Shown here: positions 1 through 64,000 of the stretch, piece after piece | Layout: each line of letters begins with the position of its first letter | Numbering within the stretch: the stretch's first letter is position 1 | DNA from: Microbacterium proteolyticum | GTDB lineage: Bacteria > Actinomycetota > Actinomycetes > Actinomycetales > Microbacteriaceae | Reading direction: 5' to 3' | DNA: 64,000 nucleotides | Assembly (NCBI RefSeq): GCF_014192415.1 | Contig: NZ_JACHXY010000001.1 | Coordinates: forward strand, 1,674,001 to 1,738,000 | The notes under the pieces: model-generated | Told to the model about the DNA's origin: nothing | Databases searched by the model: none | The model's input: only the letters and a program-made list of their open reading frames with translations | Position numbers and translations under genes: made by a program

Positions 1-1102
1 GATGCAGCGCCGCCTCCTCCTCGAGGCACGAGACGGAGGCCGCGGCCCAGAAGCGCTGCTCATCGACGGTCGGTGCCAGCGCCGCCGCGCGGGCGAGCAC
101 GCGCGCGTACTCGCGGAGGTACAGCAGGTCCTGCCCGAGGTACCAGGTGAAGGCGTCGCGGTCCAGATCGCCGGATGCCAACCCCCGCACGAAGCCGCAG
201 GCGTCGACGTCGGCTCTCACCTGGGCCGCGGCATCCCATCGCCCGGTGCTCCACGACTCCGCTTCGCCCCGCGGGGCGTCGGGTACTCGTGGGCGGAGCT
301 CGATGTGCGGGCGCAATTCGTGCAGGTGGTCGATGGGACCGTTGCCGCGTCCGACCCGCAGGGCATCGGCGTGCTCGAGGGCGCCGGTGAGCCAGTGCTT
401 CGCGCGCGTCAGGGCCTCGGGCCATGACAGACCGTGCGCAGCGAGGGTCGCCATGGCCGACGACAGCGAGCAGCCGGTGCCGTGAGTGTGACGCGTGGCG
501 ACCCGGCGCCCGGGCACGGGGTAGACGTCGGCGCCGTCGACGATGGCATCCGGACTCTGTTCGCCGTGGAGGTGGCCGCCCTTCAGCAGGACCGCGGTGT
601 CGGCTCTGCCGGCGAGGGTCTGCGCCTGGATGACGGCTTCGTCCCAGCTCACCGCGACGGATTCGCCGACCAGGACGGCGAGCTCGGGAAGGTTCGGCGT
701 GACGAGGTCGACGCGGTGGCACAGGGCGCGGACCGCCTCCTCGGCGTCGGCGTCGAGCAAACGGTCGCCGCTGGTCGCGACCATCACGGGATCGAGCACG
801 ACGATCGGCGGGCGCACCTCGGCCAGCCAGGCGTCGACGGTGGCGACGACGTCGGCCGAGCCGAGCATGCCGATCTTCACCGCGTCGATGTCGACGTCGT
901 CGCTGACGGCGCGCAACTGCGCGTCGAGGAACGATAGCGGCGGCACGTGCACCTCGCGGACGCCGAGGGTGTTCTGTGCGACGAGCGCCGTCACCGCGGC
1001 CATGCCGTAGCCGCCGAAGGCCGCGATCGACTTGAGGTCGGCCTGGATGCCGGCGCCCCCGGTGGGGTCGGTGCCGGCGAGGCTGAGCACGCGAGGGATC
1101 AC
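1..1102 (-). CDS. thiD: Bifunctional ThiD-TenA fusion (partial, 3' end off window)
   Basis: Hydroxymethylpyrimidine / phosphomethylpyrimidine kinase of thiamine synthesis, fused to a TenA (thiaminase II) domain. GTG start at 1102 overlaps the thiE stop (GTGA). Residues 1-265 are a complete ThiD: an N-terminal SLAGTDPTGGAGIQADLK substrate/ATP loop, KIGMLGS near 76, VLDPVMVATSG near 102 and the anion-hole HGTGCSLSSA near 207. From about residue 285 the sequence (WDAAAQVRADVD, FTWYLGQDLLYLREYARVLARAA) is typical of the first half of TenA, which salvages aminopyrimidine breakdown products. The reading frame is still open at base 1, so roughly 366 residues are visible and about 100 TenA residues are missing. 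Third gene of the TPP-riboswitch operon thiM-thiE-thiD. Function is confident; TenA activity is inferred from homology because its catalytic Cys lies outside the window. Confidence 0.93.
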   Translation of the reverse strand, partial: MIPRVLSLAGTDPTGGAGIQADLKSIAAFGGYGMAAVTALVAQNTLGVREVHVPPLSFLDAQLRAVSDDVDIDAVKIGMLGSADVVATVDAWLAEVRPPIVVLDPVMVATSGDRLLDADAEEAVRALCHRVDLVTPNLPELAVLVGESVAVSWDEAVIQAQTLAGRADTAVLLKGGHLHGEQSPDAIVDGADVYPVPGRRVATRHTHGTGCSLSSAMATLAAHGLSWPEALTRAKHWLTGALEHADALRVGRGNGPIDHLHELRPHIELRPRVPDAPRGEAESWSTGRWDAAAQVRADVDACGFVRGLASGDLDRDAFTWYLGQDLLYLREYARVLARAAALAPTVDEQRFWAAASVSCLEEEAALH

Positions 1103-1743
1103 GCGTCCACCCCCCACGCCGTCGTGAGGGCGCGCACCACCGCGCCCGGGTCGTCGGCCGCGCACACCGCCGAGACCACGGCGACGCCGGCCGCTCCCGC
1201 CGCACGGAGGGCGGTGACGTCGTCGACGTCGACCCCGCCGATCGCCACGCACGGCAGGCCGGTGGACGCCGCGAGTTCGGCGAATCCTCGGATCCCCAGG
1301 GGCTGCGGGTGGTCGGGCTTCGTCGACGTGGCGCGGATGACCCCCACGCCGAGGTAGTCGACGGTGCCTTCCGGCAGAGCCGCGGCTGCGGCGAAGTGGG
1401 CCGGCGTGTTCGCTGTCCAGCCCACGAGGGCGTCGGCGCCGAGCAGGGCGCGCGCGGCGTCGACCGGAAGGTCGCTCTGGCCGAGGTGGATGCCGTCGAC
1501 CCGCGCGCCGCGGTCGCGTGCGGCGAGGACGACGTCGAGGCGGTCGTCGACGATGAAGGCGCACCGCCCCGCGACGACGTCGGAGAGCTCGAGGGTGCGG
1601 GCGAACAGTTCGGCGCCGGTGGCGACCTTGTCGCGCAGCTGCACGACGGTGACGCCCGCGGCCACGGCCTGGTCGACGATCTCACGCAGACGGTCGAAGG
1701 GGACGCGGTGGTCGGTGACGAGGTGCAGCGAGAGGTCGGTCAT
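1099..1743 (-). CDS. thiE: Thiamine phosphate synthase
   Basis: Joins HMP-pyrophosphate and the thiazole phosphate to give thiamine monophosphate, in the cytoplasm. The 214-residue TIM-barrel matches the usual ThiE length. Visible family motifs are VVQLRDK near residue 34 (pyrophosphate binding), DDRLDVVLA near 67, the HLGQSDLP loop near 88 and a [11 protein letters not shown] strand that corresponds to the usual GPxxxTxTK. AIGGV near 168 binds phosphate. ATG at 1743 overlaps the thiM stop (ATGA), and its own stop overlaps the thiD GTG, so translation is probably coupled along the operon. Regulation is expected through the TPP riboswitch in front of thiM. Confidence 0.95.
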
Positions 1744-2561
1744 CGGGTGACCTCCGCGCGTCCCGTGAGGTCTTCGGGGTGCACCGCGGCGAGTTCGTCG
1801 AGGAACGCGACGGCGAACGATCCCGGTCCTCGGGATCCGGATGCCGCCCGCTCCGACGCCACAGCCCACACGGCACTCGCCGCGATCGCCGCCTCGAACG
1901 GCTCGGCCACGGCCGCGAAAGCCGCCATCGCGGCGCCGAGGGCGCAGCCGCCACCGGTGACCTTGGTCAGCAGGGCGCTGCCGCCGGGCACGCGGACCGT
2001 GCGCTCGGCATCCACGATCAGGTCGATCTCACCCGAGACGGCGACCGCACCGCCGGTGCGCGCGGCGAGCGCGCGGGCGGCGTCGAGGGCGTCGTCGGCC
2101 GCGTCGGTGGCGTCGACACCGCGTCCGCCGGCGCCGACTCCCGCCAGGGCGAGGATCTCCGAGGCGTTGCCGCGGATGATCGCGGGGCGTGCCGCGAGCA
2201 GCTCCTGCGCGAGGGCGGTGCGGATGGGGAGGGCGCCGACGGCGACCGGGTCGAGCACCCAGGGAGTGGGCGCGCTGACGGCCTCGCGGGCCGCGTCACG
2301 CTGCTCGGCGGTGGGGGTGCCGAGATTGACGAGCACGCCGCCGGCGATGCCCGCGAACATGCCCGCTTCGCCCGGGATGTCGCACATCGCGGGGGCGGCG
2401 CCGAGTGCGAGCAGGGCGTTGGCGGTGAAGTTCGTCACCACGGCGTTGGTGATGCACTGTGTGAGCGGTGACGCCGCGCGCAGGCGTGCGAGCGCCCCGG
2501 CGGGGTCGGCTTCCCCCGCGGGTGTGGAGGTGGACGGAGACGACGACGTGCGAACGACCAT
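1740..2561 (-). CDS. thiM: Hydroxyethylthiazole kinase
   Basis: Phosphorylates hydroxyethylthiazole, salvaging the thiazole half of thiamine. Family motifs seen: [17 protein letters not shown] near the N-terminus (substrate pocket), VLDPVAVGA mid-protein, IIRGNASEI, and the catalytic TGGGCALGA loop with its Cys. Two in-frame ATGs exist. I chose 2561 because a GAAGGG Shine-Dalgarno lies 9 nt upstream, while the ATG at 2570 directly abuts that same sequence; this gives 273 residues. A Ser/Thr-rich N-terminal extension of about 20 residues precedes the conserved core. First gene of the operon, immediately behind a TPP riboswitch; the operon has kinases and ThiE but no thiC or thiG in view, so it looks like a salvage unit here. 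Confidence 0.94.
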
Positions 2562-2567
2562 TCGCGA

Positions 2568-2645
2568 CATCCCTTCGCTAGTACGAGCTAGATCAGGTTC
2601 AACGGGTGTGTTCTCAGCCCCTTGCGGGCACCCCGTGTCACTGCC
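2568..2645 (-). promoter_or_regulatory. TPP riboswitch (THI element) of thiM-thiE-thiD
   Basis: On the minus strand the segment contains the conserved TPP aptamer pieces: GGGGTGCCC then GGGGCTGAGA, followed by CCCGTTGAACCTGATCTAG and a closing AGCGAAGGG. The CTGAGA and ACCTGATC blocks bind the pyrimidine and pyrophosphate of TPP respectively (established for the family). The last bases of the aptamer are the Shine-Dalgarno of thiM, so control is probably at translation initiation. I see no U-tract terminator, which agrees with this. Confidence 0.93.
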
Positions 2646-2683
2646 GGCGACGCTAGCACGACGGATGCCGTCGCGTCGGGCGC

Positions 2684-3349
2684 TCAGAACCGCGCGGAGA
2701 AGCCGCCGTCGGTGTGCAGGAGCTGTCCGCTGATCCAGCGGCCCTCGTCCGACAGGAGGAATGCGGTGATGCCGGCGATGTCGCGGGGGGTGCCGAACCG
2801 GCCGAGAGGGTGGTAGCCGGCGAGGGCGTCGCGGGTCTCGGCATCCATCCATCCGGTGTCGATCGGGCCGGGGTTGACGACGTTGGCCGAGATGCCGCGG
2901 GGGCCGAGCTCGCGTGCGGCCGAGATCACGATGCGATCGAGGGCGCCCTTCGACGCGCCGTAGGGCAGGTTGCCGGTGGTGTGATCGCTCGTGAAGGCGA
3001 CGATCGCCCCTCCGGTCTCGTCGACCTGTCGGGCGAAGGCGGCGATCATCAGCAGCGTCGCGCGGGCGTTGACCGCGACGTGGCGGTCGAAGCTCTCGGC
3101 GGTGGTGTCGAGGATGCCGGATTCGACGCCGTGCGCGTGGCTGAGGACGAGGGCCTGGATGGGGCCGCGTTCGCTCGAGACGCGCTCGATGAGCTGCGTC
3201 GGCGCCGTGGGGCTGGCGAGGTCGCACGGGTAGTCGCCCGAGTCGAGCTCGCTGGTCACGACTGCCCAGCCGTCGTGTTCGAGGCGGGGGACGATGCCCG
3301 CGGCGATGCTGTTCGCGCGGGCGGCTCCGGTCACGAGGGCGAGGGGCAT
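2684..3349 (-). CDS. Short-chain dehydrogenase/reductase (SDR)
   Basis: A 221-residue SDR oxidoreductase with Rossmann fold. The C-terminal half is classical: SYG-type YGASKGA with catalytic Tyr and Lys, [12 protein letters not shown] cofactor loop, and the DGGFSARF ending common in FabG-like SDRs. The N-terminal glycine motif is degenerate ([13 protein letters not shown] instead of TGxxxGIG), and the segment between it and the active site is short. Substrate cannot be read from sequence. It stands alone: the riboswitch of thiM lies downstream in the same direction and about 140 bases separate it from the upstream GntR gene. Alternatives are a FabG-like 3-oxoacyl reductase or a general alcohol dehydrogenase. 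Confidence 0.82.
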
Positions 3350-3486
3350 GGGACGAGGCTACGCGGGTGGGGAGTGCCGGGTACGTGTCGGCCGCGGAGG
3401 GCGGGTGTCGCGTCGCGTCGAATCCGGCACGGGGGCCGGGCGAGGTCCGGTGGCGTCGACGGGCTGAGCAACCCTCGACCCGCGCG

Positions 3487-3843
3487 TCAGCGCTCGCCGA
3501 GTGCCGCCCGCACCAGCGCCATCGCGTCATCCGGTTCGATCCCCAGACGCCGGACCGTCTCGGCATACGTCCGTGCGGCTTGCGCCGCCTGGGACGACGC
3601 CTTGTCGCCACCCCGGACGATCGTGCCGGCCCGACCCCGCGTCTCGACGTACCCGGCCTCCTCGAGCTCCCGGTACGCCCGGGCGACGGTGTTCGCGGCG
3701 AGATTCAGGTCGGCGGCCAACGCCCGCACGGGCGGCAAGCGCGTGCCGGCGATGAGCGACCCGTCGTCGATGGCGGCGATGACCTGCGCCCGCACCTGCT
3801 CGAACGGCGGCGTGGGCGACGTGGCATCCAGGGAGAAGTCCAT
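3487..3843 (-). CDS. GntR-family regulator, short YhcF type
   Basis: A 118-residue DNA-binding protein: residues 10-75 form the GntR winged helix ([46 protein letters not shown]). Only a short helical tail follows, with no FCD, UTRA or aminotransferase effector domain, which is the YhcF/YtrA-like subgroup that often regulates ABC exporters or cell-envelope genes. It lies 3 bases downstream of the D,D-carboxypeptidase gene on the same strand, so the two are probably co-transcribed and this may be a local autoregulator or envelope-stress sensor (inference). Confidence 0.85.
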
Positions 3844-3846
3844 GTC

Positions 3847-5376
3847 TCAGTCGTTCAGGCCGAACAGGTCGAGCGGATGCGTCAGGCGCCACCAGGGACT
3901 CGGCGGCTCGATCTCACCGGCGAGCTGCACGTCCACCGTGTCGGCGTCGACCGGACCGGTCGCGGTGAAGGTGCCGATCGTGGCGCCGGGGTCGGTGGCC
4001 TCGCCCAGGTCGAAGCGGGTGGAGGTCTGGGCGGCGCCGCCGTTCCACAGCACGACGGTGGCGTCGGAGGCGGTGACGAGGTCGATGTCGTCGCTCCACC
4101 GCGTCTCGACCTTGCCGACGACGGTTCCCGCGGTGACCGAGGGGGTGGGCTGCAGCTCCTGCTCGATGCGCGCGAACAGGTCGCGGGTGGCCTGGTTGCG
4201 GGTGTCGGGTCCGGGCTGGCCGAGCACCGCCGCGTAGGCGCGGATGGTGGCGTCGCCGACGGTGATGTCTTTGGCGGTCAGCAGGTTCCACGCGTCGAGC
4301 GTGCCGGTCTTGACGCCCACCACGCCCGGATCGGCGAGCAGGGCGTTGCCGTTCGAGAACGTGCCGGCGCCGGGGAGCGTCAGCTCCGGCGTGCGCACGA
4401 TCTCGGCGATCACGGGGTTGGCGAGAGCCCGTTCGGCGAGCGCGATCAGCGCGGCCGGGGTGGCGGTGTTGCCCTCCTCGATGCCGGTGGGGTTCACGAT
4501 CGTGATGCCCTCGATGCCCCGCTCGGCGAGGTACTGGTTCGCGGCGGCCGAGAACTCGGCATCCGTGCCGAAGAGATCGGATGACAGACGCTGGGCGTAG
4601 TTGTTCGCGGAGGCGATCAGCATTCCCTGCAGCATCTGCAGCTCGGTGAGGCTCCCGTCGATGGGGACGTCGAGCGAGGACTCCCCGCGGGCGCGGTACT
4701 GCCAGTAGTCGGCACTGTCGGCCTGCGTGAACGCGTACGACGGTCCCTGCTCGCCGGGCGCGAGCGGCAGGCGGTCGAGCACCACGAGGGCCGTGACGAC
4801 CTTGGTGATGCTCGCGATGGACTCGGGCGCCGTCGCCCCCGTCGACAGCGTCTCGGCAACGCCGTCGATCGCGATGGCCGCCTCGCCCTCGGCCGGCCAC
4901 GCGGGTTGCGCGACGGGTGCGGCGGCGGGTTGCACGCCGACGGCGCGCGTCGTGGGTGCCACGGCGTTCAAGGGCCACAGCAGGGTCGCCGCGGCGTACA
5001 GCCCGAGGATCAGCACGATCAGCACCGGCGGGATCACGGTCGCCGGACGAAGGCGGCGTCGGCGGCGACCCGCCAGCAGGTCGACGGGCCGAGAGGCGGC
5101 ACCCGATACGACGAACGTGGGTGCGGGCCGCGTGTCGGCGGCGTCATCGGGGTCGATCCAGGTCAGTGCGCCGATGAGCGCGGGGGCTCCGGATGCCGAG
5201 TTCGCCGGCGATCCGGAGGCGGGTGCCGTGCGCGCCGGGTCGACGGGAGCGCCGGATGCCGCGGGGGCCGTGGGCGCCGGGTTCGCGGTCGCCTCGTCCG
5301 CCGCCCCGGAGCCGAGATCCGCGGCCGCCCCTCCACGGCGCTGGTCGCGTCGCGTGGCCGGGGTCTGCTCGTGCAC
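3847..5376 (-). CDS. D-alanyl-D-alanine carboxypeptidase, membrane-anchored (PBP5-like serine hydrolase)
   Basis: Peptidase S11-like enzyme that trims the terminal D-Ala of peptidoglycan stem peptides outside the membrane. Layout of the 509 residues: an Ala/Pro-rich disordered cytoplasmic tail (1-105), an RRRRR stop at 104-108, one transmembrane helix (112-136), then the catalytic domain with SITK (Ser189-Lys192), SAN (256-258) and KTG (356-358), all three penicillin-binding motifs intact. A beta-rich tail (about 410-509) resembles the PBP5 C-terminal domain. GTG start at 5376. The long N-terminal tail is unusual for the family, which normally starts with a signal peptide. The stop is 3 bases from the downstream gntR. 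Confidence 0.88.
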   Translation of the reverse strand: MHEQTPATRRDQRRGGAAADLGSGAADEATANPAPTAPAASGAPVDPARTAPASGSPANSASGAPALIGALTWIDPDDAADTRPAPTFVVSGAASRPVDLLAGRRRRRLRPATVIPPVLIVLILGLYAAATLLWPLNAVAPTTRAVGVQPAAAPVAQPAWPAEGEAAIAIDGVAETLSTGATAPESIASITKVVTALVVLDRLPLAPGEQGPSYAFTQADSADYWQYRARGESSLDVPIDGSLTELQMLQGMLIASANNYAQRLSSDLFGTDAEFSAAANQYLAERGIEGITIVNPTGIEEGNTATPAALIALAERALANPVIAEIVRTPELTLPGAGTFSNGNALLADPGVVGVKTGTLDAWNLLTAKDITVGDATIRAYAAVLGQPGPDTRNQATRDLFARIEQELQPTPSVTAGTVVGKVETRWSDDIDLVTASDATVVLWNGGAAQTSTRFDLGEATDPGATIGTFTATGPVDADTVDVQLAGEIEPPSPWWRLTHPLDLFGLND

Positions 5377-5403
5377 CCGCCCACGCTACCCCGGGCATCC
5401 CCC

Positions 5404-5409
5404 TATACT
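5404..5409 (+). promoter_or_regulatory. Candidate -10 element upstream of ykoE riboswitch
   Basis: TATACT stands about ten bases before the first conserved stem of the TPP aptamer, a sensible place for a sigma70-type -10 box. No convincing -35 hexamer is visible in the GC-rich DNA before it, which is common in actinobacteria. Confidence 0.4.
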
Positions 5410-5415
5410 CGTGAC

Positions 5416-5508
5416 GTCAACCACGGGAGTCCGGTGAGCCGGGCTGAGAGGAAGCGATCCACGCTTCGACCGTCGAACCTGATCCGGATCATGCCGGCGC
5501 AGGGAGGA
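5416..5508 (+). promoter_or_regulatory. TPP riboswitch (THI element) of ykoEDC
   Basis: Aptamer blocks in order: CACGGGAGTCCGG, GGGCTGAGAGG, then after a short variable hairpin (GAAGCG...CGCTTC) CCGTCGAACCTGATCCGG and GCCGGCGCAGGGAGG. The CTGAGAGG and ACCTGATC signatures are diagnostic for TPP. The 3' strand of the aptamer contains the AGGGAGGAG ribosome-binding site of ykoE, so TPP should hide the start site. Second TPP riboswitch in the window. Confidence 0.93.
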
Positions 5509-5515
5509 GCAGAAA

Positions 5516-6148
5516 ATGCACACGACCACGTCTGCCCGCACGGCCCCGGCCGTCGCCACCGTCGACCGCTTCCGGTGGCGGGTCGTCGACATCGTCGTCG
5601 CTGCGGTCCTGGGTGTCGCGATCGGCCTGGTCTTCTGGGGCTGGAACACCGTCGGCGGCCTGTGGTTCGTCGCGATGGACGGTCTGACCCCCGGCCTCGG
5701 CGGCCTCGCGGTCGGCATCTGGCTGATCGGCGGCGTCATCGGCGGACTCGTCATCCGAAAGCCCGGCGCGGCGCTGCTCGTCGAGCTGATCGCGGCCATC
5801 GTCTCGGCCCTGATCGGCAACGTCTGGGGCGTCACGACGATCTTCTCCGGCCTCGCGCAGGGCCTCGGCGCCGAGCTGATCTTCCTGGCCTTCCTCTACG
5901 TGCGCTTCACGCTGCCCGTCGCGATGCTCGCGGGCGCCGGCGCCGGGATCGGGGCGTGGGTGCTCGAGCTGTTCCTGTCGGCGAACATCGCCAAGACCGT
6001 GGAGTTCAACCTCATCTACCTCGGCTCCCTCATCGTCTCGGGTGCCCTGCTCGCGGGCCTCGTCGGCTGGCTGCTGGTGCGCGCGCTCGCCGCCACCGGA
6101 GCGCTCAGCCGCTTCGCCGTCGGTCGGGACGCACGCCGCGACGTCTGA
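5516..6148 (+). CDS. ykoE: ECF transporter S component YkoE (thiamine precursor uptake)
   Basis: Integral membrane substrate-binding component, 210 residues with about six hydrophobic helices, matching the YkoE family that imports hydroxymethylpyrimidine or thiamine with YkoD and YkoC. The stretch VFWGWNTVGGLWF near residue 40 and ELIAAIVSALIGNVWG near 92 fit the family. Strong ribosome-binding site (AGGGAGGAG) 7 bases upstream is part of the riboswitch. The stop TGA shares one base with the ATG of ykoD. Substrate assignment follows from the family plus the TPP riboswitch. Confidence 0.93.
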   Translation: MHTTTSARTAPAVATVDRFRWRVVDIVVAAVLGVAIGLVFWGWNTVGGLWFVAMDGLTPGLGGLAVGIWLIGGVIGGLVIRKPGAALLVELIAAIVSALIGNVWGVTTIFSGLAQGLGAELIFLAFLYVRFTLPVAMLAGAGAGIGAWVLELFLSANIAKTVEFNLIYLGSLIVSGALLAGLVGWLLVRALAATGALSRFAVGRDARRDV

Positions 6149-7596
6149 TGGCGGGCCCCGCGCGCGTCGACGTCGAAGGCTGGGGCTGGCGCTACGCCGG
6201 TCGCAAGCTCCCCGCTACGCGCGACGTCGAGCTGTCGATCGAGCCCGGCGAGCGCGTTCTGCTGCTCGGCGCCTCGGGGGCGGGGAAGTCGACGCTGCTC
6301 GCGGGCCTCGCGGGCCTGCTCGGCGGCAGCGACGAGGGCGAGACGACCGGGCGCGTCCGCGTCGACGGTCGGGCGCCCGAAGAGCAGCGCGGCCGGATCG
6401 GCCTGGTGCTGCAAGACCCCGAGTCGGGGATCGTGCTGTCGAAGGTCGGCGACGACGTCGCCTTCGGCTGCGAGAACCTCGGCGTACCCGCGGTCGAGAT
6501 CCCGGCGCGGGTGGCGGAGGCCGTGGCATCCGTGGGTCTGACCGTGCCCCTCGATCGCCCCACGAAGGCGCTGTCGGGTGGGCAGAAGCAACGCCTCGCC
6601 CTCGCGGGAGTGCTCGCGATGCGGCCGGGACTGCTGCTGCTCGACGAACCCACCGCCAACCTCGACCCCGAGGGCGTCGCCGAGGTGCGCGCGGCCGTCG
6701 AGCACGTCGTCCGCACAGACGGCACCACCCTCGTCCTCATCGAGCACCGCACCGACGTGTGGGTCGACCTCATGACCCGCGTCGTGGTGCTCGCCCCGGG
6801 CGGAGGCGTGCTGGCCGACGGACCGCCCGCGCGCGTGTTCGCCGAATACGGCGATGCGCTCGCCGACGCGGGCGTGTGGGTGCCGGGACGTCCCGTCGAC
6901 CTCCCGGTGCTCGCCCCGCTCGGAACACCGGATGCCGTGCTGTCGGCGCGGGCGTTGTCGATCGGGCGCGAGAAGCGCGCGGTCGTGGCATCCGGACTCG
7001 ACGTCGTCGTCCCCCGAGCGGCCGGAACCGTGGTGACCGGGCCCAACGGCGCCGGCAAGTCCACCCTCGCGCTGACCCTCGGAGGGCTGCTCCCCGAACT
7101 CTCGGGCGAGGTCGTCGCGGCATCCGGTCTCGCCGCCCGCGGCATCCGTCGCCCCTCGCGCTGGCGTTCGACGGAGCTGCTGACGCGCATCGGCACGGTG
7201 TTCCAGGAACCCGAGCACCAATTCCTCGCCTCGACCCTGCGCGACGAGCTCGCGGTCGGTCCGCGGGCGCTCCGGATGCCGGCGGCCCAGGTCGACGCGA
7301 TCGTCGATGAGCTTCTGCACCGCTTGGATCTGGCATCCCTCGCCCTCGCTAATCCCTTCACCCTGTCGGGCGGGCAGAAGCGGCGCCTGTCGGTGGCGAC
7401 GGTGCTCGCGGCCTCGCCGGAGGTGATCGTGCTCGACGAACCCACGTTCGGACAGGACCGCCGCGGATGGAGTGAGCTCATCGGCCTGCTGCAGCGCGAG
7501 ATCGCGCGGGGGCGCACGGTCGTGGCCGTCACGCACGACGCCGACGTGGTGCGGCACCTGGGTCAGCATCGGATCACGCTCGGGAGCGCCGCGTGA
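6148..7596 (+). CDS. ykoD: Double ATP-binding ECF energising protein YkoD
   Basis: Energises the YkoE/YkoC importer. The 482 residues hold two complete ABC domains: the first with Walker A GASGAGKST (near 47), LSGGQKQR signature and LLLLDEPTANLDP Walker B; the second from about 270 with GPNGAGKST, LSGGQKRR and VIVLDEPTFGQD. Tandem ABCs in one chain replace the separate EcfA/EcfA' of other ECF systems and are typical for YkoD. Chosen ATG overlaps the ykoE stop by one base; an open frame continues far upstream but is not coding. It ends in a GTGA overlap with ykoC. Confidence 0.95.
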   Translation: MAGPARVDVEGWGWRYAGRKLPATRDVELSIEPGERVLLLGASGAGKSTLLAGLAGLLGGSDEGETTGRVRVDGRAPEEQRGRIGLVLQDPESGIVLSKVGDDVAFGCENLGVPAVEIPARVAEAVASVGLTVPLDRPTKALSGGQKQRLALAGVLAMRPGLLLLDEPTANLDPEGVAEVRAAVEHVVRTDGTTLVLIEHRTDVWVDLMTRVVVLAPGGGVLADGPPARVFAEYGDALADAGVWVPGRPVDLPVLAPLGTPDAVLSARALSIGREKRAVVASGLDVVVPRAAGTVVTGPNGAGKSTLALTLGGLLPELSGEVVAASGLAARGIRRPSRWRSTELLTRIGTVFQEPEHQFLASTLRDELAVGPRALRMPAAQVDAIVDELLHRLDLASLALANPFTLSGGQKRRLSVATVLAASPEVIVLDEPTFGQDRRGWSELIGLLQREIARGRTVVAVTHDADVVRHLGQHRITLGSAA

Positions 7597-8378
7597 GCGC
7601 CTCGATGCTCGTCCGCGCGCGGCCGGTGTGGCTCGACGGGGTGAATCCCGTCGCCAAGGTCGCGATGGTCATCGTGCTCGCGGTGCCGCTACTGGTCTCG
7701 ATCGACGCGGTGAGTGCGGCCACGGCCATCGTTCTCGAGCTGCTGTGCGTGCCGCTCACGGGCGTCGCGTTCGCGGTCGTGCTGAAGCGTCTGCTGCCGG
7801 TGCTGATCTTCGCACCGGTCGCCGGCATCAGCATGCTGCTGTACGCCCGCCCGGGGGGAACCGTCTACGGCTCCTTCCTCTTCGCCACGATCAGCGACAA
7901 CTCGATATCACTGGCGGTCGCGGTGCTGCTGCGCGTGGTCGCCCTGGCGCTGCCGATGATCCTGCTGTTCGCCCGCACCGATCCCACCGAGCTCGCCGAC
8001 GCCCTCGCACAGGTGGCGAAGCTGCCGAGCCGCTTCGTGCTCGGCGTGCTCGCCGGCGCCCGCACGGTCGGACTCTTCGTCGATGACTGGCGCACGATGG
8101 CGCTCGCCCGTCGAGCCCGCGGCCTGGGCGACCGGGGGGCGGTGCGCCGGTTCTTCTCGATGGCGTTCGTGCTGCTGGTGTTCGCCGTGCGCCGCGGCAC
8201 GAAGCTCGCCACCGCCATGGAGGCGCGCGGTTTCGGCGCCGGCATCGAGCGCACCTGGGCGCGCCCGTCGGCGCTGACGACGCGGGATGCCGTGGCCGTC
8301 GGCGGCGCGGTCCTGCTCATGACCGTGTCGCTCGGGGCGGCGGTGGTGACGGGCGCGTTCCGCGTGGTGGGTTCGTGA
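7593..8378 (+). CDS. ykoC: ECF transporter T component YkoC
   Basis: Transmembrane coupling protein of the thiamine-precursor ECF importer, 261 residues with five to six hydrophobic segments. The cytoplasmic coupling helices carry the family signatures ARRARGLG (near 172) and AMEARGFG (near 208), each with the Ala-Arg-Gly core that contacts the ATPase. GTG start overlaps the ykoD stop. Last gene of the riboswitch-controlled operon; a palindromic repeat 22 bases behind the stop may act as its 3' hairpin. Confidence 0.92.
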   Translation: MSASMLVRARPVWLDGVNPVAKVAMVIVLAVPLLVSIDAVSAATAIVLELLCVPLTGVAFAVVLKRLLPVLIFAPVAGISMLLYARPGGTVYGSFLFATISDNSISLAVAVLLRVVALALPMILLFARTDPTELADALAQVAKLPSRFVLGVLAGARTVGLFVDDWRTMALARRARGLGDRGAVRRFFSMAFVLLVFAVRRGTKLATAMEARGFGAGIERTWARPSALTTRDAVAVGGAVLLMTVSLGAAVVTGAFRVVGS

Positions 8379-8399
8379 GGCGTCCCGAACCCCCGGCTG

Positions 8400-8460
8400 G
8401 TTGAGCGTCCACGACACGCCGCTGCGGCGCGATGCCAACGGAGTGTCTTGGACACTCAAC
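8400..8460. repeat. Palindromic intergenic repeat, family A (copy 1)
   Basis: Imperfect 61-base palindrome with arms GTTGAGCGTCCACGACAC and GTGTCTTGGACACTCAAC. Related copies lie at 41021-41080 and 41214-41274. It sits between the convergent ends of ykoC and the APH-like gene, so it could serve as a bidirectional RNA hairpin. Confidence 0.8.
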
Positions 8461-8471
8461 GGGGCGGGGTG

Positions 8472-9206
8472 CTACGTCGCGTTCCAAAGAGACCGGTAGA
8501 AGGCCAGGCGGGTGGCATCCGGGGCCACTCCGTAGGCGTCGAGCAGGGCGCCGTGCCAGCCCGGGCCGTAGTTCCACTCGGTCGACAAGGCCGCGACCGC
8601 GATGTCGGCCCACCGATCGGCGAGGCCGAGTGCGCCCAGATCGACGTGCGCCGTCCACTCGCCGTCGTCGCCGACCAGGGTGTTGGGTGCACACGCGTCG
8701 CCGTGGCACACGACCAACCGGTCGACGGGCGGGGCATCACGCAGGTCGTCGGGAACCCGGACGCCGCGGACGGCGGCGTTCGCGACACGGTCGGGCACGC
8801 TCCACGAGAACGGGCAGTCCTCCACCGGCAACGCCTCGTGCAGGGCGCGGAGGCCGCGTCCGAGCGCTCGCACCGCCCGCCCCGGCTGCGCGACCCAGCG
8901 CGGATCGACCGCCGAGCGACCCGCAATGCCCTCGGTGACGAGCCATTCGTGGGCGGCATCCCGTCCTTCGTCGCGCACGCGAGGCACGGGCGTGAAGGGC
9001 GCCGCCCATCGCAGGCGCTCGGCCTCGGCACGCATCGACGTCTCGGCGTTGCGCGGCCCCCACTTCACGAACCGGATGCCATCGGCGTCGGTGGCGCGGA
9101 ACGTCACGCCGCCGATGTTGTTCCGCCAGACCGGCTCGAGCGTCGCGTCCCCCGCGAGTGCGCGGACACGGTCGGGGACGGGCTCGCTCTCGTCGGGGAT
9201 GCTCAC
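8472..9206 (-). CDS. Aminoglycoside 3'-phosphotransferase-like kinase
   Basis: APH-fold small-molecule kinase, 244 residues. The catalytic Brenner motif VCHGDACAPNTLV has His168, Asp170 and Asn175; the metal-binding DLGALGLADRWAD follows with Asp189. FVKWG near 46 supplies the ATP Lys. The DLGxLGxADRWxD ending is the form seen in APH(3') enzymes rather than in homoserine or choline kinases. Length is about 20 residues shorter than typical APH(3'). GTG start at 9206. In environmental actinobacteria such genes often do not give resistance, so the substrate is open. It has no operon partner. Confidence 0.8.
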   Translation of the reverse strand: MSIPDESEPVPDRVRALAGDATLEPVWRNNIGGVTFRATDADGIRFVKWGPRNAETSMRAEAERLRWAAPFTPVPRVRDEGRDAAHEWLVTEGIAGRSAVDPRWVAQPGRAVRALGRGLRALHEALPVEDCPFSWSVPDRVANAAVRGVRVPDDLRDAPPVDRLVVCHGDACAPNTLVGDDGEWTAHVDLGALGLADRWADIAVAALSTEWNYGPGWHGALLDAYGVAPDATRLAFYRSLWNAT

Positions 9207-9341
9207 GATTCGATCATCGCGAATGAGCGCGGCGGGGTCACGGGGCGGGCTTCATCGGCGGTCGATCCCGTCGGGCGTCGATAACACCGGGACGAACCGT
9301 CAGGGGCGTCCGAGTGTCGAGGACGCTCAGCTGGAGGATTG

Positions 9342-9375
9342 CGGCCCCGCACCCGACGGTGGCGCGGCGGGGCCG
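9342..9375 (-). terminator. Candidate hairpin terminator behind the GNAT gene
   Basis: Perfect 9-base arms CGGCCCCGC and GCGGGGCCG separated by 16 bases, starting 17 bases past the stop of the minus-strand acetyltransferase gene. No U-tract follows, as is usual in high-GC actinobacteria. Confidence 0.5.
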
Positions 9376-9391
9376 ATGCCGATACCCGCCC

Positions 9392-9886
9392 TCACAGCAC
9401 GTACTCGAAGCACAACGAGCTCGGCATCGTCTCGACGTACGGCTCATACACCGCTATCGGCGTGAAGCCGACGGCGGCGTACAGCCGCAGCGACTCCGGC
9501 TGCATCCGCCCGCTCTGCAGGATCACCCGCGCAGCGCCGCCGCGGCGGGCGAGGTCGACCACCTCGGCGGTGAGGGCGCGACCGACGCCCCGCCGACGGG
9601 CGGACCCGACAACGACGAGACGCTTCAGCTCCCACTCGTCGCCGAGGCGGCGGAGGATCACATGTCCGAGCGGTGTGCCGTCGGCATCCACCGCCAGGAG
9701 GGTCGCGACCACCTGCTCGGGGTGCACGGCGAGGGCCGCCTCGCGCTTCGCGGCGAAGGCGGGGGCCTCGCCGTCATCGGCGTCGCGGTAACGCTCGTCG
9801 AGGTCGGCATCCAGGATGCCGCGCAGTGCGGCCGCGCGCGGATCGTCGACCTCCACCCGCTCGATGCGCAACCGCCGCTCGCTCAC
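9392..9886 (-). CDS. GNAT-family N-acetyltransferase
   Basis: A 164-residue acetyl-CoA-dependent acetyltransferase. Motif A is clear: LKRLVVVGSARRRGVGRAL near residues 87-105, with the Q/RxxGxG/A pyrophosphate loop RRRGVG, followed by ILQSGRMQPESLRLYAAVGF, which is the usual motif B with its conserved Tyr. GTG start at 9886. Substrate is unknown; the acidic N-terminal half gives no specific hint. It is a single gene between the APH-like kinase and a divergently transcribed membrane protein. Confidence 0.85.
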   Translation of the reverse strand: MSERRLRIERVEVDDPRAAALRGILDADLDERYRDADDGEAPAFAAKREAALAVHPEQVVATLLAVDADGTPLGHVILRRLGDEWELKRLVVVGSARRRGVGRALTAEVVDLARRGGAARVILQSGRMQPESLRLYAAVGFTPIAVYEPYVETMPSSLCFEYVL

Positions 9887-10027
9887 GCCACGAGCCTACG
9901 TGCGGAAGATCAGCCCGCGTCGGGGGAGAACGGCCGTGGTCGCGATCGAGCGTTGCACAGACGGTCGACCCGTCGCATGCGGGTGGTCCCCAGGCGGCCA
10001 CGGGGCACAATGGCACGAGGGGGTGTC

Positions 10028-10993
10028 ATGGAGCTGTCGGTCGTTCTGTTGGCGGTCAGCGTCGCCGTCGCGACGACGGTGCTCTTCGTTGCGGTGCCGC
10101 GCGTCGGCACCCCCGGGGAGATGACCCTGTTCCTGCGGTTCGCGGCGGTCTCGGGCGTGTGCGCGGTGGGCTCCAGCGCGATGTACTTCATCTACGGCGC
10201 GGGTGGCGGCTCACTCAGTCTGGTGATGGGCGACGTGGCGATGGTCCTCGCTCCTGTCCTGATGTTCGTGGCCCTCAGCGTGCTCGCCGGCCGACGAGCC
10301 GTCGGGTCGTCGCTCACGGCCGGGGGGCTGGCTCTGGTGGTGGCCGTGGTCTCGGCGACGGTGCCCCTGCCGGGCTCGCTGGCCGTGAAGGCGCTCGCTC
10401 TGGCAGCGGCGTGCGCGGCGACCGCGTGGACGGCGTTCCGCTCGAACGTGCCGGGCCGCGGTCCGCTCCGCCTCATCGCTCTGACCACCGCGGTGTACGC
10501 GGTGTACTGCGTCGCACGCGTGGTGGTGGGAATCGCGGCCGGATGGGATTCCGCCGTGTATCTCGCCGCGTTCTCGTTCGCCCCGGCGACGATCCTCGGG
10601 GCGCTGGCGGTCCTGCTGATCGGGTCCGCCGTCGTCCATCTGCGTACCGGCCCGCCTCGTGCCGAGCAGCCGGAACGCTGCCCGGCGGGCGCGGCCGTCG
10701 TCATCGGCGACTGGGACCTGGCATCCGCCGCCTACGGTCCCGACCGCATGCGCACCCTCGTCGCTGAACTACGCGCCGCGGCACGCGAACTTCGTCCGGA
10801 TGCCGTCGACGTCCCGAGCGGTGTCGAGATCGCCCTGGAGAACGCCGCCGTCGTCCTGGGTGAGCACCTGCGATCGGCCTACGGCTGGGAACCGGAGCAG
10901 ACGATCCTGCTCGTCGACGGGGGCGAGACGGCCGCGATCCGCACCCACCCGTGGCGCGGGCTGCGCCTTCCGAGACGCTCGGCGCGGTCCTGA
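10028..10993 (+). CDS. Seven-TM membrane protein with soluble C-terminal tail, unknown function
   Basis: 321 residues. Seven hydrophobic helices occupy about residues 1-210 (for instance LLAVSVAVATTVLFVAV at the start and FAPATILGALAVLLIGSAVV at the end). The cytoplasmic tail of about 100 residues begins AAVVIGDWDLASAAYG. That strand-helix start faintly resembles the first strand of GGDEF nucleotide cyclase domains, but no GGDEF signature follows, so I treat it as unknown. GAGGGGG six bases before ATG 10028 decides the start. It is not obviously in an operon; the next gene starts 45 bases later with its own ribosome-binding site. Confidence 0.7.
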   Translation: MELSVVLLAVSVAVATTVLFVAVPRVGTPGEMTLFLRFAAVSGVCAVGSSAMYFIYGAGGGSLSLVMGDVAMVLAPVLMFVALSVLAGRRAVGSSLTAGGLALVVAVVSATVPLPGSLAVKALALAAACAATAWTAFRSNVPGRGPLRLIALTTAVYAVYCVARVVVGIAAGWDSAVYLAAFSFAPATILGALAVLLIGSAVVHLRTGPPRAEQPERCPAGAAVVIGDWDLASAAYGPDRMRTLVAELRAAARELRPDAVDVPSGVEIALENAAVVLGEHLRSAYGWEPEQTILLVDGGETAAIRTHPWRGLRLPRRSARS

Positions 10994-11038
10994 GTCTCGA
11001 CTAGGGTGGGACCCGGTTTCAGCTTCGAAGGAGAACGC

Positions 11039-11800
11039 ATGGATATCGCAGGAGCCTCCGCCCTCGTCACCGGCGGTGCCTCGGGCCTGGGCCTGGCCAC
11101 CGCCCGCCGTCTCACCGCAGCGGGCGCGAACGTCACGATCGTCGACCTTCCTTCCTCGAACGGCGCCACCGTCGCTGAGGGGCTCGGCGGATCCTTCATC
11201 GCCGCCGACGTCACGGATGCCGATCAGATCGCGGACGCCGCCGCCCGCGCCGCCGAAGCCGGCCCCCTGCGAGTGGTCGTGAACTGCGCCGGCATCGCTC
11301 CTCCCGCCAAGGTGCTCGACCGCGAAGGGGTGCCCTCCGCACTGGCCGACTTCGAGCGCGTCATCCGGGTCAACCTCATCGGCACCTACAACGTCATCGC
11401 CCAGACATCGGCGGTGATGGCGCAGACCGACCCCGCCGAGGGCGGCGACCGCGGCGTCATCGTCAACACCGCCAGCGTCGCGGCCTTCGACGGGCAGATC
11501 GGTCAGCCCGCGTACTCCGCGAGCAAGGGCGGCGTGCACGCCATGACGCTGCCGATCGCGCGAGAGCTCGCCCGCCACGGCATCCGGGTCGTCACCATCG
11601 CCCCCGGCATCATGGAGACGCCGATGCTGAAGGGCCTACCGCAGGCGGCGCAGGACTCGCTCGGCCAGCAGGTGCCGTACCCCTCCCGCCTCGGCGCCCC
11701 CGACGAATACGCGCGCCTCGTGCTCGCGATCGTCGACAACGGCTACCTCAACGGCGAGACGATCCGCCTCGACGGCGCGATCCGGATGGCACCGAAATGA
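11039..11800 (+). CDS. SDR, 3-hydroxyacyl-CoA dehydrogenase type II-like
   Basis: 253-residue SDR with a perfect NAD motif TGGASGLG near residue 10, VVNCAGIAPP, the catalytic triad in NTASVAAFDGQIGQPAYSASK (Ser, Tyr, Lys), and TIAPGIMETPM. The PxxGxxGQxAYSASK arrangement and the long MAQTDPAEGGDRGVIVNTAS region are characteristic of the HSD17B10 / type II 3-hydroxyacyl-CoA dehydrogenase group, which oxidises short and branched 3-hydroxyacyl-CoAs. AAGGAG seven bases before ATG 11039. The stop overlaps the next ATG (ATGA), so it is the first of a three-gene acyl-CoA operon. Confidence 0.87.
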   Translation: MDIAGASALVTGGASGLGLATARRLTAAGANVTIVDLPSSNGATVAEGLGGSFIAADVTDADQIADAAARAAEAGPLRVVVNCAGIAPPAKVLDREGVPSALADFERVIRVNLIGTYNVIAQTSAVMAQTDPAEGGDRGVIVNTASVAAFDGQIGQPAYSASKGGVHAMTLPIARELARHGIRVVTIAPGIMETPMLKGLPQAAQDSLGQQVPYPSRLGAPDEYARLVLAIVDNGYLNGETIRLDGAIRMAPK

Positions 11801-12573
11801 CCGACGGCATCCTGCTCCACGTCGAGAGCGGACTCGCGCGCGTCACCTTCGACCGCCCCGCATCGCTCAACGCGATGGACTTCCCCATGGCGCGGCGCTG
11901 GCGATCCGTCGCCCACGAGGTGACCGCCGATCCGTCGGTCGGAGCGGTGATCCTGGATGCCAACGGCCCCGCATTCTGCGCGGGCGGCGACGTCGTGGCG
12001 ATGGCGACGACCGGTGCGTCGGGTCGTGAGGTCACCGAGACGGCGGGGGCGATCCACGACGGCATCCGCACCTTCGCCGAAGCGCCGCTGCCGATGGTCG
12101 CCGCCGTCCAGGGCGCCGTCGCCGGCGGCGGGCTCGGGCTGATGCTCACCGCCGACTACGTCGTGGCGAGCGAGAACGCCCGCTTCGTCAGTCGCTACGC
12201 CAACATCGGACTCACCCCCGACCTCGGCGTGTCCACGCTGCTGCCCGCGGCGGTCGGCCAGCGGAGGGCCCTGCAGCTGCTGTTGCAGGACCGGATGCTC
12301 TCGGCCGCCGAGGCGCTGGAGTGGGGTCTGGTCGCCGAGGTCGTGGCATCCGGAGATCTTTCGTCGCGGGTCGACGAGATCGCGCGGTTCTGGCTCGAGG
12401 GGGCGACCGCGGCGTTCGGTCAGGCGACGCGACTCGTGCGCGTCGGTGCCGGGCGCACCCTTGCGGCCAACCTCGACGATGAAGCCACGACGATCGGCGC
12501 CGCCTTCGACACCCCCGAGGCGCAGGCGCGCGTGTCCGCCTTCGCCGCCGCCTCCGCGAAAGGACGCCCATGA
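11797..12573 (+). CDS. Enoyl-CoA hydratase/isomerase family, PaaG-like
   Basis: Crotonase-fold protein of 258 residues. The oxyanion-hole motifs are present (FCAGGDVVAMA near 57 and GAVAGGGLGLML near 107). The first hydratase Glu is not there: the usual PEVxLG is replaced by RYANIGLTPDLG. The GLxPD form with its Asp is seen in PaaG and in Delta3,Delta2-enoyl-CoA isomerases, so isomerisation of a double bond is more likely than hydration. Middle gene of the operon, overlapping both neighbours by 4 bases. Conclusion from motif comparison, not experiment. Confidence 0.83.
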   Translation: MTDGILLHVESGLARVTFDRPASLNAMDFPMARRWRSVAHEVTADPSVGAVILDANGPAFCAGGDVVAMATTGASGREVTETAGAIHDGIRTFAEAPLPMVAAVQGAVAGGGLGLMLTADYVVASENARFVSRYANIGLTPDLGVSTLLPAAVGQRRALQLLLQDRMLSAAEALEWGLVAEVVASGDLSSRVDEIARFWLEGATAAFGQATRLVRVGAGRTLAANLDDEATTIGAAFDTPEAQARVSAFAAASAKGRP

Positions 12574-13460
12574 CGCCCGCCGACCCTCCAGCCGCCGCCG
12601 GCGCGTCGCCCGGAGCCTCCGGGGGAGGGGGAACACTCGCCGGCAAGACCATGCTCATGTCGGGCGGAAGCCGCGGCATCGGCCTGGCGATCGCGCTCCG
12701 CGCAGCCCGGGACGGTGCGAACGTCGCGCTGCTCGCCAAGACCGACACCCCGCATCCCAAGCTCGAGGGCACGGTGCACACGGCGGCCGAGGCGATCCGT
12801 GCGGCGGGCGGGAGGGCGCTGCCCATCGTCGGCGACGTGCGCGACGAGGCGTCGATCACCGAGGCGGTGATGCGGACGGTGGGAGAGTTCGGCGGCATCG
12901 ACATCGTCGTAAACAACGCCAGCGTCATCGACCTCTCGGGTTCGCTCGAGCTCGCGACCAAGAAGTACGACCTCATGCAGGACGTGAACGTCCGCGGCAC
13001 ATTCCTGCTCTCGCGGGCCGCGGTGCCGCAGCTTCGCGAGGCGACGAACCCCCACATCCTGTCGCTCTCGCCGCCGCTGAACGTCACGCCGAAATGGCTC
13101 GGGGCGCACACGGGCTACAGCCTCGCGAAGTTCGGTATGACGATGGCGACGCTGGGCCTGGCGGCGGAGTTCGCGGATGCCGGGATCGCGGCCAACACCC
13201 TCTGGCCGCGCACGACCATCGCGACGGCGGCCGTGCAGAACGTCATCGGCGGCGACCGGCTCATGCGCGTGTCGCGGACGCCCGAGATCTACGCGGATGC
13301 CGCGTACGAGGTGCTGCGAACCCCCTCGCGCGAGCGGACCGGTCAGACGCTCATCGTCGAGGACGTGCTCCTCGCCGCGGGTGCGACGGACTTCGCGGGC
13401 TACGCCGCCGTGCCGGGCACGCCCGACGAGGCGATGTACCCCGACATCTTCCTCGACTGA
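12570..13460 (+). CDS. SDR, hydroxysteroid dehydrogenase-like protein 2 (HSDL2) type
   Basis: 296 residues with an Ala/Gly-rich leader of about 22 residues before the fold. SGGSRGIGLAIALRAARDGA is the NADP motif; VVNNASVIDLSG and the active site ILSLSPPLNVTPKWLGAHT with YSLAKFGM follow. The PPLN insertion and IVEDVLLAAGATDFAGYA ending match the HSDL2/SDR13 group associated with fatty-acid metabolism. No C-terminal sterol-carrier domain is present, unlike the animal protein. It ends the operon; a 465-base repeat-rich gap follows. Confidence 0.85.
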   Translation: MTPADPPAAAGASPGASGGGGTLAGKTMLMSGGSRGIGLAIALRAARDGANVALLAKTDTPHPKLEGTVHTAAEAIRAAGGRALPIVGDVRDEASITEAVMRTVGEFGGIDIVVNNASVIDLSGSLELATKKYDLMQDVNVRGTFLLSRAAVPQLREATNPHILSLSPPLNVTPKWLGAHTGYSLAKFGMTMATLGLAAEFADAGIAANTLWPRTTIATAAVQNVIGGDRLMRVSRTPEIYADAAYEVLRTPSRERTGQTLIVEDVLLAAGATDFAGYAAVPGTPDEAMYPDIFLD

Positions 13461-13489
13461 CGCCGGGGTTCGGGTCCCTCGTCGCGCTG

Positions 13490-13640
13490 AGGGACCGGCG
13501 GGTGGCGCGGTGGTGTGGTGCGCGGGGGTGTGGTGCGCTGCGGACCGGCGGGTGGCGCGGGGGTGTCGTGCGCTGCGGACCTGCGGGTGGCGCGGGAGTG
13601 TGGTGCGCTGCGGACCTGCGGGTGGCGCGGACGAGTGGCG
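13490..13640. repeat. Degenerate 35-base tandem repeat
   Basis: A unit containing GTGCGCTGCGGACC and GCGGGTGGCGCGG recurs at 13533, 13568 and 13603 (period 35), with a fourth, 15-base-expanded copy before. It is purely GC-rich and noncoding, behind the HSDL2-like gene. It accounts for the first part of the 13461-13925 gap; the rest is two family B palindromes. I see no gene in this gap. Confidence 0.75.
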
Positions 13641-13648
13641 CAGGGCAT

Positions 13649-13715
13649 CGAGAAACGCGATCCGCGCGAAGAAACGCCTTGTCAGTGCGTTTCTTCGCGC
13701 GAATCGCGTTTCTCG
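13649..13715. repeat. Palindromic repeat, family B (copy 1)
   Basis: 67-base double palindrome. Outer arms CGAGAAACGCGAT / ATCGCGTTTCTCG and inner arms GCGAAGAAACGC / GCGTTTCTTCGC surround a short TTGTCAGT loop region. It would fold into a long hairpin on either strand. Part of a larger direct duplication with copy 2. Confidence 0.88.
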
Positions 13716-13806
13716 GCGGACGATGCCGCTCGCTCGACGCATCGGCGGCCGAGCGCACCGCGCGCGAGTGCGAGGTGCGGGCGCGCGGACGAGTGGCGCA
13801 GGGCAT

Positions 13807-13873
13807 CGAGAAACGCGATCCGCGCGAGGAAACGCCTTGTCAGTGCGTTTCTTCGCGCGAATCGCGTTTCTCG
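13807..13873. repeat. Palindromic repeat, family B (copy 2)
   Basis: Nearly identical to copy 1 at an offset of 158 bases; the identity extends about 25 bases further upstream (GGACGAGTGGCGCAGGGCAT). One visible difference is GAAGAAACGC versus GAGGAAACGC. Located between convergent genes. Confidence 0.88.
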
Positions 13874-13925
13874 GCGCAAGGGACCTAGCGCAAGGACCTA
13901 GCGCAGGGGGGGCGAGGGGCAGCGG

Positions 13926-14915
13926 TCAGGCGCTCAGGTCGACCGTGGTGCCGAGGCCCTGCGCGCGAGCGGCGCGGATGAAGACGTCGGCGACGGCGAC
14001 ATCCTGCGCGCCGATCCCCACCGAGTCGAACAGCGTGATCTCCTGCGGCGAGCGGCGGCCCCGCACCCGCTCGGCGACGACCTCTCCGATCGTGCCGACC
14101 ACGTCGGCCTCGGAGATCGCACCCTCAGCGATCGCCCGCAACAGGTCGCCCGACTTCGTGCGCGCCGTCGCCCGGTCGTCGACCCAGATCGAGGAGCGCG
14201 CCATGGTCTCGCCGTCGACCTCCCGCTCGTCCGCGCGAGGGCGGGCTCCGACGACGTTCAGATGCTGCCCCGGGCGCAGCCACGCGCCCTCGACGATGGC
14301 CTCCACCGACGGGGTCAGCGTGCACACGACGTCGGCCGTCTCCACCACCTCGCGAGGGGATGCCGCGATGTCGATCGCCGTGGGCCACCCCTCGCCGAGC
14401 AGGTCGGCGGCGAGGCCCTCGGCGCGCTCGCGCGTACGCGACCACACCACGACGCGGTCGAACGGCCGCACGTCGCGGAGGGCCAGGGCGTGCTCGCGGG
14501 CCAAGGCCCCTGCGCCGATGAGACCGAGGGTCCGGCTGTCGGGCCGGGAGAGCGTGCGGGTGGCCACCGCGCTGGCGGCCGCGGTGCGCACCCGGGTCGG
14601 GACGGCGCCGTGCAGCAGCGCGACCGGCGATCCGTCGACGCGGTCCACGACGAGGATCATCGAGCGCTGGGTCGGCAGCCGGCGCCCCGCATTGTCGGGC
14701 ACGTCGGCCAGGAGCTTGACCCCCGCGAGGTCGGAGGCCTCCGACACCGCCGACATCAGGATGAACCGGGCCGAGTCCGAGGGGGTGGCCATCGAGGTCG
14801 GGCCGGGCTGATCGGCGCGCCCCTCGGCGATCTCGGCGAACCCCCGGGAGACGGCGTCGGCGATGGCCCCGCGGTCGACGAGACCCTCCAACTGGGGCGT
14901 GCTCAGCAGCAGCAT
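13926..14915 (-). CDS. Ornithine cyclodeaminase / mu-crystallin family protein
   Basis: 329-residue NAD(P)-dependent enzyme. Rossmann motif LGLIGAGALAREHALAL near residue 128, substrate-side GVKLLADVPDNAGRRLPT near 64, and VVWSRTRERAEGLA after the second strand fit the family, which includes ornithine cyclodeaminase, ketimine reductases, alanine dehydrogenase and the ectoine-pathway EutC. The exact substrate cannot be told. ATG at 14915 overlaps the stop of the amidohydrolase gene by one base. It is the last gene of the ABC-importer operon, so it likely acts on an imported amine or amino-acid derivative (inference). Confidence 0.85.
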   Translation of the reverse strand: MLLLSTPQLEGLVDRGAIADAVSRGFAEIAEGRADQPGPTSMATPSDSARFILMSAVSEASDLAGVKLLADVPDNAGRRLPTQRSMILVVDRVDGSPVALLHGAVPTRVRTAAASAVATRTLSRPDSRTLGLIGAGALAREHALALRDVRPFDRVVVWSRTRERAEGLAADLLGEGWPTAIDIAASPREVVETADVVCTLTPSVEAIVEGAWLRPGQHLNVVGARPRADEREVDGETMARSSIWVDDRATARTKSGDLLRAIAEGAISEADVVGTIGEVVAERVRGRRSPQEITLFDSVGIGAQDVAVADVFIRAARAQGLGTTVDLSA

Positions 14916-16138
14916 CAGGCGCGGCTCCCGTCGGTCAGCTCGAGGGCGTCGGCGACCACGTCACCGTGGAAGATCACGGTGCGGTCGGCCGGGCGGTCCA
15001 TGACGGCCGCCGTCACGGTGTCGCCCGCGACCAGCAGCAGGTCGGCGGGGTCGCCGACGCCGACGCCGGGGCGCTCGGCGCCGCGGGCCGGCATGGCCGC
15101 GCGGCCCATCACCGCGCGGCCCCCCACTGTGGCGATCGCGACGCAGTGCTCGATGTCGTCGTCGCGGCGGAAGCCGTTGGTGAAGGCGAGCTGCCAGGTG
15201 CGGTCGAGCATGTCGGTGTTGCCGTAGGGCGACCAGTAGTCGCGCTGGCCGTCCTGGCCGAGGCCGAGTGCAATGCCGTATTCGTCGAGCAGGTGTGTGG
15301 GCAGAGGTGCCTGAGGGGCGACCGTGGCCATCGAGATGCCGAGGTCGCGGAACTGCTCGAGGAGCGCGCGCAGTTCCGCCTCGGGGAGGCGCCCCAGGCC
15401 GTAGCCGTGCGAGATGGTGACGCGACCGCGCATGTCGAGGGCGCGGGTGCGCTCGACGATCAGCTCGGCCGAGAACTTCGCCATCTGGTCCGGTTCATGC
15501 AGGTGGATGTCGACGGGGGCGCCGTGTCGCTCCGCGATGCCGAACACGGCGTCGAGATGACGGACGGGGTCGCGATCCAGAGCGCACGGATCGATGCCGC
15601 CGACCACATCGGCACCGCGGGCCATCGCCCGATCGAGCACATCGATCGACCCCGCCTCGCGCAGCAGACCCGCCTGCGGGAACGCGATGATCTCGACCTC
15701 GCACCGGTCGAGGTTGGCCTCGCGCGCCGCGAGCACGGCATCCAATCTCTCCAGATCGGCGTCGACGTCGACCTGGGCGTAGGTGCGCACCTGTGTCGTG
15801 CCGCGGGCGATCGCGCTCTCCAGCGTCGTCGCCACGCGGTGCTCCATGCTCCGTTCGGCGTGGCGCCAGTTGTCGCGATCGTTCAGCATCATCCCCCACA
15901 CCCCGGGCACGCCGGTGTGCGGTCGGAACGGCAGGCCGATGCGGGTCGAGTCGAGGTGCACGTGGACGTCGGCGAAAGACGGCAGCAGGATGCGTCCGCG
16001 GCCCGACACCGTCTCGGTCGAGGCGTCGATGGACTCCGTGCCCGCCGGATGGATGCCGGTGATGAGGCCGTCTGCGAGGACGACGTCGGAGAGAGGGCCG
16101 CCCCAGGGGCGGACGTCGGTGACGACGGTGGAGGTCAT
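14915..16138 (-). CDS. Amidohydrolase, cytosine deaminase-like (CodA type)
   Basis: 407-residue TIM-barrel metal hydrolase. Metal ligands are visible in order: DVHVHLDSTR (HxH near residue 57), DIHLHEPDQ, ISHGYGLG, and LGQDGQRDYWSPYGNTDML with the catalytic Asp, the latter being the CodA-type GxDxxxDxWxPxG variant. Such enzymes deaminate cytosine, isoguanine or related cyclic amidines, or hydrolyse N-substituted formamides and amides. ATG overlaps the stop of the binding-protein gene (ATGA). Placement between a peptide-type ABC importer and a cyclodeaminase argues for a catabolic role on the imported compound rather than pyrimidine salvage. Confidence 0.85.
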   Translation of the reverse strand: MTSTVVTDVRPWGGPLSDVVLADGLITGIHPAGTESIDASTETVSGRGRILLPSFADVHVHLDSTRIGLPFRPHTGVPGVWGMMLNDRDNWRHAERSMEHRVATTLESAIARGTTQVRTYAQVDVDADLERLDAVLAAREANLDRCEVEIIAFPQAGLLREAGSIDVLDRAMARGADVVGGIDPCALDRDPVRHLDAVFGIAERHGAPVDIHLHEPDQMAKFSAELIVERTRALDMRGRVTISHGYGLGRLPEAELRALLEQFRDLGISMATVAPQAPLPTHLLDEYGIALGLGQDGQRDYWSPYGNTDMLDRTWQLAFTNGFRRDDDIEHCVAIATVGGRAVMGRAAMPARGAERPGVGVGDPADLLLVAGDTVTAAVMDRPADRTVIFHGDVVADALELTDGSRA

Positions 16139-17673
16139 TCGAAGCTCGTTCCGGTGAAGTCGTACAGTCCGTCGGCACGCGGCGTCCAGCGCAGTCCGCT
16201 CACCGCCGCGAAGTTGTTGAACGGCACGTACAGCGGCACGAAGTACCCCTGCGTGTTGCTGTAGTCCAGCAGCTTCGCGAACACCTCCTGGCGTGCGTCG
16301 CCTTCGACTCCGCGCTGCTCCGCCGCCCAGGCTGCGGTGGCGGGGTCCTGCGCGTAGTTGTTGTTGCCGGCCGTCTCGTAGAAGTCGGTGAGGGGCAGGT
16401 CGCCGTCGAGCGTGGAGGGTGCCCAGGTGTTGAGGTAGACGCCCTGCATCTCGCGGCCGCGCACCTTCAGCGTGTGGCTCTGCTGGTCGGCGCCGCGCAT
16501 GTCGACGGCGACCCCGACGTCTTGCAGGTAGCCCTGGATGCTCTGCGCCACCTCGCTCGAGAGCGGGATGCGGCCGTCGGTGGCGTAGTCGAACGGGATC
16601 GGCGTGCCGTCGTAGCCGGCCTCGGCCAGCAGCGCTCGCGCACCGTCGGGGTCGTAGCCGACGGGCTGGACGGAATCGGAGAAGCCCTCGACCGCTGGCG
16701 CGATCATGGCCTTCGCGGGCTCGGCGAGTCCCGACAGCAGCGAGTCGACGATCGCCCGGGTGTCGATGGCCTTGGCGACCGCCTCGCGCACGCGCACGTC
16801 CTGCAGGGGACCGGCGGTGGAGTTGACGCCGAGGAACACGACCCCGTTCGAGGCGGCCGAGAAGGTCTGGGCCGACGGCGCGGCCTGCACCGACGCCACC
16901 TGCGTCGGTCCGATCTGGGCGACGTCGAGGCTGCCCGAGAGCACGCCGTTCGCGCGCGACTCGGTGGACGACACCGGCTGCAGCGAGATCTCCTCGATGG
17001 CCGGCGCCGGACCCCAGTAATCGTCGTTGCGCTTCAGGTCGTAGGACACGCCCGTGGTGATGCTGTCGAAGACGTACGGCCCCGATCCGATCGGCTCCCG
17101 GGCGTAGGCGTCCGCGCCCATGTCCTGGTAGGTGTCGGCGGGCACGATCGAGATGAGCGAGGTGTTGCGGGGGAAGGCTGAGAAGGGCTGCTTGAGGGTG
17201 AAGCGCACGGTGGTGGCATCCACCGCCTCGACGCTGTCGAGCGACGAGAGGTAGGCGTAGTTCTCCCCGCTCGGATCGCTCAGGATCGTCTCGTAGGTGA
17301 AGACCACGTCGTCGGCGTCGATGGCCTCCCCGTTGCTCGCGGTCACGTCGGGGGTGAGCGTGAACTCCCACTGGGTGAGGTCGTCGTTCGCTTTCCAGTC
17401 CGTCGCGAGCTTCGGCTCGAGGGTGCCGTCGGCGGCGATCTTCACCAGCTGATCGTGGGTGTGGAAGAACACCGACAGCACCACCAGCGCCCCGGAGCGG
17501 ATGGGGTCCATCGAGCTGGGGTCGGTGGGCAGCGCGGCGGTCAGGCTGGTGCGGGCGGTTTCGCCCGAGCCGGTGGGGGCGTCGAATCCTCCGGCGCATC
17601 CGGCGAGGAGCACGCTGCCGAGGGTGAAGGTGGCGACGCCGGCGAGGGCGCGGCGGGCTGTCGAGCGGGTCAT
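16135..17673 (-). CDS. Peptide/opine-type ABC transporter solute-binding lipoprotein
   Basis: SBP family 5 (DppA/OppA) lipoprotein, 512 residues. Signal peptide with lipobox LLAGC (Cys26). Core motifs LPTDPSSMDPIRSGA near 48, WEFTLTPDVTASNGEAIDADDV near 100 and PIGSGPYVFDSI near 193 are typical of the family. About 30 residues shorter than many OppA proteins. It captures the substrate outside the membrane for the adjacent permeases. 4-base overlaps with both neighbours show tight coupling with the ATPase gene before it and the amidohydrolase after it. Confidence 0.93.
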   Translation of the reverse strand: MTRSTARRALAGVATFTLGSVLLAGCAGGFDAPTGSGETARTSLTAALPTDPSSMDPIRSGALVVLSVFFHTHDQLVKIAADGTLEPKLATDWKANDDLTQWEFTLTPDVTASNGEAIDADDVVFTYETILSDPSGENYAYLSSLDSVEAVDATTVRFTLKQPFSAFPRNTSLISIVPADTYQDMGADAYAREPIGSGPYVFDSITTGVSYDLKRNDDYWGPAPAIEEISLQPVSSTESRANGVLSGSLDVAQIGPTQVASVQAAPSAQTFSAASNGVVFLGVNSTAGPLQDVRVREAVAKAIDTRAIVDSLLSGLAEPAKAMIAPAVEGFSDSVQPVGYDPDGARALLAEAGYDGTPIPFDYATDGRIPLSSEVAQSIQGYLQDVGVAVDMRGADQQSHTLKVRGREMQGVYLNTWAPSTLDGDLPLTDFYETAGNNNYAQDPATAAWAAEQRGVEGDARQEVFAKLLDYSNTQGYFVPLYVPFNNFAAVSGLRWTPRADGLYDFTGTSFE

Positions 17674-19376
17674 GGGAGGGCCTTTCGGGTGGGTGAGCCG
17701 GAGAGCGTGGGTGAGTCGGAGAGGGCGGGCGAGGGGGCTAGGGCGGGCGAGGGGGCGAGATCGGGCGACGAGGAGCGGGTGGGCGATTCGGAGAAGAGGT
17801 GCGGGATGGCGTCGAGCAGGGTCCGGGTGTACGGATGCCGGGGCTCGGCGAAGACGCGCTCGGTCGGGCCTTCCTCGACGATGCGGCCGGACTGCATGAC
17901 GACGACGCGGTCGGCGATGCCTCGGACGACGCCCAGGTCGTGCGACACGAACAGGTAGGCGAGCCGTTGCTCGCGCTGCAGGCCGCCCAGCAGATCGAGC
18001 ACCTGCGCCTGGATGGAGACGTCGAGCGCCGACACGGGCTCGTCGAGCAGCACGATGGCGGGATCGAGCGCGAGCGCCCGGGCGATGCCGACGCGCTGGC
18101 GTTGCCCACCGGACAGGCGGGTGGGAAGACGGTCGTCGTAGGAGCTGTCGAGGCCGACCCCGTCGAGCAGGGTGCGCACGCGCGCCGACGTGAAACTCCG
18201 ACGGATCTTCAGCGGTTCTGCGACGGAGCGGGCGACGCTCATCCGCGGGTCCAGCGCCGACGACGGGTCTTGGAAGACCACCTGGGCACGGGAGCGGAGC
18301 TCGGCGCTGCGACCGGCGATGTCGGGTGAGACGGTGCGCCCCTCGAAGCGGATGGTGCCGGCGCTCGCCGGGGTGAGGCCCAGGATGGCGCGCAGCAGCG
18401 ACGACTTGCCGCATCCGGACTCTCCGACCACGGCGACCGTCTCTCCCGCGCGGATGCGCAGGGATACGCCGTCGACCGCCCGGGTGCGGCGGCCCCGTCG
18501 ACCCGGGTACTCGACGACGAGGTCGGTCACGTCGAGGGCGGGCTCCTCGGCGGTCTCGACGAGCACCGGGCGGTTCGCCCCGGTCCGGGTCGACGGCGCC
18601 GCCGCGAGCAGCCGACGCGTGTACTCGTGAGAGGGGGCCGACAGCACTGCGCGGGTCCCCCCGCGTTCGACGACCCGTCCTGAGCGCATCACGACGAGGT
18701 CGTCGGTGTGCTGGGCAACGAGGCCCAGGTCGTGGCTGATGAGCGCCAACGCCGACCCGGTGCGCTCGCGCACCTCGTCCAACAGGGCCATGACCTGCGC
18801 CTGGACCGTCACGTCCAGAGCCGTCGTGGGCTCGTCGGCGATGAGCAGGAGCGGGTCGTTGGCGATGGCCATGGCGATGACCGCGCGCTGGCGCATGCCG
18901 CCCGACCATTGGTGGGGCCGAGACGCCGCGCGTTCCGCGGCGTCTCGCACTCCCACCGACTGCAGCAACTCGACCGCGCGTCGTCGGGCGGCAGCGCGCG
19001 AGGTGGCGGGGGAATGGGCCCGGACCGCGGCGGCGACCTGCGCCCCTACCGAGCGCAGGGGGTTCAGCGCCGACATCGGGTCTTGGAACACCATTCCGGT
19101 GACCCGCCCGCGCATACTGCGGAGGTCGCGCTCGCTCATCGACGTCACGTCGCGGCCGTCGATGCAGACGTTCCCGGAGGCGACGCGCACGCCCGGGGGC
19201 AGCAGGCCGAGGGCGGCGAGCATCGTCAGGCTCTTGCCGGAACCGGACTCCCCGACGACGCCGAGGGCGGCCGAGGGCGCGACCTCGAACGAGACGTCGT
19301 GCACGACGGTGCGGTGACCCTCGTCCGTCGTGGCATCCAGACGCAGATTCTCGATGGACAGGACGGGACGGGTCAT
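17670..19376 (-). CDS. Peptide-type ABC transporter, fused double ATP-binding subunit (DppD-DppF)
   Basis: 568 residues with two full ABC domains. Domain 1 (about 1-270): GESGSGKSL Walker A, QWSGGMRQRAVIAMAIA signature, LLIADEPTTALDV. Domain 2 (about 280-530): GESGCGKSS, RLSGGQRQRVGIARALA, IVLLDEPVSALDV. Both carry the oligopeptide-type C-terminal PxHPYTRxLL tail in domain 2 (EPRHPYTRTLLDA) and SHEYTRRLLAAAP in domain 1. The last about 35 residues are a low-complexity Ser/Pro stretch with repeated SPxL units, not part of the fold. Powers the permease pair encoded just upstream. Confidence 0.93.
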   Translation of the reverse strand: MTRPVLSIENLRLDATTDEGHRTVVHDVSFEVAPSAALGVVGESGSGKSLTMLAALGLLPPGVRVASGNVCIDGRDVTSMSERDLRSMRGRVTGMVFQDPMSALNPLRSVGAQVAAAVRAHSPATSRAAARRRAVELLQSVGVRDAAERAASRPHQWSGGMRQRAVIAMAIANDPLLLIADEPTTALDVTVQAQVMALLDEVRERTGSALALISHDLGLVAQHTDDLVVMRSGRVVERGGTRAVLSAPSHEYTRRLLAAAPSTRTGANRPVLVETAEEPALDVTDLVVEYPGRRGRRTRAVDGVSLRIRAGETVAVVGESGCGKSSLLRAILGLTPASAGTIRFEGRTVSPDIAGRSAELRSRAQVVFQDPSSALDPRMSVARSVAEPLKIRRSFTSARVRTLLDGVGLDSSYDDRLPTRLSGGQRQRVGIARALALDPAIVLLDEPVSALDVSIQAQVLDLLGGLQREQRLAYLFVSHDLGVVRGIADRVVVMQSGRIVEEGPTERVFAEPRHPYTRTLLDAIPHLFSESPTRSSSPDLAPSPALAPSPALSDSPTLSGSPTRKALP

Positions 19377-20272
19377 CGGCGGGCTCCCTTGCGCAGGAAG
19401 GCGCCACGCGCCTCGGCGGTGAACTGCTGGCTGAGGAACTGCACGCCGCCCACGGCGAGGAACATCGCCACGCCGGGCAGGATCACCAGCCAGGGGTCGG
19501 TGGCCAGGTACTTCTGGCCGTCGTAGATCATGGCGCCCCAGCTGGGCGTGGGCGGCTGCACACCGAGACCGAGGTACTCCAGGGAGGCTTCGATGAGCAC
19601 GATGGTGGCGATGTCGGTCGCGGCGATGATGAGCGTGTGCGGCCAGACGTTCGGCAGCACGTGTCGGGTGAGCGACCAGAAGCGGTCGGCACCCTGCGTG
19701 CGCGGTGCGACCACGAAGTCCTGCGCCCGAAGGGCGGCGGCCACGTTACGGGTGACCCGCGCGTAGCCCACCCACCAGGTGCAGCCGACGACGAGGATCG
19801 TCAGTCCGGCACTGGGCGGGACGACGGCACAGACGGCGATGAGCAGGAGCACGACGGGCATCGCCAGCACGGTGTTCGACAGCACCGACAGAGCGGACTC
19901 GATCCGCCCGCCGAAGAAGCCGGCCAGGATGCCGACCGTGGTGCCGATCACCGCGTTGAGGCACACGATGGCCACCGTGATGCCGAGGGTGACGGCCGAG
20001 GCGAGGGCGATTCTGCTGAACAGGTCACGCCCGAGCGGGTCGGTGCCGAGCGGGTGCGCCGGGTCGACGAAGGGCGGGAGTAGGGCGCGCGACAGGTCCT
20101 GCCCGAACGGGTCGAAGCCGGGCAGGACGGGACGCAGCGCGGTCGCGCCGATCACGACGGCGAGCATCACGATGCCGACGACGGCCGAGGGGCGCAGGCG
20201 CCGACGACGGGAGCGAGGGGGCGGTGCCGAGGTCGCGGCCTCGGGGATCGGGGGCAGGGCGACGGTGGTCAT
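19373..20272 (-). CDS. ABC transporter permease, DppC/OppC type
   Basis: 299 residues with about six helices. Family features: a HPLGTDPLGRDLFSRI segment near residue 72, the EAA coupling loop (LRAQDFVVAPRTQGADRFWSL near 182) and the closing EYLGLGVQPPTPSWGAMI, all diagnostic of the DppC half. ATG overlaps the dppB-type stop, and its stop overlaps the ATPase ATG. Forms the inner-membrane channel with the partner permease. Confidence 0.93.
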   Translation of the reverse strand: MTTVALPPIPEAATSAPPPRSRRRRLRPSAVVGIVMLAVVIGATALRPVLPGFDPFGQDLSRALLPPFVDPAHPLGTDPLGRDLFSRIALASAVTLGITVAIVCLNAVIGTTVGILAGFFGGRIESALSVLSNTVLAMPVVLLLIAVCAVVPPSAGLTILVVGCTWWVGYARVTRNVAAALRAQDFVVAPRTQGADRFWSLTRHVLPNVWPHTLIIAATDIATIVLIEASLEYLGLGVQPPTPSWGAMIYDGQKYLATDPWLVILPGVAMFLAVGGVQFLSQQFTAEARGAFLRKGARR

Positions 20273-21186
20273 GAGGTGGCCGTTCGGGGGTCGATGCGGG
20301 CGACGAGCAGGTCGACGAGGGTGTTGACGACGACGAAGGCGACGGCGACGAAGAGGAGCCCCGCCTGGACGATCGGGAAGTCGCGCTGACTCACGGCGGC
20401 GGTCAGCAGGCTGCCCAGCCCGGGCCACGCGAACACCACCTCGACCACGACCGTGCCGCCGAGCAGCCCGCCGAGGTTGAGGCCGGCCATGCCGAGCACC
20501 GGCGGAAGGGCGTTGGGGAGCATCTGGGTGAACAAGATGGTCGGTCGGGATTGGCCGATGGCGAAGGCCGTGCGCACGTAGTCCTGCTCCGCTTGATCGC
20601 TCAGCGCGGCGTCGAGCAGGCGGAGGTACATGACGAACTGGCCGGTGGCGAGGGTCACGACCGGGAGTACGAGGCTCGCCGGGCTCGTGCGGCCCAGTGA
20701 CGGCAGCAGGCCGAGCGTCACGGAGAAGATCAGCACGAGCAGCAGGGCGAAGAAGAAGTCGGGCACCGCCTGGCGGGTGGCGCCGAGCCATCCGACGACG
20801 GCGCGGAGGATCCGGCTGCCGCTGAGGTGGATGACGACGGCGGCCACGAGCGCGAGGGCGAAGCCGGCCAGGAACGCCCAGAAGGCGAGCTCCACCGTGG
20901 CGGGGAGGCGCTCCCACACGAGTCCGAGCGCGGATTCGTGCAGGCGGTACGAGTCGCCGAGGTCGCCGACGACGACGCCGCGGAGGAAGTCGAGGTACTG
21001 CACGAGGACCGGGCGGTCGAAGCCGAGGCTGGCGTTGAGCGCGTCGACGTCGGCGCTGCTGGCGTTGTCGGGGAGGAGGAGTGCGCCGGGGGCGCCGGTG
21101 AGGCGACCGAGGACGAAGCCGATCGTGACCACGAGGAAGACCGTGGCGCCGGCCAGGGCGAGGCGGCGGAGGAGGAAGGCGAGCAC
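20269..21186 (-). CDS. ABC transporter permease, DppB/OppB type
   Basis: Partner permease of the importer. I chose the GTG at 21186 (LAFLLRRLALAGATVFLVV), which gives the usual DppB N-terminus; a start at 21231 would add 15 residues that overlap a likely operator palindrome. Neither has a strong ribosome-binding site. Family features: LGFDRPVLVQYLDFLRGVVVGDLG (periplasmic part), the EAA loop EQDYVRTAFAIGQSR and the ending VVVNTLVDLLVARIDPR. First gene of a six-gene operon: dppB, dppC, dppDF, lipoprotein, amidohydrolase, cyclodeaminase. Confidence 0.9.
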   Translation of the reverse strand: MLAFLLRRLALAGATVFLVVTIGFVLGRLTGAPGALLLPDNASSADVDALNASLGFDRPVLVQYLDFLRGVVVGDLGDSYRLHESALGLVWERLPATVELAFWAFLAGFALALVAAVVIHLSGSRILRAVVGWLGATRQAVPDFFFALLLVLIFSVTLGLLPSLGRTSPASLVLPVVTLATGQFVMYLRLLDAALSDQAEQDYVRTAFAIGQSRPTILFTQMLPNALPPVLGMAGLNLGGLLGGTVVVEVVFAWPGLGSLLTAAVSQRDFPIVQAGLLFVAVAFVVVNTLVDLLVARIDPRTATS

Positions 21187-21210
21187 GGAGGTGACGCTAC
21201 GGTGCGCAAC

Positions 21211-21331
21211 GGGTATACCAAGGCGATGCAACGAACATGCAATGTAGTTCTTACGCGGGCGTCACTTTGGAGTACCAAAGAGCGTTCCGAGGCCGGTGAT
21301 AGCCCTCGTAACGTGCTTCTGGAATACCAAA
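21211..21331. promoter_or_regulatory. Three candidate GntR operators in a divergent promoter region
   Basis: Sites with a shared pattern lie between dppB and gntR: GGTATACC at 21212-21219, CTTTGGAGTACCAAAG at 21265-21280 (perfect 6-base arms) and CTGGAATACCAAA at 21319-21331. The common core is TGGnnTACCA. FCD-type GntR regulators bind palindromes of this kind, so autoregulation and control of the importer operon are likely (inference). Confidence 0.6.
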
Positions 21332-21373
21332 CGGCGGTTTCTCCCCACGTCCCACCCCTGTCAGGATGGAGGC

Positions 21374-22075
21374 GTGGACGACGACATCGACGCGACCGGC
21401 CGGCGTATCGCGCACATCCTGCGCGAGCGCATCATCACCGGCGAGATCGACATGGGGCACCGGCTCGGCGAGCGCGACATCGCCGAGGAGCTCGGCGTCT
21501 CGCGCGTCCCCGTCAGGGAGGCGCTGCACGTGCTCGAGGCCGAGGGGTTCGTGTCGTCGGCCCATCGCCGGGCCGCCGTCGTACACCGTTTCACGGTCGA
21601 CGACGCGAAGGAGCTGTTCGACATGCGCATGCACCTCGAGCCCTTCGCCGCGGCGCTCGCCGCGGAGCGCGCCGCAGCCGGCGCCGACACTGCAGCGCTC
21701 CGGGCCGCGCTCGACGTGGCGCACGTCGCTTCGGTCGCTGCGGCGTCGGCGTCGTCGCGCAACTCCGATCTGCACGACGAGATCTTCGCCCTCGCCGGTC
21801 ACGCCCTGCTCTCGCGGATGAGCGGTCTGCTCACGGGGCGCACGCGATGGCTCTTCCGTCTCACGCCCGAACGAGACACGGTCGGTCGATGGGACGAGCA
21901 CGCCGAGATGGTGGAGGCGATCGTGGGCGGGCACGTGTCGCTGGCGCAGACGCTCGCCGCCGCCCACGTCGAGCGGGCCCGCGTGGAGTCGATGCCCGGC
22001 CTCACCGAGCGGCTTCACCCCGTCGAGCGGGCGGAGCGTCGTCGCCGGCCGCGCCGGGTCGTCGCCGACGTCTGA
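21374..22075 (+). CDS. GntR-family regulator with FCD domain
   Basis: 233 residues. N-terminal winged helix: RRIAHILRERIITGEIDMGHRLGERDIAEELGVSR then VPVREALHVLEAEGFV. The C-terminal FCD effector domain starts near residue 75 (FTVDDAKELFDMRMHLEP) with metal/ligand histidines in LHDEIF and DEHAEMVEAI. GTG start preceded by GGAGG. Transcribed away from the importer operon, with three palindromes between; probably represses or activates it in response to the imported compound. Ends in an Arg-rich tail. Confidence 0.87.
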   Translation: MDDDIDATGRRIAHILRERIITGEIDMGHRLGERDIAEELGVSRVPVREALHVLEAEGFVSSAHRRAAVVHRFTVDDAKELFDMRMHLEPFAAALAAERAAAGADTAALRAALDVAHVASVAAASASSRNSDLHDEIFALAGHALLSRMSGLLTGRTRWLFRLTPERDTVGRWDEHAEMVEAIVGGHVSLAQTLAAAHVERARVESMPGLTERLHPVERAERRRRPRRVVADV

Positions 22076-22082
22076 CCCGCCC

Positions 22083-22190
22083 GTGCCGGTCGCCGGGTCG
22101 CGCCGGGGTACCGCCGAGGCGCGCCCCGCCCCTGCCGGTTCGCCGGGTCGCGCCGGGTCGACGCCGAGGCGCGCGCGGGGCCGTGTGGCC
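22083..22190. repeat. Imperfect ~50-base direct repeat
   Basis: The string CGCCGGGTCGCGCCGGG, followed by CGCCGAGGCGCGC, appears twice about 52 bases apart. GC-rich noncoding DNA between convergent genes, next to a family B palindrome. Confidence 0.55.
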
Positions 22191-22204
22191 CGGCCCGCTC
22201 CCGC

Positions 22205-22271
22205 CGAGAAACGCGATCCGCGGGCAGAAACGCCCCGTCAACGCGTTTCTGCGCGCGAATCGCGTTTCTCG
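22205..22271. repeat. Palindromic repeat, family B (copy 3)
   Basis: Same architecture as the copies near 13.7 kb: outer arms CGAGAAACGCGATCCGCG / CGCGAATCGCGTTTCTCG, inner arms GCAGAAACGC / GCGTTTCTGC. The inner arms changed together (A to C paired with T to G), which argues the hairpin pairing is maintained. A four-fold GCAGCC run follows at 22280-22303. Confidence 0.85.
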
Positions 22272-22308
22272 ACGAGGTGGCAGCCGCAGCCGCAGCCGCA
22301 GCCGCGCC

Positions 22309-23154
22309 TCAGATCAGGCCCAGCTCCGCGAACGCGTTGTGCACGCCGTCCTCCAGCACCGCGGTGGTCACACGGCCGGCGAGGCGCTGCAACTCGGGTT
22401 CGGCGTTGCCCATCGCGACGGGGGTGCCGACGACCTCGAACATCTCGACGTCGTTCCAGCTGTCGCCCATGCCGATGGCATCCGTCGCCGAGAGACCGAG
22501 CACGTCGAGCACCTCGATGATGGCCGAGCCCTTGGTCACCCCGGCCTGGCCGATCTCGCCGTTCGACCCGCCGGGAAGGGGCATCGACCCCGGGATGACA
22601 TGGAATCCGGCGCCGAGCTCGGCGGCGGCGTGGGCCACGGTGTCGGGGGAAGAGCTGACGAACACCGCTTTCGCGACGCGATCGCGGTCGACCTCGGCCA
22701 CGGCCCGCAGGTCGCGCTGGCGGTGGTCGACGTCGGACGGCATGCCGAGCGCGGCGAGTTCTTCCACCTGCTGGGCGTGACGGGCGCGCAGGAACTCCTC
22801 CATCGTCTCGGCCATGCCGGGCGAGGCGTATACGGCGTCGTGCGTCTGCAGGAAGTAATGGATGCCGTGGGACCGGAAGTAGCCCTCGAGAGCTTCGACG
22901 TCAGCGCGCGGCAGGGGTCGCTCGATGAGCGTCTCGCCCCCGCGTGTGGCGTACGCGCCGCCGTTGGAGATGGCGCCGTCGAAGCCGATGGCCGTGACGT
23001 CGGGGTGGATATCAGCCTCGGCTCGGCCGGTGCACAGCCACACGAGATGCCCGTTCGCGCGGGCCTGGCGGATGGCCTCGACCGTGGAGGGCGCGATCAC
23101 CGAGCCGTGCTCGAGGATCGTGCCGTCGACGTCGAGGAAGGCGATGCGGGTCAT
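22309..23154 (-). CDS. Cof-type HAD hydrolase (sugar phosphatase-like)
   Basis: 281-residue haloacid-dehalogenase phosphatase. Motif I FLDVDGTILEHG (nucleophile Asp near 9), motif II LCTGRAE near 40, motif III Lys in VTKGSAI near 208, motif IV GMGDSWNDVEMFEVVG near 229. The C2-type cap in the middle puts it in the Cof/YidA group that dephosphorylates sugar phosphates. ATG at 23154 has GGAG five bases upstream and is preferred over a GTG at 23160. It follows bglA on the same strand, so it could act on excess glucose 6-phosphate from beta-glucosides (inference). Confidence 0.9.
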   Translation of the reverse strand: MTRIAFLDVDGTILEHGSVIAPSTVEAIRQARANGHLVWLCTGRAEADIHPDVTAIGFDGAISNGGAYATRGGETLIERPLPRADVEALEGYFRSHGIHYFLQTHDAVYASPGMAETMEEFLRARHAQQVEELAALGMPSDVDHRQRDLRAVAEVDRDRVAKAVFVSSSPDTVAHAAAELGAGFHVIPGSMPLPGGSNGEIGQAGVTKGSAIIEVLDVLGLSATDAIGMGDSWNDVEMFEVVGTPVAMGNAEPELQRLAGRVTTAVLEDGVHNAFAELGLI

Positions 23155-23170
23155 GTGCACTCCAAAGGGT

Positions 23171-23199
23171 CGGCCCCGGACCCAGAGGGCCCGGGGCCG
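23171..23199 (-). terminator. Hairpin between bglA and the HAD gene
   Basis: Perfect 9-base arms CGGCCCCGG and CCGGGGCCG around an 11-base loop, 14 bases after the bglA stop and shortly before the next gene. Could terminate the PTS operon or partly attenuate the HAD gene. Confidence 0.55.
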
Positions 23200-23212
23200 A
23201 ACCGGACGGGGG

Positions 23213-27607
<4,395 letters not shown>

Positions 27608-27681
27608 GGGATGCATCCTAGAGTGCGGCGCCGTGCCGTCGGCGGGCACCCGGGCGGCCGTCCCGCTGCGGGGAGCCGCAG

Positions 27682-27853
27682 GTATCGGGTCGGCGGCCGT
27701 GCTCGGACACAACGCAGGAGTTTCGGGGATCCGCACGTATCGGGTCGGCGGCCGTGCTCGGACACAACGCAGGAGTTTCGGGTATCCGAGGGTGGGCCGG
27801 CCCGAAACGCCGCGGTCCGGTGCCGCCTCGCATGCGAATCTCCTGCGTTGTGT
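27682..27853. repeat. Palindromic repeat, family C, with a 55-base tandem copy
   Basis: A 55-base segment (TATCGGGTCGGCGGCCGTGC plus GGACACAACGCAGGAGTTTC) is repeated in tandem from 27682 and 27737. ACACAACGCAGGAG at 27707 and 27762 faces the inverse CTCCTGCGTTGTGT at 27840-27853, 92 bases from end to end for the inner pair. Sits between divergent bglG and rlmN, so it may affect both promoters. Confidence 0.83.
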
Positions 27854-27905
27854 ACGCGTGACCGCGCCCAGCCGCGGCGCAGGCGCGCCCCGGTACCCTG
27901 GAAAC

Positions 27906-29219
27906 ATGACCGATCAGCCCCCCGTGCGCTCCACCACGCCCCGGCAGGCGCGCCCCGCGGGGGCCCCGGCCGACACCGCCGTCCGCGAGACGCGGCCGAA
28001 AGACACCGGCGTCCGTCAGGTGCGGCCGAAGACAGAGGGATGGCAGCAGGCGAAAGACGAGACCGGTCGCCCGCTCCTGCAGTTCGCCAGCCCCAAGCGC
28101 GGCAAGCCGCCCGTTCACCTCGCCGACCTCACGCACGACGAGCGGATCACGAAGCTGAAGGAGCTGGGCCTGCCCGGCTTCCGCGCCAAGCAGCTCGAGA
28201 AGCACTACTTCACGCACTACACCTCCGACCCGGCGGCGATGACCGACCTTCCGGCATCCGGTCGCGAAGAGCTCGTCGCGGGGATGCTCCCGCCGCTGCT
28301 CACCGAGGTGCGCCGGCTCGAGACCGATCGCGGCGACACCATCAAGTTCCTCTGGAAGCTGCACGACGGCGCGCTCGTGGAGTCCGTGCTCATGCGCTAC
28401 CCCGGCCGCATCACGCTGTGCGTGTCGAGCCAGGCCGGGTGCGGCATGAACTGCCCGTTCTGCGCGACCGGTCAGGCGGGGCTGACCCGCAACATGTCGG
28501 CGGCCGAGATCATCGAGCAGATCGTGCGGGCCAACGCCCTCATCGCCGCCGGGGGCCTGGGCGGCAAGAAGAGCACTGATCACTCGCTCGATCGCGTCTC
28601 GAACATCGTCTTCATGGGCATGGGGGAGCCGCTGGCGAACTACAACCGCGTCATGCAGGCCGTTCGCGTCATGGTCGACAAAGAGCACGGCCTCGGCATG
28701 AGCGCCCGCGGCATCACGGTGTCGACCGTGGGGCTCGTCCCCGCGATCAAGAAGCTCGCCGACGAAGACATCCCGGTGACCTTCGCCCTGTCGCTGCACG
28801 CCCCCGACGACCACCTGCGCGACGAGCTCATCCCGGTGAACTCGAAGTGGAAGGTCGACGAAGCCCTGGATGCCGCGCGCGCCTACTTCGACGCGACCGG
28901 GCGCCGTGTGTCGATCGAGTACGCCCTGATCAAGGACATGAACGACCACGCGTGGCGCGCCGACCTCTTGGCCGAGAAGCTCAACGCCCGCGGCCGCGGC
29001 TGGGTACACGTGAACCCCATTCCGCTGAACCCCACTCCGGGGTCGATCTGGACGGCATCCGAGGTGCCGGTGCAGAACGAGTTCGTTCGCCGGCTCAACG
29101 ACGCCGGCATCCCGACGACCCTGCGCGACACCCGCGGCAAGGAGATCGACGGGGCGTGCGGTCAGCTGGTCGCGACCGAGGACGACGAGGTCGCCGCCGC
29201 CGCGACGCCCGTGGGCTGA
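27906..29219 (+). CDS. rlmN: 23S rRNA/tRNA adenine-C2 methyltransferase RlmN
   Basis: Radical-SAM enzyme that methylates A2503 of 23S rRNA and A37 of some tRNAs. 437 residues; the first about 50 are a basic, Pro/Thr-rich extension with repeated VRxxRPK pieces. The [4Fe-4S] cysteines are Cys179, Cys183 and Cys186 in [32 protein letters not shown] and the C-terminal [14 protein letters not shown] with its second catalytic Cys are all present. Monocistronic; family C repeats lie in its upstream region. Confidence 0.97.
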
Positions 29220-29329
29220 GATCCGCGGCGGATTCGCCGGCCTCCGCGGGTGCCGTCACCCCGTGCTTCGCGAGAGTCACGGCGGGCGTCCTGGTGGGGC
29301 CGGTTTCTCGGGCGCGGGCGGAGCGGGCG

Positions 29330-30958
29330 TCAGGCCGCGACGGCGGTCACGACGAGGTTGTCGACGTAGTGACCGGTTGCCGGGTCCCACGCTCCCGCGC
29401 ACGTGACGATGCGCAGCTCGGGGGTGGGGACGGGGGCATAGATGGATGCCGTCGGGAACGTGTCCTTCTCGACCGTCTGCAGCCCCGTGACGACGAAGTC
29501 CGCCGTGGTGCCGTCGCTGCGCCGGACCGACACGGTGTCGCCCGGGGCCAACTTCGGCAGATCGAAGAACACCGCCGGTCCGGTGGGGGAGTCCACGTGC
29601 GCGGCGATGACCGCGGGGCCGACCTCGCCGGGGAGCACGCCCCGTTCGTACCAGCCGACCGCGTCGAAGTCGGTGGGGGCCTCGATCCAGCCGTCCGCCC
29701 CGCGGTCCAGGCCGATGAGGTCCGACTCGACGCCGATGGCGGGGATGGAGAGGTGGACGGGCGTCGCGGTCGACGCCGAGGGGGCGGCGACGGGGTCCTG
29801 GAAGCCCGAGGCGGCGCTGGACGTGCCCGCCGCCGCGTCCGCGGCCCCCGCCGGCGCGGCCGATGCCGACTCGCCGAGCGGAGGACACCCGGCGAGCACG
29901 TCATCGCTCAGCATCGCCGTGGCCAGAGCGTTCCACGCGTCGCCGTAGTACGTCGGCGTGGTCGACGAGGTCTCGGACATCCGCTGGAGGTCGGCGGCAG
30001 CGGCATCCATCCGTCCGTCGCCGGCGTAGGCGGCCGCGCGGCCCGCGTACGCGACCGCGTGCTGGTCACCCGTGACCGCCCCCGCCCCCGTGTCGAGCTC
30101 GGCCGCCAGCGTGTCGTCCGCGGGGAGTGCCGTGGCGATGCGGCCCGCGAGGGCCCGGTCGGCCGCGTCGCACGATTCGGCGAGACGGATCGGGGTGCGC
30201 GTCGCGTCGTAGCCGTACCCGGGCTCGCCCTGTCCGTCGGCGGCGCCGGCGATCGCGACGGTCCCGTCGGTGGCGACCGTGGCCCAGTCGGTGGGCAGCG
30301 GGTTCGCATCGAGAAGGGCCGAAGTCACCGATCGGCTGCCCTCGGCCAGCTCCTCCCACCGCGGATCATCCGAGGCCTCGGACAGCACCGCATAGGCCGC
30401 CGGGGACGCGTACGAGGGGTTGTAGGCGTGCGGTGCGGACGTCGCCCACGGACCGGGAAGAAGGATCCGTCCGAGGGCGGTCTCGGCCGTCATCTCGTCG
30501 AGCAGTGCCGCGCCGAGCGCGATGCCTTCGGCGCGCAGATCATCGCGGTCGAACCGGTCCGCGGCGAGCACAAGGGCGCGGGCGGCATCCAGGTCCGCAT
30601 CGGAGGCGGGCTCGTCGTCGACGACCGCGCCGTCCACCCACCGCCACGACAGCAGCAGGTCATCGCGCTGCAGGTTCTCGGTGGTCCACGACCAGATCCT
30701 GTCGAACTGGCCCTCATCGCCGGCCGCCACGGCGAGGAGGAGGCCGTAGGCCTGCCCCTCGCTCACGGTGTCGCCACCCTGGTCGGTTCGCACGACGCGT
30801 CCGTCATCGACATAGGTCGACAGGAACGCGGATGCCGTCTCGACGGTCCGGTCGTTCCCCCCGCGGTCCGGCTCGGCCGGTCCGGCGCAGGAGGTCAGGG
30901 TCAGCGCGACGGCGACGGCCGACGCGCCGGCCGCGAGGATCGTGCGGACGCTCGTCAC
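29330..30958 (-). CDS. Lipoprotein fusion: GH8 endoglucanase-like domain + class F sortase domain
   Basis: 542 residues in one unbroken frame. A lipoprotein signal with lipobox LTSC (Cys24) puts it outside the membrane. Residues about 38-355 resemble GH8/BcsZ: TVSEGQAYGLLLAVAAGD (candidate acid Glu67), WSWTTENL, DLLLSWRW, ASDADLDAARAL (Asp120, candidate base) and YNPSYASP. An Ala/Ser linker (362-398) leads to a class F sortase domain (400-542): IPAIGVESDLIGLD, WYERGVLPGEVGPAVIAAHVD with His454, LRIVTCAGAWD with Cys520, and a closing YVDNLVV. No Arg follows Cys520, so the third catalytic residue is unclear. GTG start overlaps the stop of the DUF4397 gene (GTGA). Last gene of the glycan cluster; likely trims a beta-glucan-like polymer and handles a sortase substrate (inference). 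Confidence 0.88.
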   Translation of the reverse strand: MTSVRTILAAGASAVAVALTLTSCAGPAEPDRGGNDRTVETASAFLSTYVDDGRVVRTDQGGDTVSEGQAYGLLLAVAAGDEGQFDRIWSWTTENLQRDDLLLSWRWVDGAVVDDEPASDADLDAARALVLAADRFDRDDLRAEGIALGAALLDEMTAETALGRILLPGPWATSAPHAYNPSYASPAAYAVLSEASDDPRWEELAEGSRSVTSALLDANPLPTDWATVATDGTVAIAGAADGQGEPGYGYDATRTPIRLAESCDAADRALAGRIATALPADDTLAAELDTGAGAVTGDQHAVAYAGRAAAYAGDGRMDAAAADLQRMSETSSTTPTYYGDAWNALATAMLSDDVLAGCPPLGESASAAPAGAADAAAGTSSAASGFQDPVAAPSASTATPVHLSIPAIGVESDLIGLDRGADGWIEAPTDFDAVGWYERGVLPGEVGPAVIAAHVDSPTGPAVFFDLPKLAPGDTVSVRRSDGTTADFVVTGLQTVEKDTFPTASIYAPVPTPELRIVTCAGAWDPATGHYVDNLVVTAVAA

Positions 30959-31857
30959 GCGGTGCCCCGGGCCGTGCGACGGCGCACGACGACGAACGCC
31001 GCGACGAGGCCGCTGAGCACGGCGGCCGCACCGGCGAGCACGCCCGCGGTGTCCGATGAGGACGCAGCCGTCCCCCCGCCGCCGGTGTGGATGCCGCCGA
31101 TGGGCATGTCCGCGAGGGTGGCGGAGTCGGTGACGGCGCGGGCGGTCAGCGACCCGGCGGCGTCATCGAGCACGAACAGGGTCGAGACCGACCCGGCGGG
31201 CAGGTCGACGGCCGAGGATGCCATGGCATCCGCCCCGGTCAGCTCCAGGTCCCACGATCCTGCCGAGACGGAGGCGTAGTCGGTCGCGGTCCCGGTGGCG
31301 ACGCCCCGGGCGATCGCGCGGCCCGCCGTCGTGTCCACGTCGACCGTCGGCTCGGTGGTGGACGCCTGGACCACCCGCACGCGGGCCTGTCCCTCGGCGG
31401 GGGCGGTGAGGTCGTCCGCGAACACCGTCGTCGTCAGCTCGGCGTTCCGGCCGTAGGCGGCGACCGTGACGGGCGCGCCCTGCGAGACATCGACGGACTG
31501 CTGCACGACGGGCTCGGCGTCGTCGGCGGCGTCGGAGGGGACCATCGACACGACGTAGGTGCCCTCGGCGAGCGGGATGTAGTCACTGACGGCGCCGTAG
31601 GCCACGTCGTCGAGCTCGTAGACGACGGCGCCGCCGGCCAGGGCCGTCATCTGCACATCGACCGACTTCGTGTCGGGCGAGAGATGGGCCACGCGGGCCC
31701 ATCCGCCGGGTTCGGCCGGCGCCGCCGCGTTGGCCGCGGGCGCGATGCCCAGGCCGAGCGCCAACGGGGCCATGGCCGCGGCCGTCAGAGCGAGGCCGCG
31801 CAGGCCCCTCCGGGGTGTGCGGATCGAGGGGCGGGGAGTGTCGGTCATGCGGGTCAT
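30955..31857 (-). CDS. DUF4397 surface protein with sortase-like tail
   Basis: 300 residues. Cleavable signal peptide (positive RTPRRGLRGL, hydrophobic stretch, ending near APAANA at 44). Residues 52-240 contain the DUF4397 repeats: WARVAHLSPDTKSVDV, YIPLAEGTYVVSMVPS, and a second round ARVRVVQASTTEPTVDV, YASVSAGSWDLEL. The tail MPIGGIHTGGGG (251-262), a hydrophobic helix (271-291) and RRRTAR form a cell-wall sorting-like signal. ATG 31857 with AGGA six bases upstream. It overlaps the GH8-sortase gene by 4 bases, suggesting the sortase domain acts on this protein. Function of DUF4397 itself is not known to me. Confidence 0.85.
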   Translation of the reverse strand: MTRMTDTPRPSIRTPRRGLRGLALTAAAMAPLALGLGIAPAANAAAPAEPGGWARVAHLSPDTKSVDVQMTALAGGAVVYELDDVAYGAVSDYIPLAEGTYVVSMVPSDAADDAEPVVQQSVDVSQGAPVTVAAYGRNAELTTTVFADDLTAPAEGQARVRVVQASTTEPTVDVDTTAGRAIARGVATGTATDYASVSAGSWDLELTGADAMASSAVDLPAGSVSTLFVLDDAAGSLTARAVTDSATLADMPIGGIHTGGGGTAASSSDTAGVLAGAAAVLSGLVAAFVVVRRRTARGTA

Positions 31858-31919
31858 GAGGGATCCTTTCGTCGGGCGGTGCGGATCAGGAAGGGAAGGG
31901 GGAACACATCGTCGGACGA

Positions 31920-33899
31920 TCACGTCGTCGGACGCGGCAGGAGGTCGGTCGGCTCATCGGGGGAGAACGTGACGACGACGCCGGAGTCCCCGCGCTCGAC
32001 CGAGACCGGACGCAACGGGCCCGCGAGCGAGGAGTAGAACCGCACGACCTCATCCGATCCCGGGGCGTCACCGCGCACGTCCTGGCCCGCGAACGAGCTC
32101 ACGACGAGCTGCCGGTGCACACCCGAGGGATCGCCTTCGAGCTGCGTGATGTCGGCGACGTCGATGCGACCGGTCGACGACAGCTGGCCCAGCGTGACCA
32201 GGATGCGGCCGTCCACGATGCCGGAGGTGAGCAGGTCCTGCTCCGCGCCGGGAACGCCGACGTCGGGGTTCCGCAGCAGCTGCTGGCCGGCGACCGAGCG
32301 GGCGGTGTACAGCCCGCCGTCGGAGGCCTGGGCGAGCGCCGCCTGATCGCGATCGACGAGTCGCACATCGACCTGCTGGGCGCCCTCGCCGAACGAGGCC
32401 ACCACCGCGCTGTTCTCGATGGCCTGTCGGACGGTCGGGAACTCGGTGGGGAACGTGCGCATCGAGTCGGTCGTGATGACGTAGTCGTAGTCCCGCCAGC
32501 CGTCGGGAGCGAGCTCCTGCACATCGGAGTCGGTGTCGGCCTTGTAGTACCAGACCACGTTCTCTCGGCCGAAGCCGGCGTCGACGAGGTCGACCCACAT
32601 CGCATCGTCGACCAGCATGCGCGCGTCTCCCGGCGCATTCTGGGTCATCCACGCCTCGGCGTCGCGGAGCGGGCGGTCCAGGTCGGCGAGGAGGAAGCCG
32701 CGCAGCTGCGCGGCCCACAGCGGACCCGCCGACACCAGGGCGACGAGGAGCCCGGATGCCAGGGCGACACCGCCGAAGCGGCGCAGCGTCGCACGTGAGC
32801 GCAACGATTCGACGGCGAGCTGTCCCATGCCGGCGACGACGATCGCCGCGAACGGAAGAAGCAGGATGACGTAGGGCACCGGCAGGTAGCCGCCGCGGAA
32901 CATGAACGCCGTCAGCGCCAGCAGGGTGATCGCCCACGGGCGCAGGCGCCGCACCCACAATGAGGCCACGGCCGCGGCCAGAGCGGTCATGATGAGTACG
33001 GCGTCGAGCTGCCACCACAGACCGACCGTCCGCGACATGAGGCTCTCGGGGTCGAGGATCGAGCCGCTGCCCTCTCGAGACGACAGCTGGAAGGCGAGAC
33101 CGTCCCACAGGCTCACCCGACCGGGGGCGGGGGCGACCTCGCCCTTGACCAGAGCGAACGCCACGTACGTCAAGCCGATCAGACCGAGCACCGACGCCGA
33201 GACCGGCAGGGTGTATCGACGGGTCGTGCGATCGGCGCCGCGCCACATGAGCCACGCCACCAGCGGAAGCGCCAGCAGGTAGGTCTCCTTCGTCAGAACG
33301 GCCACACCGAAGGCCGCCGCCGCGCCGATGTAGCCGATCAGCTGAGCACGCCGGCTCATCGCCAGCAGCAGTGCGGCCAGCAGCCACGCGGTCGCGATGT
33401 TGTCGAGATACACCTGACGGTGGAACTGCACCGCCAGGGGCGACAGCAGGAAGATCGCCACGCCGACGGAGGCCGTCAGTCGGGCGAAACCGATGCGTCG
33501 CGCGAGGTACCACAGCAGCACGGCCGCGATGGCCGTCGCCACCAGCACCGCTTCCCGAGCGGCGATCACGGCGATGTCGTACCGGTCCCACGCGCCGGTG
33601 AGCCCGGCCCACGCCGCGATCTGCATCCATCCGAGGGGCGGGTGGTCGTACCAGTACGTGTAGTGCGTCAGCTCGCCGAGATTGCTGAGGCTCCACGCCT
33701 GGGCGGTGTACGTGCCCTCGTCGTCGATGCGCTGGGGCGAGCCGCCCAGATTGACGGCATTGACGAGAATGCCGATCAGCAGCGGCGGGAGGAGCCACGC
33801 GGCATCGATGAGACGGCGGCGCCATCGCGGGCTCCGGGTCTCGAAGACACGCTCTGCGTGATGGGGGGCGGGGGACGGGCGGTCGAGGGTGGAGGTCAT
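31920..33899 (-). CDS. GT39-type membrane glycosyltransferase (ArnT/PMT-like)
   Basis: 659 residues, polyprenyl-phosphate-sugar-dependent GT-C fold. RIDDEGTYTAQAWS near residue 56 supplies the acidic pair in the first extracytoplasmic loop; YDHPPLGWMQ near 83 and HRQVYLDNIATAWLL follow as in ArnT/GT39 proteins. About 11 helices occupy residues 35-425; a soluble extracytoplasmic domain of about 230 residues ends the chain. Likely adds a sugar to a surface protein or glycan outside the membrane. ATG at 33899 overlaps the GT2 stop; the DUF4397 gene begins 62 bases after its end. Acceptor and sugar unknown. Confidence 0.88.
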   Translation of the reverse strand: MTSTLDRPSPAPHHAERVFETRSPRWRRRLIDAAWLLPPLLIGILVNAVNLGGSPQRIDDEGTYTAQAWSLSNLGELTHYTYWYDHPPLGWMQIAAWAGLTGAWDRYDIAVIAAREAVLVATAIAAVLLWYLARRIGFARLTASVGVAIFLLSPLAVQFHRQVYLDNIATAWLLAALLLAMSRRAQLIGYIGAAAAFGVAVLTKETYLLALPLVAWLMWRGADRTTRRYTLPVSASVLGLIGLTYVAFALVKGEVAPAPGRVSLWDGLAFQLSSREGSGSILDPESLMSRTVGLWWQLDAVLIMTALAAAVASLWVRRLRPWAITLLALTAFMFRGGYLPVPYVILLLPFAAIVVAGMGQLAVESLRSRATLRRFGGVALASGLLVALVSAGPLWAAQLRGFLLADLDRPLRDAEAWMTQNAPGDARMLVDDAMWVDLVDAGFGRENVVWYYKADTDSDVQELAPDGWRDYDYVITTDSMRTFPTEFPTVRQAIENSAVVASFGEGAQQVDVRLVDRDQAALAQASDGGLYTARSVAGQQLLRNPDVGVPGAEQDLLTSGIVDGRILVTLGQLSSTGRIDVADITQLEGDPSGVHRQLVVSSFAGQDVRGDAPGSDEVVRFYSSLAGPLRPVSVERGDSGVVVTFSPDEPTDLLPRPTT

Positions 33900-35374
33900 C
33901 CGGCCACCCCCACCGTCGTGGTCGCGAGTTCGGGGGTCGTGGCCGGGGTCGCAGCGGCATCCCGATGGGCGCCCGTGTGTTCGGTCTTCTCCCAGCTTCC
34001 GTCGCCCTTGAGCTGCCGCACGACCGCCCGCACGGCCGCGGCCGCGAGGAACACCTGGTAGGGGACGAGTCCGAGGACGAGACGGACGTAGTCGCGCACG
34101 CGCACCTTCTTGTCATAGACGCGTCCGAACTCCGTCAGCCCCGCCGCCTCGGCGACGAGGGTGATCACGGTCGGCACCAGGGGGAGGAACGTGATGAGGG
34201 CGACGGGCGTCGGCACCTTGACCAGCAGGATGAACGCGAGCGAGATGGGGATCAGCAGTCCGGTCGCCGCCTGAAGGAAGGGCATGTTCAGCAAGTAGCG
34301 GGCGTACATGCGCTGGCGGAGGGTCGGGAGAGCTTTCCACTCCCCCTTGCCGAGCACCTGTAGGAAACCCTGATTCCAGCGAGTCCGCTGCTTGTAGAGC
34401 GACGTGAGCGTGGGCGGGGTCTCTTCGCGCGTGACGTACTCGGGGTTGTAGGCGACGACGACCTTCGCGCCGTCGCTCGACAGGCGCACCCCCAGCTCGC
34501 AGTCCTCGGCGAGGCACTGGTCGTCCCAACCGGCCGACCACGTCAGGCGCTCGCGGGTGACGAACACGGTGTTCCCACCGAGGGGGATGAACTTCGACCG
34601 GGCGTGGAAGTGCAGGCGCGAGCGGAACCAGAAGTAGTACTCGAGCACGTTGCGCAGCGACCACCAGCTCGTTTCGAAGTTCATCAACTGCACGCCACCC
34701 TGAACCACATCGGCGTCGGTCTCCTGGAACTTGGAGTCGACCACGGTGAGGAGTCCGGGGTGCACCTCGTCTTCGGCGTCGAACACGCCGACGACGTCGC
34801 CGGTGGCGATCTGCAGAGCACGGTTGAGTGCCTTGGGCTTGTTCTTGGGGACGCTGTCGTCGACGACGACCTTGATGAGGTCGGGATGCCGCGCCGCCGC
34901 CTGACGGACCACGAGCTCGGTGCCCGGGTCGTCGTGCCCGACGATCGCGATGATCTCGAAATCGGGGTGGTCCTGCTGAGCGAGGCGGTCGAGGGTCTGA
35001 CCCATGACCTCCTCCTCGTGCCGACCGGGGACGAGGAGGGTGAAGCGGTGCCGAGCGGGGCGCGGGGACGAACTGAACTGCGTGGCCCGCAGGTCGTCGG
35101 CGGAACGCCACGCGTGCAGCATCCACCACAGCGTCGTCGTCGCGACGACGGTCAGGACCAGCGCGAGCACGATGATGCCGCTGTAGCCGAGCCATTCTCC
35201 GATCGACCAGTCGGGAAGGAACCCGCCGGTGGTGGAGGTGCCGGGTTGGGCAGGGATGACGGTGTCGCTGATACCGGTAGAGCCCTGCCCGGGGGCGGGG
35301 GCGACCGGGGTCAGGAGGGGTTCGGGGGTCGGATCGGGGGCGGTCTGCGCGAGGGGGGCGTAAGGGAACGACAA
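33896..35374 (-). CDS. GT2 processive glycosyltransferase (cellulose/beta-glycan synthase-like)
   Basis: 492 residues if the TTG at 35374 is the start, chosen because a GGAGG stands five bases before it; the frame is open further up but without other good starts. Pro-rich leader, TM helix 63-87, then the GT-A domain: LVPGRHEEE near 114, PKNKPKALN near 176, DAEDEV (199-204, the DxD site), AEDCELG (289-295, catalytic base) and QRTRWNQG (329-336), the Q/RxxRW motif of processive synthases. Three to four helices follow (360-440). Resembles BcsA catalytic cores but lacks a PilZ domain. First gene of the cluster GT2-GT39-DUF4397-GH8/sortase. Confidence 0.88.
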   Translation of the reverse strand: MSFPYAPLAQTAPDPTPEPLLTPVAPAPGQGSTGISDTVIPAQPGTSTTGGFLPDWSIGEWLGYSGIIVLALVLTVVATTTLWWMLHAWRSADDLRATQFSSSPRPARHRFTLLVPGRHEEEVMGQTLDRLAQQDHPDFEIIAIVGHDDPGTELVVRQAAARHPDLIKVVVDDSVPKNKPKALNRALQIATGDVVGVFDAEDEVHPGLLTVVDSKFQETDADVVQGGVQLMNFETSWWSLRNVLEYYFWFRSRLHFHARSKFIPLGGNTVFVTRERLTWSAGWDDQCLAEDCELGVRLSSDGAKVVVAYNPEYVTREETPPTLTSLYKQRTRWNQGFLQVLGKGEWKALPTLRQRMYARYLLNMPFLQAATGLLIPISLAFILLVKVPTPVALITFLPLVPTVITLVAEAAGLTEFGRVYDKKVRVRDYVRLVLGLVPYQVFLAAAAVRAVVRQLKGDGSWEKTEHTGAHRDAAATPATTPELATTTVGVAG

Positions 35375-35387
35375 AGGAGCCTCCAGC

Positions 35388-35399
35388 GTCCACGTGGAC
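35388..35399. promoter_or_regulatory. Perfect 12-base palindrome before the GT2 gene
   Basis: GTCCACGTGGAC ends 14 bases upstream of the TTG start, just before the Shine-Dalgarno. Could be an operator or a small leader hairpin. The remaining divergent gap (35400-35653) shows no other clear element. Confidence 0.4.
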
Positions 35400-35653
35400 G
35401 GTTCGAGGGCGGTAAGGGGATGCGACGACGGCCGGGCGACAAACGCCTCGCACGGGTCCTTCGGGGGCGGGTGGGGGGGATGGTTTGGGCGGCACAGACG
35501 ATTGCCAGGTTCGCGTCGACGACCGGGGACCGCCTCACGCGTCGATCGCCCCTCCGCCGGAGTCGGGCCCACCGCCTCGCCCGGGGCCGGGGCGGATGCC
35601 AGTTCCGCCGGTCGGGCGTTCCGGTCGACGCCGCCCACCACCAGACTGAAGGC

Positions 35654-36529
35654 ATGAGCGAGAACGTCGTCGAGGTCGAGAATCTGCGCAAGACCTACCG
35701 CGGAGGCGTCGAAGCGCTACGCGGCGTGACCTTCGACATCCATCGCGGCGAGACGTTCGCGCTGCTCGGGCCCAACGGGGCGGGCAAGAGCACGGTCATC
35801 GAGATCCTCGAGGGCTATCGCGATCGCACGAGCGGCGAGGTGCGCGTGCTCGGCATCGACCCGCACCGCGGCGGACTCGACTGGAAGGCACGACTGGGCA
35901 TCGTGCTGCAGAACACGGGCGAGGCGCCCACCGCGAGCGTGCGGGAGCTGCTCGCCCACTTCGCCTCGTTCTACCCGCGGCCCCGCGACGTCGACGAGGT
36001 GATCGCTTCGGTGGGGCTGACCGAGAAGGCGAAGGTCTCGGTGCGCAAGCTCTCGGGCGGACAGCGTCGCCGCGTCGACGTGGCGCTCGGCATCGTCGGT
36101 CGTCCCGAGTTGCTGTTCCTCGACGAGCCCACGACGGGGTTCGATCCCGAGGTGCGGCGGCAGTTCTGGGACCTGATCCGCGACCTGCAGCGCGAGGGCA
36201 CCACGATCCTGCTCACCACCCACTACCTCGACGAGGCGGCCGAACTCGCGGAGCGCGCCGCGATCATCGTCGGCGGGCAGATGGCATCCGTCGGTCGTAT
36301 CGACGAGCTCGGCGGGCCCGACGCCCGTGTGCCGCTCGTGCGGTGGCGCGAGGGCGGGGTGACGCGCGAGGAGCGAACCGACGACCCGGGAGCGCTCGTT
36401 TCCGCCCTGTACGCCCGAGGCGGCGAGCCCGATCGCCTCGAGGTCGTTCGCCCGAGCCTCGAAGACGTGTATCTCTCGTTCCTCGGCGACGAAGCACGTC
36501 GCACCACCTCCGCGGGAGGTGTGGCATGA
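35654..36529 (+). CDS. ABC-2 type exporter, ATP-binding subunit
   Basis: 291 residues, DrrA/CcmA-like ATPase: Walker A LGPNGAGKST near 40, Q-loop VLQNTGE, signature KLSGGQRRRVDVALGI, Walker B LLFLDEPTTGFDPE and the switch TTHYLDEAAEL. Residues beyond 215 form the C-terminal extension common in drug and polysaccharide exporters. ATG overlap (ATGA) with the permease gene shows they form one transporter. Substrate not deducible; the divergent glycan cluster suggests, weakly, a surface-related cargo. Confidence 0.92.
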   Translation: MSENVVEVENLRKTYRGGVEALRGVTFDIHRGETFALLGPNGAGKSTVIEILEGYRDRTSGEVRVLGIDPHRGGLDWKARLGIVLQNTGEAPTASVRELLAHFASFYPRPRDVDEVIASVGLTEKAKVSVRKLSGGQRRRVDVALGIVGRPELLFLDEPTTGFDPEVRRQFWDLIRDLQREGTTILLTTHYLDEAAELAERAAIIVGGQMASVGRIDELGGPDARVPLVRWREGGVTREERTDDPGALVSALYARGGEPDRLEVVRPSLEDVYLSFLGDEARRTTSAGGVA

Positions 36530-37329
36530 GCCGGGTGCTGCGACTGGGAGCCGCGCGCGTCGCGTTCGAGGTGCGCGCCTACTTCCGCCAGGGCGACTCG
36601 GTGTTCTTCACGTTCCTGTTCCCGGTGATGATCCTGCTCATCTTCGCCGTCGCCTTCGACGCGCAGACGTTCGGTCCGCCGGGGGACGAAGTGGATGCCG
36701 CGCAGTTCTACCTCCCCGCGATGCTCGCTGCCGGCGTGCTGCTGTCGGGACTGCAGAACATGTCGATCGACATCGCGATGGAGCGCAGCGACGGCACCCT
36801 CAAGCGCCTCGGTGGAACCCCGCTGAGCCCGGTGTCCTATTTCATCGGCAAGCTCGGGCAGGTGCTGGTGACGGGCTTCCTGCAATCGGTGCTGCTCATC
36901 GTGGTGGCCGCGGTGTTCTTCGGCGTGCCGCTCCCGACCGAGCCGGAACGGTGGCTGACCTTCGCGTGGGTGTTCCTGCTGGGGGTCACCACGTGCGCTA
37001 TCCTCGGGATCGGCCTGTCGGCGCTCCCGCGCACCGGCCGCAGCGCCACCGGCGTCGTCATCCCGATCGTGCTGCTGCTGCAATTCATCTCGGGCGTCTA
37101 CATCAACTTCGCAGCCCTCCCGGACTGGCTGCAGAACGTCGCGAGCATCTTCCCGCTGAAGTGGTTGGCGCAGGGTTTCCGTTCGGTGTTCCTGCCGGAG
37201 AGTTTCGCGGATGCCGAGCCGTCGGGCTCGTGGGATCACCCCCTCATCCTGCTGGTGACCCTGATCTGGCTGGTGGTCGGGCTCGCCCTGGTGCGCGTGA
37301 CGTTCCGGTGGATCCGCAAGGACTCCTGA
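36526..37329 (+). CDS. ABC-2 type exporter, permease subunit
   Basis: 267 residues with six helices. N-terminal VRAYFRQGDSVFFTFLFPVMILLIFAVAF is the usual ABC-2 coupling start; GTLKRLGGTPLSPVSYFIGKL carries the conserved loop after helix 2, and IPIVLLLQFISGVYINFAALPDWLQNVASIFPLKW the characteristic penultimate helix-hairpin. Co-translated with the ATPase gene. Followed by a family B palindrome, which may be its terminator-like 3' structure. Confidence 0.92.
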   Translation: MSRVLRLGAARVAFEVRAYFRQGDSVFFTFLFPVMILLIFAVAFDAQTFGPPGDEVDAAQFYLPAMLAAGVLLSGLQNMSIDIAMERSDGTLKRLGGTPLSPVSYFIGKLGQVLVTGFLQSVLLIVVAAVFFGVPLPTEPERWLTFAWVFLLGVTTCAILGIGLSALPRTGRSATGVVIPIVLLLQFISGVYINFAALPDWLQNVASIFPLKWLAQGFRSVFLPESFADAEPSGSWDHPLILLVTLIWLVVGLALVRVTFRWIRKDS

Positions 37330-37396
37330 CGCTGCGCCCGGGTGCCTCGGTGTTCGGCGGGGTGCGCGCGGGCTTCAGGGGGCGGCTGGTTCGTCG

Positions 37397-37463
37397 TGAG
37401 AAACGCCATCTGCCGGAAGAAACGCGTGCTGCCGGCGTTTCTTCGCGCGAACCGCGTTTCTCG
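37397..37463. repeat. Palindromic repeat, family B (copy 4)
   Basis: Diverged copy: TGAGAAACGCCATCTGCCGG ... GAACCGCGTTTCTCG outer arms, AAGAAACGC / GCGTTTCTTC inner arms. Lies between two plus-strand genes, 67 bases after the permease stop. Confidence 0.8.
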
Positions 37464-37520
37464 ACGGAGGGCGAGGGATGCCACGGCCCCGGTGTCGGAG
37501 GGGAGCGTTAGCGTGGAGGA

Positions 37521-38534
37521 ATGGTCGGTTATCGCTACCTCGGAAACAGTGGATTCAAGATCTCGGAGATCACCCTCGGCAACTGGGTGACCCACGGCTC
37601 GCAGGTCGGTGACGACGCGGCGATCAAGACCGTGCATGCGGCGCTCGACGCGGGCATCACGACGTTCGACACCGCCGACACGTACGCCAACACGGCGGCC
37701 GAAACGGTGCTCGGCAAGGCGCTGGAAGGTCAGCGGCGCGAGTCGCTCGAGATCTTCACGAAGGTGTACTTCCCCACCGGCCCGATGGGGCCGAACGACA
37801 CCGGTCTCAGCCGCAAGCACATCATGGACTCCATCAACGGGTCACTGAAGCGCCTCGGCACCGACTACGTCGATCTCTACCAGGCGCACCGCTTCGACTA
37901 CGAGACCCCGCTGGAAGAGACGTTCCAGGCGTTCGCCGACGTCGTACGCCAGGGCAAGGCCCTCTACATCGGCGTCTCGGAGTGGACCGCTGAACAGCTG
38001 CGCGAGGGTCACGCGCTGGCGAAGCAGCTCGGCATCCAGCTCATCTCGAACCAGCCGCAGTACTCGATGCTCTGGCGTGTGATCGAGGGCAAAGTCGTGC
38101 CCACCAGTGAAGAGCTGGGCATCTCGCAGATCGTCTGGTCGCCCATGGCGCAGGGCGTGCTCAGCGGCAAGTACCTGCCCGGCCAACCGGTGCCCGAGGG
38201 CTCGCGCGCGACCGACGAGAAGAGCGGCGCCACCTTCATCAAGCGCTTCTTGAACGACGACACGCTCGAGGCCGTGCAGCGCCTCAAGCCCATCGCTGAC
38301 GAGGCCGGGCTCGCCATGCCGCAGCTTGCGATCGCGTGGGTGCTGCAGAACCCCAACATCGCCGCGGCGCTCGTGGGAGCCTCCCGGCCCGAGCAACTCG
38401 CCGACACCGTGAAAGCGTCGGGCGTGACGCTGGATGCCGACACCCTCACCGCCATCGACGAGGCGTTGGGCGGCGCGGTGTTCTCCGACCCCGAGAACAC
38501 GTACGAGGTTTCGCCGAAGCAACGACTGATCTGA
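37521..38534 (+). CDS. Aldo/keto reductase, Kv-beta-like
   Basis: 337-residue TIM-barrel NADPH-dependent oxidoreductase. YRYLGNSGFKISEITLG N-terminus, the catalytic Asp-Tyr in FDTADTYANTAAE near 50-55, Lys in FTKVYFP near 80, His in YQAHRFDYETP near 113, and WSPMAQGVLSGKY plus LVGASRPEQLADT for cofactor phosphate binding. The close resemblance to voltage-gated potassium channel beta subunits (AKR6) is a family feature, not proof of channel partnership. GGAGGA abuts the ATG. Monocistronic. Confidence 0.9.
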   Translation: MVGYRYLGNSGFKISEITLGNWVTHGSQVGDDAAIKTVHAALDAGITTFDTADTYANTAAETVLGKALEGQRRESLEIFTKVYFPTGPMGPNDTGLSRKHIMDSINGSLKRLGTDYVDLYQAHRFDYETPLEETFQAFADVVRQGKALYIGVSEWTAEQLREGHALAKQLGIQLISNQPQYSMLWRVIEGKVVPTSEELGISQIVWSPMAQGVLSGKYLPGQPVPEGSRATDEKSGATFIKRFLNDDTLEAVQRLKPIADEAGLAMPQLAIAWVLQNPNIAAALVGASRPEQLADTVKASGVTLDADTLTAIDEALGGAVFSDPENTYEVSPKQRLI

Positions 38535-38587
38535 CGACGGCGAGAGCGGGCTGGGCGTTCGCGGCCGGCCCGCTCCACCGTGTGCCC

Positions 38588-38775
38588 GGCGGCGCGGGGC
38601 GCCGTGGAGTGTTTAGGCGGCGCGGGGCACCGTGGCGTGGTGCGGCTAGGCGGCGCGGGCTTCGCAGGCGGCGTTCTGCGGGGCGCCGGTCATTCGTCGA
38701 GATGATCTGCTCCGCTCGAGGTGACACGATCGGGGTCGTAATCGCATGTGATCTCGCGCGGGGGATGTGATCCCG
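38588..38775. repeat. Gap with degenerate direct repeats and a family E element
   Basis: The 308-base gap 38535-38842 holds no gene that I can support. GGCGGCGCGGG(G)C recurs at 38588, 38616, 38649 and partly 38667. From 38698 a weak palindromic element follows with GAGATGATC, GGTGACACG and TGTGATCTCG blocks, resembling 60725-60800 (family E). Confidence 0.5.
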
Positions 38776-38842
38776 CGCGCCGCTGGGCAGCGCCTCAGGC
38801 GCCGCTCAGGAGAGAGCAGGGATCGCGTCGTACCCTGTGCGA

Positions 38843-40507
38843 ATGTCCTTTTCCGCTCACCGGCCCGGCCGCTTCGGCTCCGACGGCCGCATCGAGTTCA
38901 CGACGGACGAGGAACGCGAGCAGTATCTCGACGACATCCTCGCCGCACAGAACGCGGCGATGCCCGACGCCGCGACGCGCGACCACACTTCCGAACCATG
39001 GGGCGCGCCCCCTGCCGACGATGAGCCGCGCCAACCGTTCGTCGACGACGACACCCTCCGCCTCGACCGCGAGCCCACGGCATCCGCTCCCGACGACGAC
39101 ACCCTCCGCCTCGACCGCGAGCCCACGGCATCCGCTCCCGACGACGACACCCTCCGCCTCGACCACGAGCCGGTCGAGGTCGCTCCCGACACCCCGGCGC
39201 CGCGGCCCGAAGCGGCACCGAGCCCGCTGGCGTCCGAACCCCGCCAGCCGCGTCTGCGCCGACACGACCCGCGACGCCCGCGCCTGTCGCTGATCCGCCG
39301 CATGGCCGTGCTCGGCGGCGCCGACAACGACGTACTCGACGAGGTGCCCGAAGAGGTTCCCCGTTTCGTGCAGATGTTCCTCGTTCTCGCGGGCACGGCC
39401 CTCGTCTCGGCGCTGTCGATGATGTTCGCGCTGATGACGGGCGTGCGCGTCAGCATCCTCCTCGCGATCCCCCTCGCGATCGTGTGGGGTCTCATCATCT
39501 TCAACCTCGACCGCTTCCTCACCTCCACGATGCGGTCGACCAAGAACATCTTCCGGCTGCTCGGGCTCGCGTTCCCGCGCGTGATCATGGCCGCGCTGAT
39601 CGGCATCGTGGTGGCGGAGCCCCTGGTGCTCCAGGTGTTCCAGAACGACATCGTGCGCGAGGTGAACTCCACCAACGTCACGCAGGCGCTGACGGATCAG
39701 GATGCCGTGACCGGCGGCCCCGAGAAACAGGCGCTCGACGCCGCGAGCGCGCAGGTGTCGGCGCTCGAGAACCAGGCGGCGACGGGCATCGTGACGGGGA
39801 CGTCGGCGACATCGGCCGAGTCGGCCGCCGCGCAGCAGACCGTCGATCAGCTCACGCAACAGCTCGCGGCGCAGCAGAGCGTGATCGATCAGGCACGCGC
39901 CGTGTATCAGTGCGAGCTCACCGGCCAGGGTGCCGGAACCGTTCCCGGCTGCACCGGTGTCGCCGGCGGTGGCGCGAGCTCCGACGCGGCGCAGGCGCAG
40001 CTCGCCCAGGCGCAGTCGGCGTACGACTCCCTGTCGACGCAGCTGCAGCAGGCGCAGTCCACGCTCGCGGCCGCCAACACCGCGGGCACCGAGGCTGCGG
40101 CATCCACCGCCGAGGCCAACAAGCAGCAGGCCGAGGATCAACTGCCCGCCGCCCGCACGCAGTACGAGTCGGCGCTCGCGGCCTACAACGCACGGGCCGA
40201 GTCCGTCGCCGACGGCAACGCGGGGGCGGTCGGTCTGCTGAGCCAGATCACCGCGCTCGAACGCCTGTCGGATCGCGAGCCGGTACTGCGGTGGGCGCAC
40301 TACCTCATCGCCGCGCTGTTCTTCATGATCGAGCTGCTGCCGGTGATCGTGAAGGTGCTCACCAGCTTCGGCGGTCCGTCGCTGTACGAGAAGGCCGAGA
40401 AGATGCGCGGCCAGATCGCCCTCGACCGGGTGTCTGCCCGCACCTACCGCAAGCGTGCCGACATCATCGCCGATGAAGCCAACCGGATGCCGGCGGCGGT
40501 GACCTGA
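38843..40507 (+). CDS. DUF4407 membrane protein with tandem-repeat acidic leader
   Basis: 554 residues. The cytoplasmic leader (1-150) contains three tandem 16-residue units of the form DDDTLRLDREPTASAP. Two helices (about 178-225) are followed by an extracytoplasmic DUF4407 region (about 245-475) rich in Ala/Gln coiled coil (AAQQTVDQLTQQLAAQQSV, LSTQLQQAQSTLAAAN) with a Cys pair (CELTGQGAGTVPGC), then one helix near 492-512 and a basic tail. DUF4407 function is unknown. ATG 38843 and GTG 38837 are both possible; no strong ribosome-binding site. Stop is shared in a TGATG overlap with the NUDIX gene. Confidence 0.85.
   Translation: MSFSAHRPGRFGSDGRIEFTTDEEREQYLDDILAAQNAAMPDAATRDHTSEPWGAPPADDEPRQPFVDDDTLRLDREPTASAPDDDTLRLDREPTASAPDDDTLRLDHEPVEVAPDTPAPRPEAAPSPLASEPRQPRLRRHDPRRPRLSLIRRMAVLGGADNDVLDEVPEEVPRFVQMFLVLAGTALVSALSMMFALMTGVRVSILLAIPLAIVWGLIIFNLDRFLTSTMRSTKNIFRLLGLAFPRVIMAALIGIVVAEPLVLQVFQNDIVREVNSTNVTQALTDQDAVTGGPEKQALDAASAQVSALENQAATGIVTGTSATSAESAAAQQTVDQLTQQLAAQQSVIDQARAVYQCELTGQGAGTVPGCTGVAGGGASSDAAQAQLAQAQSAYDSLSTQLQQAQSTLAAANTAGTEAAASTAEANKQQAEDQLPAARTQYESALAAYNARAESVADGNAGAVGLLSQITALERLSDREPVLRWAHYLIAALFFMIELLPVIVKVLTSFGGPSLYEKAEKMRGQIALDRVSARTYRKRADIIADEANRMPAAVT
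39044..39187 (+). repeat. 48-base tandem repeat inside the DUF4407 gene
   Basis: Two identical 48-base units (39044-39091, 39092-39139) and a diverged third (39140-39187), keeping frame. Encodes an acidic low-complexity segment likely to vary in copy number between strains. Confidence 0.9.
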
Positions 40508-40986
40508 TGGTCGCCTGGAGCGCGGGGCTGCTGCTGTACCGCCTCGCCCCCGCGCCCCAGGTGCTCATCGCCCACATGGGCGGACCGTTCTGGGCGAAGA
40601 AGAACGAGGGAGCCTGGTCGATCCCGAAGGGCGAGTTCGACCCCGACTCCGAGGGGGCTCTGGATGCCGCCCACCGCGAATTCCGTGAAGAGCTCGGCGT
40701 CGAACCGCCGGACGTCGACTGGGCCGAGCTGGGGACCTTCTCGTCCTCGAGCGGCAAGAAGGTCGTGGTGTTCGTGGGGGACGGGGCCGGGTTCACGGCA
40801 TCCGACTTCACGTACGGCACCTTCGAGATGGAATGGCCGCCGCGCTCCGGTCGCACCGCGTCGTTCCCCGAGGTCGACCGCGCCGAGTGGACCGATCTGG
40901 ATGCCGCGCGCGACGCGCTCGTGAAGGGCCAGCGCCCCGCCATCGACGCGCTCGCCGCCGCGCTCCAGGAGCTGCCCGGCTCCTGA
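40507..40986 (+). CDS. NUDIX hydrolase
   Basis: 159 residues. The Nudix box runs from Gly42 to Val65 (WSIPKGEFDPDSEG then AAHREFREELGV), with REFREE supplying the metal ligands; the first spacer is one residue longer than the GX5E consensus. The PKGE start and GPFWAKKNEGAWSIPK lead are typical of the subgroup annotated as NTP pyrophosphohydrolases including oxidative-damage cleaners. ATG shares a base with the DUF4407 stop, so they form a small operon. Substrate unknown. Confidence 0.9.
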   Translation: MVAWSAGLLLYRLAPAPQVLIAHMGGPFWAKKNEGAWSIPKGEFDPDSEGALDAAHREFREELGVEPPDVDWAELGTFSSSSGKKVVVFVGDGAGFTASDFTYGTFEMEWPPRSGRTASFPEVDRAEWTDLDAARDALVKGQRPAIDALAAALQELPGS

Positions 40987-41020
40987 CCCTCCCGCTCCCC
41001 CTCCCTGCGCGGGGGAGTCC

Positions 41021-41080
41021 GTTGAGCGTCCAAAACACGCCGCGTCCTGCCTCGCCGCGCGGCGTGTCTTGGACACTCGA
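41021..41080. repeat. Palindromic repeat, family A (copy 2)
   Basis: Arms GTTGAGCGTCCAAAACACGC and GCGTGTCTTGGACACTCGA. Lies in the 376-base gap 40987-41362 between convergent genes; I see no gene in that gap. Confidence 0.85.
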
Positions 41081-41157
41081 GGGGGCTGTGGGCCGTGACA
41101 GGCGACCGGCGCGTCCGGAGGCAGCCTCGCGCGCGGCGCCAGCGGGCCCAGGCGGTT

Positions 41158-41190
41158 GGCTGTCCACTAAACGCCGCGTCCCCCCGTGTC
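41158..41190. repeat. Family A remnant (half element)
   Basis: GTCCACTAAACGCCGCGTCC resembles the left arm of family A but has no matching right arm; likely a decayed copy between copies 2 and 3. Confidence 0.45.
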
Positions 41191-41213
41191 GCTGAGTGCC
41201 GCAGGTACGAGCT

Positions 41214-41274
41214 GTTGAGCGTCCAAGACACGCCGCTTCCCTGCTCGCCACGCGGCGTGTCTTGGACACTCGAC
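41214..41274. repeat. Palindromic repeat, family A (copy 3)
   Basis: Best-preserved copy: GTCCAAGACACGCCGC and GCGGCGTGTCTTGGAC are perfect 16-base arms, flanked by GTTGAGC and ACTCGAC. Confidence 0.88.
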
Positions 41275-41362
41275 GGGGTTTCCGGCCCCGGTCGAGGGGA
41301 CGGGGCGCGCGCGGCGGGACGGGAGCCGCGCCGCGGAGCGGGAGCCCCGCGGCGCGACGCGC

Positions 41363-42334
41363 TCACGGGCGCAGCAGCACCTTGCCCACGCGGGGCGAGT
41401 CGCTCGCGGTGACGGCGTCGACGATGTCGCCGAGGCCGAAGGTGGCGGCGACGGGGAGGGTCACGGTCCCGTCGGCGAGGTAGCGCGACAGTTCGCCGAA
41501 GAGGGCGCCGCGGGTGTCGGCATCCATCGTCTTGCTGACGACGCTGCCCCAGAAGCCCTTCACAGTGGCCTGGCGGAAGATGATGTCGCCGGCCGAGAGC
41601 TCGAGCGTGCCCGCGCCCATCGAGCCGAAGATCACGAGCGTGCCGTTCTCGCTCAGCAGCGACAGCACGTCATTGCTCGCCGAGCCGCCGACCGAGTCGA
41701 CGCCCGCGACGATCTTCGCACCGTCGGCGAGGGCGACGGCCTTATCGCGCCAGTCGTCGGCGTCGGTCGACACGACGTTGTCGATCCCCTGCTCGGCGAG
41801 TTCGGCGACGGCGCTGTCTCGACGGACCAGACCGATCACGTGGATGCCGCGGGCCTTCGCGATTTGCGCGACCATGCGGCCGACCGCGCCGTTGGCGGTG
41901 TTCTGCACGATCCAGTCGCCGGGCTCGAGGTCGAGCGAGTGCAGCAGGCTGATGGCGCTGAAAGGCATCGCGACGAGTTGCGCGGCCATTTCGTCGGACA
42001 GGGCGTCGGAGACGGGGATGAGGCCTGCGGCGCGGGTGACGACGTACTCCGACCACACGCCGAAGGTGCCGCCGGTCGCGACGCGCTGACCGACCTCGAG
42101 CGAGACGCCCTCGCCGACGGCGTCCACGACCCCGACGGCCTCGGTGCCGGCGCGAGCGGGTAGTTCGGGCGTGAAGCCGTAGGTGCCGCGGATGGTCCAC
42201 AGGTCGTGATTGTGGATGGGCGAGAGGAGGACGCGCAGGCGCACCTCCCCGGGGCCGGGGGTCGGGGTCTCGACCTCTTCGACGCCGAGGACGTCGGCCG
42301 GTTCGCCGAACTCGTGGTGGATGACTGCGCGCAT
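41363..42334 (-). CDS. Zinc-type alcohol dehydrogenase / quinone oxidoreductase-like protein (MDR)
   Basis: 323 residues of the medium-chain dehydrogenase superfamily. GroES-like N-domain (MRAVIHHEFGEP ... PARAGTEAVGVV) and Rossmann domain with IVQNTANGAVGRMVAQIA near 140, a variant of the usual AxxGGVG loop. Catalytic-zinc cysteines are lacking, so it is likely an NADPH:quinone/enoyl reductase (MECR- or QOR-like; the QNTANGAVGR form is common in 2-enoyl reductases). ATG at 42334. Divergent from a TetR gene with a palindrome between them, so probably its target. Confidence 0.87.
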   Translation of the reverse strand: MRAVIHHEFGEPADVLGVEEVETPTPGPGEVRLRVLLSPIHNHDLWTIRGTYGFTPELPARAGTEAVGVVDAVGEGVSLEVGQRVATGGTFGVWSEYVVTRAAGLIPVSDALSDEMAAQLVAMPFSAISLLHSLDLEPGDWIVQNTANGAVGRMVAQIAKARGIHVIGLVRRDSAVAELAEQGIDNVVSTDADDWRDKAVALADGAKIVAGVDSVGGSASNDVLSLLSENGTLVIFGSMGAGTLELSAGDIIFRQATVKGFWGSVVSKTMDADTRGALFGELSRYLADGTVTLPVAATFGLGDIVDAVTASDSPRVGKVLLRP

Positions 42335-42362
42335 GGAATGCCTCCCGTGGTTATTTTGTAAC

Positions 42363-42381
42363 GACCGGTCTAATATAGACC
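42363..42381. promoter_or_regulatory. Candidate TetR operator between the MDR and tetR genes
   Basis: GGTCTAATATAGACC (42367-42381) is a palindrome with perfect 6-base arms; GACCGGTC at 42363-42370 overlaps it. AT-rich centre could be part of a -10 element. Position in the divergent gap fits local repression. Confidence 0.6.
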
Positions 42382-42485
42382 TTGGGCCCGCCGGCGCAAC
42401 AGGGAGGCCCCGGAGCATCGTCGTGAGGCGCGACGGCGACCCGACGTGCTGAGCGGGATCAGCCGTGGAGAAGAAGGGAGAACGC

Positions 42486-43070
42486 ATGGGCAGGATGCCG
42501 AGCTTCGACCGCTCCGTCGTCGTCGACGCCGCGCGAGACGTGTTCTGGCAGCGAGGCTACGCCGAGGCCGGCATCGCCGAGCTCGAAGAGGCGACCGGTC
42601 TCACGCGTTCGAGCATCTACCACGCCTTCGGCAGCAAACGCGGTCTGTTCGACGCGGTACTGGCCGCCTACCTCGATGACGTCGTGCGCACGCGCCTGCG
42701 CCCGCTCGGCGGGGGAGACGCCGGCGCGCTCGAGGCCTACGTCGACGAGATGCGCACCGCGATCGCCGAGGACGCGCCGCGTGCCCGGCTCGGCTGCCTC
42801 CTGCTGAATGCCGGGTCGTCCCCCTTGGCCAGCGATGACGCCGACGTGCGTGCGCTCGTCTCGGGATACGCCGCGGAGATGCGCGCCGCCATCCGCTCCG
42901 CCGTCGCCGACCGCCGACCCGACCTGGCCCCGGATGCCGTCGACGCCCTCGCCGCGGTCTGCGCGTCGCTCGTGGTGGCGGGGCTCACCCTCGCTCGCGC
43001 CGATCGCGACGCGTCGCTGGCGACGCTGGCATCCATCCCGACGACCCTGGAGTCCTGGGCCCGGCCCTGA
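42486..43070 (+). CDS. TetR-family regulator
   Basis: 194 residues. N-terminal HTH: FDRSVVVDAARDVFWQRGYAEAGIAELEEATGLTRSSIYHAFGSKRGLFDAVL, a standard TetR_N; the C-terminal ligand domain has RLGCLLLNAG near 102, seen in AcrR/TetR_C_16-like regulators. ATG 42486 with AAGGGAG seven bases upstream is preferred to a GTG at 42465. Probably represses the divergent MDR gene (and itself) until a small electrophile or other ligand binds (inference). Confidence 0.88.
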   Translation: MGRMPSFDRSVVVDAARDVFWQRGYAEAGIAELEEATGLTRSSIYHAFGSKRGLFDAVLAAYLDDVVRTRLRPLGGGDAGALEAYVDEMRTAIAEDAPRARLGCLLLNAGSSPLASDDADVRALVSGYAAEMRAAIRSAVADRRPDLAPDAVDALAAVCASLVVAGLTLARADRDASLATLASIPTTLESWARP

Positions 43071-43190
43071 TGCCGCCGCGTGGGTCGACGGATCCTGTCG
43101 TCGGGAAGGCGGCCGAAGCGGCGGATCGTGGCGCCTCGCGCGCGGGGTGGCGGGGGGCTGTGCTCCCCGAGGGGTGACCTCATCCGCGCT

Positions 43191-43254
43191 GTGTATACGC
43201 AGGCCGCCTCCGCGCGGGCGGGGATCCCCATTCTGGTCCGCGAATGCATACACT
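43191..43254. promoter_or_regulatory. Candidate operator half-sites upstream of the prp regulator
   Basis: GTGTATACGC at 43191-43200 faces TGCATACAC at 43245-43253. Both contain the TATAC/GTATA-type core seen in FCD-GntR sites. They lie in the 209-base gap before gntR-prpDBC. Confidence 0.35.
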
Positions 43255-43279
43255 GGTTGCATGATGGCGAGGGAGCGGC

Positions 43280-43909
43280 ATGCGAGCCGGTGAGCGCGCG
43301 TACGCGACCCTCCTCGACGAGATCCAGACGGGTGCCCTCCCCCCGGGAACCGTGCTCGGCGAGGTCGAGCAGTCCACGCGCCTCGGCGTCAGTCGCACCC
43401 CCCTTCGCGAGGCGCTGCGCCGCCTGGCATCCGATGGTCTCGTCGCGCAGGCATCGGCGCGGGTGACGGTCGTCGCCGGGATCGACGCCGACGACATCCG
43501 CGCGCTGTTCGAGCTGCGGAGGGCCCTCGAGAGCGAAGCGGCGCGAGCGGCGGCCCGCCGCGGCGATCCGCGGGTCTTCGACACCCTCGCCCGCGAATTC
43601 GCGGCGGTCGACCTCGCGGATGCCGACGCGTACTACGCCCTCATCTCGCGCTTCGACGCCGCGATCGACATCGCCGTCGACAACGCCTACCTCTCTTCGG
43701 CCCTGCGCAGCGTCCGCACCCACCTCGTGCGGGTGCGGCGCATGGCCCGCTTCAACCCCCTTCGCCTCTCGGCATCCGCCGGGGAGCATGGATTGATCGC
43801 GCGAGCGATCGGCGCCGGCGACCCCGAACTCGCCGTCCACGCCACCCACGTGCATCTGCACAACGCCCTCACCACCATCCTCGAAGCCCTCACGGAGGAC
43901 CCCTCATGA
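43280..43909 (+). CDS. GntR-family regulator with FCD domain (likely of prp genes)
   Basis: 209 residues: winged helix ([45 protein letters not shown]) and an FCD domain from about 75 ([52 protein letters not shown]). ATGA overlap with prpD makes it the first gene of the methylcitrate operon, so it is the natural candidate for a propionate/methylcitrate-responsive regulator, replacing the PrpR types found elsewhere (inference). Confidence 0.87.
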
Positions 43910-45432
43910 CGATCACCCATCACGTGCGCGTGCACCGCAGCGATGAGAACCTCGCCCGCGAGGGCCAGCTCGCCTGGGCCCTCGCTCGCGTCGCGGTCGA
44001 CCCGGTGGGCGTCGACGACGACGTGGTCGACATGATCGTCAACCGCCTCATCGACAACGCCGCCGTCGCCGCGGCGTCGATCTCGCGTCCGCCGGTCAGC
44101 GCGGCACGTCAGCAGGCCCTCGACCACGCCGTGTCGATCGGCGGTCCCGGCGCCACGGTCTTCGGCTGCCTGCTCGAGCGGCGCACGAGTCCCGAGTGGG
44201 CGGCGTGGGCCAACGGCGTCGCCGTGCGCGAACTCGATTACCACGACACGTTCCTCGCGGCCGACTACTCGCACCCGGGCGACAACATCCCGCCCGTGCT
44301 CGCGGTCGCCCAGCACACGGGCCGCGACGGCGCCGCGCTCGTGCGGGCACTCGCCACGGCCTACGAGATCCAGATCGATCTGGTGCGCGCGATCTCGCTG
44401 CACAGACACAAGATCGACCACGTCGCCCACCTCGGCCCTGCCGCGGCCGCCGGCATCGGCACCCTCCTCGACCTCGACCAGGAGACCATCTACCAGGCCA
44501 TCGGTCAGGCACTGCACACCACCACCGCCACGCGGCAGTCGCGCAAGGGCGAGATCTCGACCTGGAAGGCGCACGCCCCGGCCTTCGCCGGCAAGATGGC
44601 GATCGAGGCCGTCGACCGGGCGATGCGCGGAGAGACCAGCCCGTCGCCGATCTACGAGGGCGAAGACGGCGTCATCGCGTGGATGCTCGACGGCCCCGAC
44701 GCGTCCTACGACGTCCCGCTTCCCGCCGAGGGCGAGAGCAAGCGCGGCATCCTCGACTCGTACACGAAGGAGCACTCGGCCGAATACCAGGCGCAGGCCT
44801 GGATCGACCTCGCCCGCCGCCTCGGCACGGAGCGTCCGGATCTTCGCGACCCCGAGAATGTGGCATCCATCGTCCTGCACACCAGCCACCACACGCACTA
44901 CGTGATCGGTTCGGGCGCGAACGACCCGCAGAAATACGACCCCACCGCGTCGCGGGAGACGCTCGACCACTCGATCCCGTACATCTTCGCCGTCGCCCTG
45001 CAGGACGGCGCGTGGCACCACGTCGACTCGTACACGCCCGAGCGAGCGGGCCGCGAGGACACCGTCGCCCTGTGGCACAAAGTCACGACCGCGGAGGATG
45101 CAGAGTGGACGCGCCGCTATCACTCGGAGGACCCGAACGAGAAGGCGTTCGGGGGCCGCGTGGTCATCACCCTGACCGACGGCACGACGGTCGACGACGA
45201 GATCGCCGTCGCCGACGCCCACCCGCTGGGCGCCCGTCCGTTCGCGCGCGAGGACTACGTGCGCAAGTTCCGCCTGCTGGCGGAGCCGGTGCTGCAGCCC
45301 GAGGAGGTCGAACGCTTCCTCGAGCTCGTGCAGCGCCTGCCCGAGCTGACGCCGGCCGAGGTGATGCAGCTCTCGATCGTGGCCAAGCCCGGCGTGCTGG
45401 CCCTGGCGCCCGCGCCGAAGGGGCTGTTCTGA
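43906..45432 (+). CDS. prpD: 2-Methylcitrate dehydratase PrpD
   Basis: 508-residue MmgE/PrpD-family dehydratase converting 2-methylcitrate to 2-methyl-cis-aconitate. Family signatures: [41 protein letters not shown] (near 110-135, active-site region), [17 protein letters not shown], and [23 protein letters not shown] near 205. Length fits long-form actinobacterial PrpD. Between its stop and prpB lies a 382-base repeat-filled gap. Confidence 0.95.
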
Positions 45433-45505
45433 TGCGCGGGGGCGGGTGCGCGCCCGTCAAGCCCGAGCCGCCCGTGCGTGCGTGGGGCGGAGCTGCTCCG
45501 CGCGT

Positions 45506-45599
45506 ACACAACGCAGGGGTTCCGGGAGTGACGGATGCCGCGGACCGCGAGAACACGCGGGTCGGTGCCCGGGCTCACCGTGGATCTCCTGCGTTGTGT
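45506..45599. repeat. Palindromic repeat, family C (copy in prpD-prpB gap, first)
   Basis: ACACAACGCAGGGG at 45506 faces CTCCTGCGTTGTGT at 45586-45599, a 94-base element. The 45433-45814 gap holds this and the next copy and no gene. Confidence 0.82.
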
Positions 45600-45669
45600 T
45601 CTGCTCGGGTCGCGGACCGCTCCCGGCACGCCGCAGCCGGCGGCACATCCGATCGTCGGCGCCGCTCGG

Positions 45670-45763
45670 ACACAACGCAGGAGATCTGCCTGCCTCGCGT
45701 CATCGCACCCCCGACATTGCAGCCGCAGGCTTCGATGCGGTCGACAGAACTCCTGCGTTGTGT
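45670..45763. repeat. Palindromic repeat, family C (copy in prpD-prpB gap, second)
   Basis: ACACAACGCAGGAG at 45670-45683 faces CTCCTGCGTTGTGT at 45750-45763: perfect 14-base arms, same 94-base span as the first copy. Confidence 0.87.
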
Positions 45764-45814
45764 CGCGGGTCTGCGGCGCACGGCCACGTCGGTCGCACAG
45801 GAAGGGGGCCGCTG

Positions 45815-46714
45815 ATGCTGTACGCCCAGACCACGCCGCAGCAGAAGCGTCGCGCGCTGCGCGAGAAGCTGGCATCCGGAGAACTCGTGCGGATGCCCGG
45901 GGCTTTCAACCCGCTGTCGGCCCGGCTCATCGAGCGCAAGGGCTTCGACGGCGTCTACATCTCGGGCGCCGTGATCTCGGCCGACCTCGGCCTGCCCGAC
46001 ATCGGCCTCACGACCCTCACCGAGGTCGCCGGCCGCGGGCAGCAGATCGCGCGCATGACGGAGCTGCCGGCGATCATCGACGCCGACACCGGATTCGGCG
46101 AGCCGATGAACGTCGCACGCACCATCCAGACCCTCGAGGACGCGGGGCTCTCCGGCACCCACATCGAAGACCAGGTGAACCCGAAACGCTGCGGCCATCT
46201 CGACGGCAAGAGCGTCGTGGATGCCGACACCGCGATCAAGCGCATCCGCGCGGCCGTCGATGCCCGGCGGGATCCCGACTTCCTCATCATGGCGCGCACC
46301 GACGTGCGGGCCGTCGAGGGCCTTCCCGCGGCGATCGACCGTGCGAAGGCCCTGGTCGACGCCGGCGCCGACGCGATCTTCCCCGAGGCGATGCGCGATC
46401 TCGGCGAGTTCGAGGCGATGCGCACCGCACTGGATGTGCCGATCCTGGCGAACATGACCGAGTTCGGGAAGTCGGAGCTGTTCTCCACCGCCCAGCTGCA
46501 GGACGCCGGGGTGAACCTGGTCATCTGGCCGGTGTCGCTTCTGCGACTCGCGATGGGTGCTGCCGGTCGGGGCCTGGACGCCCTGGCATCCGAGGGGCAT
46601 CTGCGCGATCAGCTCGGCGAGATGCAGCACCGCGCCGACCTGTACGACCTCATCGACTACGAGGGCTATACGCGCTTCGACGCCGACGTGTTCGACTTCA
46701 CCGTCGAGCGCTGA
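45815..46714 (+). CDS. prpB: Methylisocitrate lyase PrpB
   Basis: Cleaves 2-methylisocitrate to pyruvate and succinate. 299 residues, usual length. PEP-mutase/isocitrate-lyase fold with GFDGVYISGAVISADLGLPD near 43, DADTGFGEP near 89 (metal Asp), the active-site loop EDQVNPKRCGHLDGK near 118 with the catalytic Cys, and IMARTDVRA. GGAAGGGGGCC precedes ATG 45815. An open frame extends upstream through the repeats but is not coding. Confidence 0.96.
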   Translation: MLYAQTTPQQKRRALREKLASGELVRMPGAFNPLSARLIERKGFDGVYISGAVISADLGLPDIGLTTLTEVAGRGQQIARMTELPAIIDADTGFGEPMNVARTIQTLEDAGLSGTHIEDQVNPKRCGHLDGKSVVDADTAIKRIRAAVDARRDPDFLIMARTDVRAVEGLPAAIDRAKALVDAGADAIFPEAMRDLGEFEAMRTALDVPILANMTEFGKSELFSTAQLQDAGVNLVIWPVSLLRLAMGAAGRGLDALASEGHLRDQLGEMQHRADLYDLIDYEGYTRFDADVFDFTVER

Positions 46715-46729
46715 CGCGGGCCGGCCGCC

Positions 46730-46779
46730 GTGTCCCCTTCGTGCAGGTTCAGCGCCTGTTCTCTGCGCCGAGTGGGACA
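46730..46779. repeat. Palindromic repeat, family D (copy 1)
   Basis: TGTCCCCTTCGTGCAGGTTC then CTGTTCTCTGCGCCGAGTGG GAC. Shares GTGCAGGTTCAGCGCCTGT with copy 2, 84 bases downstream. Right arm decayed. Confidence 0.7.
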
Positions 46780-46813
46780 TGGGCGGCATTCCGGCGTGGT
46801 CGGGTGCGCCGGC

Positions 46814-46864
46814 GTGTCCCCCTTCGTGCAGGTTCAGCGCCTGTCTTCTGCACGAAGCGGGACC
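46814..46864. repeat. Palindromic repeat, family D (copy 2)
   Basis: GTCCCCCTTCGTGCAG faces CTGCACGAAGCGGGAC, nearly perfect 16-base arms. In the 217-base gap between prpB and prpC. Confidence 0.8.
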
Positions 46865-46931
46865 CGGCAAGTCGCCGTGGGGCGGCCGGTGTGAGACAGA
46901 GTAGAACCGAGCACGACTCGAGGGAGAGACG

Positions 46932-48116
46932 ATGACCGACATCAAGAAGGGCCTCGCCGGCGTCACGGTCGACGAGACCGCCGTCAGCAAGGTGAACCCC
47001 GAAACCAACAGCCTGCTCTACCGCGGATACCCCGTGCAGGAGCTCGCCGCCACCCAGCCCTTCGAGGCGGTCGCGTACCTGCTGTGGAACGGGGAGCTTC
47101 CGAACGGCGCACAGCTCGCCGAGCTGCGACAGGTCGAGCGCGCGCACCGGGCGCTGACCGACGACGTCCGCGCCGCGATCGATCTGCTGCCGACGTCCGC
47201 CCACCCCATGGACGAGGTCCGCACCGCCGTGAGCGTCATCGGGGCGCGGGAGACGGCGGGCATCTCGAACGTGATGGATGCCGTGGGCACCCCCGAAGGG
47301 AATCTCGAGCGCTCCGTGCGTCTGTGGGCGCAGCTGCCCGCGGTCGTGGCGTACGGTCAGCGCCGCCGCCGCGGCGACGAGCTCGTCGAGCCCCGCGACG
47401 ACCTCGATTACTCCGCGAACTTCCTCTGGATGACCTTCGGCGAGGTGGCGGATGCCGTCGTCGTCGACGCGTTCAACCGGTCGATGATCCTGTACGCCGA
47501 GCACTCGTTCAACGCCTCGACCTTCACCGCCCGCGTCATCGCCTCGACGCTCAGCGACCTGTACTCGGCGGTGGTCGGCGCGATCGGCGCGCTGAAGGGA
47601 CCGCTGCACGGCGGCGCGAACGAGGCCGTCCTGCACGTGTTCACCGAGATCGGCTCGGCCGCCGACGTCGGATCCTGGCTCGATGCAGCCCTCGCCGAGA
47701 AGCGAAAGATCATGGGCTTCGGCCACCGCGTGTACAAGCGCGGCGACTCGCGCGTACCGACGATGAAGGCGGCGCTCGACACGCTCGTCGCGCACTACGA
47801 CCGCCCCGACGTCGCCGCGCTGTACGACGCCCTGGAGGCGCAGTTCGTCGAGCGGAAGGGCATCTACCCCAACCTCGACTACCCCTCCGGTCCGGCGTAC
47901 GACCTGATGGGTTTCGACACCCTCACCTTCACGCCGCTCTTCGTGGCGGCGCGGGTGACCGGCTGGACCGCCCACGTCCGGGAGCAGCAGGCCTCGAACG
48001 CCCTCATCCGTCCGCTGTCGGCCTACGTCGGCCCCGACGAGCGACACGTCGAGGGGTACGTTCCGGACGCCGCGGACGTCGACGCGCAGGAACGCCCCGA
48101 GGAGGCGGCGGGCTGA
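46932..48116 (+). CDS. prpC: 2-Methylcitrate synthase / citrate synthase PrpC
   Basis: Condenses propionyl-CoA with oxaloacetate. 394 residues, the short (PrpC) citrate synthase class. KGLAGVTVDETAVSKVNPETNSLLYRGYP opening is PrpC-like. Catalytic His in GPLHGGANEAVL near 222 and IMGFGHRVYKRGDSR near 259 (second His), with the Asp in FVERKGIYPNLDYPSGPAYDLMG. Stop TGA shares one base with the thiolase ATG. Assignment to methylcitrate rests on sequence type and the prpDB context. Confidence 0.95.
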   Translation: MTDIKKGLAGVTVDETAVSKVNPETNSLLYRGYPVQELAATQPFEAVAYLLWNGELPNGAQLAELRQVERAHRALTDDVRAAIDLLPTSAHPMDEVRTAVSVIGARETAGISNVMDAVGTPEGNLERSVRLWAQLPAVVAYGQRRRRGDELVEPRDDLDYSANFLWMTFGEVADAVVVDAFNRSMILYAEHSFNASTFTARVIASTLSDLYSAVVGAIGALKGPLHGGANEAVLHVFTEIGSAADVGSWLDAALAEKRKIMGFGHRVYKRGDSRVPTMKAALDTLVAHYDRPDVAALYDALEAQFVERKGIYPNLDYPSGPAYDLMGFDTLTFTPLFVAARVTGWTAHVREQQASNALIRPLSAYVGPDERHVEGYVPDAADVDAQERPEEAAG

Positions 48117-49294
48117 TGTCCGAGCCGCGGATCGTCATCGTCGCGGGCGCCCGCACGCCCATCGGCTCCTTCGGGGGCGCGCTGTCCGGCGTGGACGCGT
48201 ACGAACTCGGGGCGGTCGCGGTGACCGAGGCACTGCGCCGCGCGGGCGTCGCGAAGGAAGACGTCGACGAGGTCGTCATGGGCTGCATCGCCCAGAACGG
48301 CCCCGACGCGTACAACGCCCGTCGCGTCGCGCTCGCCGCGGGACTTCCGACCCGTGTTCCCGCCTTCACGGTCAACCGGCTGTGCGGCTCCGGCCTGCAG
48401 GCCATCTGGTCGGCGGCGCAGGAACTGCGCTGGGGCGGCATCGACGTCGCGGTGGCCGGCGGCGACGAGAGCATGTCGCGCACGCCCTTCCTCGACTACG
48501 GCGCCCGCGGCAACGCGCGGCTCGGCGACCGCACGCTCCTCGACGGCACGCTCGCGATCCTCACCGACCCGTTCAGTGGCCGGCACATGGGCACGACGGC
48601 CGAGGTCGTGGCATCCCGATACTCCGTCTCGCGCGACGAGCAGGACGCCTTCGCGCTCGAGAGCCAGCGGAGGGCGGCGACGGATGCCGCGCGCGCGGCC
48701 TTCGCGGACGAGATCGTGCCCGTGACCACCGGCGGGAAGCGGCCGGTCGAGGTCTCGGTCGACGAGCATCCGCGACCCGACACGACTCTCGACGTGCTGG
48801 CCGGGCTTCGACCGGCGTTCGAGAAGGACGGATCGGTCACCGCCGGCAATTCCTCGGGGATCAACGACGGCGCCGCCGCGACGGTGCTCATGCGCGAGGA
48901 CGACGTCCGCGAGCGCGGGCTGACCGGGCTCGCGACCCTCGAGGCCGTGACCACCGCGGGTGTCGACCCCGAGATCATGGGGTACGCCCCCGTCCTCGCG
49001 TTGCAGCGGCTGTGGGAGCAGACGGGACTGCGTCCGGCCGACGTCGACGTGATCGAGTTGAACGAGGCGTTCGCCGCTCAGGCGGTCGCGGTGATCCGCG
49101 ACGGCGGACTCGACCCCGAGAAGGTCAATCCGTACGGCGGAGCGATCGCGCTGGGGCACCCGGTCGGCGCCACGGGCGCGATCCTGACCGTGCGCGCCGC
49201 CCTCGACCTGCAGCGCCGCGACCTCGAGTACGCGGTCGTGACGATGTGCATCGGAGGCGGACAGGCGCTGGCGGCCCTGCTGCGGCGGTACTGA
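48116..49294 (+). CDS. Acetyl-CoA C-acyltransferase (thiolase)
   Basis: 392 residues, full thiolase. Nucleophile Cys in VNRLCGSGLQA near 91, GHPVGATGA with His near 350, CIGGGQALAALL with second Cys near 380, NEAFAAQAVAV motif near 318. Coupled to prpC by a one-base overlap. It could feed propionyl-CoA and acetyl-CoA from odd-chain or branched 3-ketoacyl-CoAs into the methylcitrate cycle (inference). A bidirectional terminator lies about 180 bases downstream. Confidence 0.94.
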   Translation: MSEPRIVIVAGARTPIGSFGGALSGVDAYELGAVAVTEALRRAGVAKEDVDEVVMGCIAQNGPDAYNARRVALAAGLPTRVPAFTVNRLCGSGLQAIWSAAQELRWGGIDVAVAGGDESMSRTPFLDYGARGNARLGDRTLLDGTLAILTDPFSGRHMGTTAEVVASRYSVSRDEQDAFALESQRRAATDAARAAFADEIVPVTTGGKRPVEVSVDEHPRPDTTLDVLAGLRPAFEKDGSVTAGNSSGINDGAAATVLMREDDVRERGLTGLATLEAVTTAGVDPEIMGYAPVLALQRLWEQTGLRPADVDVIELNEAFAAQAVAVIRDGGLDPEKVNPYGGAIALGHPVGATGAILTVRAALDLQRRDLEYAVVTMCIGGGQALAALLRRY

Positions 49295-49470
49295 CTCCGG
49301 CTCTCGCCGTGCACAACGGCGGATGCCGCAGGCGACACGCCGGCGGGGGCGGGGCGTGCGCCCTGTCGGCGGCGGGTCCGCGGTGGTGCGCAGCACGGCC
49401 ACCCCGGCGGTGCACGCTCTCGGCGCGTCGCCGCGGTTCTCGTCCGTGAGGGCGCGGCGAGGACGAACGG

Positions 49471-49504
49471 CAACGGCCCCCACCCCGAGGGGTGAGGGCC
49501 GTTG
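49471..49504. terminator. Bidirectional hairpin terminator
   Basis: CAACGGCCCCCACCCC / GGGGTGAGGGCCGTTG stem with a GA loop and only one mismatch, between the convergent thiolase and 5'-nucleotidase genes. The rest of 49295-49516 shows nothing else I can name. Confidence 0.85.
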
Positions 49505-49516
49505 CTGTAGCCGGTG

Positions 49517-52500
49517 TCAGACGCGGCGGCAGCGAATCGCGGCGGCGAGGCCTCCCGCGACCACGAGGAACCCGCCCGCGAGGGCGATGCCCCACGGCAT
49601 CTCGGCGCCGGTGACGGCGAGACCACTGCCGGGGCGAGTCCCGGCGCCGACGGGCTGAGCGCCCGGCTGACCGGGCTGCACGCCGGGGTCGCCGGGCTGA
49701 ACGGGCGCGGGCGTCTGGTCGTTCGTGAGCACGGCACGCCCGAGCGGGGCCGGGTCGACCACGGAGGTCGACTCGAAGTACGCCAGGGTCGCGTCGAGGT
49801 CGACCTGACCGGTGTCAGTGCGGTCGGTGCCCTTTGCGAAGGTCGCGAAGCCGTCTCCGCCGTTCGCGAGGAACGAGTTCGTCACGACCGTGAACGTGTC
49901 GGTTGCTGCGATCGGCTCGCCCTGGTACGACATCGAGACGACGCTGCCCGCGCGCGCATTGACCGCATCCTGCCGGTACTCGTAGGTGAAGCCGTCCGAG
50001 ACGCCGAGGTGCAGCTTCGGGCGGTCGCCCGTGGCCTTCCACTGCTCGTTCAGGATGCCGCGGATCTGGTCACCCGTCAGCGTCACCGTCACCAGGGTGT
50101 TGGCGAACGGCTGCACGAGCGCTGCTTCCTTGTAGGTGACCACGCCGTCCTCGCCCTCGAGCAGGTCGGCGCGGAGGCCACCCGGGTTCATGAGCGCGAT
50201 CTGGGCCGGGGTTCCGGCGAACTCGGGGTTCTCCGACGTCGCCCACAGGTAGACGTCGGCCACCCAGTTGCCCATCGACGACTCGACGCCGCGGTCCGAG
50301 CCCGTCGGAGTACCCCCGCGAAGGATGTCGCCGCTGATCATGCCGACCGGCTCGGCGCCGATCACATCGGCCTGCGCGACGTAGTCGGCGACCTGCGCCG
50401 CGATGGCCGCGTCGGGGGCGAACGCGCCCGCGAGCGGGAACGTGGTGCCCGAAACGGATGCCAGGGAGTCGGTGCGGGTGTTCCACGCGAGCGAGAGTTG
50501 ACCCATCGCCTTGCCGTACTCCGACGCCTGGATCACCGGGCGGGTGCGGTCGGTGCCGGCTACAGCGACGTCGCACGCGTACGTCTGGTGCGTGTGCGCC
50601 GACACGATCGCGTCGATCTCGGGCGAGGCGTTGGTCGCGAGGTTGCCGAAGCCGGCCTGATCGGCCGCCAGGGCGGCGCAGTCGTTGGACGTGGCGGCTC
50701 CGGAGTGGGTGAGCAGCACGATGACGTCGGCGAGGTCGCCGGCCGTGAGCTCATCGGCCACGCGGTTCGCGGCGTCGAGCTGGTCGCCGAACTCGAGGCC
50801 GGCGATACCGGCGGGGTCGACCATGGTCGCGGTGTCGGGCGTGACGGTGCCGATGAAGGCGACGCGCACGCCGTCGACGATCTTGATCGCGTACTCGTCG
50901 AGCTCCGGCTCCTTCGTGCCCTTCTTGTACACGTTGGCGCCGAGTCCGAACTCGCCACCGCCGTACTCGGGGAGCACACGGTCGGTGAGGTCGGCGAAGC
51001 CGCGGTCGAACTCATGGTTGCCCACGGCCGAGACGTCGAGGCCCGACGCTTTCAGCGTGTCGACGGTCGGCAGATCGTCCTGGATGAGCGACGTGAACGT
51101 CGACGCACCGATGTTGTCACCGGCCGAGACGAACAGCGTGTTCGGGTTCGCGGTCTCCTTCGCCTTCACCGCACCGGCGATGACGGCGGCTCCGGCCTCA
51201 CCCTGCGTGCCCGCCTCCAGGCGGCCGTGGAAGTCGTTGATCGTGAGGATGTCGATGTTCTTCACGTTCGGGTTCGTGACCTCGAAGACCGTCGTCGTAC
51301 CCGAGACCTCGTTGCCCACCGCGACGAGCGGGCGACCGGTGGGCGAACTCTCGGCGGGGATGAACTCCACGCCTTCCGGACCGAGGTCGCCGGCCTGCGA
51401 CAGCAGCTCGCGGTTCGCCGCCTCGTCATCGGTCAGCTCGTCCTCCACCGAGACCGAGAAGTCGCGGTTGTTGACGTATCCCGCGTAGTTCGGGTTCGAC
51501 GGGTCGGTGATGTCGTAGGTCATCACGCCGCCCACGCGCTCCAGACCGATGAAGGCGTAGGTGCGCCCGTCGACCTGTCCGATGGCGAGGTTCTCGGGCT
51601 CGGGACCCTTGTCGTCGCTGCGGCCCTCGAGGGTGGACTCGGAATGGTTCGAGTTGAAGAAGTCGGGGTTGGCGTCATGTGTGATGCGCTCGAAGTCCGA
51701 TCCGGAGTCGAAGACGAGGTCGCCCTCGGCGTCCCACACCGAGAACCCGCGACCGCCGAAGGTGTACAGCTCCGAGTAGCAGGTTCCGTCGGCATTCAGG
51801 CCCATGTCGGTGGCGACGTTGAGGCGACCGAGGTCGGCATCGTCGAGCGAACCGGCGAGCGGGCTGTCGGCGCAGACCGGCGCGAGGCCGTCGTCGCCGA
51901 GGTCCTTCACGCGGGCGGTGTCGGTGAAGTCGCCCCACTCGCGGCCGTCGCCCTCGTTGGCGGTGACGAGGTAGGTTTCGCCGTTCGCCTCGTAGGCCTG
52001 GATGCCATCGGGCATGTACATGCCGAACAGGCCCGGGTGACTCCTCTGGGCGTAGGTCGGCGCGTCCTCGGGGTCGCGGTCGCTCGCGTCGAGCGTCTCG
52101 ACGCCGTAGTCCTTGAAGCCGAGGGGGCGGATGCCGGTGACCGCGGCCGACGCGAGGTCGACGACGGCGAGGGCGTTGGCCTCCTGCAGCGTCACGTAGG
52201 CGGTGCCTCCGGCGACGGCGACGAACTCCGGCTCGAGGTTGCGGCTCACGCGGTTGGCGGCGAGGGGCGTGCTGCCCTGGTCGGGGGCGGCGACGTCGGG
52301 TCCGAAGACGCGGACGGCGGGATCGAGCGGCTTCGAGCCGCCCTGCTCGAACGCGGCGAAGCCGGCGGTGCGCACGGCGTCCTGGCCCGGAGCGGCCTTC
52401 GCGGTGGGGAGCGAGACGACGCCGACCGATCCCTCGGGGTCGATCGAGAAGTCGTCGGCGGGCTCGCCCTCGTTGGCGACGACCGCGAACGTGCCGTCGT

Positions 52501-52990
52501 CGGAGATGGTCACCATGTCCGGCAGGGCGCCCACGGTGACCGTCCCCAGGACGGTGGGCTGAGCGGCATCCGCGTCGAAGAACACCAGGCGGCCGGGCGC
52601 GGTCTTGTCGGCGTCTTCGAGAGCGATCACGCCGAGGCCGTCAGAGCGGACGGCGAGGGAGTTGGCCACGCCCGTGCCGGCAATCGAGTACAACTTCGTC
52701 GGGGCGGCGGGGTTGCTGTTGTCGAGCACGTCGACGGCGCCGGCCTGCGCGTTCACGACGAACAGGCGGTTCTTGTAGGCGTGCACGATCTCGGCGGCCG
52801 ATTGGTCGAAGACGCCGGTCTCGTACGTGCCGAGCGGGCGCAGGCTCACCGCGCTGTCGGCGGGGGCGTCGCGAACAGGTTCGGGGACGATCGCGGCGGA
52901 TGCCGCGGTGGCGCTCGACAGGGCGAGCGCGCACACCGCCGCGGTCGTCGCGGTGAACGCGGCGGCGCGGCGAAGGAAGGTCGAAGGCAT
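49517..52990 (-). CDS. Cell-wall-anchored choice-of-anchor I / 5'-nucleotidase-metallophosphatase
   Basis: 1157 residues, exported. Signal peptide (cleavage near ATAASA at 32). N-terminal half (40-570) is a choice-of-anchor I beta-propeller-like domain (VGALPDMVTISDDGTFAVVANEGEP; PDGIQAYEANGETYLVTANEGDGREWGDF). The calcineurin-like domain starts near 580 with TINDFHGRLE (Asp586, His588), SAGDNIGAS, VGNHEFDRG and SAHTHQTYACD; the 5'-nucleotidase C-terminal domain follows (MNPGGLRADLL, NSFLANGGDGF). A Pro/Gly linker and LAVTG (1124-1128), hydrophobic helix and RCRRV end form an LAxTG sorting signal for a class E-type sortase. Likely hydrolyses extracellular nucleotides for phosphate and nucleoside uptake. 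Confidence 0.93.
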   Translation of the reverse strand: MPSTFLRRAAAFTATTAAVCALALSSATAASAAIVPEPVRDAPADSAVSLRPLGTYETGVFDQSAAEIVHAYKNRLFVVNAQAGAVDVLDNSNPAAPTKLYSIAGTGVANSLAVRSDGLGVIALEDADKTAPGRLVFFDADAAQPTVLGTVTVGALPDMVTISDDGTFAVVANEGEPADDFSIDPEGSVGVVSLPTAKAAPGQDAVRTAGFAAFEQGGSKPLDPAVRVFGPDVAAPDQGSTPLAANRVSRNLEPEFVAVAGGTAYVTLQEANALAVVDLASAAVTGIRPLGFKDYGVETLDASDRDPEDAPTYAQRSHPGLFGMYMPDGIQAYEANGETYLVTANEGDGREWGDFTDTARVKDLGDDGLAPVCADSPLAGSLDDADLGRLNVATDMGLNADGTCYSELYTFGGRGFSVWDAEGDLVFDSGSDFERITHDANPDFFNSNHSESTLEGRSDDKGPEPENLAIGQVDGRTYAFIGLERVGGVMTYDITDPSNPNYAGYVNNRDFSVSVEDELTDDEAANRELLSQAGDLGPEGVEFIPAESSPTGRPLVAVGNEVSGTTTVFEVTNPNVKNIDILTINDFHGRLEAGTQGEAGAAVIAGAVKAKETANPNTLFVSAGDNIGASTFTSLIQDDLPTVDTLKASGLDVSAVGNHEFDRGFADLTDRVLPEYGGGEFGLGANVYKKGTKEPELDEYAIKIVDGVRVAFIGTVTPDTATMVDPAGIAGLEFGDQLDAANRVADELTAGDLADVIVLLTHSGAATSNDCAALAADQAGFGNLATNASPEIDAIVSAHTHQTYACDVAVAGTDRTRPVIQASEYGKAMGQLSLAWNTRTDSLASVSGTTFPLAGAFAPDAAIAAQVADYVAQADVIGAEPVGMISGDILRGGTPTGSDRGVESSMGNWVADVYLWATSENPEFAGTPAQIALMNPGGLRADLLEGEDGVVTYKEAALVQPFANTLVTVTLTGDQIRGILNEQWKATGDRPKLHLGVSDGFTYEYRQDAVNARAGSVVSMSYQGEPIAATDTFTVVTNSFLANGGDGFATFAKGTDRTDTGQVDLDATLAYFESTSVVDPAPLGRAVLTNDQTPAPVQPGDPGVQPGQPGAQPVGAGTRPGSGLAVTGAEMPWGIALAGGFLVVAGGLAAAIRCRRV

Positions 52991-53171
52991 GGCTGTGTCC
53001 TCGGATTCGGGTGGGGATGCGATCCGCGCGGGCGGCGCGATCTTGTGGATTTTGCCTGGATCGCGTGACGCCCCGGTGAACGGGGGGCGAACGGGGCGCC
53101 CGCTGGCCCCGCATCCCCGCCGTCGCGAAACCCGCGGCCCGCGCGGACCGTGGCGGTCGTACGCTCGTCGC

Positions 53172-53909
53172 ATGAGCCAGGATGCCGCCGGCGGACCGCC
53201 GCCCGGAGCCCACGCCGACGAACCCCACCGTCAGGGGCTGTCGCAGCGCCTCAACGGGCTGCGCGCCGGAGTCCTCGGTGCCAACGACGGCATCGTGTCG
53301 ACCGCGGCGGTCGTGGTCGGCGTCGCGGGGGCGACCACTGCGACCGGACCGGTGCTCGTGGCCGGCCTCGCCGCTCTGGTGGGCGGCGCGATCTCGATGG
53401 CGCTGGGGGAGTACATCTCGGTGTCGAGTCAGCGCGACAGCGAGCACGCGCTCATCCAGAAGGAGCGCCGCGAACTCGCGGAAGACCCGGGTGCCGAGTT
53501 CGCCGAGCTCGTGGGCCTGTACGAGGCCCAGGGGCTCTCGCGCGACACCGCGACGCGCGTGGCGACCGAACTCACGGCATCCGATGCCCTCAAGGCCCAC
53601 CTCACGGTCGAGCTGCATCTCGACGTCGACGATGTGGTGAGTCCGTGGACGGCGGCGCTGGCCTCCGCCGTGGCGTTCACCGTCGGAGCGGTCCTGCCGC
53701 TGCTCACGATCCTGCTCGCGCCCGTCGAGGTGCGCGTCGCCCTCACCTTCGCGGCGGTGCTGATCGCCCTCGCAGGCACCGGCTACCTCGCCGCGTGGAT
53801 CGGCGGCGCGCGGCGTGGCCGGGCGATCCTGCGGACCGTGATCGGCGGGGCGCTGGCCCTCGGCGCGACCTACCTCGTGGGGACGCTGTTCGGCGTGGCA
53901 TCCGCGTAG
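53172..53909 (+). CDS. VIT1/CCC1-family membrane transporter
   Basis: 245 residues, homologous to vacuolar iron/manganese transporter VIT1. LSQRLNGLRAGVLGANDGIVSTAAVVVGVAGA near 24-55 with the conserved GxNDGIVST, GAISMALGEYISVSSQRDSE near 75 with acidic metal ligands, and an acidic helical cytoplasmic segment (ALIQKERRELAEDPGAEFAEL) before the last three helices. Probably exports or buffers Fe2+/Mn2+ at the membrane. Divergent from the 5'-nucleotidase gene; followed by a family B palindrome. Confidence 0.92.
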   Translation: MSQDAAGGPPPGAHADEPHRQGLSQRLNGLRAGVLGANDGIVSTAAVVVGVAGATTATGPVLVAGLAALVGGAISMALGEYISVSSQRDSEHALIQKERRELAEDPGAEFAELVGLYEAQGLSRDTATRVATELTASDALKAHLTVELHLDVDDVVSPWTAALASAVAFTVGAVLPLLTILLAPVEVRVALTFAAVLIALAGTGYLAAWIGGARRGRAILRTVIGGALALGATYLVGTLFGVASA

Positions 53910-53945
53910 AACCGGGCTCCGGTCGCGAGGCGCGCTCCGGTCGCG

Positions 53946-54012
53946 CGAGAAACGCTCTCGCGCGGAAGAAACGCCTTGTCGACGTGTTTCTTGCACGGCA
54001 GGGCGTTTCTCG
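53946..54012. repeat. Palindromic repeat, family B (copy 5)
   Basis: Diverged copy: CGAGAAACGCTCTCGCGC outer left arm, GGAAGAAACGCC / GTGTTTCTTGC inner arms, GGGCGTTTCTCGG outer right arm. Lies 36 bases behind the VIT stop. Confidence 0.8.
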
Positions 54013-54045
54013 GTGGTGCGCGTCGCGTGAGGAGTGTTCGCTCCC

Positions 54046-54061
54046 CCTATTAATTAGTAGG
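54046..54061. promoter_or_regulatory. Candidate MarR/TetR operator before the acyl-CoA dehydrogenase gene
   Basis: CCTATTAATTAGTAGG is a 16-base palindrome with one mismatched pair and an AT-rich core, rare in this genome, 58 bases before the ATG. The nearby MarR gene is a natural candidate binder. Confidence 0.55.
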
Positions 54062-54118
54062 ACGTCCGGGTAATCTAAGGAACGCGACGACGCCGTCGCC
54101 CTCACGAAGGAGAGCCGC

Positions 54119-55297
54119 ATGGACACCATCCCTGCTCCCGCGCTCGACGCCCCGTCCGCCGGAACCCTCTCGGCCGACGAACGCGCCGCCATCCTCGACG
54201 CCGTCCGCGATTTCGCCGCGACCGAACTCGCTCCGCACACCCTCGAATGGGATGCCGAGAAGCACTTCCCCCGCGACGTCCTCCGTCGCGCGGGGGAGCT
54301 GGGCCTCGGCGGCGTCTACGTCAAAGACGACGTCGGCGGCGCCGGGCTGACACGAGCCGATGCGGTCGCGATCTTCGAGGAGCTCGCCTACGGCGACCCC
54401 ACCGTCACGGCCTACATCACGATCCACAACATGGTGGCCTGGATGATCGACGCCTACGGCACTGCATCGCAGCGCGAGCGCTGGCTGCCCGGTCTCGTGG
54501 CGATGGAGGATCTCGGCGCCTACTGCCTGACCGAACCGGGCGCGGGATCGGATGCCGCGGCCATCACCACCTCCGCCATCCGTCACGGCGACACCTACGT
54601 GCTCACCGGCGTCAAGCAGTTCATCTCGGGTGCCGGCGAGGCATCCGTCTACGTCGTCATGGCGCGGACGGGCGAACCGGGGGCACGCGGGATCAGCGCG
54701 TTCCTCGTGCCCGCCGATGCCGCGGGGCTGTCGTTCGGGCCGAACGAGAAGAAGATGGGCTGGAACGCGCAACCGACACGCGCCGTCGTCCTCGACGAGG
54801 TGCGCGTGCCGGCCGACAACCTGCTCGGCGGGGAGGGCCGCGGCTTCTCGATCGCCATGACCGCGCTGAACGGCGGACGGCTGAACATCGCCACCTGCTC
54901 CCTGGGCGGGGCGCGCTGGGCGCTCGATCGCGCGGTCGCGTACGTGCACGAACGTTTCACGTTCGGCGAGCCGCTCGCCGAGAAGCAGTCGGTGGTGTTC
55001 GCCGTGGCCGACATGGCCACCGATCTCGAGGCCGCACGGCTGCTCGTGCGCGACGCGGCCCTCGCTCTCGACGCCGGGACTCCCGACACCGCCACCCGCT
55101 GCGCGATGGCGAAGCGCTTCGCGACCGACGTCGGCTTCCGCGTGGCCAACGAGTCGCTGCAGCTGCACGGCGGCTACGGGTATCTGCAGGACTACGGCAT
55201 CGAGAAGGTCGTGCGCGATCTGCGGGTGCACCAGATCCTCGAGGGCACGAACGAGATCATGCGGTTGATCGTCGGCCGGAGTGTCCTCGCCGCGTGA
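54119..55297 (+). CDS. Acyl-CoA dehydrogenase
   Basis: First step of beta-oxidation; FAD enzyme passing electrons to ETF. 392 residues. AYCLTEPGAGSDAAAITT near 134-151 (FAD/substrate), VFAVADMATDLEAARLLV, and near the C-terminus LHGGYGYLQDYGIEKVVRDLRVHQILEGTNEIMRLIV with the catalytic Glu in EGTNE. The sequence is closest in style to isobutyryl-/short-branched-chain dehydrogenases (inference). AAGGAGAGCCGC precedes the ATG. First of a fatty-acid group with ECH and etfBA nearby. Confidence 0.95.
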   Translation: MDTIPAPALDAPSAGTLSADERAAILDAVRDFAATELAPHTLEWDAEKHFPRDVLRRAGELGLGGVYVKDDVGGAGLTRADAVAIFEELAYGDPTVTAYITIHNMVAWMIDAYGTASQRERWLPGLVAMEDLGAYCLTEPGAGSDAAAITTSAIRHGDTYVLTGVKQFISGAGEASVYVVMARTGEPGARGISAFLVPADAAGLSFGPNEKKMGWNAQPTRAVVLDEVRVPADNLLGGEGRGFSIAMTALNGGRLNIATCSLGGARWALDRAVAYVHERFTFGEPLAEKQSVVFAVADMATDLEAARLLVRDAALALDAGTPDTATRCAMAKRFATDVGFRVANESLQLHGGYGYLQDYGIEKVVRDLRVHQILEGTNEIMRLIVGRSVLAA

Positions 55298-55585
55298 GCG
55301 CGTGCGCTGCTCCCGGCGGGCGTCGCCCTTCGGGTCGGGTCCGCGGCCGGTTTCGCCCCGGAGTCCGCGGCGGTTTGGGGCGGGTTCCGCCGTGTGGGGC
55401 GGGTCTTTCGCGCCCCGAGGTGCCGATCGCGCCCCGAACCCGTCCGGGTCGCCGTCGGCGCGCCGAACCCATCCAGGCCGCTGCCGGGCCGGCGGGAAAC
55501 CCCTCGATAGATGTCGGGGGTGCGTGCGAACATGCGGGGGCGGGAATGTCCGCACCGCCCCATGAATGAGACGACGGGAGTCACC

Positions 55586-56374
55586 ATGACGGAGCACGAT
55601 GCCGGGCACCAGACCATCCGCGTCGAGCAGCGCGGTCGCGTCGGGTGGATCACGCTCGACCGCCCCGAGGCGCTGAACGCCCTCAACACGCAGACGATGC
55701 GCGAGGTGGTCGCCGCCGCCAAGGCCTTCGACGCCGACACGGGTGTCGGAGCGATCGTGGTCACCGGCAGCGAGAAGGCGTTCGCCGCCGGCGCCGACAT
55801 CAAAGAGATGGAGCAGAAGTCGGGTCTCGACATGATGCTCACCGACCACTTCGGCGCGTGGGCGCGTTTCGCCGCCGTGCGCACGCCCGTGATCGCCGCC
55901 GTGTCGGGGTACGCCTTGGGTGGCGGGTGCGAACTCGCCCTCATGTGCGACGTGATCCTGGCATCCGACCGGGCGAAGTTCGGTCAGCCCGAGGTGCAGC
56001 TGGGCGTCATCCCCGGCATGGGCGGCACTCAGCGACTCGTGCGTGCCCTCGGGTACTACAAAGCCGCCGAGCTCGTGCTCACGGGCCGCATGATCGACGC
56101 CGCCGAAGCCGAGCGCGCGGGGTTGGTGTCGCGCGTGGTGCCGGCCGCCGAGCTGCTCGACGAGGCCGACGCCGTCGCGCGCACGATCGCCGAGAAGCCC
56201 CTGCCCGCGCTGTACGCGGCGAAAGCGGCGCTCGACGTGGCCCTGGAGTCGACGCTCGCCGAGGGAGTGCGTTTCGAACGGCAGGCCTTCGCCGGCCTCT
56301 TCGACACCGCCGATCAGAAAGAGGGGATGGCGGCGTTCCGCGAGAAGCGTCCGCCGTCCTTCACGCACCGATGA
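55586..56374 (+). CDS. Enoyl-CoA hydratase
   Basis: 262-residue crotonase. Oxyanion motifs [10 protein letters not shown] near 66 and [15 protein letters not shown] near 108; both catalytic Glu positions are present ([20 protein letters not shown] near 134-153), so true hydratase activity is expected. ATG 55586 chosen because GGGAG lies six bases before it; 55562 is an alternative. The 288-base gap before it (55298-55585) contains only GC-rich DNA with no feature I can name. Confidence 0.94.
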
Positions 56375-56465
56375 ACGGCGCGGCGCGGCGTGACCTCGTG
56401 GCGGGCGTTCGTGCCCGGAGCGGGCGGTCGCCGCGCGCCGAGTTCGGCGCGGGTGCTCTGCGACG

Positions 56466-56993
56466 TCAGAGCGGGTCGGGCACGGGCGCCGGGTCGGCGA
56501 AGTCGCCGGCCCCCTTGCGGAAGCGCGCGATGATGCGCACCAGTGCGGTTGCGTCGTCGTCGTCGAGACCCAGATCGGCGAACACCGCGTTCAACGCCTC
56601 CGTCGCCTCGTCGACCCGGCGTCGACCGGCATCGCTCAGCACGAGCAGCGCCGCACGACCGTCGGTCGGATGCGGTTCGCGCGAGATCAGCCCGTCGCGG
56701 GTCAGACGCTCGACGGTGTTCGTGACGCTGGTGGGATGCACCTGCAATCGCGTGATGGCGCTGGCCATCGGCATCCGTCCATCGCGGGTGAAGGCGAGCA
56801 GCCGGAGCATCTCGAAGCGCGAGAACGACAGGTCGCACGGCTTGAGCGCCCGGTCGATGGATGCCATGAGCAACTGGTGCGCCCGGATCACCGAGGTCAC
56901 GACCGTCATGCCGTCGGCGGCATCGTGCCACCCGTGCGCCAGCCACTGGCGCTTGGCCTCGGCGATCGGGTCGACCGGCAGTCGTCGCGTCAT
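56466..56993 (-). CDS. MarR-family regulator
   Basis: 175 residues. Winged helix visible: LSFSRFEMLRLLAFTRDGRMPMASAITRLQVHPTSVTNTVERLTRDGLISREPHPTDGRAALLVLSDAGRR. The extended N-terminal helix region (AEAKRQWLAHGWHDAADGM) is seen in regulators near acyl-CoA genes. Lies between enoyl-CoA hydratase (convergent) and etfB (divergent), so it probably regulates the fatty-acid group, possibly at the palindrome 54046-54061. Confidence 0.9.
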   Translation of the reverse strand: MTRRLPVDPIAEAKRQWLAHGWHDAADGMTVVTSVIRAHQLLMASIDRALKPCDLSFSRFEMLRLLAFTRDGRMPMASAITRLQVHPTSVTNTVERLTRDGLISREPHPTDGRAALLVLSDAGRRRVDEATEALNAVFADLGLDDDDATALVRIIARFRKGAGDFADPAPVPDPL

Positions 56994-57194
56994 CGGTCCT
57001 CCTCCGCCTTCACGGTACCGCTCGCGCGACGCCCGCGCCCGGCGGTGGGGCTCGATGCGACGTCCGGCCCCCTCGGCCCTCTCAATCGCCGGGAGTGCGG
57101 GGCGAGGGCTGCGCCTGTTGACGCAATCGCGTCCCGAACCCCGCGGCAGCGCCGCCGCCGTGGCATCCCTCCCCCCGACGAAGGAGACGCATCG

Positions 57195-57971
57195 ATGAAG
57201 ATCGTGGTCCTGATCAAAGAAGTGCCCGACACGTGGGGCGAGCGTCGACTCGACCTCGAGACCGGACTCGTCGACCGCGCCGCGTCGTCGCCCGTGCTCG
57301 ACGAGATCGACGAGCGAGCGGTCGAGGTCGCTCTCGCCCACGCCGACGCGCACCCGGGCACCGAGGTGACGGTCGTGTCGATGGCGCCCGCGTCGGCCAC
57401 GGCGACGATCCGCAAGGCGCTCGCGATGGGTGCGACCTCGGCCGTGCACATCGTCGACGACGCGCTGCGCGGGGCCGACCTGCTGCTGACCGCCGAGGTG
57501 CTCGCCGCCGCCGTGCGGCGCGCCGATTACGACCTCGTCGTCGCGGGCAACCTGTCGACCGACGGAGGCGGAGGCGTGATCGCGGCGATGGTCGCGGAAC
57601 TGCTCGGTGTGCCGCAGCTGACCGGGCTCGCGGCCCTCGAGCTGTCCGACGGTGCGGTGTCGGGTCAGCGCGTGAGCGATGCGGGCACGATGCGGGTCTC
57701 GGCCGAGCTCCCCGCGGTGGTCTCGATCACCGAGGCGCTGCCCGAGGGGCGCTTCACCACCTTCAAGGGCATCATGGCCGCGAAGAAGAAGCCGTACGAG
57801 ACCGTGGATGCCGCCTCTCTCAGCCTCGAGCCCGACGACCCGGGGACCGCGCGCTACATCATGCTCTCCGTCGCCGAGCGGCCCCCGCGGACGGCCGGCA
57901 CGAAGATCGTCGACGAGGGCGATGCCGGAGAGAAGCTCGCCGCGTTCCTCGTGGCCGAGGGGGTCGCGTGA
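57195..57971 (+). CDS. etfB: Electron transfer flavoprotein subunit beta
   Basis: 258 residues. [21 protein letters not shown] opening, [16 protein letters not shown], the AMP-binding [29 protein letters not shown] region near 115-142 and [22 protein letters not shown] near 192-213 are classical EtfB. Accepts electrons from acyl-CoA dehydrogenases as a heterodimer with EtfA. AAGGAGACGC upstream; its stop shares a base with the etfA ATG. Confidence 0.97.
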
Positions 57972-58936
57972 TGGCCGTCGCACTGGTTCTGCTCGAGGTG
58001 CTTCCGAGCGGCGCGCTCGCGGCGTCGGCGCCGGGCCTGCTGGCCGCCGCTGCGCGGGTGGGCGACCCGGTCGCCCTCGTCGTCGCCGCCCACGACGCCC
58101 TCGCCGGGGCTGCGGCCGAAGCGGCCGGTCTGGGCGCCGTCCGTGTCCTGACGGCGGCGACGGCGCCCGACGTCCTGACGGTCCCGGTCGTCGACGCGCT
58201 CGCCGCGGCCGTCGACCGTGAGCGCCCCGACCTCGTGCTGGCATCGAACGCCGTCGAATCGCGCGATGCGTTGGCCCGACTCGCCGCGCGTCGCCGGCTG
58301 CCCGTGGCCGTCGACGTCGTCGGAGTCGATCGAGATGAGATCGGCATCGTGGCGCATCACTCGGTCCTCGGCGGTGCGTTCGCCGTCGACGGTGCGCCCA
58401 CCTTCGGTCCGCTGCTGGCCACACTGCGGCCGGGAGCCGTCGACGTCCGTCTCGACGCGCAGCCGGTCGTCGGCGAGGAGCTCGAGGTGGCGGCATCCGG
58501 GGTCCGCGCCGCCCGCGTCGACGGCTTCGCCGAGACCGCCGCGCCCTCGTCACGCCCGGAACTCCGCGGGGCCAAAGCGGTGGTCGCGGGCGGGCGGGGC
58601 ATCGGCTCGCGCGAGGACTTCGCCCTCGTCGAACGTCTCGCCGACGCGCTCGGCGCGGCGGTGGGCGCCTCGCGTGCCGCGGTCGATGCCGGCTACGTCC
58701 CCGCGAGCGCACAGGTGGGTCAGACCGGAGTATCGGTGTCGCCGCGCCTGTACATCGCGCTCGGTATCTCGGGGGCGATCCAGCACCGCGCGGGGATGCA
58801 GACGGCGGGCACGATCGTCGCAATCGACAAGAATTCCGACGCGCCGATCTTCGACATCGCCGATTTCGGTATCGTCGGAGATCTGTTCACCGTCGTCCCG
58901 CAACTCATCAGCGCGCTCGAGGCCCACAAGAAGTAG
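57971..58936 (+). CDS. etfA: Electron transfer flavoprotein subunit alpha
   Basis: 321 residues with the FAD domain at the C-terminus: [41 protein letters not shown] near 205-246, [25 protein letters not shown] near 252-276, and [29 protein letters not shown] near the end. Complete and typical. Followed with no gap (TAG then ATG) by a cytochrome-b-like membrane protein, an unusual partner. Confidence 0.97.
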
Positions 58937-60652
58937 ATGGCGTCCACACCACGCACCCCGCGTCGCGGGCTGCCGCGCGTCCCCGGCGGGGAGCCCTGGC
59001 CGCCCGCGGTCTCCGGCGCGCCCGAGGGGTCCGGCGTGCCCGAGGGGTCCGGCGCGCCCGAGGGGTCCGACGTGCCCGAGGGGTCCGACGCGACGGCGGG
59101 CCCGGGGGCGACGCGTGCGGGCGATCTCGCGGGAGCCGTGCAGACGGTGCCGGGTGCGACGCGTGCGAGCGACGTCGCCGAATCCCGACCGATGGCGGCG
59201 TCCCCTGCGGGTGAGGGGTCGTCGGCCCTGGCATCCGCGGCTGTGTCGCCGACCGACGCCGACCGTGACCTCTCGCCCCGCTCCGCCGCGGGTTCGGAGC
59301 CCGATGACGCGGAAGACCCGGATGCCGTCGGCGCACGGGGCGTGACGACGGTTCGCCGCGGTCTGCCGCGGGTTCCCGGCGGGGAGCCCTGGCCGCCCGC
59401 GCCCGAGTCCGGTGCCGGTTCGCCCCGCCCGGGTGCGGCCGCCGACGCTCCGAAGCCCGAGGCCGTGGCATCCGGCTCGTCGCCGATCGCCGACGAGCCG
59501 ACATCGGGGGCCGCGGCCTCCGGCCCCGAATCGTCCTCGGCGGATCCTCGGCCCGTGGCATCGACACCCTCGCCGGAGGCGCCCCCGACCGTGCAGATCG
59601 ACGCCGAACCGTCCGACCCGCCGTCTCATCACGTGCCCACCGCCCCGCGCGCGCCGCTGACCGTGCGGCGGACCGTCTGGCCGGGGGCCGCGGCCTCCGC
59701 CGAGCGGCCCGCGAGGACGGACGCGAAACGCATCGGCCCCTACACGCCGTTGCAGTGGCTCGGCTCGACCGCGGTGCTCGGCGTCTTCGCCCTCGCTCTC
59801 GCGGGCATCACGGTACTGGTCGCGCGGTTCCTCCTCGCCCTCGGACCGGGTCAGGAGTTCCTCGCCGCCTACCCGGGCGAGTACCACCTGCCCGAGTCCG
59901 CGCCGGTCGGCATCCCCGCGTGGCTCAACTGGTCGCACTTCCTCAACAGTTTCTTCCTGCTGTTCATCATCCGCACGGGCTGGCAGGTGCGGAACGAGAA
60001 GCGCCCCGCGGCCTTCTGGTCGCCGCGGAAGAACAAGCGTCGACGTATCAGCCTGACGCTGTGGTTCCATCAGGCCATCGACATCCTGTGGATCGCGAAC
60101 GGCGTCGTCTTCGTCGTGCTGCTCTTCGTCACGGGGCAATGGATGCGGATCGTGCCGACCTCGTGGGAGGTCTTCCCCCACGCACTGTCGGCGGCACTGC
60201 AGTACGTCTCTCTCGACTGGCCCACCGAGAACGGGTGGGTGAACTACAACAGCTTGCAGCAGCTGTCGTACTTCGCGATCACCTTCCTCGCCGCCCCTCT
60301 CGCCATCGTGAGCGGCGTGCGGCTGTCGGGCGTGTGGCCCAAGGATGCCGAGAGGCTCAACCGGCTCTACCCGGTCGAGTGGGCGCGGAAGGTGCACTTC
60401 CCCGTCATGTTGTTCTTCGTCGTGTTCATCGTGATCCACGTCGCGCTCGTGCTGGCCACCGGCGCCCTGCGCAACCTCAACCACATGTACGCCGCCCGCG
60501 GCTCGGTCGACCCGGCCGCCTTCAGCAGTGACCCGACGGGTCTGTTGATCTTCGCGGCATCCCTGCTGGTGATGGCCGTCGGCTGGGGTGCGGCGCGTCC
60601 CGCGGTGCTCGTGCCGATCGCCCGCCTCTTCGGCGAGGTCAAGCAGCGCTGA
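58937..60652 (+). CDS. Cytochrome b-like membrane protein with long repetitive Pro-rich N-terminus
   Basis: 571 residues. Residues 1-265 are disordered and Pro/Ala/Ser-rich: the 15-residue motif RRGLPRVPGGEPWPP occurs at 9-23 and 140-154, and four six-residue xxPEGS units at 27-50. From 270 on it is a b561/b6-type domain with five or six helices and membrane histidines at 334 (NWSHFLN), 378 (LWFHQAIDILW), 487 (VHFPVML) and 501 (VIHVAL), plausible heme ligands. ATG directly follows the etfA stop, so it is co-transcribed with etfBA and may pass ETF electrons to the quinone pool, in place of ETF:quinone oxidoreductase or mycobacterial EtfD (inference). Confidence 0.86.
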   Translation: MASTPRTPRRGLPRVPGGEPWPPAVSGAPEGSGVPEGSGAPEGSDVPEGSDATAGPGATRAGDLAGAVQTVPGATRASDVAESRPMAASPAGEGSSALASAAVSPTDADRDLSPRSAAGSEPDDAEDPDAVGARGVTTVRRGLPRVPGGEPWPPAPESGAGSPRPGAAADAPKPEAVASGSSPIADEPTSGAAASGPESSSADPRPVASTPSPEAPPTVQIDAEPSDPPSHHVPTAPRAPLTVRRTVWPGAAASAERPARTDAKRIGPYTPLQWLGSTAVLGVFALALAGITVLVARFLLALGPGQEFLAAYPGEYHLPESAPVGIPAWLNWSHFLNSFFLLFIIRTGWQVRNEKRPAAFWSPRKNKRRRISLTLWFHQAIDILWIANGVVFVVLLFVTGQWMRIVPTSWEVFPHALSAALQYVSLDWPTENGWVNYNSLQQLSYFAITFLAAPLAIVSGVRLSGVWPKDAERLNRLYPVEWARKVHFPVMLFFVVFIVIHVALVLATGALRNLNHMYAARGSVDPAAFSSDPTGLLIFAASLLVMAVGWGAARPAVLVPIARLFGEVKQR

Positions 60653-60724
60653 CCCGCCCCGCAGGTCCGCCGCCCCCTCCCGGAGCGCATCGGATGCCGG
60701 TGCCGTCGCGCCGGGTTGACCGCG

Positions 60725-60800
60725 CGAGATGACCCGATCTCCCGTCGAGTCGCGTGTCATCTCGAGCGGATGGTGTGATCTCGGCGAGGGATCATCGGTC
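60725..60800. repeat. Weak palindromic element, family E
   Basis: CGAGATGACCCGATC, GTCGAGTCGCGTGTCATCTCG and TGTGATCTCGGCGAGGG blocks; GAGATGAC and GTCATCTC are inverse. Comparable blocks occur at 38698-38775. Between convergent genes. Confidence 0.5.
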
Positions 60801-61437
60801 AGACCCGACCGCGCGCCCGCAGGCCCGCCGCGATGAGGTCGAGGCCGAAGGCGAAGTCGTCGGTCGCGAGACCCACGGGGTCGTCCCCGACCGCGTCGGC
60901 ATCTCCCGCGCCCGTCTCACCCGCGCTGGTGTCGCCCACCGGCCCAGCGTCCGCCGTACCGGCACCGCCGCCGCGCACTCCGACGCTGTCGTACTGCACG
61001 CGCTGTTGCTCGTGCCAGGCGAAGCCGAGCACGTAGTGCAGCACCGTCGTCGCGGCGCGGCTGGCGGTCTCGACGTCGAACCCGTCGGCCACGACCGCGG
61101 CCGTCAGTCGGTCGTGCGCGAGCGGTGCGCCGAGGCCGAGCGCCAGGGTGCTCGACACCACCTCCGCGCCGTCGCGGTAGGTGAGGAGCGCATCCCGGAG
61201 GGCGTGGGCCTCGGTGCGGAGGTCGGTCCCCGTGTCGGATGCCATGCGCTGCACGATCCGGTCGGACAGCTCGGCGAGCAGGGTCTGCTTGTTGGGGTAG
61301 TGCCAGTACAGCGCGCTGGGCTGCACCTCGAGGGCGGTCGCGAGGCGCCGCATCGTGAGGTCGGGGAGGCCGTGATCGTCGAGGATCCGCAACGCTGTGC
61401 GCGCCACGTCGTCGGCGGAGTGTCCGCGGGGAGCCAT
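60799..61437 (-). CDS. TetR-family regulator of biotin uptake (BioQ-like)
   Basis: 212 residues. HTH: DDVARTALRILDDHGLPDLTMRRLATALEVQPSALYWHYPNKQTLLAEL, where the PSALYWHYPNK form is common in TetR_C_1-class regulators. C-terminal domain carries a Gly/Ala/Asp-rich insertion (about 155-190) that looks disordered. Divergent from bioY with two TGAAC-N3-GTTCA palindromes between; the actinobacterial biotin repressor BioQ is a TetR protein binding a closely similar TGAAC-N3-GTTAC site (established for Corynebacterium). Hence BioQ-like by context and operator; homology itself not tested. Confidence 0.8.
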   Translation of the reverse strand: MAPRGHSADDVARTALRILDDHGLPDLTMRRLATALEVQPSALYWHYPNKQTLLAELSDRIVQRMASDTGTDLRTEAHALRDALLTYRDGAEVVSSTLALGLGAPLAHDRLTAAVVADGFDVETASRAATTVLHYVLGFAWHEQQRVQYDSVGVRGGGAGTADAGPVGDTSAGETGAGDADAVGDDPVGLATDDFAFGLDLIAAGLRARGRV

Positions 61438-61450
61438 GGTGTGAGTATAG

Positions 61451-61478
61451 TGAACGCCGTTCAAGTGAACAATGTTCA
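61451..61478. promoter_or_regulatory. Two BioQ-type operators
   Basis: TGAACGCCGTTCA (61451-61463) and TGAACAATGTTCA (61466-61478) are perfect 13-base palindromes with centres 15 bases apart, in the divergent gap between the TetR gene and bioY. The second lies directly before the AGGAAGG ribosome-binding region of bioY. Confidence 0.82.
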
Positions 61479-61490
61479 GGAAGGATCATC

Positions 61491-62096
61491 ATGCGCACAC
61501 CCGACGCCACCGACCTCGCCCGCATCGCCGTCTTCGCCGCGCTCATCGCGGTACTCGGGCTCCCCGGCAGTTTCCCGGTGTTCGGAGGGGTGCCGATCAC
61601 GGCGCAGACCCTCGGAGTGATGCTCGCCGGCGCGATCCTCGGCCCCTGGTTCGGTGCCCTGTCGGTCACCGTCCTCCTGGCCCTGGCGGCGATGGGACTG
61701 CCGGTCCTGGCCGGCGGACGAGGGGGCATCGCCGTCTTCTTCGGCCCCACGGCGGGTTACGCCCTCGGCTGGATCCTCGGCGCGATCGTCATCGGGCTGA
61801 TCGTGCACGCGGGCGGACGTCGCCCCGTTGTCTGGCGCACCGCGCTGGCGATGCTCGCCGGGGGGATCGGCGCGATCTACGCCCTCGGCATCCCGGTCCA
61901 GAGTCTCGTCACACGTCTCCCGCTTGCCGAGACCGCCCTCACCAGCCTCGTCTTCGTGCCCGGTGATCTGCTGAAGGCGGCGGTCGCCACGATCGTCGTG
62001 ACGACGCTGGTCAGGGCGTACCCGCGGGGCTTCCGCCGCGAGTGGTACGCGCCGGTCACCGGACGGCGACCGGCCGAGGTCGCGGTCGACGCGTGA
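61491..62096 (+). CDS. bioY: Biotin ECF transporter S component BioY
   Basis: 201 residues, six helices. Family signatures: GSFPVFGGVPITAQTLGVMLAGAILGPWFGALSV near 26-60 and LAGGRGGIAVFFGPTAGYALGW near 73-94, the biotin-binding region. GGAAGGATC precedes the ATG. Start of bioYMN with a GTGA overlap to bioM. Confidence 0.96.
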   Translation: MRTPDATDLARIAVFAALIAVLGLPGSFPVFGGVPITAQTLGVMLAGAILGPWFGALSVTVLLALAAMGLPVLAGGRGGIAVFFGPTAGYALGWILGAIVIGLIVHAGGRRPVVWRTALAMLAGGIGAIYALGIPVQSLVTRLPLAETALTSLVFVPGDLLKAAVATIVVTTLVRAYPRGFRREWYAPVTGRRPAEVAVDA

Positions 62097-62773
62097 TCCG
62101 CTGCGCGGGCATCGGTGTGCGCCTCGGCCAGCGCGAGGTGCTCCGGGGCCTGACCCTCGACCTCGACGCGCGGACGGTCGCGGTCATCGGCGACAACGGA
62201 TCGGGCAAATCGACCTTCGCCCGACTCGTCGCCGGCCTCGTCCGCCCCTCGGCAGGCGACCTGCGGGTGCTCGGACTCGACCCGCAGCGGGATGCTGCTG
62301 AGCTCCGCCGCCGCGTCGCGCTCGTGCTGAGCAACCCCGACGCGCAGATCGTCATGCCGACCGTCGCCGACGACGTCGCGCTGTCGCTGAGGGCGGAGAG
62401 CCTGCCGCGCGGGGTGCGCGATCGCCGGGTCGCCGCCGCGCTCGGACGTTTCGGGCTCGCCGACCTCGCCGACCGTCCCTCGCACGATCTCTCGGGTGGA
62501 CAGAAGCAGCTCCTCGCCCTGTGCGGCGCCTTCGTCCGCGCGCCGCACCTGGTCGTCGCCGATGAACCCACCGCCTTCCTCGATGCCCGCAACGCCCGCC
62601 TCGTCGCCGACCACCTGCTCGCCGACGCCGGACACGCGCTGCTCGTCGTCACCCACGACCTCGCCCTGGCGCGCCGCTGCGAACGGGCCGTGCTCTTCGC
62701 CGAGGGGCGGGTCGTGGCATCCGGACCCTCCGACGAGGTCGTCGACGGCTACGCTGCGGCCGTGGCGTGTTGA
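62093..62773 (+). CDS. bioM: Biotin ECF transporter ATPase BioM
   Basis: 226 residues, single ABC domain: Walker A GDNGSGKST near 33, Q-loop VLSNPDAQIV, LSGGQKQLLALCGA signature, LVVADEPTAFLDARN Walker B, VTHDLALA switch. GTG start overlaps the bioY stop. The NPDAQ Q-loop is typical for ECF ATPases. Energises BioY with BioN. Confidence 0.94.
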   Translation: MIRCAGIGVRLGQREVLRGLTLDLDARTVAVIGDNGSGKSTFARLVAGLVRPSAGDLRVLGLDPQRDAAELRRRVALVLSNPDAQIVMPTVADDVALSLRAESLPRGVRDRRVAAALGRFGLADLADRPSHDLSGGQKQLLALCGAFVRAPHLVVADEPTAFLDARNARLVADHLLADAGHALLVVTHDLALARRCERAVLFAEGRVVASGPSDEVVDGYAAAVAC

Positions 62774-63375
62774 GCCTGTACCGCCCCGGTGAGGGGTGGA
62801 TGCACCGGATGCCGGCGGGTCCCCAGCTCGCGGGGATCGCGTTCGTGGCGGTGGCGCTCGCGGCATTGCCGTCCGCCTGGGGGAGTGTGCCCGTCGCCGT
62901 CGGGGTGGCATGCGGGCTGTATGCCGGCAGCGGCATGGGGGTGCCGATGGGGATTCGGATGCTCGCCCGACAGGCGTGGGCGGTGCGCTGGATCGTCTTC
63001 GTCACCGCGGGAGGGCAGCTGCTCTTCCTCGGGCCCGAGGCCGCCGCAGCCAACACCGCACGGGTCGCTGCGACGTTGGTCGTGGCCGGGCTCGTACCGT
63101 TGACGACTCCCGTCGGGGCCGTGCTCGATGCGATCGAGCGGGGGCTGCGACCCCTTCGCCGGATCGGCGTCGACGCCGAGCGCGCCGCTCTGCTGCTGAC
63201 GATCTCACTCACGACGATTCCCGTGCTCGCGCGCCTGACCGCCGAGGTGCGCGACGCCCAGCGTGCGCGGGGCCTCCGTCCCTCCCTCGCGCGCGGCGCG
63301 TTGCCGCTGCTCATCCTCGCCCTGCGTCACGCCGACGATCTCGGAGATGCCCTCGCCGCCCGCGGCATCCGATGA
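62767..63375 (+). CDS. bioN: Biotin ECF transporter T component BioN
   Basis: 202 residues with four to five helices and the coupling motif AQRARGLRPS near 156 plus DALAARGIR at the very end (two Ala-Arg-Gly motifs, as in EcfT). GTG 62767 overlaps bioM by 7 bases; TTG at 62770 is an alternative. Completes the dedicated BioYMN importer. Shorter than YkoC in the same window. Confidence 0.9.
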   Translation: MLSLYRPGEGWMHRMPAGPQLAGIAFVAVALAALPSAWGSVPVAVGVACGLYAGSGMGVPMGIRMLARQAWAVRWIVFVTAGGQLLFLGPEAAAANTARVAATLVVAGLVPLTTPVGAVLDAIERGLRPLRRIGVDAERAALLLTISLTTIPVLARLTAEVRDAQRARGLRPSLARGALPLLILALRHADDLGDALAARGIR

Positions 63376-63432
63376 CCCGCATCCAGGAGGCTCTCTTCGG
63401 AAGAACCCACGTCGCCTGAGCGGCATGGCACG

Positions 63433-64000
63433 TCAGTCGCGCGCCGCGTGCCCCGCTGCGAATCCGTCCGCGTACGCCTCGTCGGCGCCCTGGCGGAACA
63501 TGTCGCGGGCGGGGTCGCGCACGATCGATCGTGCCCCGGGGAGGTCGAGGCCTCCCACCAGGTCGCCGCGTCCGCGCACGACCGCGACGGGGCGACGCGA
63601 GGCCTTGCCCTTGACGAGGTCGGTGGCGGCGGCGATCTCGTCGGCCACGCACGGCAGGGTCACCACGAGGGGGCGGCCCTCGGCATCCGTCGTGCCGCGG
63701 AGGTCTTCGAAGACGTGGATGCCGGCGGCCCCGATGGCGTGGTCGGTCTGACCCTCGCGCCAGGCGCGGCCGAGCGTGTCGGTGATGATCACGCCGACAC
63801 GGGCGACCGTGCGGAGACCCTCCGCCAGGCGCCGGGCCGACGCGTCGGGATCGACGGGCAACAGCAGCACGGTGCCCTCGGGAGTGTTGCTGGCATCGAC
63901 GCCGGCGGCGGCCGAGACGATGCCGAGGGGGTTCTCGACGATGCGCGTGACGTGTCCGGTGGGGGAGGTGCGGGATGCCACGAGGCGCACGGTCTCTCGC
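63433..64000 (-). CDS. cofE: Coenzyme F420-0:L-glutamate ligase CofE/FbiB (partial, 5' end off window)
   Basis: At least 189 residues visible; frame stays open at the right edge, and residues before the first GTG (ETVRLVASR) already match, so the true start is outside. Adds glutamate to F420-0. Motifs: [59 protein letters not shown] (metal/GTP region) and [27 protein letters not shown], all characteristic. No C-terminal FbiB nitroreductase-like domain follows before the stop, so this is the short CofE form. Indicates the organism makes F420. Confidence 0.93.

Follow-up and report, generated by a model that had tools for sequence, protein, structure and literature searches.

Sortases usually fasten proteins to the cell envelope, and the question raised by the locus studied here is why one of them should be built into the same chain as a putative glucanase. 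The gene lies in a 64,000-nucleotide stretch of Microbacterium proteolyticum DNA (the window), where an initial annotation had proposed a single lipoprotein of 542 residues joining a GH8 endoglucanase-like domain to a class F sortase domain. We confirmed the single frame and placed it on the minus strand with a GTG start; the LTSC lipobox and the blocks SEGQAYGLLLA, ASDADLDAA, NPSY, IPAIGV, AAHVD and IVTC were all present, and domain searches with Pfam and NCBIfam bore out the assignment of the two halves. The gene and its parts are as follows.

29330..30958, minus strand: gene of the GH8–class F sortase fusion lipoprotein, 542 residues, GTG start
30887..30898, minus strand: lipobox LTSC, fusion residues 21-24, from the sequence
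29936..30814, minus strand: GH8 domain, residues 49-341, from Pfam PF01270 and alignment
29771..29902, minus strand: Ala/Ser-rich linker, residues 353-396, containing a GFQDP stem, from the sequence and from low pLDDT at 364-394
29333..29770, minus strand: class F sortase domain, residues 397-542, from NCBIfam NF033748 and alignment

The GH8 half matched PF01270 over residues 49-341 with E = 1.3e-30 and 107 bits, above the Pfam cut-off of 24. Its best curated match was BcsZ (NCBIfam model PRK11097, E = 1.9e-33), at 115.9 bits against a cut-off of 299. The sortase half exceeded the cut-off of the NCBIfam class_F_sortase model NF033748 (E = 1.8e-50, 170.6 bits against 166, residues 394-540) and also matched the Pfam Sortase family (1.4e-19). 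As neither Pfam nor NCBIfam gave a further domain in the chain, the fusion appears to carry no carbohydrate-binding module. Three acidic residues of the GH8 half, E67 (in SEGQ), D120 (in ASDAD) and D251 (in YDA), occupied invariant positions in all 21 aligned GH8 sequences and could be aligned to 1wzz; we take these positions (the SEGQ Glu, the [ST]D.D Asp and the YDA Asp) to be the catalytic ones. Judged from its family and these acidic positions, the half is a putative GH8 glucanase, expected to hydrolyze beta-1,4-glucan. In the sortase half, H454, R516 and C520 were invariant in 21 of 21 aligned sequences. The Arg at the beta8 position, which we take to be the catalytic Arg known from SrtA, is absent from the fusion and from the cassette sortases, with DNR at that place in 4 of 59 stretches (L002, L076, L078 and L079). 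R516 itself, which lies in LR[LIV][IV]TC four residues before the Cys, was found in 58 of these 59, the remaining stretch lacking that region.

An AlphaFold2 model of the fusion (34 aligned rows; mean pLDDT 84.9) displayed two folded domains with a disordered stretch at residues 364-394 between them, where pLDDT fell below 50, as it did at residues 1-31. Foldseek searches with this model returned, on the GH8 side, the glucanases 1wzz (TMt 0.78) and BcsZ 9b87 (0.78) and, on the sortase side, 2w1j (TMt 0.52). The best solved relatives of the GH8 half are glucanases of Acetobacter/Komagataeibacter, with CelA also among the solved relatives. The PDB yielded no match to the sortase domain as a single sequence; with a profile, the matches were weak and mostly to other sortases.

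The fusion gene follows three others on the minus strand, in the order GT2, GT39-like, DUF4397, fusion, and each junction is a 4-bp overlap; scans for promoters and terminators yielded nothing above shuffled sequences. The three upstream genes and the sorting motif are located as follows.

33896..35641, minus strand: GT2 synthase, 581 residues, QRTRW motif, first gene of the operon (PF13641, 2.5e-40)
31920..33899, minus strand: GT39/ArnT-like GT-C membrane protein, 659 residues, with motifs DDEGTY and YWYDHPPLGW (Pfam PMT below its cut-off; assigned by motifs)
30955..31923, minus strand: DUF4397 protein, 322 residues, two Ig-like domains, probable sortase substrate (PF14344, 1.2e-32; AlphaFold2 model)
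31081..31098, minus strand: GGIHTG sorting motif of the DUF4397 protein, with a hydrophobic helix and RRR after it (NCBIfam GVDTG_CTERM)

All 75 cassette GT2s, the window's included, carry QRTRW (a 76th frame, an unrelated match in L162, was left out of this count). Among the 25 NCBIfam matches listed for the window's GT2, none reached the cut-off of a curated model for a named synthase, cellulose and PNAG synthases included: it scored 23.9 bits against 699.1 for TIGR03030 CelA, so that by this model no BcsA adjoins the GH8 half, and its best curated match among the 25 was the XrtP-associated glycosyltransferase (82.3 bits, cut-off 520). With the GT2 below all named-synthase cut-offs, it is therefore the GH8 half that points to a glucan product. 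The link of this half to a glycan pathway was apparent from three observations, namely that it is the sole GH8 found in the genome, that it shares an operon with a processive-type GT2 (QRTRW), and that the order GT2-GT39-GH8 recurs. The second protein scored 20.7 bits against Pfam PMT (PF02366; cut-off 22.7) and, since it missed this cut-off although DDEGTY is present, we term it GT39-like only.

The DUF4397 protein is the probable substrate of the fusion's sortase, as judged by adjacency. Its AlphaFold2 model (mean pLDDT 75.6) matched mainly generic Ig-like folds in the PDB (PepT2 ectodomain, AlgF C-terminal domain), and its C-terminus, residues 273-316, scored 37.1 bits against the NCBIfam GVDTG_CTERM model (NF058571), above the cut-off of 29. 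T280 and G281 were invariant in 32 of 32 aligned sequences, and the motif [GD][GP][VIT]xTG occurred in each of the 77 DUF4397 proteins from the cassettes among the best 80 relatives; read by eye, AG replaced TG in 4 of the 20 DUF4397 proteins fetched at class level. The window's genome encodes two GVDTG-signal proteins above the cut-off (six more matches fell below it), and both lie directly before one each of the genome's two class F sortase matches. The tails after the motif differ between the two arrangements of the locus described below: 21/21 fused-type versus 7/56 split-type tails contained a membrane-like hydrophobic stretch beyond the motif when counted with a simple window, and in Curtobacterium, Frigoribacterium, Plantibacter and the split Microbacterium mostly about 18-33 residues remain after it. 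That this stretch is missing in 49 of 56 split-type tails is odd for a sortase signal.

On balance, we favor a model in which the fusion serves as a glucan-assembly station, tethering glucan trimming and the wall anchoring of the DUF4397 protein on one lipid anchor. At the sequence level, the components of this model are laid out in the window as a tight operon of a GT2, a GT-C glycosyltransferase-like protein, a DUF4397 protein with a predicted GG[VI]xTG signal, and a GH8-sortase single chain. We infer the polymer, its cutting, the anchoring and the acceptor as follows. The GT2 would make and export a beta-linked glucan, to which the GT-C protein, drawing on a lipid-linked donor, would add a sugar on the outer side of the membrane, and the lipid-anchored GH8 half would cut or release the glucan chain, like BcsZ. 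The sortase half would cut the T-G bond in the sorting signal of the DUF4397 protein and transfer the protein to a wall amine, most likely of peptidoglycan. Through its single lipid anchor and flexible linker, the fusion would hold both trimming and anchoring at the same synthase. The initial annotation had gone further in suggesting that glycan trimming is coupled to protein attachment on that same glycan. Of this suggestion, the two domains and the link to a glycan pathway stood, and attachment on the glycan is the less favored part, given a sorting unit that does not need the glycan genes (see below); the coupling idea survives as the proximity of both enzymes on one anchor.

The fused architecture is not confined to the window. 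Within the family set, a strong GH8 match (E <= 1.5e-86) was found in 18 of 199 genomes, always with a sortase and a DUF4397 gene nearby and in 17 of the 18 also with GT2 and GT39 (the exception being G040, locus L047); 2 of these 18 loci were fused, and three weaker matches covering GH8 (G137, a second one in G147, and G072; E 1e-13 to 1e-10) lie outside this count. Within the genus set, GH8 was present in 20 of 198 genomes, the window's included, with 14 fused and 6 split, and DUF4397 and sortase accompanied it in all 20. Among the best 80 of 196 relatives, which overlap the genomes of the family and genus sets, 22 were fused, 56 had separate frames and 2 lacked a sortase; L162 and L186 have a GH8 with neither sortase nor DUF4397. 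Fused loci occur in Microbacterium (M. testaceum, M. oleivorans, M. radiodurans, M. enclense and others), in Subtercola lobariae and S. vilae, and in a Herbiconiux, and split loci in organisms including Curtobacterium, Frigoribacterium, Plantibacter, Arthrobacter, Labedella and other Microbacterium. In the split lineages, GH8 and sortase are nearby separate genes within one five-part set (GT2, GT39-like, DUF4397, GH8, sortase), and for the split loci of the genus and family sets, 176 bp to 2.1 kb (median 230 bp) lie between the GH8 stop and the start of the sortase core.

Because the split form is the commoner one, coupling by fusion is not required, and because split relatives make two separate proteins, neither activity depends on the fusion. 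These counts (56 of the best 80 loci in separate frames, one of them, L188, an apparently broken frame) lend some weight to a reading in which two adjacent genes were simply joined, so that the halves share a lipid anchor without functional coupling and each functions like its counterpart in the split relatives. The junction itself fits such an event. Read by eye, split relatives have a hydrophobic N-terminal segment on GH8; their sortase has either a transmembrane segment or a lipobox, after which most show a stem that ends in QDP or QNP. The GFQDP stem of the fusion linker likewise precedes the separate sortases of many relatives. In the fusion, the lipobox sits on the GH8 half, the sortase anchor is gone, and the QDP stem is preserved within the linker. 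In the model that we favor, too, the fusion arose by the joining of two adjacent genes, with loss of the sortase's own membrane anchor. In a 58-row tree (window, 55 of the best 80 relatives, L039 and L047; a quick, midpoint-rooted tree with a single support value, from which 22 relatives, mostly close kin, and L162, L186 and L188 were left out), all fused rows fell on one side of one branch (SH-aLRT 88) and one change between fused and split was needed, which is consistent with, though not proof of, a single origin of the fusion.

The pattern of substitutions bears on this reading from both sides. In six fused pairs of the Microbacterium-type clade, GH8 showed dN 0.06-0.18 and dS 0.45-1.22 (dN/dS about 0.13-0.20) and the sortase dN 0.016-0.22 and dS 0.47-1.09 (dN/dS about 0.03-0.23), where dS values near or above 1 are close to saturation; a seventh pair, with Subtercola L145 (dN 0.45-0.51, dS 0.74-1.07), was too distant to be useful. 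From the low dN relative to dS in the six pairs, purifying selection appears to act on both halves. In every one of these six close pairs, dN peaked in the linker, which is disordered in the model; both features agree with a simple joining. However, both active sites are conserved with low dN/dS in both halves, and the fused form has been kept in at least three genera despite much sequence divergence. We accordingly treat a joining without coupling as possible, though rather unlikely.

A different reading concerns the acceptor: the DUF4397 protein could end up on the glucan itself, attached by the sortase to, for example, an aminosugar supplied by the ArnT-like GT-C protein, while GH8 sets the chain end. 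ArnT transfers an aminosugar, and such a transfer would provide the sortase with its amine. How the genes of the two activities travel bears on this reading. Across the class set of 394 genomes, the sortase profile matched 221, the DUF4397 type occurred in 32 genomes (34 places), and GH8 in 11. A sortase lay near 31 of the 34 DUF4397 places, with 29 within 2 kb of a listed sortase and 2 adjoining one found by profile in the fetched loci; the other three (G399:C164, G735 and G615) had no sortase near. As 26 of the 32 class genomes with this DUF4397 type lack a GH8 match at our threshold, and 31 of 34 places lie near a sortase, the DUF4397-sortase pair does not need the glycan genes.

Conversely, the 11 class-level GH8 genomes comprised five full cassettes (G000, G262, G762, G471 and G677), the variants L205 and L208, and four others. 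In L208, the fetched stretch contains GT2-GT39-GH8 but neither DUF4397 nor a sortase. In one family, represented by L205, the order is GT2, a GT39 and DUF4397-like domain in one chain, and GH8, with no sortase near; this chain ends in a membrane helix, and its tail lacks a TG motif. The remaining four, with GH8 alone (L201, L204) or with a weak GT2 match only (L206, L207), have no GT39 or sorting genes near, and these 4 of 11 count against the glucan station that we favor. The order GT2-GT39-GH8 recurs in other families. In the order set, 7 of 248 genomes had the GH8, and the neighborhoods considered were those other than G780, G879, G892 and G893. The glycan unit (GT2, GT39, GH8) and the sorting unit (DUF4397, sortase) thus exist apart, and the fusion amounts to a covalent link between them.

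The GT39-like protein provided a further marker of the two units. The motifs DDEGTY and WYDHPP were intact in all 75 cassette GT39 copies that reach them (out of 77 frames, the window's included, L126, at 431 residues, fell below the 500-residue limit and L109 was cut by a contig end; L209, seemingly the same contig as L132, was not counted) and also in L202, L203, L205 and L208. By contrast, all nine copies from sorting-only loci, where a DUF4397-sortase pair is present but GH8 is not, lacked them (L210-L216, L223 and L237). Eight of these nine loci had no GT2 or GH8 in about 7-10 kb upstream, and L214 was assigned by the genome-wide GH8 search only. In seven more sorting-only loci (L050, L051, L217 and L219-L222), kept outside the nine, the GT39-like proteins were unalignable over the motifs, while L230-L236 repeat genomes already counted. 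This pattern suggests that GT-C chemistry goes with the glycan unit. The GT39-like protein, or a portion of it, nevertheless remains beside the sorting unit after the motifs are gone, and it may also scaffold the DUF4397 protein.

That the GT39-like active site is intact only where GT2 and GH8 are present, in the loci compared, agrees with attachment to the glucan, and sortase-like joining of protein to sugar is known from type IX secretion, as described in excerpts of PMC4560394, PMC7468200 and PMC13086638. On the other hand, DUF4397-sortase pairs exist with no GH8 match, beside GT39-like proteins lacking the motifs, and where such pairs live without glycan genes, this sortase type must use another acceptor. 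Since the same sortase-substrate pair thus occurs elsewhere without the glycan genes, attachment to the glycan is possible but not favored, and we consider it improbable. Its most specific version, in which the GT-C protein adds an amine-bearing sugar to the GT2 glucan, GH8 trims the glucan, and the sortase joined to this GH8 ligates the DUF4397 protein to the amine, strikes us as slightly more doubtful again.

Two further readings can be set aside. GH8 cellulases exist, and CelA is among the solved relatives, so that the GH8 half might be a nutritional cellulase on the surface of plant-associated bacteria, unrelated in function to the sortase; we rejected this very improbable reading on operon context, as the gene belongs to a synthase operon whose members overlap by 4 bp, while the chain lacks a carbohydrate-binding module by Pfam and NCBIfam and finds its closest curated and solved counterparts in BcsZ and the Acetobacter/Komagataeibacter glucanases. 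An assembly or frameshift artefact, to which the halves of M. hydrothermale L188, lying in different frames, might lend credence, is almost certainly not the explanation, since a single open frame runs through both halves in 23/23 loci (the window and 22 others) with all five screened catalytic motifs kept, and a simple lipobox pattern was found in 21 of the 23 (exceptions L111 and L134).

How does the proposed station relate to known systems? BcsZ cuts or releases chains at cellulose synthases. With the BcsZ/CMCax endoglucanases of cellulose synthase operons, the GH8 half shares the fold, the three acidic motifs and an operonic GT2 synthase. It differs in its score (115.9 bits, below the BcsZ cut-off of 299), in being joined to a sortase, and in that neither BcsB nor an above-cut-off cellulose synthase match was found among the four operon genes (for the GT2, among the 25 matches listed). 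Having missed these NCBIfam cut-offs, the system was not assigned to BcsZ or to the cellulose synthases. The fusion does exceed the cut-off for class F sortases, and its candidate substrate adjoins it without the usual pentapeptide motif; similarly, according to excerpts of PMC13251363, neighbors of srtF1 and srtF4 lacking such motifs may be the substrates of these sortases. The same excerpts state that the physiological roles of class F sortases are still unknown and that deletion of all four in Actinoplanes missouriensis gave no phenotype (PMC13251363). Unlike other class F sortases, the one described here forms the C-terminal half of a GH8 lipoprotein and is tied to a glycan operon. The DUF4397 protein is a member, above cut-off, of the GVDTG sorting domain family (NF058571), from which it departs in its motif, GIHTG, and in that 49 of 56 split-type homologues lack a membrane-like stretch after the motif.

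An exosortase is an integral-membrane protein, whereas the present enzyme has a true sortase fold with its Cys, and a GG[VI]xTG signal. No exosortase gene or PEP-CTERM signal was matched in the four operon genes (for the GT2, among the 25 matches listed), which places the system outside the exosortases. The PEP-CTERM/EpsH systems likewise have protein-sorting genes alongside exopolysaccharide genes (PMC1569441). The likeness extends to the GT2, given its XrtP-associated best curated match among the 25 listed. PorU of type IX secretion belongs to a protein family and an envelope unrelated to the sortase system here. Type IX secretion, where excerpts of PMC4560394 and PMC7468200 describe cleavage of a C-terminal signal and transfer to a sugar, would resemble the present case if the acceptor were a sugar.

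Taken together, a class F sortase is found physically joined to a predicted glycan enzyme and next to a non-LPXTG candidate substrate in a small operon, and this combination makes its function testable by single-gene deletions. The GT39-like site, in the loci compared kept with GT2 and GH8 and lost where only the sorting unit is present, separates the glycan module from the sorting module and predicts their roles. In the literature searched (subscription papers mostly lay outside it), we found no description of a GH8-sortase fusion, of a DUF4397-sortase pair, or of the candidate surface glucan system that these genes suggest in Microbacterium, Curtobacterium, Frigoribacterium, Plantibacter and Arthrobacter. 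If the ligation to an amine-bearing sugar were true, a true sortase would be making a covalent protein-glucan conjugate in a Gram-positive envelope, and one enzyme would set both the chain length and the site of ligation.

At one locus the cassette, which otherwise comprises a GT2 synthase, a GT39-like GT-C protein, a DUF4397 protein with a sorting signal, a GH8 enzyme and a class F sortase, was encountered in a variant form.

L047:8888-12427 (genome G040), variant locus with the order GH8, GT2, DUF4397, sortase

Here, the GH8 protein has no obvious signal peptide, the GT2 resembles, as judged by eye, a polyprenol-phosphate-mannose synthase, and neither the cassette GT2 nor the cassette GT39 was found at this locus. 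At a second locus, from a Microbacterium hydrothermale draft (L188), the neighbours are those of the fused type, but GH8 is read in one frame and the sortase in another, possibly owing to a frameshift.

The genome of M. proteolyticum also carries a second sortase pair.

L049:8986-10352 (G000:C2, about 753985-755351), second sortase pair

It consists of a 236-aa secreted protein, which by eye resembles CHRD and bears a PVGGVDTGAGG signal, and a lipoprotein class F sortase, with a 4-bp overlap between the two genes. Four non-cassette class F sortases, namely the second sortase of this genome (L002) and those of L076, L078 and L079, read DNR, with Arg, at a site occupied by DNL, DNV or the like in the cassette sortases.

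At named loci of Curtobacterium, Frigoribacterium and Plantibacter (e.g., L155, L152 and L135), the xTGGG sorting signals are followed by a short tail, in which no membrane-like stretch was found after the motif; this arrangement is unusual for a sortase signal.

Further elements were noted in the window:

27669-27778, tandem 55-nt repeat
27835-27856, accompanying 22-nt inverted copy
2553-2645, minus strand, TPP riboswitch
5413-5522, plus strand, TPP riboswitch

The repeat and its inverted copy sit between an antiterminator-like and an rlmN-like gene (both named by eye), and the two riboswitches are ~3 kb apart.

In one case the GT39-like protein is part of a single chain with other elements.

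L205:4772-7576, GT39-like protein, DUF4397-like domain and terminal membrane helix in one chain

This chain has no TG motif in its tail and no sortase nearby within the fetched stretch. At two Microbacteriaceae loci (L050 and L051), a large open frame stands before a DUF4397-sortase pair without GH8, and its match to the GT39-like protein is confined to residues 428-655 of the latter; a gene that looks similar by eye precedes such a pair, likewise without GH8, at L100. Both GT-C active-site motifs, DDEGTY and WYDHPP, are missing from the GT39-like proteins adjoining DUF4397-sortase pairs at L210-L216, L223 and L237, as if these proteins had been converted to scaffolds.
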